Positions 1 through 64,000 of a DNA stretch of 64,000 nucleotides are shown here, piece by piece. Origin of the DNA: Paraphysoderma sedebokerense (Eukaryota > Blastocladiomycota > Physodermatomycetes > Physodermatales > Physodermataceae). The notes under the pieces are model-generated. The model ran no database searches. It was not told where the DNA came from and saw only the letters and a program-made list of their open reading frames with translations. Positions within the stretch are counted from its first letter, which is position 1; each line of letters opens with the position of its first letter. The stretch spans positions 682,001 to 746,000 of the forward strand of contig JAHLJZ010000001.1 of NCBI GenBank assembly GCA_025602915.1, given 5' to 3'. Both the position numbers and the translations under genes were made by a program.

Positions 1-238
1 AATCGAAGGCGATCGGGCACACAGCTAAAAAGTACAAGCTTAGTGGAAGGCCAATTTTGAATCTGCATTCAGAAGTGTCTTTCCACAAATAGATTGCCAA
101 TGTTTCTACACTCTCGGATTTACAAGTTAATTTTATTTTAACAGTTACAATATCTTTCCATGATATATACATTAGCACCTTCTATATTTGTACAAAGACT
201 CGGTTCTGAGTGCGGCCACTAGACACTGTGACCTGATA

Positions 239-1115
239 CTATGATCCAGCGTTTTTGGATTTAGTTTTACTAATAGATAATTGGTCGCTCTGAGTCTTAG
301 CAGGTGACTGGGAGAAAGCGGCTAACGATCGATCGGGAGTATCCTGGTTGGATGTATTTGATTTTGATCTCGAAGGCCGTTCCGATTTCAGGGTGAATTG
401 ATTGCTTTTATTCTGAGAAGGTGACTCGGGGTTTGCGACTGGACTTCTCCTAGTCGAACTCTTATGGTTGATCACTTTCTTTTTGTCAGTTGAAGTTGAG
501 CCGACTCGTGTTGATGAACTCGCACTCGGGAACTCTGACGTTTGCGATGTTGAAGTTGAAACATCTGGCTCCGATGTCCCGAAAATCCTTTTTTTAGCTC
601 TTTCGTATTCCTTTTCTTTCTCGGCTCTAGCTTTGTGCAAGTCTTTTTGTGATAATGATGCGGTCACGTTCAATTGGTCGTTAGACGATCGAGAGGGCCT
701 CTTCAAAATTTTAATCTGAGAAAGGAGGATCATTATGAATGATGAAGATTGATGAATAACTTTCTTAAATAATCACAAGGCAATCTCATATTATGGTACC
801 TGATTGAAATCTGCTGGTGCCTTTGAGGAGTCAGTCACGACTATTTGGGCGGTTGACTGGTTTCTACAATGGATGAGATTTGATAAGCCTTATATATTCT
901 GAAGTCTATCAAAATCAAAAGAGGGAATTAGCCGACAACTCACGCAGCTTTCCATATCTGAGCATTCCTATCATTGTCCTGCATGGTAGATAGGGATGCG
1001 AATAAAGGGTGGTCAAATAAGGAAAAGTAGGATGAGATTCATGAGCCAGAGTCCATACATTTTTTGGGGCAAAGTCATCAACGACATCGGCAAAGGGGTC
1101 GTCGGCAGGATCCAT
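239..1115 (-). CDS. SUZ-domain RNA-associated protein (SZRD1-like)
   Basis: Four exons read on the minus strand (1115-1059, 978-944, 863-800, 715-239) give about 210 residues. The start is the ATG at 1115, which opens an acidic segment (MDPADDPFADVVDDF). A tryptophan-containing stretch (AQIWKAAN) follows, and then a clear SUZ domain: IKILKRP, a basic/polar linker and the signature EKEKEYERAKKRIFG at about residues 90-105. SUZ domains bind RNA, and the order acidic N-terminus, IKILKRP, EYxxAxxRIFG matches the small SZRD1-type proteins of animals. The rest is Ser/Thr-rich, low-complexity and probably disordered. The gene is divergent from the FHA kinase gene. Exon joins are inferred from GT/AG ends and phase; the 35-nt second exon is the least certain. 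RNA binding is a family property and was not seen directly. Confidence 0.75.
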
Positions 1116-1497
1116 TTGGTAGTGTTGCGATGGGATGTGTTGCGTTGTGCTGTGTTGAGAGACAGGAAAGGAGTTTCCGCTGGAAAGAGTTCCCCCTCCG
1201 TTGTCGGTAGCGATGGCGGCAGTTCCCTCGTTCTCAGTTCTCACGTCGCCGGGCGTCCGTCTGGATATACACTCTCCTCTCCTGTATATAGACAGACAGA
1301 AACACATACACACACCATACACACTCGCATCCCGTCCAATACATGACACTCTCCCTTCCTCGACTCTGACATCGCCCCCTCTCCGCTCTCCCAATCTCTC
1401 TCCATCGCTCCCGCCTCGCCATCCTTGCCCTGTTGCTGACCCTCTGTCACCCCCTTATCCGTCTTCAAAGTCATATCGAACCCATCTTACGTTCAAG
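1116..1497. promoter_or_regulatory. Shared divergent promoter region, SUZ gene / FHA kinase
   Basis: This 380-bp gap separates two divergent start codons. It holds a CA-rich stretch (about 1300-1330) followed by a long CT-rich strand (about 1340-1490) running up to the kinase ATG. No TATA box or other discrete motif stands out. Confidence 0.45.
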
Positions 1498-4345
1498 ATG
1501 ATGACACACTACTATGACCACAACAACACACAGTCTATGGACGCAACCCAGCCCTTGATCGAAGGAGATCACCCTGGCCAGTTCGCCTTCAACAAAGTAC
1601 TTCCCTGGGGCCGACTGTTTTACCTCAAAGCCAATCTGCGTCTAGGTATATATTTCGACAAATTCCTAACTTGTGATTCAATTGGATTGTTTGAAGTATC
1701 TAGTAGAATGCCCCGCTTCATATTGATATATGTGGGGTTCTCACACATGGCTCAGTAACTGATTTTTTGGCTGAATGCGATTTTCAAACACTGAAACACC
1801 GATTAGCCAATTCTGTGGTATAATCAGCCCTAACAAAGCTAACATTAAATATTGTCGTTCCTTGATGTCATTCATTGTTTTCCTGTTTAGATCTGACCAA
1901 CCCAGAGTATTTCATCGGTCGTGCCAGAACTTGCGATATTGTTATGGAATCGCCGGAATGTTCAAAAAGACATTGTCGGATTTATACAGTGCGAGATCAA
2001 ACTGGAGAAAATGTTTTATGCATGGTGGAAGATTTAAGTACGAATGGTACTTATGTCAATGGTAAGCGACTGGAAAAAGGGAAACCAGTCGTGCTATCTC
2101 ATGGGGACGAAGTCGAGATTAAAGTGGGAAACTGTAAGTCAGAGATCTCTAGTCGGTCGTGTCCGCCTTGAAACACTTTTTGCCTAATATCTTGCTTCGT
2201 TAAAGTTTTCGTTTACCACGATTTCACTCAAGAATCTCAGGAAAATGTACATATTGACGATGAACAACATGTCTGTATTTCAGCTCTCGAAAACGTTTCA
2301 AATTGTTTGATCTTTAACATTATTTTCATCATAGGTTGTAGAAAATGAATATCATATATCGAAAACGCTTGGGAGGTATGCTGCATGTCTGATTCATATG
2401 ACAATTGGCGAATCTTGATGCTCGCGTTTCTTGCTTAATACTGACATCCATTCTCAGCGGAACGTACGCCGAAGTGAAGCTGGCTATTCACAAAAAAACC
2501 GGTCAACGATATGCCGTTAAGATCATTGACAAAAAGAAGGCAGGTATTAAAACCCAAACCAAAGGGGATGCCGATGTTGGACTAGTGCAAGAAATTAAAA
2601 TCATGAAAGATATAAATCACGTACGTTTTGCTTTTTCGCTTTGTCATTTTTCTCAATTCACTGAATTATCATATTCACCCTTTCGATTTCTAGCCAAACA
2701 TTGTCAAAATTCATGACGTTATCCAGACGCAGAAATATTTGTATATCTTTCTGTATTTGTACGTTCCCCAGTGAGGTGTCATTCGTTCGCATTCTGCTAA
2801 CGCAAGCTTTTTACCAGAGTCAATGGCGGTGAGCTGTTTGAGTACTTAGCCGAACATGGACAGATACCTGAAGATCAGTGTAAATTCTGGTTTTTCCAAG
2901 TTCTGAAGGCGGTGAAGGTTTGTGGATGTATATTAACCTATTTGTGTGGCATCGATACCAACTTTTTCCATGTAGTATCTGCACGATAGAAATATTACAC
3001 ATCGAGGTACATCATTTTTGTGTGCTTAGCAGCAACACCTGTGATTGATTTTCTGTTGTTTCAGATATTAAACCTGAGAACATTCTTCTCGAGAATCGAG
3101 CCCCATTTTCTAAGGTATTATTGAGTGACTTTGGTCTCGCAAAGGTGACTCATAACCAAACCATGATGAAGTAAGTGTAGACTCAATCTTCAATGAGTTT
3201 AATTTTATTTGCTATTCCTGGTCATATTTTAGGAATTATTCTTGATTTGATTGTTCGTCACTAACGCTTCTATTTTTCTTTTTTCTTCCAGGACTATGTG
3301 GTAAGTGAATATGTGAACACTCGCGATTTGACTGACTCCGTTACTAATGTTTGAATTCTCCATTTTTGCTACAGTGGAACCTATAATTATCTTGCGCCAG
3401 GTAACGTCTTAGTTCATGTGTAATATGTCCTCGTTTCCATCTAATCTCGTTTTATTACGCGCAGAGGTTGTTAATCAAGAACAGGCTGTGAAAGGTTATA
3501 GTAAGGCTGTAGATTGCTGGTCGCTCGGAGTTATGTTGTACTTCCTGTACGTTTATTTTCATTTATAACATTTTATGGATTTGATGGCTTACGAGGCGGT
3601 CAGGCTGTCTGGAACTCTTCCTTTTGATGGGAGAGATGATGAAGAATTGAGACGGGAAATTTTGGGTGGCGAAGTGTACTTCAACGAAGACTGGGCACAC
3701 ATTAGTCCCGCAGGTATGAAGTTCGATTTCACGATTACTTAGTCTGCTATCGCGATCTAACTGACACAATTGCAGCAATGAACTTGATACAAGGTTTTCT
3801 TACCCGAGATCCCCAAAAACGGTATGCTACTTTATAAATATTCTAGCTGCTTTCCAGGCACAATCGCCGAAAAATTAACACAACCATATAGGATAACAGT
3901 AGATCAAGCATTTAAGCATCCCTGGATATCCAACGACATCACCGCTCTCAACGCACTCTATGAACGAGTCGTCCAATTTCAACCTCTTCGAAATCACCAG
4001 CCACATGTTACAAATAATTCAACCCATTCGCCCATGCATGACATTCAACGACTCAACGGGCCCCAGAAACGAAATATGAACGGCATGTCTCCGCTGTCGC
4101 CAGGACTTGATGATTTGCAGCGAACCGATCCCATGGAACAAGATGAACCTAGTCCTGGTCAACAGAGGTGGAAGCGAGCGAGGAGTATGCTGAGATTTGG
4201 CTTTCGCGCTGTTCTATGCATTTAATTAATTTCATATTTTGACTTAGTTTCGCCAATGTCCCATGCCGACAACAACATCCATTCCGTTCAAGCGCATCAT
4301 CAATCTCAGCCTCATCCCATTTCTTATAATCATCATCAAATGTAG
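1498..4345 (+). CDS. FHA-domain checkpoint kinase, CHK2/Rad53/Cds1 type
   Basis: This is a DNA-damage checkpoint Ser/Thr kinase. The start is the ATG-ATG pair at 1498. Two TQ sites (NTQ, ATQ) form a minimal SQ/TQ segment. An FHA domain follows with FIGRA, the SKRH phosphopeptide contact and STNGTYVNG. The kinase domain has GTYAEV (Gly loop), YAVKIID (catalytic Lys), HRDIKPEN (split by an intron within HR|DIKPEN), SDFGLAK and YLAPEVV. The activation segment MMKTMCGT closely matches CHK2. The order SQ/TQ-FHA-kinase with a single FHA domain is that of CHK2/Cds1 rather than the two-FHA Rad53. At least ten short introns interrupt it; one exon at 3292-3300 is only 9 nt. The His-rich C-terminal exon (4248-4345) joins through a donor at 4185 and ends in TAG. 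Exact boundaries around 2200-2450 are less certain. Confidence 0.9.
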
Positions 4346-5732
4346 ATTACGCTGTTTTTAAGCCCTGCAACACTATCTTCACACTCTGGTCGAACTCAGA
4401 ATTAGTGTATAAAATCTCTGTCCTTTCGTCTAATTCTGTCAGTTCTGTTCTTTCATTGTATCCTTCTTTCCTGCACTTCCTTTGAAGCCTATCTTCCTTG
4501 TTCGCCACTTTTCAATACTTGTATTTAATATCAACAAACCATAAAAAACAGAATAGATTCGATGAGGTGTAAGCAAATTTGGAAGGAGTTGTGAGATATC
4601 ACCCGAAAGAGAACTAAAATATTCGAATGTTTATGCGGTGACGAGGAACAAAGAAAGAAAGAAAAATGTGTATATACAAATATCAATTCATAGACTAATC
4701 AAGGAATATAACAAAAATGATAACCGTCGGAAAATTTCTGAATACATATTACATTATTAGAGATGACAACAGTGAATTGTTTGGACGAAATTCCGTAAGA
4801 CTTTAGCGGACGCTGAGCGTCGTCAGTTTTTGTGTTCTCAAAAGGCTGGTAATGCAAGATTGATAACACCTTTGCAGATTTCATTATCCTACTTCGTCAA
4901 ATATTTAATTGACATTGCGCGTGTATATTGTCCTGCTATACTGAATCAATTTGAAAGAAGTTCAGTTTATGTTGATGGTAGGAAGTAAGTGAATGTTACT
5001 CCTTACAACTCTCCGCCTCATGGACTTACCTGCCCGGAAGCCGGGGCATACTGGCATGTTGCACTCCTTCCAACTCTTTGCCTGGACTAAAGCAATTGCC
5101 CGGAAGCCTGGACATACTAGATATTTATGGAAGAAAACACAACTTTCGGTATCCTCCAATTGCTCGCTCACCCATTTCAATCCCCAACGATGCACTCCTA
5201 TCCTCCATTGGACTCGGAACATTCCAGTACCACTGGTCCGGTCGGGCACCGTACACTTGTCCTGAAGCACGCGGCAACTCATAACAATAATTAGGCCCGG
5301 CTATTAATGCTACTTTCCAAAAATAAGTCAGACCAATAAATGGGAAATTCTTACAGAAATTCTGTATAGAAATTGTGGCGGGCATGTGAGCCCATTAGAG
5401 TCGCGAAATAATGTGATAATTGAGGAACCAAATGGACCGAGAACCTGACCGAGAAAATTCATGGACCAGGATAGAACGAAGTGGCAAACGAATACAACGG
5501 GACAACAACGAGAAACGCACGAATATTTAGGAATGTTGCAACCAAGTGTATTGTTTCGTTGTGATGGAGAATATTCGCGTCATATCGTTGTTGGTTACCA
5601 GCATAAAATCACGGTATTACCTCTTTCCGCGGTCAACGAGATTATATACATCACAGTCGCCTGCTTCACAACCACACAATTTCATAAAGTCGACAATTCT
5701 AACTGCTCTACTTCGCTGACAATTAACAGAAC
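4346..5732. other. Intergenic region with a short direct repeat
   Basis: About 1.4 kb lies between the kinase and the 7TM gene. The first part is AT-rich 3' flank. Around 4990-5290 the DNA is richer in G+C and carries two imperfect 24-nt copies 66 nt apart (5031-5054 and 5097-5120). Overlapping open frames on both strands there have no recognisable domains and look accidental. An in-frame ATG at 5461 starts a 97-residue frame that runs into the next gene in a different frame; I read this as 5' leader. Confidence 0.4.
5031..5120 (+). repeat. Two imperfect 24-nt direct repeats, 66-nt period
   Basis: Copies at 5031-5054 and 5097-5120 share TGCCCGGAAGCC followed by a diverged CATACT-containing half. 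They differ at three positions by eye. The period is a multiple of three. No flanking target duplication or terminal inverted repeat is visible. Confidence 0.6.
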
Positions 5733-6527
5733 ATGGCGGCTACAGCACAAGTAACTAATGTCGTTATCGACCTTTTAACTGGTTCCGGTATCACTTTATC
5801 CCTTCTCAACATCGCTGAAGCATTTCAATTATTCAAGAGTCACAAATCTACGCTATTCAAAGCAATCATTTTATCTAACCTCGGTGTTGTCGGCTCTTTG
5901 GCTACATTTTTACCAGTTATTCATGACCCCTCGGTCATCTCTTTCGGTTACCTAGCTTTCCATATTCTCGTTTGGTGGTTTTTGTATAACGCGAGTTACA
6001 ATTTTATTTTACTCTCCCGTTTAAAATTATTTTCCTTGAACAACCCAACTATTAAAAAAATTATGGCATTGTCTTTATGCCACATTACCTTTTGGATCAT
6101 TGTTTGCGGTTATTTCTTTTTCACCGCTTACGTCTCTCAAGATCCTGAAGATTTGAGAAGATACTCGATCATTGAACCTGTTCAAATCTCGTCTATTTTC
6201 GTGTTCGAAATGGCATTGACAGGATTTTATCTTTTCAAGACATACAAAAACATGGAACTCTTGAAAAAATCTTACTCGAGTGCAGCCGTTTGGAAACTCA
6301 TAATTAACTTGTCATTAATAGTCATTCTTGATATTGCGACCGTTTTATCCCAATTATTTTATAGTAACCATTTTCAGATTATGTTTAAGTATTGGGGTTA
6401 TTCAGTCAAAATTTATCTTCAATTCCATGCACTCAAAAATTTCAAGAAAATTAATACCTTGAATAGTGATCAAACTGCAAAAATGAAATCTGTGGGAAGC
6501 GATTCTCATGCCAAATCTATGGCTTGA
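5733..6527 (+). CDS. Seven-transmembrane-type orphan membrane protein
   Basis: This is an intronless 264-residue protein. It has about seven hydrophobic segments: near residues 15-30, 42-62, 68-95, 108-132, 148-170, 188-210 and 215-232. They are joined by short polar loops, and the tail is short, Lys/Ser-rich and presumably cytosolic. The topology resembles a small receptor or a fungal integral membrane protein, but I recognise no family motif (no DRY, no NPxxY). The start is the first ATG of the frame and lies directly after a pyrimidine-poor leader. Codon use and base composition look like the neighbours. Its function is unknown; calling it a receptor would be speculation. Confidence 0.7.
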   Translation: MAATAQVTNVVIDLLTGSGITLSLLNIAEAFQLFKSHKSTLFKAIILSNLGVVGSLATFLPVIHDPSVISFGYLAFHILVWWFLYNASYNFILLSRLKLFSLNNPTIKKIMALSLCHITFWIIVCGYFFFTAYVSQDPEDLRRYSIIEPVQISSIFVFEMALTGFYLFKTYKNMELLKKSYSSAAVWKLIINLSLIVILDIATVLSQLFYSNHFQIMFKYWGYSVKIYLQFHALKNFKKINTLNSDQTAKMKSVGSDSHAKSMA

Positions 6528-6982
6528 TCATCGCAATTAACGTTAAAGGGAGAAAAGTTATTACATTCATATACATGTTATTTTGTCGTACAAATATTGT
6601 GTTGTGACGGAAAAATACATTGTTTTAAGTTGATTTCATGTTGATGTTATCCCTTGCAACGACATTTAATAACGAGAAAAGCTTTCTCTTTGCGCGACCA
6701 ATTTGCGCGGGCTCATATGGTTTTCCCTGATATTTTTACACATAATTGCATCAATGAAAGTGAAAAATGGCAAAGCGAACGAATAAAAAGACGATACTAA
6801 CGTGGGTGTTGTCACATATTATTGATGTTGGTCTCTCGGTGATCGTCGGGCGGGGTCGGCTCTATCCATCAGGGACCTCGCCGCGTAATAAAAGCAGACT
6901 TCGGACTTGGAGGAACTCGACACCTTGATTGTCTTTATCCTTTGCACATCGTTACTTTCATTTTATTTTTCCCCTTGAATAT
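6528..6982. other. Intergenic region upstream of the BNA7-like hydrolase
   Basis: This 455-bp gap contains the 3' flank of the 7TM gene, a GC-rich patch at about 6840-6885 and an AT-rich TAATAAAAG stretch at about 6886-6894 that could serve as a core promoter. No RNA gene is recognised. Confidence 0.3.
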
Positions 6983-8002
6983 ATGGAGAACATAACTATC
7001 TTGAAAAACGTACCATACACAAACTCCGGTGATCGAAAACACACTCTAGATCTTTTCCTCCCCAAAACCAAATCAGATGTGCCTCTGATGGTAACATATC
7101 GACTCATTCACCGCTTTTTTCCCTCCCTGACCATGAAAAACTGATAATTTACATTCTTACCAAGGTATACATTCACGGAGGGAGCTGGCGAACCGGTGAT
7201 AAAGACGAACCGGCCTACCAAAAGTTAGGCCAAACAGTACCTTTATTTCATCCTAAAACTCCCGTCGCAGTCGCAGTGTTGAACTATCGACTGTCTTTGT
7301 TACCCGAACCTTCGTATCATCCTATGCATGTTAAAGATTGTGCAAAGGCAATTTGGTTTTTACGTCAGACAGGACAGAATTATGGCTTTGGCAGTAGTAA
7401 AATAGTACTAGTCGGGCACAGCGCTGGTGGACAGGTAAGGCTTTAACAGCGAATTTTCAGAGTGGTCTCTTCGAATCGTAGTATATATGGGATTTTACCA
7501 AGGCAGGGGATTCCTCATTAGAATACTGTAAAGAGCTAACCCGTACTCGCCTTAGATAACAGGAATGCTATTACTCAATTCATATTTGACGGAACTTGGT
7601 GGTTCCGCTCTTCTCAAATCAATTCGAGGAATAATCGGCGTAGACGGAATCTATGACGTCCCCGATCTACTTCATGAATATCCCACCTACAGCGATTTCA
7701 TTGTCCAAGCGTTCTCATCCGACTCGAAACTTTGGGAATCAGGATCACCGATATCGTATTCAATAAATGAAAAAAGCAGTGAAGTTTTGCGCAATGTAGC
7801 GAGGAATATCAAATACTTGGTGCTACATTCTCTAGAAGATGAATTATTGACGACTAGACAAAGTGAGAGATATTTCAATCACCTGAAAAGCTTCTTGCCA
7901 AATGTAGAATTAGACATGAAGAGTGTCAAAGGCACTCATTTCGGGATGTTAGAAACGAGTGAATTCTATGAGAGATTAGTCAAGTTTGTGGAAGAATTAT
8001 AG
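6983..8002 (+). CDS. Alpha/beta hydrolase, kynurenine formamidase (BNA7)-like
   Basis: Three exons (6983-7090, 7165-7434, 7556-8002) encode about 274 residues. Exon 2 opens with the oxyanion-hole motif YIHGGSW and ends with the nucleophile elbow GHSAGG. Exon 3 supplies candidate triad residues: the Asp in SLEDELL and the His in GTHFGM. The size and the HGGxW...GxSxGG arrangement match the BNA7/arylformamidase group, which hydrolyses N-formylkynurenine in the kynurenine route to NAD. Related carboxylesterases of the alpha/beta hydrolase superfamily share the same motifs, so the exact substrate is inferred. There is no signal peptide, so it is probably cytosolic. The upstream frame opening before 6983 is ignored because the first good ATG context is MENITIL. 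Confidence 0.75.
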
Positions 8003-8449
8003 TCGAAATAGATTTGATTGTTTCGTGACTTTCCTTCAACACAATGGGAATTTCTGCTTAAGCACAAAATTGAGTCCGATTATGGGCTCTGCGTTTATGT
8101 TATTGGCTTGTCCTAGGTTCACCATAGTCATGAATGTGCTAAATTGATTCAACATGAGAAGATCGCATGAATGTGGACATGAAACGGTAAATTAGGGAGT
8201 TTGCGATTATGTCCTATAACAATTGCTGATACGACATTGGATGTGGCATAGCATTTGTAGTATTAGTCCAAATGTTCAAACTAGTCAATTAACGCCTAGC
8301 CCATGCTCCATCGGAAGGGAAAGTAACCGACGGCATATCGTTCCCTGAGCGATAATCACGTGTTAAATTAAACAAAAAGGGTCTAAGGCGATCCCTATTC
8401 AACGGTATTCTAATCAATTCATTTATTGCACTGTCAAAGACTATTGAGT
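8003..8449. promoter_or_regulatory. Intergenic region upstream of the SRP40-like gene
   Basis: This 447-bp stretch contains the 3' flank of the hydrolase. A TCACGTG element at 8356-8362 lies about 90 bp before the SRP40-like start codon. Nothing else is recognised. Confidence 0.4.
8356..8362 (+). promoter_or_regulatory. E-box (TCACGTG) upstream of SRP40-like gene
   Basis: A CACGTG core, the target of bHLH proteins such as Cbf1, lies about 90 bp before the ATG. The same core recurs in other promoters of this window. Confidence 0.45.
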
Positions 8450-10169
8450 ATGGCTCCCATCAACAAACCCAATGAATCCCTTCAAGTCGTCGCGAGAGCG
8501 TTTATTGCTCTTCTTAGGAAAGCAGACTTGACTGACGCCGCAGAGAAACTTGAAGCTGATTCCAAGAAAGATCTTCAAGCTTTCTCTGCTCTGATTGACG
8601 AGATTTATCAGAAGCATTTAAGCAGGTAAATATCTGAAAACGTCTATACAAATGTCACTACATTATCGGCAATTGACATTCTAAATCTCAATTTAGTGCT
8701 GATAAAGCCAAGAAATTGCAGCAGGAAGAAGCTAGTAGCAGCGATTCCTCAGATGACGACTCTAGCAGCTCATCTGAAAGCGAATCTGATGGTTCTTCCA
8801 GCGAAGGCTCTAGTAGCTCATCTGACAGTGAATCCGACAGGTCGTCAGACGACGATTCTAGTTCCGATTCAGACAGCGACTCTACCGATACCGATAGCAA
8901 AAAGGTCACTCCCAACGTTACTGATAAAATGGACATCGACGAAGAAGCTTCTTCGGATAGCTCTGATTCAAGCTCCAGTTCGGACTCCTCAAGTGACGAT
9001 GAAAGCGATAGCGAAACCGAAAAGCCTGAGATAAAGGCCGAGGTCAAAAAGTAAGTAGTGAAACTCGAGAAGTCTCCTGTGACGCCGTTGATTGACATAT
9101 CTTGGATAGAACCGACGATTCATCAGATTCCGACTCCTCAAGTGACGAAAGTGACAGCGATAGTAACAGCGATGATAGGTGAGCTTTTTATGATATTTTG
9201 ACTGTGCTGTAAGATCATCTACTGACCGTCTACTATGTATTTCAAACGCTAGCAGGTCTTCGGATTCTGAATCATCAAGCGATGACAGCAGTGATAGCGA
9301 TGATGAATCTGATAAGGAGAAAGTAGCAAAGGTTGAAATTGTGGCGAAGATGTAAGTTTTGGTGGTCCTGTGATGCATTTAGCAATCGAGCTCATTTTGA
9401 AATGCTTTAGTGCGAGTGACAGTAGCTCTGATGACTCTTCAAGTGATGAATCGAGCTCTGAGAGTGATAGCGATAGTGATGACAGTGACGAGGAATCTGA
9501 AAAAGAACAAGAAAAGTCGAAAGCAGAGGTTAAAAGGTACTTTGTTGGAAGCATCGATTTAGGGATTATTTACAATGTTATTAGGGAACTAACTGTGACA
9601 TATGGTTTCGTAGTGATAGCGAAAGTGAAAGCAGTTCTTCTGACTCCTCCAGTGATAGCGACAGCAATTCTTCGAGTTCTAGTTCTTCGGAATCCGAAGA
9701 TGATACAACTGCTGTGAAAGTGGTCAAGAGGAAACAACCCGATTCGGACGAAGAGACCAAATCTCCGGTAAACAAGAAACAAAAAGTCGAAACTGCACCA
9801 ACTCCACCTCCCTCTGCACCGAGTTCTCCCAAAAAATCTGGCAATAATAGAAATCATCAGCGCTTTCAACGGGTGAAAGCTGAAGAAGTAGAGTTCATTG
9901 ATGAAAGGCTAAGAGATAACAGATTTTTGAGCAAGGTTTGTCACTATTTAAGTTCTTCTAGGTTGTAGTACCTCGGATACTAACTCGTACTTCTTTTGCA
10001 GTCTGGAGCGGTCAATTCCTATGGACAGAAAGCTCATGAAGATTTAATTGTCACCAGAGGTAAAGGTTTCCGCGCTGAAAAGACAAAGAAAAAGAGAGGT
10101 AGTTATAGAGGAGGAAAAATTGATTTTGGAACTCATAGTATCAAGTTTGAAAACAGCGATGATGAATAG
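8450..10169 (+). CDS. Nucleolar SRP40/Nopp140 (NOLC1)-like phosphoprotein
   Basis: Seven exons (8450-8625, 8697-9050, 9110-9178, 9256-9351, 9411-9536, 9614-9935, 10002-10169) encode a protein with a structured N-terminal helical segment. That segment (LQVVARAFIALLRKADL...) resembles the LisH-like start of Nopp140. Long Ser/Asp/Glu tracts of the CK2-substrate type follow, then a basic linker (VNKKQKVE). The conserved SRP40 C-terminal domain contains FQRVKAEEVEF, YGQKAHEDLIVTRGKGFR and KIDFGTHSIKF. Family members chaperone snoRNPs between nucleolus and Cajal-like bodies. The acidic blocks are repeatedly broken by short introns, with each exon starting or ending inside an SD run, which suggests exon-level duplication. 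CBF5, another H/ACA-related gene, lies 6 kb away. Confidence 0.9.
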
Positions 10170-10295
10170 ATAATTGCTGCTCTTTGATGATTATTTAAAT
10201 AGTTTTTTTTTTTCATTTAGTTGTATTTTCGTGTTAAAAATAGTTGATCGAATAATAGCTATGGACTCTTATGAAAATATAAAATCCCTTTTGAC

Positions 10296-13000
10296 TCAAA
10301 CTTTACAAACAAACCCAATATCCCACCCAGACAATTCCCATACCATTCTTCCGAAATCTTTACATGATGCACTTGAACTTACCATGAAATGTGCTAAAAT
10401 AAATAGCATAAGCAACGATAAAGCAATCAACCATCCCATTGCTACTTTCCTTTCTCCCAAATCCCGAATCAAATGCTTCGGTATCGGCAGACGCTTAAAA
10501 GAAGTTTTCACATACAAAGATTCCGATTGAACCAATAGCCTTTCAAACAGGAAAGGAGTCCCAACACTCAAATTAGATATCTTAACCGGAACTATGCCTT
10601 TCACGCTTTTCGACGGCAACTTTTTCGGCATTCTCATCGTCTGTGCAACCGGGATCATATTTTGAGTATACGCCATCTGTGCCATTTGAGGCATGGGTTT
10701 CATCTGGTACATTTCGTCGTTCACATTGCTATTGGCGCCGCCGCGTGGAATGGCCACATTGTCATTTGCCGACGGTGGATTGTCGCTAAAACGAGATACT
10801 TCTCTCATATCTCCGGCGAAGGTAGAAAACTTGTAATCTACAAGAAGAATCAGTTAGCCTGGGTTACAGTGGATTTTGATCTGAAAGAGAAACCGACCAG
10901 AAGGCAAATAGAGTCTGGTAAATAATTTTGAAATTGGTATATCAAAAACTGGCAACTCAAATTTGAAATCGCCACGATCAGCTTTTCCGAGTGTTTCGTT
11001 TATCACACTTCCCAAAGGCACCATGTATACTAATTCGACATTGAAAGGTCCTTGGTCTGCAGACGAAGACTTTTCTAACGGAATCAATACCAACCCTTCC
11101 TCGTCCCATGGTTTCACTGCAGTGTCTGCCACTGTGGCTGACCATATTTCGACACTTTGACGGTCTGGAATCCGGACCCGTAGGTACTGTTTCTGTGTGT
11201 TTCGCATGCTTTATGAGAGAAGCAAATTTAATCGCTTGTTGTTCGTCCACTTTAAACAATGCGCGAATTACTTACGTCAAAGTGCATTTAACCAACATTC
11301 TCCCTTCACAAGCTGTAGCTTCCACAAGAGCGGAATCAATGATTGCGATGAGGACACTAACATCACCGTGCTTCTTAAAGTCGAGTGACAATTGATATCC
11401 AGTAGCGAGGAATCGATATGCCAGTAAAATGGGACTACGGAACGACATTGAGTTCGGCAGTTCCTTGATATCGATGCGGTCAAGTCGCGAAGACGATGAT
11501 TCGGCAATTTCAAGATTCGGGGTAGATTCGACTGCGACATGTCCCTTTTCCCTATCGACATTCTTGCACATGAATGATGGTACTTGAATTCGACTGGACT
11601 TATTTTCTAACTCTGACATGATCACTATTGTCCCGTTTCCCGTGTCATTGTATTTCAATTTGACCCGGATTCTCTTCTCTCGTCCGCCTCCGTTCTGTCG
11701 TGTCCCGCGAGTCCGATTCCGGCTTGGAGACAATGAAGTGATGGTAAACTCCGGTGGGTCTAAATTAATAGACGCCAATCCCGGTTTAGGAGAGGCCGAC
11801 CCAGGCACAACATTCTCCACGTCATCTATATCCCATGACAAAACATCTGCTCCTTCAACACCAATGACTCGAAGTTCTGGGGAGTCAATCATTACCTCCA
11901 AAAAAGTAACAGTTCCGTGATGAACGGTATATTGAATTTCGGTGGTTAGTTTCACTTCTGTCTCGGTAATGGAAACACCCGTTGTCTGATCTATCGAAAT
12001 CATGCGCTTCGGAGTTTCTTTTTGTACGGCAGCGTCCGAGGCTTCGTCCGATGATTTGGGAATGATTAAAACCTGAAGCTTATCTGTCGGGGGAAATGTG
12101 CAGCACATGAGGTCGACATCAATGGGCGTAGGCTTGATAAGTTCCGCAGATTCGGATTCGAGAAAACTTTCCGCCAAATTTACTTTATTCACTCGAGTCG
12201 TGGTTTTGGATCGCTTGATATTGTGGCTGCGATTTGAGTACGTGCAATTTAGAAAGAAGATAGCACATTATGAGCATATGGTTATCGCTGAAGGAAGTCT
12301 AAGAAGAGAGAGAATTACCTGGGTTCCACTTTAATGTCAACACCTAGCTTGGACTGGTCCTCAACCGAAATCTGGCATTCGTTCCTGGCGCATTTCGGGA
12401 TCCGAAAATCGGTGATGCTTCTTCCAAGTTTGCCGTGATTAGAATCATACGGAACGAATAAGTTTAAATTTAGCAGATAGTCCCCAGGTTGAGTCGTCAC
12501 AAAACCAACTCGTTCATTAACAACGGTTAGGTCGTACGTGTTGCTGTTTGCGGAGCTTCCTACATCATTGGAATTGGAAGATGGACTATAAGATAATCTA
12601 GATGCTTGAGCTTTCTTGGGGCTGTCATCGAGGCCAATGGATGGATTGGCGGGAAATATAATTTCAGATGAAATGACGGATGCTTGAATGCCGAAAAGGG
12701 GAATACAGGTCGTACTAGCGGCTAGAACCGAAACCTGGAGATTGATGTCAGTCAAGGAAAGTAAATCCGTTCAATTTTCCCAAATTCTATGCAATCAACA
12801 TATACCGTAACCATGCACTTAAATGAGATCCCTTCTTCAGCGGCTTCTCCATTCAACTTGAGCCGTTTCAGTAAATAGCCAGGGAACGCCAGCTCATTCT
12901 GGTCTGACAGTTGCGAAAGAAGACTCTCGAGCGCATTCAATGGCAAGGATACAGTTGTTGAATCCTTGTCCGGAAAATACGGTTGCTTGGATCCTCCCAT
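10296..13000 (-). CDS. Large beta-rich protein with C-terminal membrane anchor, family not identified
   Basis: Five exons (13000-12806, 12734-12319, 12226-11276, 11208-10898, 10837-10296) give about 804 residues from MGGSKQPYF to a TGA stop. The body is predicted beta-strand-rich, with low-complexity Ser/Pro/Asn insertions around 180-210 and 430-460. There is one clear hydrophobic helix near the C-terminus (GWLIALSLLMLFILAHF) followed by about 30 residues, so it is probably tail-anchored or single-pass. I recognise no named domain. The segments LAYRFLATGYQLSLDFKKH, RNTQKQYLRVRIP, LIPLEKS and RLYLPS resemble, from memory, a group of large membrane-anchored bacterial proteins of unknown function. 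That link is an inference needing a profile search. The gene is divergent from the mitochondrial gene at 13150 and convergent with SRP40. Confidence 0.75.
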
Positions 13001-13069
13001 TTTCAAGATGTAGAGATGTGGACAGAGATGGAATGCGGAAGGCAATACGCGCCGTTGAGCTGGCCGACA

Positions 13070-13083
13070 GTCACGTGACGTCA
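13070..13083. promoter_or_regulatory. Overlapping E-box and CRE in a 150-bp divergent promoter
   Basis: The palindrome GTCACGTGAC (13070-13079) overlaps the CRE palindrome TGACGTCA (13076-13083). The pair lies between start codons at 13000 (-) and 13150 (+). Such sites are bound by bHLH (Cbf1-type) and bZIP (ATF/CREB-type) factors respectively. Confidence 0.6.
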
Positions 13084-13149
13084 TAAACTGCAATCTCGAT
13101 GATGTTAAGTCCTATTTGTTGTTCGTTCTACAGTGACTTTGATTCAAAA

Positions 13150-13986
13150 ATGCTTTGCAACTATATCACCAAATCTGTGCGAATTCATAGCAGATTTAAC
13201 CACATAACGAGGTTTTATGCTTCCTCGTCGATTCCCCCATCACAGCATGAAGTAAAACTTTCCGATGATCCTCAAAAACGCTTCAAACAGGAGATGACAC
13301 TACTTCGAAAAGAGTACATGGCTCAGAGACCGGAGACACAGATAAGCGAAGGAAATAAATCTCAAGCGTTTAAGAACGTAGGAATAGAAGATTCGATAAA
13401 TGATCCGTCAAAAGTTGGTTCATTTGGACCCCGCCGTCTAAGGAAACGTTTCCGATTACTCAACGTTGATGAACCTAGTTCTGTTGTATCAAAGAAATCT
13501 GGTGATAAGAAGAAAGTCCGTTCAAGCGAATCAACGAAATCTAAATCCGGTCCCTCTTTAGAATCTCTGTATAATCAGGACTTGAATCCTGCAAACCCAC
13601 GACTCCACCATTTGCTCAATCTCTTTTATGAAGCTCGTCATTTCGTCACGCATGAAAATCTCGAAGAAAAATTAGACAATTTCATAAGTAATGAGAAGAA
13701 AGGATCTGTAAAACTGTACGAAATGATAGACAACATTACCGAGTTTGGAATGGCGATGGGAAGGAAAGAAAAGCCGATAGATTTGGATGACGTCGGAGCC
13801 ACTGACGTGGAGTTTGAACTACCACTGGGGACGGAATATGTAGAATATGGGTTGCAGGGCGGTTCCTTAGTCCAAGAATCCCTCTCCAGGGAGCGACGCT
13901 TGCGAGATGCTCTCCAAGGCAGGATTGATGGGCAGCCAGGTGTGCAAATGATTCTCGAGCATTGGCAAAAGTCAATATCAAAATAG
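13150..13986 (+). CDS. Mitochondrial protein, probably small-ribosomal-subunit mS26/Pet123-like
   Basis: This is an intronless frame of 278 residues. The start at 13150 gives an Arg/Ser-rich, acid-poor N-terminus (MLCNYITKSVRIHSRF...RFYASS) typical of a mitochondrial presequence. An upstream in-frame ATG at 13099-13102 lacks this feature. The middle is highly basic (GPRRLRKRFRLL). The block ANPRLHHLLNLFYEARHFVTHENLEEKLD resembles the conserved core I associate with fungal mitoribosomal mS26/Pet123. The C-terminus is acidic then amphipathic. The family assignment rests on that single block and is moderate. If correct, the product acts in the mitochondrial 37S subunit. Confidence 0.5.
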   Translation: MLCNYITKSVRIHSRFNHITRFYASSSIPPSQHEVKLSDDPQKRFKQEMTLLRKEYMAQRPETQISEGNKSQAFKNVGIEDSINDPSKVGSFGPRRLRKRFRLLNVDEPSSVVSKKSGDKKKVRSSESTKSKSGPSLESLYNQDLNPANPRLHHLLNLFYEARHFVTHENLEEKLDNFISNEKKGSVKLYEMIDNITEFGMAMGRKEKPIDLDDVGATDVEFELPLGTEYVEYGLQGGSLVQESLSRERRLRDALQGRIDGQPGVQMILEHWQKSISK

Positions 13987-14135
13987 TAGTTAAATTGTAT
14001 TTACGGAGGAATATTGCTCAATAAATAGTACAAATATAGTAACGACGATATATCTACGGGCAAATCTATAAGACAGCTGAAATCGCATGGAACAATATCT
14101 TGTTCTGTACAATCATTTTAGTTATTCTACAACAT

Positions 14136-15371
14136 TTATTCGCTGGGTGACTGGGAATGTAGAGCTTCGCACTGCGGGTACGCTTCCCAATGTTTATCTC
14201 TAGCTTCACTTTTATTCCAAGTCTTCTTGCAGCCATTGCATTTGAATTTCTTTGTACCGAGGTGCACGCCTTCTTTATGTCTCTTAAGATCATGCCCCCT
14301 TGAAAAAGCTCTAGAGCAAACATCACAAACGAAAGGCTTTTCGCCGGTGTGAGTGCGAACATGAGTACGAAGATTGTACGGACGAGTAAAAGCTTTTCCG
14401 CATCCTGGATAAGGGCAAACATGTGGCCTCGGCTGCCGAGGGTTGCCGTAAATTGTGTATCCTAGCGGTGCTTTGGGATCGTATGGTTCATTATGCTGCT
14501 GACCCATGTACGCCGGTGAAGAATAACTGCGAATTCGTTGGCCTCTTTGACGGATGGAAGCTGAAGCTGGCATGGGTGAACCAGGGAGGGACTGTGAATT
14601 GACGACAGGAAATTCCAATATGTTGCCAGCCAAAGATTGAGGGGGATCGGACAGGGAATGGTTATTGGAATCTTGGTATAATCGATTTTGGATTGGGGCG
14701 TGAATTGACATTGGTTGAACTGTTGGCGCATTGTCAAAGACATTCAATTGCGAAGCCAATTGACTGCCATTTCTAGGCTGAAACTGGTTCAATTGATTCA
14801 TATCGAATGCGGAAGACATGAATGACTGGGGTGAGTCCGGAGCTCCCATATTCGAGAAGTCAAATTGTGGTGGGGCCGAAATTCTGCGCGGATTCCGCGG
14901 CATATAACTCCCGCTGTTCGATTGGTTATCGGAGGCACCATCGTCTTCGGTACTCGGCGAAGGAAATGAGGGAAAGGAGAATCCATTGTTTAAAGCTTGG
15001 AATCCATTCTGATCTTCGTATGCTTGACTTGACATTGAACCGATGTCGCTCCCGGGAATGTTGAAAGCAAGGGTATCTCCATACCCAAGATAACCCAAGT
15101 CCAGGTCAACTGAACCGTGGTCAGCGGGGCTCGCCGCTTGGGACAGGGAGGACAGGAGGTGGGCCGAGTGGTTGAACGAGATAGGGTTGAGCACTGGCTC
15201 TGAGCTGGCTCTAAGCAGGGGGGAGGGACTGCTGGAGGAGGGGGACGGTGCGATATTCTGGTACTTTGAGAGCTGGAAGGGCGCCTTGATGCCCCTCTGG
15301 AGTTGCAACGCCTTCATTGAGGGAGAGTAGGACACCTCGGGGGGTGGAGTGAGGGTGTAGTGCGAGGCCAT
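14136..15371 (-). CDS. C2H2 zinc-finger transcription factor, Crz1-like
   Basis: This is a single-exon gene of 411 residues. The first 300 are Ser/Pro/Asn/Gln-rich, as in fungal activation regions. The C-terminus carries two canonical C2H2 fingers (C-x4-C...H-x3-H in [22 protein letters not shown]-x2-C in [18 protein letters not shown]) and a third CKKTW-type finger ending in H-x5-C. The finger pair with RPYNL and RGHDLKRH closely resembles calcineurin-responsive Crz1/Prz1 proteins. I cannot point to a clean calcineurin-docking PxIxIT motif, so calcium control is inferred from the fingers only. A TATA-like element lies about 80 bp upstream, and the 5' side faces a 1.2-kb gap. Confidence 0.8.
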
Positions 15372-16606
15372 GGCAAGAAATGGGGGTAATATGGTGTGTG
15401 TGCGACGAGCAGCGGAGACGGGACAGCAGAAGGGATGCGTCGCAGTGCGCTATATAAATGCGGCTGTCTGCAGGCCACAGATGCAGCCCAGCAATTAAAC
15501 TTTCTTAGGCCACAATACGCATGAAGCCGCGCGTCCCCTCATTGGGAGCCCGCAAATTGCCCTTTGTTGCCTCATATGTCTACGCCAATGACCCTGCGTC
15601 GCGCACGCTGGAAAATGAATCAGCCGGTGCAAGCCTTCTTCCGTCCTGTTTCAACCACGCTTATTCCCTCTCATGAGCAGATGACAAGGCCAATCAATAT
15701 TCCAATTCCATTGTTGAGCCTTCAATTGCTTAATGAATCAGTCACGGAACATGTGCTCGCCAGATCAATCTCCGACCATGAAACCACGAATAACAGGACT
15801 TGCTTGTTAATTGGATTGTGATAATCACATTCGGAATATCTTCTGATCAAGTTTATTTTTGGCAATGACCGGGGTCCTTTGATCTCTGGTTGTTGCGCTA
15901 CCGCTTAATTGACTAAAATGAGTCGACTAATTTTTTGCCCGACGCATAATTTCCGAAAGGTGCGCAATGGAAGTCTTTGTGACCTCGATAATCGGGGGCG
16001 TGTTAACTCCAATATAAATCTAATGATTGCGACAATGTCGCACCATTTCAGGGACAACTATACATAATATATCGTATTTGGCTGAACAAAGTCATTGATA
16101 ATGAATCGTACGGTCACTGAACCTTCACGAGCAGATGCCCATCATTACTCCATTACCTATATTTACTTTGCAACTTAATAAATCGTATGCTCATGGATAC
16201 GTCACAGTTTATTCATTGTTACTACAATTTCCACCTTCAGCGGATAGTTGACAGTCTTCTTAACGACTGTGGATAGAACTTTCTATAATGATACCCAATA
16301 CCTTCAAGTTACATGTTGAAACAAAATAAATAAACCCAAGGAATTTAATTGCAATCATCTGCTGCAGTCTTGCTCAGTTCAAATTATGTACCCGAATTAA
16401 TGTCTCACGAACAGTTTGAACAGAAGTGGAACGAACTGTCCGTTGCCATGGTGATGAGAACGGGTTTCAAAAACAAACTCTGAAGCTGAAAATTTCCTCA
16501 CTTCTGCCCTTCTTGATTTTATAACCCTTTGCGGAAAACAATTTTGTTCGAGATCGATTTGATACAAAAAGTTTTTTAAAGGGAATATCTATCCGCACGC
16601 AACATA
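15372..16606. promoter_or_regulatory. Long divergent intergenic region, Crz1-like factor / CBF5
   Basis: This 1.2-kb gap is the longest in the window apart from that at 4.3-5.7 kb. Near the zinc-finger gene there is a TATATAAAT element (15451-15459) within a GC-richer stretch. The remainder is AT-rich. An 85-codon frame at 15564-15821 shows no domain and is probably chance. Long upstream regions are common for regulated transcription-factor genes. Confidence 0.4.
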
Positions 16607-18389
16607 ATGACAGACTACGTTATCAAACCCGAAAATACGACCCCAACTTTGGACACTAGCCAATGGCCACTCCTCTTGAAGAATTACGATAAACTTCATG
16701 TCAGAACCGGTCACTATACTCCGATCCCATCCGGTAATACTCCCCATAAGCGTCCATTGCAAGAATACATCAGGTACGTTTGGGCTTTGAATAAATATAG
16801 ACGATGATTTCGTAGATCATGGAATATTGACTCTGTAACCCAGGTACGGTGTTATCAATCTCGACAAACCGGCCAATCCATCCTCCCACGAAGTTGTCGC
16901 TTGGATCAGACGCATTTTAAGAGTCGAAAAAACCGGTCATTCCGGAACTTTAGATCCCAAAGTCACCGGATGTCTGATTGTCTGCATTGACAGAGCAACC
17001 CGTCTTGTAAAGTCCCAACAGGGTGCCGGAAAAGAATACGTTGCTGTTCTTCGATTACACGATGCCATTGAATCGGAAAAGAAACTTTCCCAGGTTAGTG
17101 GATGTGATGTATGCACTAAAAAGGATTATTGGATTGACATTTCTCCCTGTTGTAGGCTATTGAAACTCTGACTGGGTCACTTTTCCAACGTCCACCATTG
17201 ATTTCTGCTGTCAAACGTCAACTCCGTATCCGTACCATATACGAATCCAAACTCATTGAGTTCGATAATGATCGCCATTTGGCTGTTTTCTGGGTTAGCT
17301 GTGAAGCTGGTACATATATTCGAACCCTTTGTGTCCATTTAGGTTTATTGTTAGGTGTTGGAGGTCACATGCAAGAACTTCGTCGTGTTCGATCCGGTGC
17401 ATTATCTGAAAGTGTAAGTTTTTTTTTTGGAAGCGCTTCGTCTTGTTCATGGTTATTTTGAACAATTATTGATCGGAATCTATGTTTACAGGACGAGATG
17501 GTCACGATGCACGACGTATTGGACGCACAATGGCTTTATGACCACACTAAAGATGAATCTTATCTTCGACGGGCTATCATGCCCCTTGAAACTCTTCTTG
17601 TCTCGTACAAACGTGTTGTGGTGAAAGATTCCGCTGTCAATGCCATCTGCTACGGTGCTAAACTCATGATTCCTGGATTATTACGATATGAATCCGGTAT
17701 TGAAGTCAATGACGAAGTCGTTCTCATGACCACCAAAGGTGAAGCTATCGCGTTAGCTATTGCACAGATGACAACCGCTGTTATGTCAACATGTGACCAC
17801 GGTGTCGTTGCGAAGATTAAACGAGTTATCATGGAAAGAGATACCTATCCCAGACGCTGGGGATTGGGCCCGAAAGCCCAAGAAAAGAAGAAAATGGTCA
17901 AAGACGGTTTACTCGATAAATTTGGCCGACCCACTGAAACAACTCCAAAACAATGGACTTCGTCTTATGTTGATTACGCTAGGTAAGTTTAATATTATTT
18001 CTCAGTTGATTCAACATTATGCTCACAAAGTATCGGAAACACGTTTTAGAACCGACGTTCCTAATGCTGAAGCCGCGGTTAAAGGTAGTCAAGACTCCTC
18101 AAACATAGCGCCTGCCACTCAAAACGGTGAAGCTGCCGTCGAAGCCGGAAAGAAACGAAAAGCTGAAGAGATCGAATCATCGGCTTCATCATCTGATGAA
18201 CAAGAAGAAGCTGCTCCGGAAAGCCCAGCCAAGGTCGAAGAAAAGACACCGAAGAAGGAAAAGAAATCAAAGTCATCAAAGAAGGACAAATCGGAAAAGA
18301 AAGAAAAGAAAGAAAAGAAAGAAAAGAAGGAAAAGAAGGAGAAGTCAGAGAAGAAAGATAAAAAGAAGAAGAAGACTAGCGTTGAGTAG
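16607..18389 (+). CDS. CBF5: H/ACA snoRNP pseudouridine synthase (dyskerin)
   Basis: Five exons (16607-16773, 16844-17093, 17156-17413, 17492-17982, 18050-18389) encode the catalytic subunit of H/ACA snoRNPs, which pseudouridylates rRNA and stabilises telomerase-type RNAs. The N-terminal DKCLD segment is followed by the TruB-type core. That core contains [17 protein letters not shown] and the catalytic Asp in [11 protein letters not shown], plus [16 protein letters not shown] and [15 protein letters not shown]. The PUA domain has IMPLETLL...[18 protein letters not shown]. The final exon is a Ser/Glu then Lys/Glu repeat tail (about 18240-18375), the usual nucleolar-targeting tail of this family. 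Length and order are typical. It is convergent with the selenoprotein-H gene. Confidence 0.97.
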
Positions 18390-18834
18390 GGTATCAACTT
18401 ATTTGCATAATTCCTGTACTATTTACATTCATGTATTTTTTAAGTGTTCTTTGATATTGTAGCATTAAATTTTAATCATACTTAATGAAGAATTAAAATT
18501 CATCCTTCATACCCGTTGGTCTATCAGCTGGAATAACACATTAATTTATTATATCATTTCAGCATGATCGCCAGGAAACCTGAATTTAAATCAATGCACT
18601 ACAGAGTACTTTAAACAAGATTACTGACTTTGCAAGTAACATGTTGTAAGAAACACTGAAATAAAAGGATTCAACACTTGATTCACCGAGAATCTGTCCG
18701 TCATGATCCTTCCCGCTTGTCTGATCAAACTCGCAATTACATTTTTACGAGGAGATCGTCACTTAAATTGGAGAAAAATGAAGACAGGGACAGGATCCCT
18801 GGATGAAATCTGTAGTGGACTAAAGATACCATAA
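18390..18834. other. Convergent 3' UTR region of CBF5 and SELENOH
   Basis: This 445-bp gap is shared by two converging genes. On the minus strand an AATAAA poly(A) signal lies at 18550-18545, which would give SELENOH a 3' UTR of about 290 nt. Two hairpin-forming stretches lie in that UTR: 18762-18721 (GTGA near its start, TGAT near its end) and 18711-18665 (a 6-bp outer stem around ATGA and TTGA). Neither fits the canonical SECIS layout, which needs unpaired AA at a fixed distance from the quartet. Confidence 0.45.
18545..18550 (-). terminator. Poly(A) signal AATAAA, SELENOH
   Basis: A canonical AATAAA on the minus strand lies about 285 nt after the SELENOH stop codon. Confidence 0.5.
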
Positions 18835-19605
18835 TTATTCTTGCTTTAAATGACCGGCAAGCAAGGACAGAAATTCATCGGTATCAGGAAATTTCAACTT
18901 TCGGGGAGGACCTTTTTTTACACCAGTCCAAATAAGGGTTTCTACAGTATGCGGAAGTAGAGTTAGAAGAGCGATCTTAGGATGCAGAGGGGAAATAAGA
19001 CAAAGATGAATGGACAGACCATTTCCATTCACCCGAAGTGTAACTTCAAACGATTTGGAGCGAGGCTTTGAAAGATTTACAATTGCCTTCTCGGCAGAAA
19101 AAGAGGGATAGATATCAGAGACGGCCTATTGCGCCAGTGAATAGTGTCAGTTTTATAAGGATACAGACAATAAAGACTAAAAGAATGCAATGTACCTTGA
19201 TTAAGCGATTAGCAGCCGTCTTATACACTGATCAGGACTGTATGAAAAGGCATATAAGGACAAAGAAATGAAACAAAAAAAAAGGGTTGGACAAGAGGTC
19301 AGCGCCAAAGTACCCTAGTATTCATAATGATTTAGATGCCGTACATTACATCTTTCAATGATCAGTTCAAAATCATGGCTGCTGGCGGGAGCGGGTGAGT
19401 TCCGTGCCTCAGTGGAAGCTTCAGAGGTCTCGACAGTGACAGATGGGGGAGTACCGGGAGAACTGGCAGAATCTTTAGTCTTTTTGGCCTTGACAGTCTT
19501 CTTGGTTGTCGCTTTCTTTGGGGCGGTCCTTTGACGCTTAGCGGGAGGTGCAGATTCCGTATAAACGTCCTCGGCTACCGGTCTGCTTCGAGTTTTCGGG
19601 GGCAT
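18835..19605 (-). CDS. SELENOH: Selenoprotein H, with an in-frame TGA read as selenocysteine
   Basis: Four exons (19605-19345, 19237-19196, 19125-19020, 18941-18835) give 171 residues. The N-terminus is Lys/Pro-rich (APKKATTKKTVKAKK), like the nuclear AT-hook-type start of animal SELENOH. The thioredoxin-like core follows as FELIIERC-N-S-U-SVYKTAANRL. The Cys codon ends exon 1 region and the TGA lies at 19234-19232. Then come VNLSKPRSKSFEVTL and TLIWTGVKKGPPRKLKFP, the strongest family signature. The spacing Cys-x-x-Sec-x-Val-Tyr is identical to vertebrate SELENOH (C-T-S-U-R-V-Y). Introns have GT/AG ends; the last has a CTAAC branch-like motif. Avoiding the TGA needs donor 19348 and acceptor at 19231-19230, which deletes the redox motif. 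TGA is a normal stop in neighbouring genes. SELENOH is a nucleolar/nuclear redox protein. The SECIS is unresolved. Confidence 0.82.
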
Positions 19606-19781
19606 ACTGCAGATGTATATCGAAGTGATATGTCAGACGGAGGGAGCGAATCGAGCAAGGATTCGATCCTGGACGTCGAGGGCTTGAAATACACGTGAAA
19701 GTCACGTGCTGTGTTCTTTTGTTCTTTTCCTGTCTCTGGGAATGGAATTGCCGTTACCCCATATACCACTACAATCCACAG
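19606..19781. promoter_or_regulatory. Divergent promoter with two CACGTG boxes
   Basis: This 176-bp region lies between SELENOH (-) and the CECR2-like gene (+). CACGTG occurs at 19692-19697 and again at 19703-19708, spaced by 11 bp. Confidence 0.5.
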
Positions 19782-22700
19782 ATGAGAACCAGACGAAAAA
19801 GAACAGATATCGACTACTCCGATTATGCTGATTTGAGTGACCCGGGAGATTCCCCGTCTCTGGCATCCGATATCACGGATGCAAGCGAACAGTCTTCCAG
19901 GTCTTCCAGATACTCGAAACGACTCAGGTTGGCCGACGACAATGCCGAGTCCGACCAAGAAGTGGATGATTCAAGGCCCGGTACTCCCGTTAAGATCGTT
20001 ATTGAAGATGAAATGGAGCCCTTGCCTGAGGATGAAGATGGTACGTTTATGTCGGATAAATAAGAATTATCATTAGCAAAACAAAACAGATAATTATGGA
20101 ATAGACTAAATTTCCATTTCGCGAGCCTCCTTACTCTTTGGGGCAGCTATGGTCCCATTGATATCGCCTATTACATCAACTATTGACATTTATGTTGTCG
20201 TATCTTTTCATCGTTTCAACTTACAGAACGATACTTGCGTACAACTTCTAAAATCGCATATATTTCTTATTTCTGCGACATCTTCCGATTTCTGCTTGAA
20301 TTGCAACGGTTTACGGCGGAGGAAGTCGAAAAGGAGTTGCTCAGGGTTGAAGAATCCATCCTAATCGCGGATATTTTCATCAAACTCCTTGATCAATTTC
20401 CAAAGAATAAGATAGTGAGATACGTCAGGTTCGTCCGATTTATCGGGCAACGGCTTCCCCTAAAAGGCTACTGACAATATTCTCTTCGGTACTCTTAATC
20501 TGTGTCGATGTCACTATTCTCACTCATTGCACTCCGACATCCGTACCAGTTTATCCAATTGGGAAGATGTCCTGCGGTATCACTGTTCTAGGCGTAATAT
20601 CGACTTGTTCCCTCCCGAAATGCGATATTTCGACTTAGATATCCAAGCAAAGGTATGCCAATGAACTAAATGTTTGATGAGATCTTAGCATGGTCTAACG
20701 AAGTATCCCATTATCGAAAAAGGTTGAACTGATTGTCATGGTTTGCGACTGGGTATTTGAATATAAATCGGATTACATTTTTGAGTTAAATATGGATCCC
20801 AATATTCTGGTATGTTGTGTTAATGGATTTAAGTACATCACTGGTCTAAATATCGATTGGTTCCAGCGGGTCGTACCTTTGGGTCAAGATAACGAAGACA
20901 CCAATTATTGGTATTTCAATGGTATTAGTGATTTCTTCGGTATCGCTTACTTCGGTGTTAGCTGGTAATTTACTGTCTCTGATATGTAGACACTCGTTTA
21001 TACATCGAACGGACTATGGTTCCACCGAATGATGAAGTGACCTCCCAGGAGTCTGAATGGCGATTGGTTAGTTTTCCTCTAGCTGTACATGATTGGATTG
21101 AAAATTAATTTTATATGTTAAGCTCTGTTCAACCTCATCGGAGTGGAAGCAGATTCTGGAGAGATTAGAAACGTCGCGACACAAGTCAGATAAGAAGCTT
21201 CTCAAAAACTTCCTTCCTGTGGCAGAAGATGTGATTTCAAAGCTAGAGGTAATATAGGTTGTGCATGTGAAATGACAGGAGCAAGTTTTTAATCAATGAT
21301 TTTCTAATACTAACAGAGAGTCGAGAAAGACTTGGCAAAAAAAGAATATTTTGCCCTGCTACCCAAGAAAAGGTCCTCCAGGATCGCTGAAAAGGTAATT
21401 TAAGGTTGTCAGCTTCTGTTACGTTCATTAGTTAACCGTTTGTTTGGCTGTATAGGAAGAGGAACGTCGACACGAAGAATTGAGGCGACGCGAAGAGGAG
21501 GTCGCGGCCATCAAATTGGCGGAAGAAAGAAAGAAGGAGGAGGAAGAACGCAGACGACAAGAATTGGAGGAAAGACGCCAGAGGGTCTGTTCGTTGCCTT
21601 TGATATTTGTGCCTTTACGTTTGTCTGATTTTTTAACAGGAGGAAGTTGCACGAGCCGAGAGGGAGCGTTTGGAGAAAGAAGCGGAAGAAGTTAGAAAAG
21701 CGGTTAGCTGTCATTTCTTTGTGCACGAAAGCTGAATATTTTCATACAGCTAACATGTTTGTCTAGGAACGCAAGTTTAATTATGAATTGAAGGAGTTAC
21801 GTCGATCGGATCCAGAATGGTGGCAAAGCTTATCGACGAAGCAGTTGGTTGATAATCACGGCCGCGTCATCGATTATACAAATGGAAAATGGAAATATGT
21901 AAAATTAGAGAATCTTCGGTTTGCCAAGAATATGTCCGAGCTAGAAATGGATATGGCGTGGAAGCACCAGTGTCGAGAAATTATTCAATCATTGAAGGCT
22001 CATCCAAGCAGCTAGTGCGTTTGTTCCTTCTTCGTATAGCAGCCGTTGACGCAGTGGGACTAATTCTTTATAGCCCATTTCACGAACCCGTCGATGCTGA
22101 CGCGCTAGGAATTCCTGAATATCACGATATTATCACCGATCCGATGGACTTGTCTACGATTTACCGAAATCTTATGTTAGATGATTACAAATTGCTAGAA
22201 GACTTCCATTCTCACATGGTGCTTATGTTTCGCAATGCCCACACCTTCAATCATCCGAAAAGTGAAATCGTGTCTATGACAAAAGATTGCGAATGGATTT
22301 ACATCCAAAAGCTGGCAGAGTTGGATCTATTAGATTTGTCTTGTATCGAAGCAAAAGCGGGACGAAATAGAAGGAAGGTTGTCCCTGATCTTTCTCAAAT
22401 TTTAGCGAATGAGGCACAGGACGATGAAGACGGTTTTGGAGCTGATGAAGATTACGAAGAAGCGATTGATATCACTGGAATGGAAGACGACACGGATGCC
22501 GAAATTTCGGAAGATGACAGTGACAGTGATTACGATTCTGATGAAGAGAGAAAAGGCTCAAAGAAATCTTCAAAACGGTCGCGGGCGTCATCAACTTCTT
22601 CAAGGCCTAGTAAACGTCAAAACATTCACACAGAACCCGTCATCGATGCTAAACCCTTGGTTACTACTGACCGCCTACTCGTCCCTCAGCAAACTACCAT

Positions 22701-23394
22701 TCCTTATATTCCTTACTTCTCACAACTTCGTCCATACGCACCGTCTTTCGCTCATACTAGCGGTCATCGAGCAGGCCATTACATGCCTGCAAATCAGGTG
22801 TTTTCACAACCGCCTCCATCCTATCCAAGATTGAACCAGCGACAGTCGGACACTTATAATCGTTATAACGTTCCTCCCCCGATGAAGCCTGTTGCTTCCG
22901 CCCCATATCCTTCATCGGCACCTCAGTCTATTCCTCGGTACAGTTATCCACCTCTTCCATCTCAGCCCCAGACTTCCCAATCCTACCGATCAGAATACCT
23001 CAGTGCACAAAGGCCGCTCTACTTCCAAGCACCTCATCCTTCCAACCTCCGAACCCTGTCAGGTACTCCGAACAATCCACCTCCGGCAGCTTACTTTCCG
23101 CATTACTCACGACCAGTCATGGCCAGACCACAACCACCGCCAATATCAAATACACAACTTCCTGTGCCGCAATTTCCGTCGACAAACGGGTTCCCTACTC
23201 AATTGCCCAGTCTTCCACCTCCTTCAAATTTAGTCAGTCATCCAATGTTACCCCGGGCATCTCAACCACCTCCGCAATATTTACCCCCTACTTCAATGTT
23301 GATGACCCAAATACCACCCCCTACATCGTCCGTTGAGTTTACCACAGCTCGCCTACCACCGCCTGTGGTAGAAGCGTCCCGAAACGGATCATGA
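19782..23394 (+). CDS. CECR2-like DDT/bromodomain chromatin protein
   Basis: This is a multi-exon gene whose first exons are 19782-20040, 20227-20428 and 20550-20652. The N-terminus is acidic. It is followed by a DDT-like region (YISYFCDIFRFLLELQRFTAEEVEKEL) and a segment matching CECR2 (VPLGQDNEDTNYWYFNGTRLY). A charged Glu/Arg coiled coil (about 21460-21760) comes next, then a bromodomain entered by splicing from AHPSS to YPFHEPVD. The bromodomain shows PEYHDIITDPMDLSTIY and the acetyl-lysine Asn in FRNAHTFN. The tail is acidic, basic and then Pro-rich (about 22500-23394). In animals CECR2 is the regulatory partner of ISWI ATPases in the CERF remodeller. Domain order and the PLGxDNxxxxYWYF block support orthology, while the remodelling role is inferred. 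Confidence 0.82.
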
Positions 23395-23656
23395 TGTGTA
23401 CTGTGTATCGTTTCATGTAGATGTTAAAAGGACATAATTATCAAAAGTGACATACATATTTTTATTTTAAGTATCAATTTTGAATTTGTATCATACCATG
23501 AAGAGGTCTTTTTAAATTAAATATAATTGATGTGTGGCTGAATAATTGTTTTAGAATTGCAAATCCACACGTCCCTTCTTTCCCGGAGGTATTGCCTCAA
23601 CTCCAACTGGTTAATTCTTCGACTTGACTTAAACCCGTCGATTCAGATTACTCATT

Positions 23657-24796
23657 ATGCCCGCACCCAAAATTGCACCTTCTTTACTGTCCGGTGACTT
23701 TGCAAAGTTAGCTGATGAATGCAATAGAATGTTGGAATTGGGGGCTGACTATTTGCATATGGGTTTGTGCTCCATCATAACAGTCCGGCCAGATTCATGC
23801 GAGGTTTCGAACTGACAATCTTAATTTTATTTAATCAGATGTTATGGATGGGTATGTTCTATTGCGAGCTCTTTCTTTGATTATGAATATTGAATATCAA
23901 TACTTGTGTCCGGCAACGAACTCAGGCATTTCGTCCCAAATTTGACCCTCGGCGCCCCAATTATTAAATCTTTAAGAAAACATACCAAAGGATTTTTGGG
24001 TTTGTTGCACCAATGGCTATTTCTTGTAAATAGGTGGAGCTATGAAACTAACGTCACTGTACTTCACTCATAGATTGTCATTTGATGGTTTCTCACCCCG
24101 AACAGGTTTGCTATTTGTAATTGCGTATTGAAGTTGCCCGGGCCATTGGTTTTGGAAACTAAATATATCAAAATATATCAATCTTTTCTTGGTTGTTTAC
24201 TTTGTAATTGAAGTGGGTTAATGATTTTGCGAATGCAGGAGCTGACGGATTCACTTTTCATATTGAAGCAACTAGTATGTATTTCCCGCCAATATACAAT
24301 TTGTTCTGTGTTACTAACCATTTCGGCTATCTGATACGATAATTTACATCATCTCAATCTTTATGGCCCCTTTTTGTTCGTTTACTCTTGATCCTTTGAT
24401 TTTGCATTCCCAGACGACCCAACAAAACTGATTAACGAAATTAAATCAAAAAATATGCGAGTCGGCATTGCCTTGAAGCCAGGAACTCCAGTTGAAAGCG
24501 TTTTTCCTTATGTTCCTCACGTAGATATGATTCTTGTCATGACTGTGGAGCCAGGTTTTGGTGGTCAAAAGTTCATGGACTCGTGTGTGGAAAAAGTAGC
24601 AAAATTGAGAGCCAAGTTCCCTGACGTGGATATTCAAGTTGATGGTGGACTGTCGCTGGAAACCATAGATAGGGCCGCACAAGCAGGAGCAAACGTCATT
24701 GTTGCGGGGAGTAGTATCTTCGGGTCGAAAGATCCCAAATTTGTTATAGATGCACTCAGAAGAAGCGTAGCAACAAAGGGGACTCCTGTGAACTAA
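23657..24796 (+). CDS. RPE1: Ribulose-phosphate 3-epimerase
   Basis: This enzyme interconverts ribulose-5-phosphate and xylulose-5-phosphate in the pentose phosphate pathway. The TIM-barrel motifs are in order: [31 protein letters not shown] (His and Asp metal ligands), CHLMVSHPEQ, GALKPG-like VGIALKPGTP, VEPGFGGQKF and VDGGLS. The start is MPAPKIAPSLL at 23657 and the stop is TAA at 24794-24796. It is intron-rich; the DVMDG segment is carried by a 13-nt exon (23839-23851). It converges with LRGUK at a 25-bp gap. Its product, through erythrose-4-phosphate chemistry, is upstream of the DAHP synthase encoded at 27-28.5 kb, but the genes are not co-oriented. Confidence 0.95.
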
Positions 24797-24821
24797 ACTG
24801 GGTTATAAATATATATTTACA

Positions 24822-26966
24822 TTAATCGATCACTTCTTCTTGTTTCATGTAGTCATCCCAGTACTTCTTCAGAACTGAATTCTTCAACGCTTCATAACAA
24901 GTACTCAAATCATCATTGTAAATAATTTCTTCGACTTCGCCAATCTCTTGCTCATCTAGCCTGTTAGGGTTCGAACTTCGCAAGTACTCGATAAAGATAT
25001 CTTTGTACATTCCATTTTTCACTGCAGCTCCGCTATGCACCCCATCTAACTTATTACATTCTCCAACGACGCTGCTTTTACCGAACTCTATCTGATCAAA
25101 AGCTCTCTGGGAAGCATCTTCAATCCTCTTTCGTTCAAGGGCAAGTGGAGGCACCTTGTCATCGTCTGAGGGTACTTGGTTCATCTGAAATTGAATTCGT
25201 TTGTGCGGAAGGGATTGTGAAGAGACAATGAAAATAAAACGAGGCTCCAGCCCTAATTGCTTCAACGATATCATTTCCTAAACGTGTATACATGCCAAAT
25301 TAATTGATCATGCGAGAGGATGTTTTTGTGATTCTTTGCTTACCTCAATTTCAACATCCATAATGCATACTTTCCCTTGGACCATAACTTTCATGATAGA
25401 CTCATAACTAGTCGCATATTTTTTACCCCCTCTCATAAAAGCTCGCGCCATCTTTCCTTGGTTTATCAACTCATCTATTTCTTGTTCGTTCACGAAGTAG
25501 TAATCTATTCTGTTCTGTTCTCCTGGACGCGCTTTTCTATTCGTGTGTGATACAGCTTTTCCGAAAATGTGAGGAAACTCGGCCAGGAGTTTGAGGGCTA
25601 ACTCCTCAGGTTTCGATGAAGATGGCCCGATAAGTATAAGAGGTCTGAGTCGGCGGATTTTTAAAGAGCATTGGGGTAATACTGTCACCGCATATTCTTC
25701 AGTTTCCTTTTGGACATCCGCATTATGCGTTAAAGCTTTGACGACTGAGTCGGGAGCATCAAATTGATTGATTGCTGCTACTTTCTCCTCCGGAGAAACG
25801 GGAAGACAGTCCAAGATTGTTAGCTGCCGCAGATGGAAAACCACAGCTAGTCGATAATCCTTCTCCTGGCACATTGGGTTCGATTGAAGATTAAGGTTTC
25901 GCAATTGTGGAATATTTGATTTCAAAACTTGAATATTGGTTAAATTCGCTATGAAATTTGCTTCCAAATCGATGGTTGCTAAATTCGGATGTTGTGATAA
26001 GCCTGAAATTGTTGCAATTTCATTGTGCGAAAGTCGAAGTTCTTCCAACTGAGTCAATGTAGCAATATTTTCAATATCGCGAATGCGATTCCGGCGCTAC
26101 ATGTATATTAAAGACTGAATCAATATTGAAGAATCTTATGCAGAATTTACGTTATTCCCCTACCAGATCTAACATTCTGAGAGGCATCCTGTCGAGTCCT
26201 TCAATCTTTGAAATTCCGTTACCTACTAAACTGAGATGAGTCAAGTATTTGCAATCAATCAAGCCGTCAATCCGCTTTATTAAGTTATCTGAATGCGAAG
26301 AATGTAAGTACCAGCTCGGGAGGACGCGGACGTAAGGTGGACAAAGTAGCAAGAGATACAGTACAATCTAAGCATAGTCGTCTCAAAAATCGATGAACAC
26401 TGAGATCTCCGATGACGCTGATTTGATTACGAGACAAATCTACTTCTTGTAAATTTCCTGGAACAGGATGAAAGTCCAAAATTCGAGTCAGGTTGTTGTT
26501 TGACAGATCGACCGAGTGAAGATATTTTAAGTGCCGCAGAACCTGAACATCTGATTGATGAAAGCATGTTAGACGATGTCTGCTCTTCATGCAAAGCGTC
26601 ATAATGATGCTGGCATCGAAAAGAGACCTGTCAAGCTATTGCCGGGGATTTCTAATTCTTGAATATGGGGATACTTTTGGATAAAGTCGATACTGGTAAG
26701 GCCTGCATTCTAAACTATAGTCAGATCCTTAAGCAGCATTATATCGTTGAAGCCAATAATAATTTCACCGGAAGCGATAATTTTTTGAAAACTTCCTGCA
26801 TCCCATCAGTAGATAAACCCATTTTGCTGAGACCCTGCTGCAGTCGTTCAAGTGAAACATGAGAGTGTCGACTTAACTCTGCTTTATCGCGAATTCGAAA
26901 GGCTATAGGAACAAAATATGAATCGGTCGGTAATCCGGAGATAGTATCTTTTGAAAGGGCCGGCAT
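24822..26966 (-). CDS. Leucine-rich-repeat and guanylate-kinase-domain protein (LRGUK)
   Basis: The N-terminal part has SDS22-type leucine-rich repeats (LHSVDLSNNNLTRI, LQEVDLSRNQISVI, LTHLSLVGNGISKIEGL, LEELRLSHNEIATISGL). They end with an LRR cap (NPMCQEKDYRLAVVFHLRQLTILD) and EEKVAAINQFDAP, which is specific to LRGUK. A guanylate-kinase-like domain follows: LILIGPSSSKPEEL (the P-loop lacks the usual GK[ST]), SHTNRKARPGE and RIDYYFVNEQEI. The C-terminal exon (25274-24822) completes the fold. Animal LRGUK is needed for sperm flagellum and acroplaxome assembly, and the gene tracks with cilia. The diverged P-loop suggests a scaffold, not an active kinase. The first ATG of the frame at 26966 is used; an additional upstream exon cannot be excluded. 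Confidence 0.85.
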
Positions 26967-27172
26967 TGATTCAAGAGTGAAAGGAGAGAGAGCTGGTAAA
27001 GTCCGCTTGAGGGAAGCAAGCAGATGGGAAACGACGGACAACACTTCCAAAAACGGTGTTTTGAGATACACTTCAACACTTTAATAGCTTATAATAATAC
27101 AGTTGTTCGTGTGCTATTCCACATCGTACACACTCTCCAAGATATCACAGTTTTATTAGCATCTGCAGGACA

Positions 27173-28562
<1,390 letters not shown>

Positions 28563-28665
28563 TTTCTAGAAATTACCGAAGGCTAAGTCAGAGATAAACC
28601 GGGTAAACTGAGATTGAATGTTCCGCTGATGGACTTACGAGGGTTCCGAATTTGTTTACCCGACA

Positions 28666-28672
28666 TCACGTG
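28666..28672 (+). promoter_or_regulatory. E-box (TCACGTG) upstream of DAHP synthase
   Basis: A CACGTG core lies about 105 bp upstream of the DAHP synthase ATG (28562, minus strand), in the 176-bp gap after the carotenoid-oxygenase-like gene. In fungi Cbf1/bHLH sites often mark amino-acid biosynthesis genes, so the placement is plausible. Confidence 0.4.
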
Positions 28673-28738
28673 CCCTTTATTCTGCTGTTTTCATTGGCAT
28701 TGTCAACGGTAGATGGCTTAGATGCAGTCGCTAAGAAT

Positions 28739-30745
28739 TTATTCTTCGCATATATGTTCATCATCCTTCACAAAATCACCACTACCAAATGATAGTGGTA
28801 TTATGTCAGGTAGTTGGATTTTACACATAACGCACATGGTTTCACCATTGATGAACAATGCCTCGGATCTTGCGATTATACTGTTTAGTACGACAGCTAC
28901 AAATACGACGTCCTCTTCCTTTGTTCCAACATAGACTGGATTTAATTCTCCTGGGAAGCATCCTTCTTGACTCCAGGCCCCAACCCGAGATTTGGACTTT
29001 AAATCAACCTTCACAATGGTATTCCACCAAGACGAATCTTCTGACGATGCAAGACCCCAGCAATATCGAGTTTCTTTCCCTTGGAATTTTGGATTTATTG
29101 TCGGGAAATCAACTAATGACCATTAGACGAAAGTCAGCCCTGAAGAGCAGCAATCTGATTTTTCCGATCTGAGTCTTACGTACCTGAAAAATCACTTCGA
29201 TATGAAAACTCGGCGTCCGGAATATCGTCGTCGCTACAGTTCCAGACGTCTGGTGCTTCATCATCCAATCCGATTTCTCCAAACTCGGCACATGCAACTT
29301 TTAAACGCGAAAGGTGCGTCCGGACTATCATCCCTCCAGTTGGTACCTGTCTGTCAGAATTCAGGAGTTCTTCCATGTCAAAGAATTGTATTATTTCGGG
29401 GTCGGGATGACTACACAAAATGAAATCAGGTAAGTTACGAATGTGGGGAAGAAAGCTTTCGTACGCACATCGTTGCATCAATAAAGATGGAATCATCATC
29501 TTCGGTTTCCCATGCATTAATAATATGCCAAATAAAACCTTCCTGACCCAAAAACACTGCCACCACTTCCCGTGACTCTACGTTCACGACGACCCAACGA
29601 ATTTTTTCTTCGCTCCACCGCGCTCGTTCCAATAACCCGCCGCGCCTGACTGTACCCAAGGCCCCTAAATGAAGTGTGAAGTCATGCAAAGGTAAGATAA
29701 CATAGTTATCAGTGACAGCAATTGCATGGAGGAAGATAGGAAGAGCCTTAAACTGGGCCAGAACATTGCCTACTGGCGAAGGCGAGTCAAGAATCGATGT
29801 TGAACCGGAAATAGGCAATGAAAAAACCGTAAATAAAGCTTTGTTCGTCAAAGGCGACGTATTAATGATTACATTTACAAGAGTATTTTGACGTTTATCC
29901 ACGTAAGGTCTGGAAGCGCAAAGAGTTCCTTTCATAGTTCATAAAAAAGTTAAGACACTATTCATGAAATTAACTTAATCGCTATGATGCATACCTTTTA
30001 CTTCGTCATTCAATGCTGTGAAAGAAAACACCCGAACAGGATCAAGGGATATTTCATCGCATTCTTGCAATAAATTCATATTGGAATAAGTGGCCAGCTT
30101 TCGTTTTTCCCGGAAATTGAAGCTAGTTGGAAACGTGTCTTCTCCGTTTTCATTGAGACACTCCCTTATTACTACCACTCCATTTCTGGCGGCTATTCCT
30201 GACGCAAGCTCCTCATCAAATCGATCGACGACGAATGGTCTTTCAATCAACCGTTGATCGTCAGCAATCCCGGAATACCACCCCAAAAGAAATCTAGACG
30301 AATTCAACATTCGAGAAACAATATTGCGCTCACTCTCCTCGGACTCTGTGTCGAATGTGATACCATTCATGCACTCCTGATCTTCTATGAATTCTTCCAC
30401 GCCATTCGCGATGAACTTGCTTGTGTATACAAGACAGTTATCTCTCCCGCGAATGTGAATCCTAACTAGCATTGGTAATGCGTCGAACCAATGGCCCACT
30501 CTAAATGATTTTTTAGTACTGTCACTACCATCCGAAGGCAATGGAACTGAGAATTTCCCGCAGCAATTTAGATATAGCACCCCATTAATCGTTGAGGGTA
30601 CCCGTTGTGAGGATACTTCAATATGAGTGGCGTTTGGTCGCTCTATCCCATTCTGTAATCCAAGTCGGTATAGACTCTTTGTTGGCAAAGTGCTTTTATT
30701 CGTCGTGTTCCGAAAATCGGACGCCTTTGACGAGGTAATTGGCAT
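28739..30745 (-). CDS. Carotenoid cleavage oxygenase (RPE65/CCD) family protein, possibly catalytically altered
   Basis: The order of motifs is that of the family: NGVLYLNCCGKF, HWFDALPMLVRIHI (canonical HWFDG..LL), RPYVDKRQNTLVN, IFLHAIAVTDNYVILP, GFIWHIINAWE, INPKFQGKETRYCW, and near the C-terminus GELNPVYVGTKEEDVVFVAVVL with DIIPLSFGSGDF. Active members bind Fe(II) through four His. By alignment from memory, the second (FLHAIAVT) and third (WHIINAWE) are present. The first (usually ..AHPxxD, here SRPYVD) and fourth (usually GFHG, here SFGSGDF) appear replaced. This suggests a non-canonical or inactive member. The start ATG at 30745 is chosen; the frame opening at 30763 begins with a non-ATG codon. 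It is divergent from the coiled-coil gene. Confidence 0.8.
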
Positions 30746-30869
30746 TATAGTAGAACGAATCAAATCTTTATTTTTGGAAATCTAAATGTTACTTCGGGAT
30801 GAAATTAGTCGACCCCAATCGAAAAAGATTAACTAGGGGTGACACGGCGAAGGATATGAAATTGGTCGG

Positions 30870-30877
30870 TGACGTCA
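30870..30877. promoter_or_regulatory. CRE palindrome TGACGTCA in a divergent promoter
   Basis: A perfect CRE lies in the 273-bp gap between the carotenoid-oxygenase-like gene (-) and the coiled-coil gene (+). Confidence 0.45.
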
Positions 30878-31018
30878 CTATTCTTACTTCAGAATGAAGC
30901 TTGATCCTACTAAATTTCAATTCACTCTACAAATCTTTAACGTTCCCGTCGCTCGTTTCAACGCTCAAAAGATACTTACAGTTTGCGTCTTTGGTCGAAT
31001 CAATATTAGGAATCGACA

Positions 31019-33128
31019 ATGCTCAAAGCTCTTGGAATCAAAAAAGATAAACCGAAGAGATCGGTGGAAGTGACAACTTACATGCCGACGTCCGGTATGT
31101 TTATTAAGGATAATTCAGTCCTTTTATTGATTTTGGACATGGCTCACCGATACCTCTAGGCATACACCACGAAGAAATTCCTCCAAGCGAAGGGTCGTTG
31201 ACACCGACACCACTTCACAGCGCACCTGGCAGTCCTTCGTACTCTGACGCTCAAACTCGTGAATCGGTAACTTCGTTTGTCACAGCTCCCGATCAATCTG
31301 AGCACTCAATTTCGGAAAGATCTGAACCTCATTACCATGAGCAAGCTGGTCTCGGATCCAGAGACCACGGTCGCGGCTCGGAAGGAATGTCGCCGGAAAC
31401 ATCTCAGCCGTCATACCTTTCTGATGCTGCAGCCTTTGGACCCTATACCGGCCGCGAAAGGACTTTATCGCAAGAATCTACATACACGGAAACCCCATTA
31501 TCCGACTCTCCAATTCTTGGTCCCTTCACCACGCCTGGGCATGACCGCGTTCGATCGTCAGACTCCTTTGTTGTCCTCAATCCTGAAAATGGATCACCCA
31601 TGCAACCATTGTCATCATCTCCTTCTCCAGCCGAAACCAGAGCCAATGCCTCAACAGAGTTATCTCAGGAACACATCAAACCGGACTTGGTGGGTAATTT
31701 TGGAGAAAGAGTTGAACGCCCGTTACTAGAGGAGTCTTCAGAAGAATTATTTAGAGAAAATCAACGATTGAAACAGGATAGAGATTTACTCGCTCAACGA
31801 CTGGACGAAGTTGTCAAAGAGCGAGAGCAAATCTCGGCTCAGTCGATGCACGAACGGGACGATGTTCTCATTGAGACACAAAATTTGAAACAGACCAACG
31901 AAACTTTGAAGTTGAGATTAACTGAGATGGAAAGACAAAACGAGGAATTCAAATTACGGATGTCACAAGTAGAAAACGAGTATGAAAATGAATTGAAACT
32001 GTCTAGAGAAAATTATTCGAGACAAATTGGCCAAAAAGATTCGGAGATCCAGCAAATAGAAAGCATGATGAACGAAAGAAGCCTCGAGCAGGAAGATATA
32101 CAGAAGCAAATAGGCGAAAAGGATCAGACAGTTAATGCATTGGAAGTTAAATTAGGTGAGCTGCAGAAACGATGTCAACAATACGAAACGCAGATCGCAC
32201 AGTTAGAGTTGAGCGTGAACGAAGGAAGAGAGGAAGTCAACCGGCTAAAGACAGAATCCTCGAAATTACTGTCAGAACGGACGGACCTTGCCGGAGAATG
32301 TGCGTCTTTACGCCAACAATTGCAAGAGCTCCGAAATCGCCATGAAGGCCAAGTGCAACATTTACAAGCTGAAGTGGAACGACTCGCTGATATTGACCGA
32401 CAAAGTGAAACAGAGTTAAGTGAACTTCGGAAAGGAATTGATCAGTTGAAGGTTGTTTCCAGTGAAGCGGATGCTAGCAAAGGTCGCGTTCCTCCTCACA
32501 TGCAGGAATCGACCTTTCGAAACTTGCTTCGTTTGTTGGAAGAAGCACTCGATGACGAACAAGCCTTGTTAGATCGCATGAACCAACTACTGATCCTTCA
32601 AGACAACATGGCAAAATCATTGGAGCAGGTAGGAGAGCAATATACTGATCAACTCACTAAGTTGGATCGAATCTAACAAGGTAAACATAGGACGGCAAAC
32701 TCATGGCAGAAGTTGAAGAATTGAAAAAGGTAGCCGACGATCTGATGACAAGAAAGAAGGGCGACGAAGAAGTACGTAGAAGACTATTGAAGTTGGCTCA
32801 TGAAGCCGAAGCAGACCAGCTTCAGATGCTGGATTATATAGAACGTCTAGTTCGAGATAACGAAGAGCTAGTTCGATATAGTCAAACAGACACCGCTGGA
32901 ACTTCTGTTGAGGCACTACGTACCGATCTGGAAACCATTGAGAATGCATTAGAGCGCTCCGAAAAGGAAAAGTATTATCTTAAAATGAAAGTGGAAGAGT
33001 ACAACGACATCTTGGACAATTTTGAGTTCAAAATGAGAAACCTTCTGAGAGAGCGGGAAGATCTAATTAAGGAGAATAGCAGATTAAAGCATTCGGGTGA
33101 GGGCGAAGAGTTCGATGCATACTACTAA
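31019..33128 (+). CDS. Long coiled-coil protein, family not identified
   Basis: Three exons: a short first exon from the ATG at 31019 (MLKALGIKKDKPKRS), a large second exon starting at about 31160, and a last exon starting at about 32691. The first 180 residues are Ser/Pro/Thr-rich and probably disordered. From about residue 190 to the end the protein is an almost continuous heptad-type coiled coil rich in Glu, Gln, Lys and Leu (RENQRLKQDRDLLAQRLDEV and similar). A break near 465-480 coincides with the conserved-looking block TFRNLLRLLEEALDDEQALLDRMNQLL. No GRIP, TMF or motor domain is recognisable. A scaffold or Golgi/vesicle tether role would be a guess. About 680 residues. Confidence 0.7.
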
Positions 33129-33296
33129 GAACGGCAACCATGTTGCGAGGCTAATGTCATGAATCATGTACATAAATGGAACTTTTAATTTCTTAACTCG
33201 GGACTTCTGTACTATCCGGCAATAAAAGATGACGGACGCCTTGTATAGATTATACACATAATTTTCGGATGGCAACCAAGTCACCGAATCCTTCAC

Positions 33297-34009
33297 TTAT
33301 CGGCCACGGCCACGGTTATCCCATCCTCCTCTGCCACCACCTCCTCGACCTAGAAATATTGATATTTAGCAAACGATAACGTAACAGTATGAACATCAAA
33401 ACTTACCCCGTCCACTTCCACCACGTCCACCTCTGCCACCGTATCCACCTCTATTCTGTCTTTGACGGTCGGATTTCACCATATCAATGATCTAGAAAAA
33501 AAGGTGAAGGGAGTAGAGTAATGATTAGACTAATTATACATAACTCTGCCGAGGAAAAAATTCGCACCTCTTCCGGGACTCGAAGATATTTGATCGTGCT
33601 CCCCCTAATATAACATTCTGGTAATCTCCAAAATCGGTCTCCTTCCTGTAAAATACACAATCAGTACCCGTACTTTTGAATTATTACGTACAATTAAAAT
33701 GAGCTCAGCCATACGGGGGATGTACAAATCACTTCACGCAAGTTGATATTCATAAAATTATCGCAATTCACTAGATGGCCGTTGTATGTTTCGCCATTCT
33801 TCAATTCCACTAACTGACAAAATTGGAAAGAACAAACGTCAATATGAATAGTCTGGCGGATCGGATAAGGCATCGCTTGTTTTATACCATAGGGTGCCCT
33901 TGTGCCGTATTCAACAGAGACAGTGGTAACTGGAAATGAAATCAGTGGAATCAGAAACATCAGCTCTCGGTTTAGTATTTCAGCAGTTCATATAAATCAT
34001 GCAAACCAT
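33297..34009 (-). CDS. LSM4: U6 snRNA-associated Sm-like protein LSm4
   Basis: The Sm fold is complete: [34 protein letters not shown] (Sm1), MNINLREVI and, in later exons, [13 protein letters not shown] (Sm2). The C-terminal tail is RGG-rich, as in other LSm4 proteins that promote P-body assembly. LSm4 is part of the LSm1-7 (cytoplasmic decapping) and LSm2-8 (U6) rings. The coding part of exon 1 is only the ATG at 34009-34007, followed immediately by a GT donor; exon 2 opens with LPLSLL. This model is chosen because LSm4 proteins begin MLPLSLL. The gene is divided by several short introns. LSM6, a ring partner, lies 13 kb away. Confidence 0.93.
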
Positions 34010-34381
34010 TCTGCTTTACAAGTAGTTAGGCAACTGATAGAGTGTATTGATAAAGTTAAAATATAAAACTGAAATTGAGGTTGCGCTTGGGAAACGTCCT
34101 AGTTTTGTTTACATCGTGCGAACGAAAGAATGAACGTATGACCCGCCGACACAACAGAAAGGATTCAAGAGAAAGATTCATGCAGAGGGTATATACAATT
34201 TTATTAATGCTTATTACAACATGAGAACCCAATTTTGCTTCTGCAATATTTCCTTATTATGTCGTCTGATAGATCCTGTAGGAAACCGTACAGATAGTAC
34301 AGAGAAAGCTGTAGGCTATGGAAGGGTCTGATATAGCCCAGTAGAAGGATAGTAATGACTCATGATTGAGTTATTCCGCTA
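34010..34381. other. Intergenic region between LSM4 and a small membrane-protein gene
   Basis: This 372-bp gap holds the LSM4 promoter and the 3' flank of the next minus-strand gene. It is AT-rich; no motif or RNA gene is recognised. Confidence 0.3.
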
Positions 34382-34689
34382 TTATGAGCTTTCTGCCTGT
34401 AACCGTTTCTTTTCTCGAAGCATTCCAATATGTCGTTCTAATTCAGCTGCATGCCGTTGCTGAACACCATGGACCCAATATCCAAACAATCCAAATACTG
34501 TCATCGTTCCCAGGTGACCTTTCATACCTAATAAAATTATAAGAGGCAGAGTTAGTGAAAGAGCGAAGTCAATCCCTACACATTGGACAACGAACCTGAC
34601 AACGGGTGCCTTTTCTCTATTCCATTTGCCATGGCTCGAGCAAGAAAACCGAAAGTGGCCCAACCAGCTACGCTAGTGAAGAGTGTCAT
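34382..34689 (-). CDS. Small single/double-pass membrane protein, probably mitochondrial
   Basis: Two exons (34689-34596 and 34527-34382) join in phase to give 79 residues starting MTLFTSVAGWATFGFLARAM. A hydrophobic start is followed by HPLSGMKGHLGTM, a second hydrophobic stretch (TVFGLFGYWVHGV) and a charged helix (QQRHAAELERHIGMLREKKRL). The pattern of a glycine-containing hairpin plus charged tail resembles small accessory subunits of mitochondrial complexes; fungal complex I NUXM-type proteins come to mind. I cannot confirm that. The compact size and clean splice join support a real gene. Its function is open. Confidence 0.5.
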
Positions 34690-34965
34690 TGTCAGATTTG
34701 CGTTTGACCTAATTCAGCAAGAAGGTTTCCAATTGATGAAGAAGATTCAGTTCAATCCAACGGGATTGTGAACGTTGCCATGGACACCATGAGGGATGAA
34801 AACAAAGCCCAGTGGTCACGTATAAGACGCCACCTCTGTGACAGCGAGCTTCAAAGATAAACAAAAATGAAAGTCATTTAATGGAAACAAAATATGCACA
34901 TGTATATTATAACAATGATGTTCACTGACATTGGGGTGAAATCTATGATACAGTTAAGTATACGA

Positions 34966-36570
<1,605 letters not shown>

Positions 36571-37532
36571 TGTTATAAAATTAGGGTTCTAAAGAGATTT
36601 AAAGCCGAATGCGAGGAAATAAGCTGTGGAAAAAAGAAGGATTTTCAGGGTCAGCTTTTGTTGTGAGAATGACATGAGATCTAAATATTTAAACAAGGGC
36701 TCAAAAAGGAGCGAAAGCAACGAAATCAAGGACCACATTCAACTAGAGACCACATCCTTGCTTAGGGTCAAACCGAAGCAAGACATACACAGTCTAACAA
36801 GTGAAGTCTTCGGCGGGAAAACAGTGTGACAAAGAAGGAAAGCGAGGAAGGAAATCACGGATCAAGAATACAGCAACCACAAAGGAACGAAAGAAGGATG
36901 CAGTGCCGGAGGGTGAAAGTCAAAAGCAACAGAGAGTAGATGTGAGTATGAACTTACCAGAATAAAAAGCCGGGATGAGAATGAGGTAGCGAGGGGTGAG
37001 AACGGATTTATACAGAGGGTGCGTGAAACTTTAGGGGCAGTTGTCTGCCACGTGGACAGGACAATTCGGCGTTCAACGATGGGCTACCTGGGATAATATG
37101 CAATTTCCCATGATAATTGTCCCTCTCTTTGTTGATCGCGTTTTTTCCCATTCCTGTGAGCCCTCCAAATATGGGTGCTTCTTTGATAAATTCATCTTCT
37201 ATAGTCAGCGATGCTTCAGTATTTTCGTAGGTTGACATGTTTGGATTGCAGATCACTTTTGACCCTTTTGGTCTCGGTTTGGTCAATTTGAGAACATCGC
37301 GACATCTTTTGGAAAATCTCAGAGATCCAGGCTCTGGCTCTGAAATTGCATACCTTTTGTACGCGCATAAAAATGCAATGTAATTGAAACATGCGACCCT
37401 TCCTTCAGAATTAGAACAGCAGTTGATACACACTATTCGCTAATAATCTTTTATGCTTTACTGGGATTGAATATCGGCTACATTAGAGTTTACATTAGTT
37501 GAATATTAAACGACAGCATTTTCAGCGAATCC
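36571..37532 (-). promoter_or_regulatory. Beta-tubulin 5' region with leader intron and TATA box
   Basis: On the minus strand, GTATAAAT at 37013-37006 is a good TATA box. Downstream of it a GTAAGT donor (from 36957) and a CACAG acceptor (ending at 36624) frame a probable 334-nt intron in the 5' leader. A short exon then leads to the ATG at 36570. A 141-codon frame at 37433-37008 overlaps this promoter, has no domain and is not called. The rest up to the neighbouring gene is AT-rich. Confidence 0.55.
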
Positions 37533-39742
37533 TTATTGTGCAGTCGACGGCATTTTATGGGTCGTCGGCAATACTCCAAATTTGGTATCGATGTCCATCA
37601 AAATCTTAATGGCGTTTTTGCTTTTTATAAATGTACTGTCTATGTATGCTAATTCTTTTGGTGAGATGGCTGGTTTGGTCGATGGTGTGTCAAGTGGGAA
37701 TGGTATTGTTTGTTGAAGTAATTCGTACGTCATGAGTGTGACACCAAACTGTACATCAGAAGAGCAATCAATCAGTCAGTCAGTTTAATCAAGGACAACA
37801 TTTCTAAGGAATTACATACCTGGGGGGAACTACGGAAAATTCTAGCAGGACCTCCTTTGAAGAAAGCCTTGAATCCTTCTTCCCGGTATATTTTCCCAGC
37901 CGCATCCATTATGCCATTGTACGTCGTTTGCCCTTTCTTGGCTTCAACCTGCAACCGAGTCTTGATTACATCAGCCGGAGTGGTGAGATAAGCCGCTGGC
38001 ATACCGGCAACAGCACCTGCTGAAAGGAGCTCGCCGATGGAAAGCTTTTTGGTCGGACTTTCGTGAAAGACGTCTTTCTTTAAATGAGCATAAGCAGTGA
38101 AATATATACCAGAGAATGGTATATCTCTTAGTAGACATGCACCAGCTCCTTTGTATAACCCCACTATACCAAGACTTCGTACTATCGACATGGCTGACTG
38201 CCGACCTGCCGCGCCTACTTCTTTGGCCATCTCTCCTTGGACTTGTAACCGAATTTTGACAATTTCTAAAGGATTAGTGAAAATAACTTGAGATCCTCCA
38301 GCGACACACCCAGCTAAAATTTCTGCGGGCAATGCGATTTTCCCTGTCTCTCGATCTATGAACTGTGAGCGGACGAAATCGTTCATCGTAAGCTTGATAG
38401 CTTTTTCGGGAGCAACTCCAACGAGTTGAGGACCAAGTCCACTATAAAGCCCAAGAAACCCTTCTGTTTTGATAACTTTGCGGAAACAATCCAAGGAATT
38501 CTTATACAACAATTCACCAACTACGGCAGATCGTTGATTTTGCATACGCGTTTTGACGAGATCTAGAATAGTGGATTTGAGCATGTTTGTCGGTGCTATG
38601 AAGCTAAGTTCAAGAAAAGCACTTACCGATTGGATAAATAGAAAATGCGCCAACAGCTCCAGCAATTGACCCCAAAACGAAAGCATAAGCGCTTTTCAGT
38701 GTTTGAACAAGTGCCGAAGCTGATCTTCGAGGTTCCGTTACTTCCGTTGTTGCTTTTGTCTTCTCTTTCTGCTTCGACTCAAATGTTGGGTCCAATAATT
38801 TACCAAAGTCATCCAAAGTCAATCTTCCAGACTTATTTTCCAGCCCGGCGAAATGAAAAAGTATATCCACTTCCATAGGTGTAAACATGGCGAACCGTAA
38901 CAAACGAGTTCCGACATTTGTAAAATCAGCCTTTGTAATAGATCCATCTTTACTATCTTTCACTGCCTCTCGCACTATTCTTTCGACCAAATCCATATCT
39001 CGGAGAACATTGTAAAATGCTATGACGTTAGCATATGTGACGGAATTTCCGGAATAGACGTTCGCAACCGTTGGGAGATGTTGTATGACTTTATCGGATA
39101 ATTTGTGCTTAGCGATGTGGGCCATCAATCTTTTGAATGACTGAGGAGAAATTTGTCCGGTCCCATCTCTATCATAATGCCTAAATTCCTGCCTAATACG
39201 TTCTCCCTGTAATCCCTTCAACAATTCTGTGAACTCTTCATATTTGATTTCTTTAGAATCGTCGATATCTTTCCCGAAAAAGAGTTTAAACCAGTCACTC
39301 GAAAAATCAATTGGTAAAGCAGTACTCTCTTCCAATATCTTTCGAAATTGTCCGAAGTTCACAGTTCCTTTGCCTGTAGGGTCAAATAATTTAAATGCAA
39401 GTTCGTATTCGGCGTCCGGTTTCGAGAGTATATCTCTGAAAGAAATTTTGAGTCAATTATATTTTCATAGATACGTGAAGCAAAGAATTCGAAATTTGAA
39501 ACGCACTCGAAAACAAGGAACTCCGTCCATGATACCAAGCCTCTATTTTTTCTATCAGCTATTTTAAATAATAAAGCATACTGCTCCTTCTTAATTTTGC
39601 TGTCTTCGTCGTGAACAATAGCAGCGATAAAATCGTTTTCGTTAAGATATTTTTGATTTTCTATAGTAACCGATGCATGTCGCTCAAAAAGTCGACGAAG
39701 CGCAATTTGCGTCTCATTGGTATCGCAATGAGCTCTATTCAT
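37533..39742 (-). CDS. Calcium-regulated mitochondrial aspartate/glutamate carrier (Aralar/AGC1 type)
   Basis: The N-terminal half carries EF-hand-type repeats ([72 protein letters not shown]). The C-terminal half is a three-repeat mitochondrial carrier with signatures [20 protein letters not shown] and [10 protein letters not shown], plus [21 protein letters not shown]. This EF-hand plus carrier layout is diagnostic of aspartate/glutamate carriers of the malate-aspartate shuttle, gated by cytosolic calcium. The start ATG at 39742 opens [12 protein letters not shown]; frames upstream lack an ATG-led match. Several introns, including one splitting the first carrier repeat at YPI|DLVK, are consistent in phase. 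Confidence 0.92.
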
Positions 39743-40045
39743 GGTTCGTATTATACCTGATACCTTTGTATTCAGATCCCTCGGCCAAAACAAAAGATGC
39801 GGGAGCAAAAAACAAAGGTTGATGAAAAAATCTGAGATATCTCCGGCAACCACGTGCCTCCATCGCCGTACCTTTGCCTGCAACATAAATTTCATTCATT
39901 GAATTGTTGGCTTTGGAAGAAACCATCTCAACCTGGACATGGCTTAAATTACAGCTTAGAATGTTGGGAGATGATATTGAAGTCCCAACATATTCCATAA
40001 TTACATAAAGTTCAACTCTCGATTACAATTTAAATAACTACTCCC

Positions 40046-43517
<3,472 letters not shown>

Positions 43518-44106
43518 TATCGAACGAGAAAGGGAACTTTGAAAATGTTCTTAAATGAAATACGAGAAATTGGATGAGGGCAAGAATGCGTAGGGTGATG
43601 ATGTCGGTGAAATTTGAGGTGTGCTTTCGTTGCAGGGAAGGGTGGAACTGCTTTCCGCGGTATGAATTATTCGTATGATATGATCCGGTAGAGAAGATAT
43701 GCAATTATACTGAAATTGATAGCATCTTTCTCGAATATATTTTTATGTTCTCAATTCGCCGAGGGTCTCTGCGATGCTCTCATTTTGCGGACGGTGGACA
43801 CGCTCTCGAATGCTTCCGTGTCATGCCCCTCAAATGCCTCGTGCGAACTTGGACGGCGGTGATTCCGTTAAGTCATCCGAGATGGTGATATATGCAAACT
43901 CTCTGAGAGATAACTTCTACATGGATTCTCTTTGAAAACATCGTCCAAATCACGTTTTCAATTAACTTTCTACTACAAATAAAAATATTGGAGATTTAAT
44001 CATAAAAACAGGACACTATATGAATGATCAACCAACAAGTGAATATCACAAAAATGAGATTTTGCATTAATTATTAACATTGTTTCTGATCCCACTATTC
44101 ATTCCT
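43518..44106. promoter_or_regulatory. Intergenic region upstream of the MAP4K gene
   Basis: This 589-bp gap contains the MAP4K promoter and the 3' flank of the septin gene. A 64-codon frame at 43510-43704 is antisense-like noise. No element is recognised. Confidence 0.3.
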
Positions 44107-45898
44107 CTACTTTCTAGTTGTCGCAACGAGCTTTTCTTCTAAGCCCTTGATTTCAAGAGTTAGCGCGGTAATATAACTGTGTTCATGTTCTAAATCCTTG
44201 TTCAATTTATCGCGCTCGGAAATCAACTAAGGTTGGTGTTATAGTTAGACATAATATCATTGTTCACGTAAAAAGGAAAAGAACCTACTCTCTGTTCCCA
44301 TTGGCGGAAGCGAGTTTCCTCTTGCTTAACCTGCTCGGTGAACCTTTTTCGTAAAGAATCCTCTTCTTCTTTGAATTTAGCGTCTTTGCGTGAACTTAAA
44401 GTATAATTGAAAGGTGAGTAATGTAAATGATGGATGGCTAAAACTAGAAGGATGATTTACCTCGATCCAATGATTTTATTGGTGTTCGGGTCAATGTGAG
44501 TTGCTCTGAAATTTTCGTAATGAACTTCCTCCGTCGTGGTAATGAGATCAAGCATGTGCGATCTAGTTCAGTGGTTTACGATTAGAACTTATCAGTGATG
44601 CCTGCGTTATCATGAACATACCTAATGAGTAAACTTCGAAGCTTCTTGAAGTCGCAATGATTCTCATTTTCAACTGCAATAGTAATGTTAACGAACGCAA
44701 TTCATATAAGAGTCTGTAACATCAAGAAAGAATCCAACCTTCGGAAACGCCCCATAAGTATTGACGTCCTTTGACTTTCCTGCCATCGGCCGTCACGACG
44801 TCGTCTTCACTCCCAATCACAGCAAACGGCATGGAACCCTAGCATGAAATATAACACTATCAGACAAGTGTAATGCATAATAATGAAACTCGGACGGTAA
44901 TTACCATTATGTCTTGGGTTCGGTCTTCACCGTCACTCTCGGCTGGGCATGAGTAGACATTGATATTGTGATGAGCAATAGCTTCCTGGATCTGTAATAT
45001 GCCAAAAAATGTGAGTGGATAAGCAATTACTATTGAGAAAATTTAGACAGTACTCTTTGCTTAAAAGTTTGTAAATCTTTTGGAGTTAAAGTGTCCGCCT
45101 TAGCAATGACAGGTATTAAATTAACACGGGTGCCAAGTCTTTTCATCGTTTCGATATCCAAGGGTTTCAACCTAATAATGATAAACAGACATATCAGCAT
45201 ACTAACGGATAAACAAAACCAGCAGGCCTACAAAAAATACGTACGCTTGTCCTGTGGGAGAGATAAAATACAAACAAGCATGGACTCTGCCGTCCAAGAT
45301 GTCCTCACGACTTGGTTGCATTTCTTGCCTTAAAAACAATTCATGCTGCCCGTCAATAAATTCAACAATAGGAACCCATCCATCCTTGTTATTGACGAAG
45401 TCTCCGAAGCCCGGGGTATCTACAACATTGAGTTGGACTTTGAAATTCTTTTCCTCGAATTCTAGAATGAAGAACAGTCAGCGACCATCCACACTGTCAA
45501 TTAAGTCCAAGAACCGTAATACTCACCAATTCTGTTAACTTCAATATTGACGGTCTTTCTTGTTTGAAATTTATGTCGCTTTGCCGGGTCTTTGTGATCG
45601 CGAACAGTGGTGGTGAAGAGGGTGTTGATGAAGGTTGTTTTTCCTGCACCCGACTCGCCTGCATTCGGTGACATATAAGCACGGATGGTGAAGAATAAAT
45701 CATTTTTATTAGTACTCAAAGCATTTATAGTTTAAATAATTCCAAATTCAGTTGCTAGCGGTCAAAGACGGTTGAGGACTCACCAACGACCAAAATAGTA
45801 AATGTTGACCCTTTGCGTGAAACAATTTTGTGTTTCTGGTTGGGAAGGTTAGCAATACCAATTCCTTCTGGCTTTACGGGAGGCTTTTGCACTGTCAT
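44107..45898 (-). CDS. Septin
   Basis: A GTP-binding cytoskeletal protein of the septin family. The start at 45898 gives MTVQKPPVKPEGIGIANLPNQ, a standard septin N-terminus. Next come the P-loop GESGAGKTTFINTLF, DTPGFGDFVNN (G3), HACLYFISPTG, LKPLDIETMKRL, VNLIPVIAKADTLT (G4, AKAD), GRKVKGRQYLWG and the septin-unique element ending in LLIRSHMLDL. The C-terminus is a coiled coil (FKEEEDSLRKRFTEQVKQEETRFRQWEQ written in parts: FKEEEDSLRKRF, EETRFRQWEQ) ending VATTRK. The C-terminal coiled coil places it with the Cdc3/Cdc12-like group, not Cdc10. Septins form bud-neck, septal or cortical filaments. Intron-rich; boundaries approximate. Confidence 0.95.
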
Positions 45899-46076
45899 TC
45901 TGGATGGTAGAGTAGAGTTTATAAATTAATGGGAGTGTGAGTTTTGGTGTATTTACGGAGGGTGGAGGGAAGCAGGCAGGAGGCAGAATTTTAAAGCGTC
46001 ACGACCATCCGCTCTTCCCGTCGCAACCGCTTAGCGGGTCTTTTTTTGTTCGTGCCAACTCTGGCTTTTATTAACT

Positions 46077-46945
46077 TTAATAATAACACACGGAATGCAG
46101 CAGACTTGTCCCCGCATTCTTGCCAACAAGTTCCTCTATGATATTGGGCATCTCGCTATCCAAATCTCCCGAATTCTCTATCATTTGGGCTAGCTGTAAT
46201 ATTATTTGACCACCAATAAACGCATCTTCATGGTTATCCCTGTTATTTATGACAGCCTGTCAGCCTTTATTCGAAACAAAATCAATCTCAATCATTCCTA
46301 AATTACCTGATTTCGACATTGATTACATGCACCGGTATATTCTCATTCGAAACGCGGGAATTTAAGTCTATACAAATGATAAATCGGTTGTTCCGTGGTA
46401 GAAGCAATATACTTAAAGCGAGCTCACCATCGCAGACAGCATCAAATACTCGTTCTTCACAGGTTATAACAACATCAAAAATCTTGCCGACACTGTCTTC
46501 TTGAAACCGTTCAGGAGCTAGTTTGATCTTCCTATTTCTATCTAACATGTGCAACAATCCGTTCTGCGTATATCTGGCAATAGTAGCAAAAAGAAGTCAA
46601 GGAACATAAAATTTCTGAAACAAGGATAAGAGTATTTGGCGATCACAAAAGGATACAGTTCAAAATCCTGGCCTGCGAGTTCCTGATATATATTTTCGTA
46701 AGGGGTACCGAAACTGTAGATATTTGGTTTATCAATTGATGGCCCAGGCAGCCTGACTGCTGTACCAGTTCCATATGATGATATACAAAATCCCTTTTTG
46801 CTAAATATCAATCTACGGTCAATCGAAAGCCTTCATTCCACATTTAGTTACATAGAGAGAGTGCAATTCACCATAAAACATTATGAGCTTCCATACTTCT
46901 ATTTTGGTTAGAGGCACAAACGACGGCGAATTTATAACGAGGCAT
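46077..46945 (-). CDS. SSU72: RNA polymerase II CTD phosphatase SSU72
   Basis: The start [24 protein letters not shown] at 46945 is abbreviated here to its catalytic CX5R loop, CASNQNRS. It is followed by [68 protein letters not shown] (substrate-binding acidic loop) and [19 protein letters not shown]. The C-terminus LLHSVCYY matches the invariant end of the family. SSU72 removes phosphate from Ser5/Ser7 of the Pol II CTD and acts in 3'-end processing and termination. The gene is short, interrupted by several introns, and divergent from LSM6 across a 195-bp promoter. Confidence 0.95.
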
Positions 46946-47140
46946 GGTGATGATATTGTGGAATGATTTGAAATGACAGAGAAGACGAGAGTCGAAGTGA
47001 GCAAGGTCAGACAAGCCAGTCAGCCACAGCTGGATCCACACACACTCAATTTTGTTTGTTTATCATTCGGACGCACCATCGCACAATCGTATCAAGAATT
47101 TCTAGTATCCAGAAAATATTATTCGTTAATCGAAAGAAGA

Positions 47141-47531
47141 ATGGCAAGCAGTAAACGAACCCCGACGGATTTCCTCAATCAAATCCTTGGCAATCCTGTT
47201 TCCGTTAAGCTAAACTCCGGGCTCGAATATAGAGGTAGGCTTTTCCGTCGTGGCCCTAAATTCATACATAACGATAACTGAATTTGCTGCAAAAACAGGA
47301 ATTCTGGCCTGTTTGGATGGATATATGAACATTGCGTTGGAACAGACCGAGGAATATGTGAATGGTCAGCACAAGAACTCTTACGGGGATGCCTTTATTC
47401 GTGGCAATAACGGTATGGATTTCGCAGTATTGACCCGCTTTATCTATGGCTAATATATGTCGCACGATGTTGTAATTCATATTTTCTGCTTACATACTAC
47501 AGTGCTCTACATATCTGCACGAAAATCGTGA
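47141..47531 (+). CDS. LSM6: U6 snRNA-associated Sm-like protein LSm6
   Basis: Three exons encode about 80 residues: TPTDFLNQILGNPVSVKLNSGLEYR, then GILACLDGYMNIALEQTEEY (here split to its key parts GILACLDGYMN and ALEQTEEYV), then GDAFIRGNNVLYIS. The Sm1 and Sm2 motifs match LSm6 almost residue for residue. Both introns fall in GT/AG contexts; the last exon contributes VLYISARKS and ends in TGA (47529-47531). LSm6 sits in the LSm1-7 and LSm2-8 rings with LSm4, encoded 13 kb away. The upstream frame from 46973 is leader. Confidence 0.95.
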
Positions 47532-47838
47532 TGGGATAGTCTAATTGAAGATGGATCAATTTATTGAAGAATCATTGTATCATATGTGCAAATATCCACC
47601 GTCAAATGCTGCATAATTAAAACCTTTTGCATTAATACTGATCTGATCTGTGGTGCAGCTATAACCGTCTGTAAGTGTTAGCTGTTAGTGATCAAAAGCA
47701 GTATTGTCAATTTCATGAGTATTACTCTTCACGAAATTTCAAGCCTCTTGGGCTCAACTATAAATAACTCATTGCACCCACCGAGTATTGGCAGTATCTC
47801 TTTGCCTTGCACTATTTCTAAAACCTGATTGTTTGTCG
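47532..47838. other. Intergenic region LSM6 to EI24-like gene
   Basis: This 307-bp AT-rich gap contains the LSM6 3' flank and the promoter of the next gene. No element is recognised. Confidence 0.3.
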
Positions 47839-48838
47839 ATGATTCTCCCTCCGTCATCATACCCTATGCAGGGGTCTGTCATAGTTCCGTTGAATCGTGC
47901 TTCGCCTTGTCGCAAGAATTAACTCCTCTAATTTCGCAGGATCCTATACTTTATAGCGCATCCTTCGCTTTGGTGTTCCATTTTCTGTGGAATGTTCGTA
48001 TTCGCAGTTATATCGATTGCCACAATAATAGTCCTTTTCACTTTTGGATTGTGGGGCCAGGCACAACTTTTCATTAATTATGCAGGACTCTCCGTAGCCC
48101 TCTCGTATTTCATTGCTGTGTGTCTTGTAATTTTCGAGGCTGCGCTTGTCACACTCATTCTCTACGCTATTTTATACCCAATATGGGTCGATGAAGTTTT
48201 TGACAAAACTATAAGGCTGAGAGGTGGGCCTGCCACTAGACTCTTGGAGCCGAACCCTAATCGTAAAGAATGTCGCATGTGCTTAATCACTTGCGGAGCC
48301 ACCATCAGGGTGTCAATCTTGTTGAGAATAGTCGTCGGCATCCTGTCCTTCCCTCTGCACTTGATTCCAATTGTTGGGACGGTAATGTGGACGTATATCA
48401 ATGGGCTTATTTTGGCCTGGGTAAGTGTTTAATTCTGGCGTTTCTTAACACTAATATATACTGAACATTACTGGTTGCAATATACAGGAACATAACGCTC
48501 ACTATTTTGATCTTAAACTCTACAACTATGGACAGCAGCAAAAGATAGTCATGAATTTAAGGAAGAATGAATTCGCCTCATTTGGGGTGATTGCGCAGGT
48601 GTTAGAAATGATACCTGGCCTATCATTCTTTTTCGTCTTCACAAATGCCGTTGGTGCCGCACTATGGGTTGCAGATCAAGAAGAATTGTTGGCAGAATCT
48701 GCATTTCAGCCATCTCCGATATCACCTCCTCCATACGATCAAGCAGTGCCAGGCGCTTCCGCCAGGCCTCCACTTCCCAGAGCACCGGATTCTCAATCGC
48801 TTTTGTTACAAAATGAAGTTAAACCGTCATATGGATAA
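47839..48838 (+). CDS. EI24/Lds-type multi-pass membrane protein
   Basis: Three exons (47839-47873, 47940-48420, 48488-48838) encode about 288 residues. A short first exon (MILPPSSYPMQ) splices to GILYFIAHPSLW, the characteristic entry of EI24/CysZ-like fungal proteins. Hydrophobic segments follow at roughly 25-50, 58-95 and 130-165, with another near 215-240 (MIPGLSFFFVFTNAVGAALWVAD). The C-terminal tail is Pro-rich with PPPYD, a possible WW-domain ligand. Fungal relatives (Lds1/Rrt8 and others) are linked to lipid droplets and the spore wall. The function here is inferred from the fold only. Confidence 0.75.
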
Positions 48839-48915
48839 TATAGAGTTTTTTGGTGAAGAGAGTTGCGAATATTTTATTTGTAAAGTATATATTACTACCC
48901 TAATGAAAGGCGCCC

Positions 48916-50606
48916 TTAAATAGAAACAGCACCTATTTTGATCTCCTCATTTGCATTCAATCGTGAGAAAACAAACATCGGCGACTTCTTTTTAACACTC
49001 TGATACCCAAGAATCATCGAAGGCGTCGTATGACCCCAAAAAATTTCTTTGACTGTAGCTTTGGTTAATTCACCATCCCACAAACGTCGACGACTGCTAT
49101 CATACCTGTCGGAGAACTCTTATCTCCATTTTCACCGTTCAGACAAGTGACTTTCCCGACCAACAGCCCTGCATTTTTTTCTTCTGTTAAGAACGGCGAA
49201 TCTATTATGCGCAACTGCAGTCAATACTATCTGCATTGATGGGGAAAGGCTGGTAGCTCCTACATGACACATACCACAAAAATTCCGGAGTGTCTCGAAT
49301 AAGCCAGACTGAGCATCTGCTTGAGACAACAGTTTATCTACGCATGATTTTGATATCAAAGCCCGCATTAAATGCTCGCCCGTTCCTAAAAGTGCCGCCC
49401 GAAGTGTAAGAACTAGAATGTAAAACAATCAAACTTCATAGCGAAAGCTCTACCGGTCGCGCTTACCCCAATTCCAGAGCTCGATAACGTTGGATCGACT
49501 GCCCAGCATCCTGTGCCGTACATTGCAGCCTATATGCGCATTAATACATGCAGCTTAAAGAAATGAAACCAGTCGAGGACTCACCTCCCCCACTCTTCCG
49601 GGAAATTTTAAGGAGATTCCGCCAGAACTCACTCCAGCAACCAAATTTGCTTTATGATCCATGCAAACTACACCGACCGTATCAAGCAATTCTTCCTCTA
49701 ACTTTGTGTTTTTTGCTCTCGGCGCTGCTGCAATCTCTTGTTCATTCTGCGTTTGCAATATGTGCATGTGGGACTTGTAACGACGTAACGACTCATCTGT
49801 AAGGGTAGAGACCATTAGGTTCAACAGTCTGAAAAAATGTACAGAAGAAGATGCAGCAACTGTCATACCGGTTATTAAATCAGATCCTTCGAGATCAAAT
49901 GTCTGGCAACCATTGTCGAGAGCCCACTTATGTGCACCGTCTCCAGAAAGGAATCTTTGATGAAATTAACACATGACTCGATGATGTAATCGTCCAAACA
50001 ACAATGAAATAAGCCATACATTGGTGGAATTCTACCTGCAGATAAGTAATGATTTCTACTGTTCTTCAGCAATTCTGCCGCGACGCTGATCGGATTCTTG
50101 ATTCCTTGACGGGCATCAAGTTAAAACGATAAATCAGTCTATTTAATCAGTTGTCGCTCACCTCGAACAGCACCGACAGCACCTACATATTGCGATGATT
50201 GTAAATATAATTTATTATAATTTATTTTTGCATGATATCTGAAGAGAAACTACATACCAAAAGCTCCATCGTCACCAGACATGATTGACGCATCGCACTC
50301 CACATACCCATCGAGATTTAAATTAGAACCGCAACCTGCATTCGTACATGGATCGTTCTAACTCGCAAAATGCACACTAATTAGAGTTGATAGGATGCAT
50401 GCTTCTTAGGTTTAAATCAGATGCCGAACCTCTAGTATTTCAATGGCGGCAACTGCGGCTTCTAGGGATGTCCGTCCGGACCGAAGAAGTTTCAGGGCAA
50501 CCTCGCAGGCCTTTTTAACAGCGGCCTTGTATTGATATTCCTTAGACTTGGAATGGTAGCCAGCCCCAACATGTACGGCAACGAATACGTCGTCTAATGA
50601 CACCAT
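48916..50606 (-). CDS. Taspase-1-like threonine aspartase (Ntn hydrolase)
   Basis: The start MVSLDDVFVAVHVGAGYHS at 50606 is the family's HxGAGxH entry. Then come CEVALKLLRSGRTSLEAAVAAIEILE, NDPCTNAGCGSNLNLDGYVECDA and GAVGAVRGIKNPI. The autoprocessing junction is LLDTVGVVCMDH, with the catalytic Thr after Asp, followed by [28 protein letters not shown]. The C-terminus matches taspase, not general asparaginases (WGHTTPSMILGY). Taspase-1 cleaves nuclear substrates after QLD-G sites in animals (MLL, TFIIA). The linker before the Thr is rich in charged residues, as expected. Several introns; it converges with the EI24 gene at a 77-bp gap. Confidence 0.9.
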
Positions 50607-50750
50607 GATATTGCGCAAAGAAAGCAGGCGGCAAGGCCTATTTCGGGCCCAAGCTATTGGTAGATTTGGCGCGCAGGGTAAATGAGTGATACGATTTCAT
50701 CAAATTTTAAAAAATATTTCGCTTCAAAAACATTTAAATTTATTAATCTA

Positions 50751-52130
50751 TCAAATTCCGTAGTGTTCTTCTAAGAAATCAACGATTGCTGGTACCGTTG
50801 TCAGGATGTTAAATCTCTTCCTTTCCCAATTTGACATGACATTTTCCAACATGTACATAATGTGATGATGGATGATATAAGGATGGGTACCATATTTAAC
50901 TGCCAGTTGTAAATAATCTGACACTGCGCTTAAAGGTGTAACGGAATGTCCTGCAAATAATGCTGGATTTTCAAGAAGACCTCTCGCCACCATCACCCCT
51001 GAGTAAAGTTAGTACTCACCCTGAAGTATGGAATGATAAACTACACTTACCGTCAACTTTGGTGGCAGCAACGGATGATTTGGCATCGTCCAGACTGAAG
51101 ATATTGCCATTTGCTATCACCGGCACCGAAACACTCTCCTTCACCTAGAGAAATTACCCAAAACGGTTAATCCAAAGCGCCATACACTTCTCCATTTTTC
51201 GTGACCGTACCAGCGTTATGGCTTCCAAGTCAACTGGCTCTGTTGACTTCTGCTTTCTTGTGCGACCATGAACAGCAATCCACTCCACACCGACGGCTTC
51301 AGCTCTCCTGGCAAATTCAACGGTTTCCCTAGGTTAATCGAGTCAGTGAATGATACAAGCAGTTGCGAAAGGTGTTAGAGCTGTACTTCAAATCAGAATG
51401 TATCCTAATCTTTATACTACAGGGTATATGTGATCCGACAATATCGGATCCAGAAGTCCTACTCCGAACTTGCCGTACCATATCTCGAACGAGATCGGGC
51501 TTCTCCATCAAAAAACTGCCGATTCGTTCTTGATACGCCCATTTCTGCCAGACATAATAAAAATTGAGTATATGATCACAGAGATAACTTTCAATCCATA
51601 ACTTACTTGAGGACAGCCGCAATTTATATCAATTCCATTCACAAATGGCGCTACCATTTCAGCAGCATCGGCCAGATCATTTGCATTAGAGGCGGCGAAT
51701 TGAATGATAACTGGATTATCATCTATAATTAATCAATTGGATGAGCAAATATAGTCATTGTGATTGTATGAATGAAGTAGTATACATTTGTTTGTTAAAA
51801 ATTCACAATCCCGTGCTAAGGGTGAATTCTGTATTCAAGTTAAATTTAGGGAATTCTCTGCGATTTTGCAGAATTTGAACCAACCTTGAAGACATCAGCC
51901 AAAATCATTGGAGTAAAGCAGATATCTGTATTATACTTTCGTACTAGCTCTCTAAATGCAAGTTTCGAATATCGAACCTAAACGCACTGTTAAGATGTCG
52001 ATTATATTTCTGTATAATCAGAGTGAAAAGGCCTCACCATTGGCGCACACATCTTGACGAAATCGCCTTCTTCCCTCTTCACAGAGAAAAGTTTGACTGG
52101 TGATGGTCGGGGACCGTAAGGGCTACTCAT
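50751..52130 (-). CDS. DUS4: tRNA-dihydrouridine synthase, DUS4 type
   Basis: A flavin enzyme that reduces uridine 20a/20b in tRNA. The start MSSPYGPRPSPVKLF is at 52130. The FMN-barrel motifs are CAPMVRYSKLAFRELVRKY, FTPMILADVF, NPVIIQFAAN, GIDINCGCPQKWAY (catalytic Cys), SIKIRIHSDL, WIAVHGRTRKQ, PVIANGNIFSLDDA and DGVMVARGLLENPALF. The motif set and the length (about 330 residues) agree with DUS4, not DUS1-3; there is no zinc-finger extension as in DUS3. The stop is TGA at 50753-50751, showing ordinary use of TGA in this genome. It is divergent from CDC123. Confidence 0.93.
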
Positions 52131-52340
52131 ACTATGGCTAAATTTAATATAAATAAATAAGGTGGAAATTATTGAATCTCGGGATGTTCAAACTCTTCTG
52201 CCTGTCGAGTAAATTCAGCCACGCCTTTTTTTTTCGACTCATGCCAATCCGCAATACCTTTATCATAAATTTCATTAATACTAAACACTTCAACCCCTTC
52301 CTCTTTGCGCCGCTATTGTCAATCCTACGTTAGCATAACA

Positions 52341-53668
52341 ATGGTTTCCACCGATCATGACCCATCATCGCTTCAAATGAATGAATTTCCTGTTATTACT
52401 CGCTCAGATGTCTTGAATTGTTCTTTCTCTGCCTGGTACGACAAGTTTAAAGGCCATACGATTAAGTCTCGAATTGTAAAGCCGCTTTCAAACGAATTCA
52501 TTCAGTATTTATTGGCTGATGGAGTTATGCTACCGTTGGATCCGTATGACGTTAACTTCCTTGTCAATGGCATTGCCATGTGATTGACCGATAACGGAAT
52601 GTAGGAACGGCAATCAACAACAGCCATATGTCACTGAAATTGATGACTCTTCGGAAACCAATGTAGATTGGGACGAAGACGATGATGAGGTAATCTTTTA
52701 GGTTCGATGCTCTCGGAATTGCCCTTGTATTGATCATTTCATCGACTGTCAAGGTGGAGGCCCCGTCTTTTCCCGATTTGGAGCACCAAATTGAAGCAGC
52801 GATAAGGGAATTAGGCGGTGCCGTTTTTCCAAAAATGAATTGGAGTTCTCCGAAGGATGCGTCTTGGATAACACTTGGAAGTACTTTAAAATGCCAGAAC
52901 TCGGTCGACATATTTTTATTACTCAAGAGTTCAGATTTTATCGTGCATGACTTGGAACATGCTTTCGACAGTACTACGGAAGTTGAGAGCGAAGCACAAT
53001 CGAGTGAAGGTTTAGAATACGAATTGGTTCTTAGAAAATGGTACGAGTTGTCCCCGTCCATGGAATTTCGGTGTTTCATTCGAGATCATGTTCTCCTGGG
53101 TACGTGAACTTCGTATGTTATTCACTGGCATAATATCGGTTTCAACTGACAAATTTGCACGCAGCCATTAGTCAAAGAGATTCTTCAAATTATTACTCCT
53201 TTCTACAGGAGATTCGCGACGATATCGAGTCAGCCATTTCCGAATTCTTCCTCAGGCAAGTGAGAGGCAAATTTTCTAACGCAAACTGTAAGTTTTTTGA
53301 TATATGCGTCGCCATACAATACAAATTGCGGACTAATATATAATCTCACAGATGTATTTGATGTATACGTGAACAGATCTACTTTGAAAGTCGTCATTGT
53401 GGATTTCAATCCATTCAGCGTAGAAACAGACGCCCTTCTTTATTCTTGGCCTGAAATACTCCAAATGTCAACTGCTCCCTGTCGTCCTCTTCTCCGCATC
53501 GTTGAAAGTCAGATGGAGGCCTCCCAATCCACGGCGCCTGCGTTCACAGCTAATCGGCTCCCAATGGACGTTATTGATTTGTCCAATGGAAGAGATATTG
53601 CTGACTTCGCGAAGAGATTTGACGAAGAGCTTAGACTTGCGGCAGATCTGAATCGTAATAAATCATAA
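52341..53668 (+). CDS. CDC123: Cell division cycle protein 123 (eIF2 assembly chaperone)
   Basis: The start MVSTDHDPSSLQ at 52341 is followed by SAWYDKFKGHTIKSRIV. Exons then encode PSFPDLEHQIEAAIRELGGAVFPKMNWSSPKDASWI in separate pieces (key parts GGAVFPKMNWSSPKDA), LRKWYELSPSMEFRCFIRDH, AISQRDSSNYYSFL and VVIVDFNPFS. These are the ATP-grasp core of D123/Cdc123, which assembles the eIF2 alpha-beta-gamma heterotrimer. The acidic stretch WDEDDDE after the first exons is typical. Four or more short introns. The 52130-52341 interval is a divergent promoter shared with DUS4. Confidence 0.93.
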
Positions 53669-53780
53669 ATATTATTTGTAAAATCATTGCCTTCTCGTAG
53701 GTATCCGTCCATCCTGGTGTTGCCTTAGCAACGCGTTGTAAACAGTGGTGAGATCAGTCCCAACGCATCAGAGTATTGAT

Positions 53781-55101
53781 ATGTTGGCCATGTCTTTATC
53801 CAGACCTATTCTGAACTGCCGCCGTTTTAAGAACTATAATTTGCTTTATTCCCAATGTTATCGCACTCATAATGTTGTTCACAGAATACCGAATTTGAGC
53901 AAACCGTCATCCTTGGTTTCCGCACGATCGATTTCCAACTCTTCTTCCAATCCGACCTCGTCCACAGATGTCTCTATCACCTCTACGCAACTGGAGTTGC
54001 CTCCATCAATTCCACCTGTTGAGACTTTCAATCTCAGTCCGGTAGATATGATGCAATATCTTTTGGAAACGGTCCATCACCTTCCGTTGCTTGAATCGTC
54101 TTGGTTCATGACGATCGCTGCCACAACGCTACTATTCCGAACTTTGTTCTCATTTCCAACAGCTGTGTATCAAGAGCGCACCCGTATGAAAATGCGGTTG
54201 GTTGCACCCATTATAAACAACTATTCAGAACGTATGAAACACCAAATTGCTCGAGATTGCAAGAAGGAAGGGAAGGAGTATAAAGAATTCATAGACAAAT
54301 ATCGGCGAGAGGTATGACTTCAGTATATCCGGTTTTTGGCGTCGAATATTCGTGAGTAGTAACCGTTTTCTTAGCATAACATAATTGTTTCTCAAGTTCT
54401 CGATCGGTACAACATACGGCCATTCCTGGCCGCAGCGTTTACGCTAACACAGGCTCCGTTTTGGATAGCAACATCATTTGCCATTCAGAAGATGGCTGCA
54501 TATCCGCCCTCAATACCACCAATGCTACCCGTTGATGGATTCATTACAGGGGGCGCCTTATGGTTCACTGATTTAACGATGCCTGATGCTACATTCATTA
54601 TTCCAGTCGCAACTGGATTCGTTTACCTATATAATATTCAGGTGGGTGATCATATATAGGTTAGCCTATATTTTTCGGAATCTAATTCTTAGCTCTATAG
54701 AAAAGTTACAGTGAATCTCATCGCAAAGGTTTCAAACATGCCGTGGTTAAAAATATTCTTAGACTTGGTACCGTTTTCATTACGTACATCTCTATCCATG
54801 CACCAGTGGTAAATTCTCGATTTTGCTTCTTGGCAATATTTGCGTTCCACAATAGTCTGATGTTGCTTTATTTTTATTTTACTGCAAGGCTTTGCCATTG
54901 TACTGGCTTACTTCTGGGGCTTACACAACATTTCAAAATTGGGCCCTCAATCGACCGACTGCTCGAAGAATACTTAACTTAAATTTGCCTGTATTTCCTG
55001 CGGAGCTAACGAAAGCTGAACAGCAGGAATTGCCGGATGAAGTTGTAGCATATGTGCTTGATTCTGAAAAAAGAAAGAAAAATAGCAAGGACAGCAGTTA
55101 A
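53781..55101 (+). CDS. Mitochondrial membrane insertase, COX18/Oxa1 family
   Basis: The ATG at 53781 (MLAMSLSRPILNCRRFKN) opens a basic, hydroxylated presequence. The insertase core contains TIAATTLLFRTLFSFPTAVYQERTRMKMRL, AQAPFWIATSFAIQKMA and the hydrophobic hairpins typical of YidC/Oxa1/Alb3. The late block PLYWLTSGAYTTFQNWALNRP is the signature of COX18 rather than OXA1. The tail is Lys-rich. COX18 exports the C-terminal tail of cytochrome oxidase subunit 2. The first intron ends at a TTAG acceptor so that HNIIVSQVLDRYNIRPFL continues in frame. Roughly 350 residues. Confidence 0.85.
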
Positions 55102-55799
55102 TGCAAGCAATGTTTGGATATTATTAAATACAATTCTATTTATATATTTGTCCCTAGTCGTAACTGCGACAAGTCCTCCGCACAATGCGATATGTCTAGT
55201 CCCTCGTCAACTTTGTTGCTCAGTCATATTAATCGATTTGTAGTTTATATGTATTCTCCTCGAGCCTTTGTTCCACTTCAGTTTTCAATAACTGCACAAA
55301 CCCCCCGTCAATGAATAAATGTTCGTCATCCAAATCTTCAATGATGAATTTGTATTGTTCGTTCAAATGGAGAATAATCTTTTAGAAAAGAAAATCAGTG
55401 GCGATCGCCGCAGAACTTCAACACAGAAGGAATGTCTAACCTGTTTAACTGTTGGATCGCTATTGTGGTGTGTTGAGGGAAGCGGACGGTTAGCTCAGAG
55501 GAATAAAAGAAAGTGGACGAATAACATATTCCAACCATGTAACCAAAACTCCTTTGACAGCCTTCACCATACTGCAAATCAGAGAAAGTTTTGAGTCCTG
55601 GCAGTTTAGATGAGGGCCAGAGCAGCCATGATTGTAAACATTGGAGGCCGGATGTCCAACAATATGACGTCACCTCGTACCATTAACGACTTCTGGAAAT
55701 CTTGCGAGAATCGAAACAAGTCTGCCAAATTGGAATTTTGGGCTACGTTTATTTAAGACCATCGTCGACATTCGACTTTATTGCACCATCGTCCGAATC
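55102..55799. promoter_or_regulatory. Intergenic region upstream of CSC1-like gene
   Basis: This 698-bp gap contains overlapping short frames on both strands, without domains. A perfect CRE, TGACGTCA, lies at 55665-55672, about 130 bp before the CSC1-like ATG. Confidence 0.4.
55665..55672. promoter_or_regulatory. CRE palindrome TGACGTCA upstream of CSC1-like gene
   Basis: A perfect CRE lies about 130 bp upstream of the start codon at 55800. Confidence 0.45.
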
Positions 55800-58706
55800 A
55801 TGTCGACATCCGTACCCGGCGATATCCAGTATCAGGCCGCCCACAGTGCTGGCTTTTTCGCTCAATTGACTCTGCAGAGCATAGTTTTTGTGGTGTCTTT
55901 CGTCGCTTTTTGTATAGCAAAGAACGCTTGGGCTAACATTTATCAGCCCAGAAGGAATTTAAAAAAGTTTGTTGTCGTTTCGATCCTCGGCACTTATAAG
56001 TCTTTCTGATCTTATTCCGTGTCTTAGGGGCAAACCGCCAGTATTAAAGAAAAATTGGTTATCATGGATCACAGATGTGTATCGAGTCGACGAAGATTTC
56101 ATACTTGAAAACTGTGGATTAGATGCAGTTGTTTTTTTGCGATTTATCAAATTTGGAGTTCTCTTCTTCGCATTCGCTACTTTCTGGGGAGTCATAGGTA
56201 AACGTGAAAGATACGGTAGTATTGATGCACCACTTTACTGACGACAACATCGACTATAGTGATCATTCCAATTCATATATCTGCTAGTTCAGATATTCCA
56301 CCAGAAAGACTGCAATCTCCCCCTTCATTGTTAAGTATCGACAATGTACCGGATGGATCTCCATTCCTCACAACGCACGCTGTTTTTACATGGATATTCT
56401 CTGTGACCATTTTCTATCTCCTTCATCGAACATTAAAATCAGCTATAGATCTACGATATCGATTTTTCTTGGAGAATTACCGCGGAATACACACACGATC
56501 GGTGATGGTGACAGACATTCCAGATGAATTCAAGTCTGAAAATCTGCTGAAGGCATTCTTCAATGAAATGGGCATTGGTCCAGTCGAAGAGGCGGTCCTT
56601 GTCAGGCATGTGAAAGCTTTGGGAAAGATGGTGACAAACAGAGCGCAAAAACTAAAAGAGTGCGAAGATCTCGCCGTATCCATAATGGGAAATCCTCCTC
56701 GTTGTGAACGGGTAGAGGACATCATGAATATGACAGAGAACAATTTATCGATGCCGTCTGCGATGCCTTCGCTAGAAAACGTTCAAGACAACCAAATTGT
56801 AAATGGAAATCATTTAATGGAAACAGAAGTGAGGTCAACCAAAGCTCATGGGATTAAGGAACGCATACAAAGTTGGAATTCCTGGAGGAAATTAAGTACA
56901 GATAACAAACTAGCCTACAGTTGGCGGAGATTCCGTAGTTACGATGATTTGGTTCAGAGATATCGTCATGAAAATTTAGTAGGAAGTAAGACTTCAACTG
57001 CCTTCGTCGTCTTTCGGGATCATTCTTCAGCCGTGAGTTATATTATCTCTGCCTTCCTCAATTCTTTTCTTACTGACCTCTTTGTCTATAGGCGATCGCC
57101 TCCCAGATACTAATATCATCCAAACCAACCCTTCTTCATACAGTGTACGCTCCAGAACCGCGAGATGTTCTTTGGTCTCACACCGCATTATCACCAACGC
57201 AACTCAAGCTACGACGACTTGTCGCAGTTGCTTTACTTGTTGTCTTAGTTTTTTTCTGGGCTATTCCGGTCGCTTTCTTTGCCTCTTTCCTAAGTTTGGA
57301 TAAATTAGCGAAAGCGCTACCCTTCTTAGAAGATGTATTGGAGTGGAGTCCCTTTGTCAGAGGCATGATCGAGGGTGTATTACCGACTCTGGCTGTCACG
57401 GTACGATTATGTTATTGAATTGTAGTTGTAGTTAGTTACTAACTTCAGTTTCATATCAGATTTTCTTTTCTATTTTGCCGATTCTGTTAGATGGTAAACA
57501 TGTTCAATGTTCATCTAAAACGACTGATTCTGACATATATTTCCTTTTCAGTTATCTCCAATTTACAAGGGTACAAATCCTACAGTGAGACGTCTCTGTC
57601 TTCGCTTAACAAGCATTTTTATTTTTTGCTGTTCAACGTTCTGTTGGGTGAGTACATGATATTGACCAACCGAACAATTGCCAGTCTGCCCTGACTTTTT
57701 ATTTCAGTCTTTACGGTAGCTGGAACAATTTTTCAATCTGTCTCGGCAATTATTAAGTCTCCGACCGAAATCGTTGACATTCTGGCATCATCTCTGCCTC
57801 AAGTTGGGGTAAGTTGAGTAATTTTATCATTCCATCCAAAAAAAGTGGACGTTAAGTGACACTGGCGATCTTCCACACCAGCCATTTTTTGTCAATTATA
57901 TGATTCTGCATTCGTTAGGAGTATTGCCCCTCTCTTTCCTGAGATTGGGCGAGATCATAGTCATAAATTTCAAGAGACGTATCCTTTGTCGAACTCCGCG
58001 ATATTACGCCGATATAATGACCCCTCCTGATTTACAATTCTCTCGTATCGCTCCGATTGTCGTGCTCCTCTTCGTCATTGGGCTGACTTATTCAAATATC
58101 ACTCCACTTATTCTTCCCTTTACCCTACTTTATTTCATCATGTCGTACTTCTATCACAAGTATTGTTTCCTTTATGTCTTCGTCCAAAAATACGAAACAA
58201 CCGGCTGGATTCTGATCATGGCAATTCGGTATATTCTGGTCGGCACATTCATTTTCCAGTTACTCATGATCGGTATTCTTTCTTTGAAACTTGCTTTCGC
58301 CCAAAGTATTTCGATCATTCCGTTGCTTTTTCTTACTGGTATTGTAGCATTATATTTTCATCGCACATATGATAAGCGCGCCTGGAATGTCCCGGCCGAT
58401 ATATTTAAGGATTTGAATCAAGTGGATAATTTAGTTTTAGAACAGAAAAGAGGCCAAAGAAAAGTCTATGGAGATGAAGAAACCGGGGTGGGCAGTTGTA
58501 GCAGAATGCAGACTATGGACATCGAGATGGGATCGGAAGAGTCAGTAGGAAGTGATGATTATGTTGGGGAGTATGATCCGTTGACTGATTTCAAGGAACC
58601 CCAACTTCAGTTGGGAGGGGTTTTGAGTACTAGGATGGCAAGCTATCAACACCCGTACTTAGTAGGACGTCTACCTCAGCTGTGGCTACCCTCGGCTAGG
58701 AGATAG
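55800..58706 (+). CDS. Calcium-permeable osmosensitive channel, CSC1/OSCA/TMEM63 family
   Basis: A multi-pass plasma- or organelle-membrane channel. The start is MSTSVPGDIQYQAAHSAGFF at 55800. The family order is: first helix (LTLQSIVFVVSFVAFCIA), the LSWI..VYRVDEDFILENCGLDAVVFLRF block, and further helices. A long cytosolic region follows with HTRSVMVTDIP and STAFVVFRDHSSA, then APEPRDVLWSHTALSP and the pore region (LQGYKSYSETSLSSL, FNVLLV, PFFVNYMILHSL). Late helices follow the YFYHKYCFLYVFVQKYE block. The C-terminus is acidic. Family members open with osmotic or mechanical stress. Introns near 57400-57900 are placed to keep the reading phase. Confidence 0.92.
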
Positions 58707-58799
58707 TTAGGATAATTGTTTTGAAAGTGAATATCTTATTTACGATAAATTACAAATCGTTTTTATTGATCTCATTGGTGCTGTGACTAAATCCTACAA

Positions 58800-60161
58800 C
58801 TACTCGTCATATTTTGTTTTCCACACCCAGGTCAGGTTAGGTTCTGAATATCCATTTTTAAGCGCCATCCTGTAGTATCTCGCAGCTCTCTTCTTAATAT
58901 TCTTTGAAAGGAAGTGTCGGCCACATTCGACCTGGGCATCTACTTCTCCCAAGTTAGCAGCGAACTCCAAAATGTCGAATGCTAATTGCGGATTCTTCTC
59001 CACACCCCAACCGTACCTAAATGAAGGTGATAATTCATAAAGAATTAGAGACAATGTTTGCCGATGAGATGGTGGATACAATGTCCACGGTCCATGTCGA
59101 TACATTGTCGGTACTGTAGTTGGTGAGTTAGGGGCTGAGGTCGCAATCAATGCCGAGAAACTCGTTTTCATCGCGTAATAAAGATACACATAAGATGCTT
59201 CCACATCAGGTTGTACTCCCCATCCATGCCTCAGACTCATTCCATACAAGAATATCGGTAATGCTTGATGTGTCATTTTAGTAGGATCTACATTTTTGCC
59301 TGCTGTGGTATTAGCGGTCGGTGGCGAAGAAGATGGGTAAACGGAATGATTGAGGTAATGAAAAGACAATTGATATTGCCCTTGTTCATGAGCCACTAAA
59401 GCCAGCGTAAGATAATGCTCTGTAGACTGTGACAAGTTCTGAGAACACACTGAGCAAATCGGCTCTTGCGATTCGTGATTTTCGGGAATCGGAGGAATGG
59501 AATTAATCGATGGTTTCATGAGCACCGGGGATACCGGATATACTTGATTAGAAGCATCATCTACTATATACGTCTTTCCTTTAAACAACTGATCTAATGT
59601 GGACAAAGAGGGTTTCGAGGTGGGGTCAATTGAGCGACTAGTTATCGTTCTTAATAGGTTTCTCCCCTTTGTATTCTTCGACGGATTACTACGCTGCTGA
59701 GCAAGAGACGGCGACAAGAGATTTAAAACTTTTTCGAACGATGCAACATCCAAGGTTGTATCCTCATGAAGCGATTGCAGTATTCCAGAGGCCAACAATT
59801 CTGCCCTCAGTGGGGATAATTTTGTTGCTTTTTTAGGGAACATTGACTTGAGTTTTTGAACTAAATTTGTCAATGCTTGAGAGCGATGAATATCATTAGT
59901 CGTCTCGTTTGGAGAATCTGACGTCGCAGCATTATCGGAATGGGCGATTGCAGGGAATCGATGGACTGAGCTCTCGCTTACCGAACCCGGAGATGACGCA
60001 CCTTCCATTCGTACGCTTGAGGAACTGCCAATATCTGTTTGCATGAGTGCGACAGTTAAGGCCATAGTATATAAAATGAGACTTTGAGCGGCGGAAGTGA
60101 AAAAAAAAAGTGTTGCGGAAAGCAGTTGAACGATCGAAGCATAGCTCTGGCCGTGAGCCAT
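58800..60161 (-). CDS. SEL1-repeat (HCP-like) protein
   Basis: This is an intronless frame. The first 230 residues are low-complexity Ser/Pro/Thr. SEL1-type helical repeats follow in the C-terminal half (LSFHYLNHSVYP, FLYGMSLRHGWGVQPDVEASYVYLYYAM, FRYGWGVEKNPQLAFDILEFAANLG, DAQVECGRHFL, AARYYRMALKNGYSE). The end NLTWVWKTKYDE resembles fungal HCP-like regulators such as S. pombe Nif1. The start could be the ATG at 60161 or the one at 60065; the region between codes for a hydrophobic segment interrupted by a poly-T run, so the later start is possible. It probably acts as an adaptor; function unknown. Confidence 0.7.
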   Translation of the reverse strand: MAHGQSYASIVQLLSATLFFFTSAAQSLILYTMALTVALMQTDIGSSSSVRMEGASSPGSVSESSVHRFPAIAHSDNAATSDSPNETTNDIHRSQALTNLVQKLKSMFPKKATKLSPLRAELLASGILQSLHEDTTLDVASFEKVLNLLSPSLAQQRSNPSKNTKGRNLLRTITSRSIDPTSKPSLSTLDQLFKGKTYIVDDASNQVYPVSPVLMKPSINSIPPIPENHESQEPICSVCSQNLSQSTEHYLTLALVAHEQGQYQLSFHYLNHSVYPSSSPPTANTTAGKNVDPTKMTHQALPIFLYGMSLRHGWGVQPDVEASYVYLYYAMKTSFSALIATSAPNSPTTVPTMYRHGPWTLYPPSHRQTLSLILYELSPSFRYGWGVEKNPQLAFDILEFAANLGEVDAQVECGRHFLSKNIKKRAARYYRMALKNGYSEPNLTWVWKTKYDE

Positions 60162-60274
60162 GTATCTAAAAATAAGAAAGTGTCGCGCTGGCGTGTCGTC
60201 ACGATGAGCTTGACGATGATTCGAGGAGTTTCCTCTCAAGCCAAAACTTTTGGTCAACGATGTACAAAGTTATT

Positions 60275-62093
60275 TTATTGTCTCCAGATTTTCAATGCCT
60301 TATCTTTACTCCCACTGGCCGCCTTTTCCCCATTTGGGCTCCAATCCACAGCGTACACTTCATCTGCATGTCCAGGCAAATCCACCTTCATTTTTCGCGT
60401 CTTCAAGTCCCATATTTTACAAGTCGAATCCTTGCTAGCGCTCAATAGTAGTCTCGAGTCACTGGAGAAGCATATCTGATAAACTGAAGCAACATGCGCC
60501 CTCAAATTATACATGAATTTCCCAGTAAAACCGTCCCACAACTTAATGGACTTATCAAATGAGGCAGAAGCGAGCAGATGTCCAGACGGAGAGAATATAA
60601 CTTGATTTACTAGCTGTTGATGCCCGGTCAACCTTGCCACTGGCTGCTTCGCTTTTTCTGGATTCCACAAAAATAGAGTGAAATCATCCGAGCCCGACAC
60701 TAGTCGTTCGTCTGACTTCCCTTTATGTGTTCTATATCGCTCAAGAGCGGCCTTGTGCGCTGCTTCTTTGGAATCAAACGTCCGATCGGTGTGATCGAAA
60801 GGTCCAGTTCGTAAAATGTAGTCCGTACTAAGAGCCATAGTATTGACCCAATGTCCATGTCCCTGCAAACTTCTAACAAGCTTGCCCTATAAGGCGGAAG
60901 AAATATGAGAAAGACAATTAGGCTCCTATGACATAAAACATCGTTATTACCTGTTTAGCATCCCACACTTTTATCGTACAGTCGCGGCTAGCGGTATAGA
61001 TTAATCCTTTTCCGCCCCATTTAACACACGTCACGGATTTCGTATGTTGGGAAAGGGAGAAAACGGCATGGCGCAGCTTGGTGTCCCATACTTTTACAGT
61101 CCCGTCTTTCGATGACGACGCAAGACGATTACAATCCGGATTGCTTGATATGAAGGTTAGAGAGTGAATATATATACGGACGATTCAAACGCTCGTACCT
61201 ATGCATAGGTTCCCAACTCAGAGATGTTATCGCATCTCTATGACCTTTCAAAGGAGACCCAATGGCGTTGCCTGTCAACGGATCCCATAATTGGATGGTT
61301 GAGTCCATTGAACCTGACGCCAGGGTTTTACAGTCGGGTGCCCAAGCAACACATAATACCCAGCTCTTATGGGATTTCAACGTTGCTTTTGGTGTTTCAG
61401 TATCGAGATCCCAAATTCGTACAGTCGTGTCGCCTGCCATAAAGCAAATTAGTGCTCGTTAGAGGGAACAGAAAATGTCGAAACAATCCATACCTGAGCC
61501 GCTGGCGAGCTGTCTACCGTCAGGGCTAAAATGAACAGAGAGGACTGCTTCGCTGTGACCTAAATCAAACGCCTTCAGTTTTGAAACTTTGATTAATATT
61601 TGCACTTGACGAAGAACTTACCGCTCAATGTAGAACTGCATCTAGACACGGCCCTCACTCGGAAAATGGCTTGCGGTTGATAGACAATTGTCAATATATC
61701 TTCTGTTGACTTCTTCGATCCTTCAACTACGTCTTTTTTTAAAGAATCTGTTACTTCTAAATCGTCAACGTGAAATGTATATGGTAGCGGTTCATCCTAT
61801 GCCGAATCGAATGGTTAGTCGGAGCCAGAATTTATGCACTCAAAATGATTGAAATCGTGCAAAACGACCCAAACTACTGGCAATTTCGATAGTCAATGAT
61901 TTATGGCATTAATTAGATGCTTACATTATCCAATAACTTATTCAATAGATGTTCTAACTGTTCAGGCGTGACATTAATTGGTAAATTCAACGGCGGGCCA
62001 GTTGATTCTCCGTCTGCTGATTTGAATTGAGCTATAATGGATTTTGCTGTTTCAGAGCTTTCAGTATTATTTAGATTGGGGCTGACGGTCATT
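60275..62093 (-). CDS. NLE1: Notchless/Rsa4, 60S ribosome-assembly WD40 protein
   Basis: The start MTVSPNLNNTESSETA is at 62093. The N-terminal NLE (ubiquitin-like) domain contains LNLPINVTPEQLEHLLNKLL, DEPLPYTFHVDDLEV and EDILTIVYQPQAIFRVRAV. This is the MIDAS-binding partner of the AAA-ATPase Rea1. Eight WD40 repeats follow: SGSGDTTVRIWDLDTETP, SGSMDSTIQLWDPLTG, SSSKDGTVKVWDTKLR, TASRDCTIKVWDAKQG, SGSDDFTLFLWNPEKA, SASFDKSIKLWDGFTG, SASKDSTCKIWDLKTR and SGSKDKALKIWRQ. The last repeat ends the protein, as usual. NLE1 is required for pre-60S maturation. Short introns. TCACGTGA lies about 75 bp upstream. Confidence 0.96.
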
Positions 62094-62781
62094 TTGGTTT
62101 AATCAATTCGGAAATGCCTGCATAACTTGCGCTCTTGCCAGCTCACCGAGGAAATTGTTTCCTCTGTCACGTGACTATTGCTTCCTAGTTACACACGACT
62201 TGCTTCTTCCCCAACAAAACTTTGGCAAATGAAATGTCAATTTCAGCTCGCTCTCTTCTTTCCGCAAAGTGCAGTGATTCAATTAACTTTCCAGAGTTGT
62301 GCCCAAATGAAATTGGCAACTTCGATAGAATTGTAAGTGGCTGGACGTCACAATCCCTGGCAATAAATGAAATAGTACAAACTTCGACTGTTCAAGCAGT
62401 CATTCAAATCAAGATACATTTATGTACTTATATTCTCGATGGTATATATCACTGCACTTAAAAATGATCATTTTTGCTTTCGAGCGTGGTAATCGAGCAG
62501 TTGTAATGATATTGTGATAGACGATTGAATCATTGAACACACAGTAACTGCTCGTCGTCAACAACTGTGATTGTCGTTCCGCACCCTTTCTCATACCTCC
62601 GGCTCCGCTTTTGGTTCACTTCCGCCTATAAGACGCTACATATATTGCAATTCTCACTCCTGCTTTTAAATTTTTCCTGATTATTCAACCTGTTGTGTTC
62701 TGTATTAAAGTAATTGCTGCTTGTCTCTGTCTTGTCTCGGACTAATTCGCCATCGTCCCGTCGTTTTCAAGAAGCAATTGT
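62094..62781. promoter_or_regulatory. Divergent promoter region, NLE1 / PAS-domain gene
   Basis: This 688-bp gap has a TCACGTGA palindrome at 62167-62174 close to NLE1. A TATAAGACG/ATATATTG stretch (about 62627-62650) lies nearer the PAS gene. Small frames here show no domains. Confidence 0.4.
62167..62174. promoter_or_regulatory. E-box palindrome TCACGTGA upstream of NLE1
   Basis: A perfect 8-bp palindrome lies about 75 bp before the NLE1 ATG (62093, minus strand). Confidence 0.5.
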
Positions 62782-64000
62782 ATGAACTCCTTCGAGTCTT
62801 CCCATTCAATAATCGAGTGTCCCCTTCGATCAAGTATTTTCCTGCTGACGACATCGAAAGAATTGCCATATTACCCCCCATCAAATTCCCTCCAAAACCA
62901 ATCGTCGCGACACCGATCCGATTCAATAGACTTTAAGCATCAGGTGATTCTGGCTGCCAGCGCTGAATGTGTATCATCCTTTAGCTACACAGAGATGGAC
63001 CTGATTGGACGACCGATGTCGTACCTTTTTGAGACAGGTATCCTGACGGAATATTTATTGCAGCCTTTTTATCAGATGACTACTAAGGAAGGAAAGCTAC
63101 GTATCGTGATGCTTTGCCGGCACGAAATACAGTCACAGTCTTCATCTTCGGCTAAAATGCATGTCGTTAAATTCGAGAAAGATATGTTCATCTGGTTCTT
63201 CATTGACGTAACCCCGCTAGAAACGCTCTCAAAAGAAATTTCCATAAAGTTTGGGGATTTTCCAAACGAAGGGTCATATCTTAATCCGCCGTTTTCATCA
63301 CTTAGCTCCTTTGCTGAAAATAGCGGATGCTATTCTTTAAACCCTACTATTTTTCGAATTACCCCTTTCGGTATAATTCAAGAGATATTTCCTCTCCATG
63401 GCTCTGCTGACTTGTCACTGTTGAATACTCCGTTCATGCGTTATGTTCATCCAGACGATTTGAGATTAGTTTGTCAGACATTAAACGGTGTGGTAAAAAG
63501 GAGAAGTAATAGTTTAAATGACCGCAACTGTGTCACGGTTCCCTGTCGATGGCGCACTGAGAGGAATAGTCACAGGACGTGTGAGAGCTCTGGGGGCAGA
63601 GACAACCTACACGGAACAAAGGAAGTTATTTCAGACGAAAACGGAACATTCGAGTACACCCAAATTTATTTCACATGTCTGCTTGAGTACGATCCACTCG
63701 TGTCAGCAGACGCTGCTCAGCCAATTATCATTATACGACCAAGTACCTCTACCTTATCATTCACTCGACTCCCACCTTCCATTTCTGAATCAGTCGGCAA
63801 TTCAATGAAAACGCTGAACTCGCCTCCACCGCCGAAGAATCTTTGGATCGAATTTTCACGTTTTGTGGAAACATGCTCAGGTAGCTTTATTACCGTCAGA
63901 CATAGAACCTCGCAATTCATGTCCGAAGCGAGAATGTACATTCGTGAATACTTGTGCCATTTAGAGCTTTCATTCGCAATATCGCTGAAAGATGCTGCAT
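62782..64000 (+). CDS. PAS-domain protein (partial, runs off the window)
   Basis: An uninterrupted frame runs from the ATG at 62782 (MNSFESSHSIIE) to the window end, at least 406 residues. After a Ser-rich start, HQVILAASAECVSSFSYTEMDLIGRPMSYLFE is a PAS-type core (key part LIGRPMSYLFE). It is followed by a beta-strand region and a second PAS-like unit (PTIFRITPFGIIQEIF, PFMRYVHPDDLRLVCQTL). The YVHPDDL element is common to fungal PAS sensors (white-collar-like and relatives). No LOV photocysteine motif (NCRFLQ) is visible, so light sensing is not indicated. The C-terminal part, possibly with effector domains, lies outside the window. Confidence 0.7.
   Translation, partial: MNSFESSHSIIECPLRSSIFLLTTSKELPYYPPSNSLQNQSSRHRSDSIDFKHQVILAASAECVSSFSYTEMDLIGRPMSYLFETGILTEYLLQPFYQMTTKEGKLRIVMLCRHEIQSQSSSSAKMHVVKFEKDMFIWFFIDVTPLETLSKEISIKFGDFPNEGSYLNPPFSSLSSFAENSGCYSLNPTIFRITPFGIIQEIFPLHGSADLSLLNTPFMRYVHPDDLRLVCQTLNGVVKRRSNSLNDRNCVTVPCRWRTERNSHRTCESSGGRDNLHGTKEVISDENGTFEYTQIYFTCLLEYDPLVSADAAQPIIIIRPSTSTLSFTRLPPSISESVGNSMKTLNSPPPPKNLWIEFSRFVETCSGSFITVRHRTSQFMSEARMYIREYLCHLELSFAISLKDAA

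Follow-up and report, generated by a model that had tools for sequence, protein, structure and literature searches.

Fungi were long assumed to live without selenocysteine (Sec). The accessible part of a 2021 survey states that they lack it (PMC8559351), and partial texts of other articles give nine Sec-using fungal species, assigned to Chytridiomycota, Zoopagomycota and Mucoromycota (PMC11378755; the same count in PMC10778597). The closest described system is that of the Harpellales, to which SelenoH is common alongside Sec machinery according to the available excerpt of PMC12611240 (citing Mariotti et al., 2019), so that SelenoH in fungi is, as a general phenomenon, not new. The organism studied here, Paraphysoderma sedebokerense, is a blastoclad that infects Haematococcus (excerpt of PMC11797010). 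As in the Harpellales excerpt, a fungal SelenoH and Sec machinery occur together in one genome, but as a member of the Blastocladiomycota it stands outside the three Sec-user groups named in those partial texts, and it additionally carries UGA in an SPS gene and in an animal-type thioredoxin reductase gene, a comparison in which the Harpellales are known by description only. No Sec report for Blastocladiomycota is contained in the accessible parts of PMC8559351 or PMC10386755, nor, as judged by titles and the beginnings of abstracts, among the matches listed in the literature searched, which leaves aside most subscription journals; a search of the same scope returned no earlier report of Sec in Paraphysoderma. 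The locus would place SELENOH with Sec in a fungal phylum for which we found no earlier report, which does not prove priority. We read it as a four-exon SELENOH gene whose UGA codon 89 would be decoded as selenocysteine, an interpretation to which we give a probability of about 0.92.

The assembly amounts to 27.3 Mb in 195 contigs, and the window is the whole stretch of 64,000 nucleotides that was analysed (positions 682001-746000 of contig C1). The SELENOH-family gene occupies 19605-18835 on its minus strand, encodes a product of 171 residues and was found as a single copy in a DNA search of the assembly (Table 1). One TGA lies in its reading frame, in the context ...LIIERCNS-TGA-SVYKTAANRLIK...; the initial annotation had placed it at the Sec position of C-N-S-TGA-S-V-Y, between GT/AG introns that keep the frame, and this was found to be so. 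The three-exon structure proposed there was correct in its first two exons and in introns 1 and 2, whereas its last exon (19125-18835) hides a further intron at 19019-18942. Removal of this third intron turns VNGNGLSIHL...TVETLIWTG into VNGNETLIWTG, the protein then reading ...VTLRVNGNETLIWTGVKKGPPRKLKFP... as in the deposited model and in most of the 28 homologs read, which have no insertion there. Tail to tail with SELENOH lies a TruB/PUA gene (window 17198-18389, + strand), which we take to be Cbf5/dyskerin-like; a lysine-rich frame without Pfam match (17793-18389, +) was taken as its tail, which ends ~445 bases from the SELENOH stop. A bromodomain gene (PF00439, 59.8 bits) is located at 21889-23394 on the + strand.

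Table 1. Features of the SELENOH locus (window coordinates) and of two further genes with in-frame TGA
Feature	Position	Strand	Remarks
SELENOH exon 1	19345..19605	-	basic N-terminal part and first redox Cys (...LIIERCN); GT donor 19344; deposited model agrees up to IIER
Intron 1	19238..19344	-	107 nt, GT..AG, predicted frame-keeping join; deposited model uses other donor and acceptor
SELENOH exon 2	19196..19237	-	carries in-frame TGA (S-TGA-SVYKTAANRLIK); TGA column compared over 80 homologs
TGA codon	19232..19234	-	proposed Sec, residue 89/171, CxxU
Intron 2	19126..19195	-	70 nt, GT..AG; deposited model reads NRLIKAVSDIYP across
SELENOH exon 3	19020..19125	-	reading frame
Intron 3	18942..19019	-	78 nt, GT..AG, in frame, stop-free; deposited model reads VNGNETLIWTG across
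SELENOH exon 4	18835..18941	-	family signature WTGVKKGPPRKLKFP and TAA stop
Predicted SELENOH stem-loop	19119..19221	-	10-nt spacer after UGA, 8-bp stem, spliced mRNA
Candidate SELENOH SECIS	18710..18775	-	3'UTR; GUGAC 18762-18758, AGAC 18722-18719, AAA in apical loop
SPS gene	L020 3357-5372 (C94), copy on C4		in-frame TGA at L020 3444 (LKG-TGA-GCK)
Thioredoxin reductase TGA	L049 4708 = C12:145207		protein reads ...SGKDATVSGC-TGA-G

Membership in the SELENOH family is indicated by a protein search in which the product, with Cys set at the TGA residue, retrieved 80 of 222 candidate proteins at E<=1e-3, many of them named Selenoprotein H, the best match from another species being Calcarisporiella (3.4e-20). 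The downstream signature, already put forward as a mark of the family, is of the WTGxKKGPPRKLKFP type and recurs identically or nearly so in the 28 homologs read. With Cys typed at the TGA, the SelW/T/H profile TIGR02174 reaches 33.4 bits against a cut-off of 34.2 (E 4.2e-8) and the Rdx family PF10262 21.5 bits against 22.6 (E 2.7e-4), and a PDB search for relatives gave nothing meaningful (best E 0.39). SELENOH proteins are described as nuclear or nucleolar, with a DNA-binding basic tail. The Paraphysoderma product resembles its animal counterpart in the C-x-x-U spacing followed by VY, in the signature and in a basic, here Lys-rich, N-terminal tail; it differs in that this tail is longer, with ~80 residues ahead of the fold, and in that its SECIS is only a candidate. 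The U of animal SELENOH is missing from the database rows. By analogy with the animal protein, on which the assignment of the fold and of any nuclear role depends, the product would be a small redox protein of the thioredoxin fold, with C-x-x-U at its centre and a basic tail.

The alignment that the initial annotation had proposed as a check was made by aligning each of the 80 homologs with a query that carried X in place of the TGA residue. Cys in a CxxC motif is found at this column in seven homologs (Calcarisporiella and six unnamed ones, source lgn) and Trp in a CxSW motif in 11 (unnamed; sources lgn, jgi and ena), the latter, we infer, being TGA read as Trp. Another 16, all mammal entries, lack exactly the residue at this column (CxS-RVY), where human SELENOH has its U. 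The other 46 are without the motif at the column: 27, including the deposited model discussed below, have a longer gap, and in 19 the column holds a residue that is not part of the motif (Trp in P0024, various residues in the other 18); many of the 46 may be models that skip or mis-splice it. Where the motif is visible, the TGA thus coincides with Cys, Trp or exactly one missing residue, and the C-x-x-U-x-V-Y spacing claimed earlier is seen as CNS-TGA-SVY. The Calcarisporiella thermophila homolog (P0002) shares the signature region and reads ERCSSCTSYK at the same place, differing in having Cys where Paraphysoderma has TGA.

The closest database match is the deposited model of this very gene, the 166-aa hypothetical protein BKA69DRAFT_1120918 of P. 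sedebokerense (P0001, 96% identity), which differs from the four-exon protein at the first junction only, where it reads ...IIERLYKTAAN.... Donor 19349 and exon start 19227 form a second frame-keeping GT/AG option, which yields ...IIERLYK... and excises CNS-TGA-SV, i.e., the Cys of the redox motif together with the TGA. It had been foreseen that a gene caller would mis-splice the locus, and the NCBI model does shift donor and acceptor such that the TGA is lost. Gene callers disallow in-frame TGA codons and tend toward splices that avoid them. A SELENOH model of Endogone sp. FLAS-F59071 (P0010) reads ILERWSKANN, much like BKA69DRAFT_1120918 and without a CxxC/CxxU motif; it may be another mis-spliced Sec gene.

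It is nevertheless conceivable that the 19349/19227 splice is the one in use and that the gene is a Sec-free descendant of SELENOH, with Cys and TGA removed and the TGA intronic. The option keeps the frame, has GT/AG ends and equals the deposited model, but it would deprive the protein of its redox motif although the genome retains Sec machinery, and the homologs that show this region retain C-x-x-(C or presumed TGA). Given in addition the general preference of gene callers for splices around a TGA, and the Endogone model being likewise devoid of the motif, we consider such a descendant improbable. Slightly better, though still unlikely, are the chances of two isoforms, the choice of splice deciding whether a Sec enzyme or a form without the motif is made, e.g., under selenium shortage; the joint shift of donor and acceptor leaves the frame intact, yet the alternative splice may merely be the gene caller's way round the stop. 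The splice that includes the UGA is probably the one used, and BKA69DRAFT_1120918 would then be a specific case of a wrongly annotated protein in a public proteome.

A reassignment of TGA to an ordinary amino acid in the P. sedebokerense genome can practically be dismissed. Nothing was found in its favor, and, as already argued in the initial annotation, TGA serves as a stop in the window, where it ends five of the 14 stop-free frames of >=250 codons (five others end in TAA and four in TAG); moreover, the one UCA-anticodon tRNA that we met, in a search directed at tRNA-Sec, is tRNA-Sec itself. That the TGA arose by recent mutation in a pseudogene, or through an error of sequencing, is scarcely more credible. 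As the DNA search returned the locus only once, there is no second allele for comparison, but the remaining frame is intact and conserved, the TGA falls exactly on the Sec column, and the same TGA pattern recurs in two unrelated genes, those of SPS and thioredoxin reductase. Contamination is argued against by the G+C content, which is 40-42% in the window as well as in 11 measured regions carrying Sec-related and other genes, without sign of a foreign contig. Decoding of the SELENOH UGA as selenocysteine, by comparison, has independent support elsewhere in this genome, namely from the machinery and the two further UGA-containing genes.

Absence of all Sec machinery from the genome had been named beforehand as the outcome that would speak against selenocysteine; the opposite was found, with tRNA-Sec(UCA), SecS, PSTK, EFSec and SPS all present. 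The tRNA-Sec at C2:223324-223409 scores 72.5 bits (E 6.5e-14), over the cut-off, and is called tRNA-SeC(tca), with anticodon TCA, by ARAGORN, a weaker second match being tRNA-Ser(cga). Since the tRNA-Sec model has matches in all 14 control genomes (over the cut-off in five of them), it is the score and the anticodon that carry weight. For EFSec, domain III is over the curated cut-off, which no other protein among PSTK, SecS, SPS and EFSec exceeds, and is matched in none of the 14 controls; several exons also resemble the typed human EEFSEC (best E 1.4e-73). PSTK is represented by a single exon (31.1 bits); the stretch also contains VLDDNFYYPSMR and CLQRNNQR and matches a typed human piece at E 1e-10. 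For SecS, three contigs contribute 23 exon matches, of which the best scores 100.9 bits and none exceeds the whole-protein cut-off; they are spread over profile positions 2-444 and leave 57-76 and 335-360 uncovered. Of these contigs (C63, C72 and C153), two share an identical stretch of 9.1 kb, and the third resembles them at 94% along 5.2 kb and at 87% along another 0.6 kb; judged by this likeness, they are assembly duplicates or haplotypes. SPS exons are located on C4 and C94; since the model TIGR00476 finds matches in 14 of 14 controls, we identify them by their likeness to the typed human SPS2 (E 2.5e-37).

For SBP2, the typed human domain used as a genome query gave no match, in a search with no positive control. 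Among 11 L7Ae-family exon matches, ten read as ordinary ribosomal or snoRNP genes, and the eleventh (C12:339765-339881) reads KSKKRYFTGLKEIAKLLKRRKNRVKAVIM; together with its presumed next exon, it has SBP2 as its only PDB match (E 0.055) and might be an SBP2 exon, for which it is a weak candidate. The next open frame after it contains, by eye, ankyrin-like sequence.

Two more genes carry UGA at Sec sites. The SPS gene starts with MKPKIKKFVPKEHGLAPSFRLTNYSDLKG-TGA-GCK and continues after one intron with VPQEELLRLIAAI; on its sequence, we identify it as SPS2 with the UGA at the known Sec position. Its copies on C94 and C4 are identical from L020 3328 to 5569, coding region included, and 25 alignment columns differ between 5570 and 5807, seven of them at 5728-5760, within or just before the SECIS-like element described below. 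In the thioredoxin reductase gene, a 78-nt GT..AG intron interrupts the codon of the final Gly, which is followed directly by TAA; the protein would hence end in GCUG like the animal enzyme. The gene was found with TIGR01438, and because this model is unspecific (matches in 14 of 14 controls) and no exon passes its threshold, the identification rests on typed human TXNRD1, to which three matches have 58, 65 and 72% identity and two further ones, running across introns, 46 and 34%. Both genes likely encode selenoproteins. Sec is not universal among the candidates, since Cys is present in the GPx genes of contigs C33 and C14 as well as in a SelW-like gene on C40; a weak GPx match on C17 (16.7 bits) was left out of account.

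Ordinary eukaryotic Sec insertion is the most likely mechanism. Ser-tRNA would be phosphorylated by PSTK and then converted by SecS using selenophosphate from SPS, itself likely a selenoprotein; the resulting tRNA-Sec(UCA), delivered by EFSec, would decode codon 89 of SELENOH. Read-through of this UGA probably inserts Sec, and the RNA signal directing it might be a SECIS in the 3'UTR, a stem-loop close to the UGA, or both. The 2019 study by Mariotti and colleagues is reported to state that a consensus SECIS is missing from most fungal selenoproteins, which have other RNA structures. Our search for fungal selenoproteins together with SECIS gave no match in the searchable literature, which leaves aside most subscription journals.

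A SECIS-like element lies in the thioredoxin reductase 3'UTR (L049 4943-5003), where the match to Rfam SECIS_1 scores 26.1 bits at E 0.0096, short of the gathering score of 35, and the sequence offers AUGAU, an 11-bp helix, UAAA in the loop and UGAU. An element with GUGAU, an 11-bp helix, AAAAA and UGAA lies in the SPS 3'UTR on C94; in its C4 copy, which begins with UUGAU, the 3' strand differs at three places without loss of any of the 11 pairs. The SPS element is a descriptor match, with no match in Rfam. The strict descriptor (TGA, 10-13 bp with <=1 mismatch, AA or CC, GA) was applied to both strands of the window and to those of ten loci, including the SPS locus on C4, 311,016 bases in all, and found seven matches, three of which reach <= -5 kcal/mol, and all three are the C4 SPS element. 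A genome-wide search with SECIS_1, in which 133 of 518 candidates were scored, gave nothing at E<=10, a null that is not counted as absence because the local scan did find a SECIS_1 match in the same genome.

In the SELENOH 3'UTR, Rfam gave no SECIS match even at E<=10 and the strict descriptor none even with two mismatches. Under rules loosened after the element had already been seen, we regard the hairpin GUGAC-GAUC-UC-CUCGUAA-AAAUGUAA-UUGCGAG-UUU-GAUC-AGAC as a candidate SECIS only. Its predicted helix II consists of two parts of 4+7 bp (18757-18723), and a short helix I is possible (18775-18771 with 18714-18710). At -9.7 kcal/mol it has no equal at <= -8 in 124,000 bases, the rest of the window, under the relaxed descriptor; under a looser rule, 30 places reach -9 in 369,974 bases, i.e., about 0.03-0.04 per 448 nt by chance, and folding of this region yields a z-score of -0.64. 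These scans are rough, since the relaxed descriptor misses the SPS element that the strict one finds and the looser rule ranks another hairpin of the C94 SPS 3'UTR first (-13.5, against -10.7 for the SPS element). Folding of 18740-18640 gave z +0.53, and that stretch was discarded.

Stem-loops are predicted downstream of the UGA in all three genes. The SELENOH stem pairs a 5' arm at 19221-19214 with a 3' arm composed of base 19196 and 19125-19119, and because the latter spans the exon junction, it can form only once intron 2 has been removed. In SPS a 10-nt spacer after the UGA is followed by 8 bp, and in thioredoxin reductase a 12-bp stem begins 7 nt past the UGA; in each of the three genes the stem is completed only beyond an intron that follows the UGA, and the structure would be present only after splicing. 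Over the 45 nt after the UGA, which in SELENOH fold with -12.0 kcal/mol, 5, 10 and 0 of 400 dinucleotide shuffles are as stable for SELENOH, SPS and thioredoxin reductase, respectively (z-scores -2.4, -2.5 and -7.2), and so are 31 (SELENOH) and 63 (SPS) of 400 random synonymous recodings, a weak signal. At 60 nt the counts are 21, 1 and 0 of 400 for the shuffles, and 46 (SELENOH) and 16 (SPS) of 400 for the synonymous recodings; at 75 nt these become 73, 2 and 0 and, for recodings, 121 and 74. Of 1540 control windows of 45 nt taken from 14 long frames in the window, 61 are as stable as the SELENOH stretch, 15 as that of SPS and 0 as that of thioredoxin reductase. The post-UGA stretch of SELENOH is the most stable 45-nt window among 156 in its CDS, tied with the next three overlapping ones, and 60-nt windows in its N-terminal part and 3'UTR are more stable than the post-UGA window of that size. 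The modelled signal thus appears strong in thioredoxin reductase, fair in SPS and weak in SELENOH, fading with window size. The stem-loop shortly 3' of the Sec UGA of SELENON is a selenocysteine redefinition element, and the likeness lies in a stem-loop soon after a Sec UGA; unlike that element, the stems described here are predicted folds in three genes of one species, and as a Sec signal they are suggestive.

A more speculative extension, which we hold to be rather doubtful, is that Blastocladiomycota retain an old fungal Sec system in transition, in which each selenoprotein mRNA bears a second signal, a stem-loop brought by splicing to ~7-10 nt after the UGA, and that SELENOH, with a degenerate SECIS in its 3'UTR, relies mostly on this local signal. 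If this were true, the species would show loss of SECIS without loss of selenocysteine. With its SECIS_1-like element and its strong predicted stem-loop after the UGA, thioredoxin reductase means that one genome could serve to separate the two kinds of signal.

Selenocysteine in Blastocladiomycota would add a zoosporic phylum to the three groups named in the accessible text of PMC11378755, and such a distribution would fit vertical inheritance followed by repeated loss. Paraphysoderma would represent a fungal parasite of green algae that carries SELENOH together with the Sec tRNA and enzymes.
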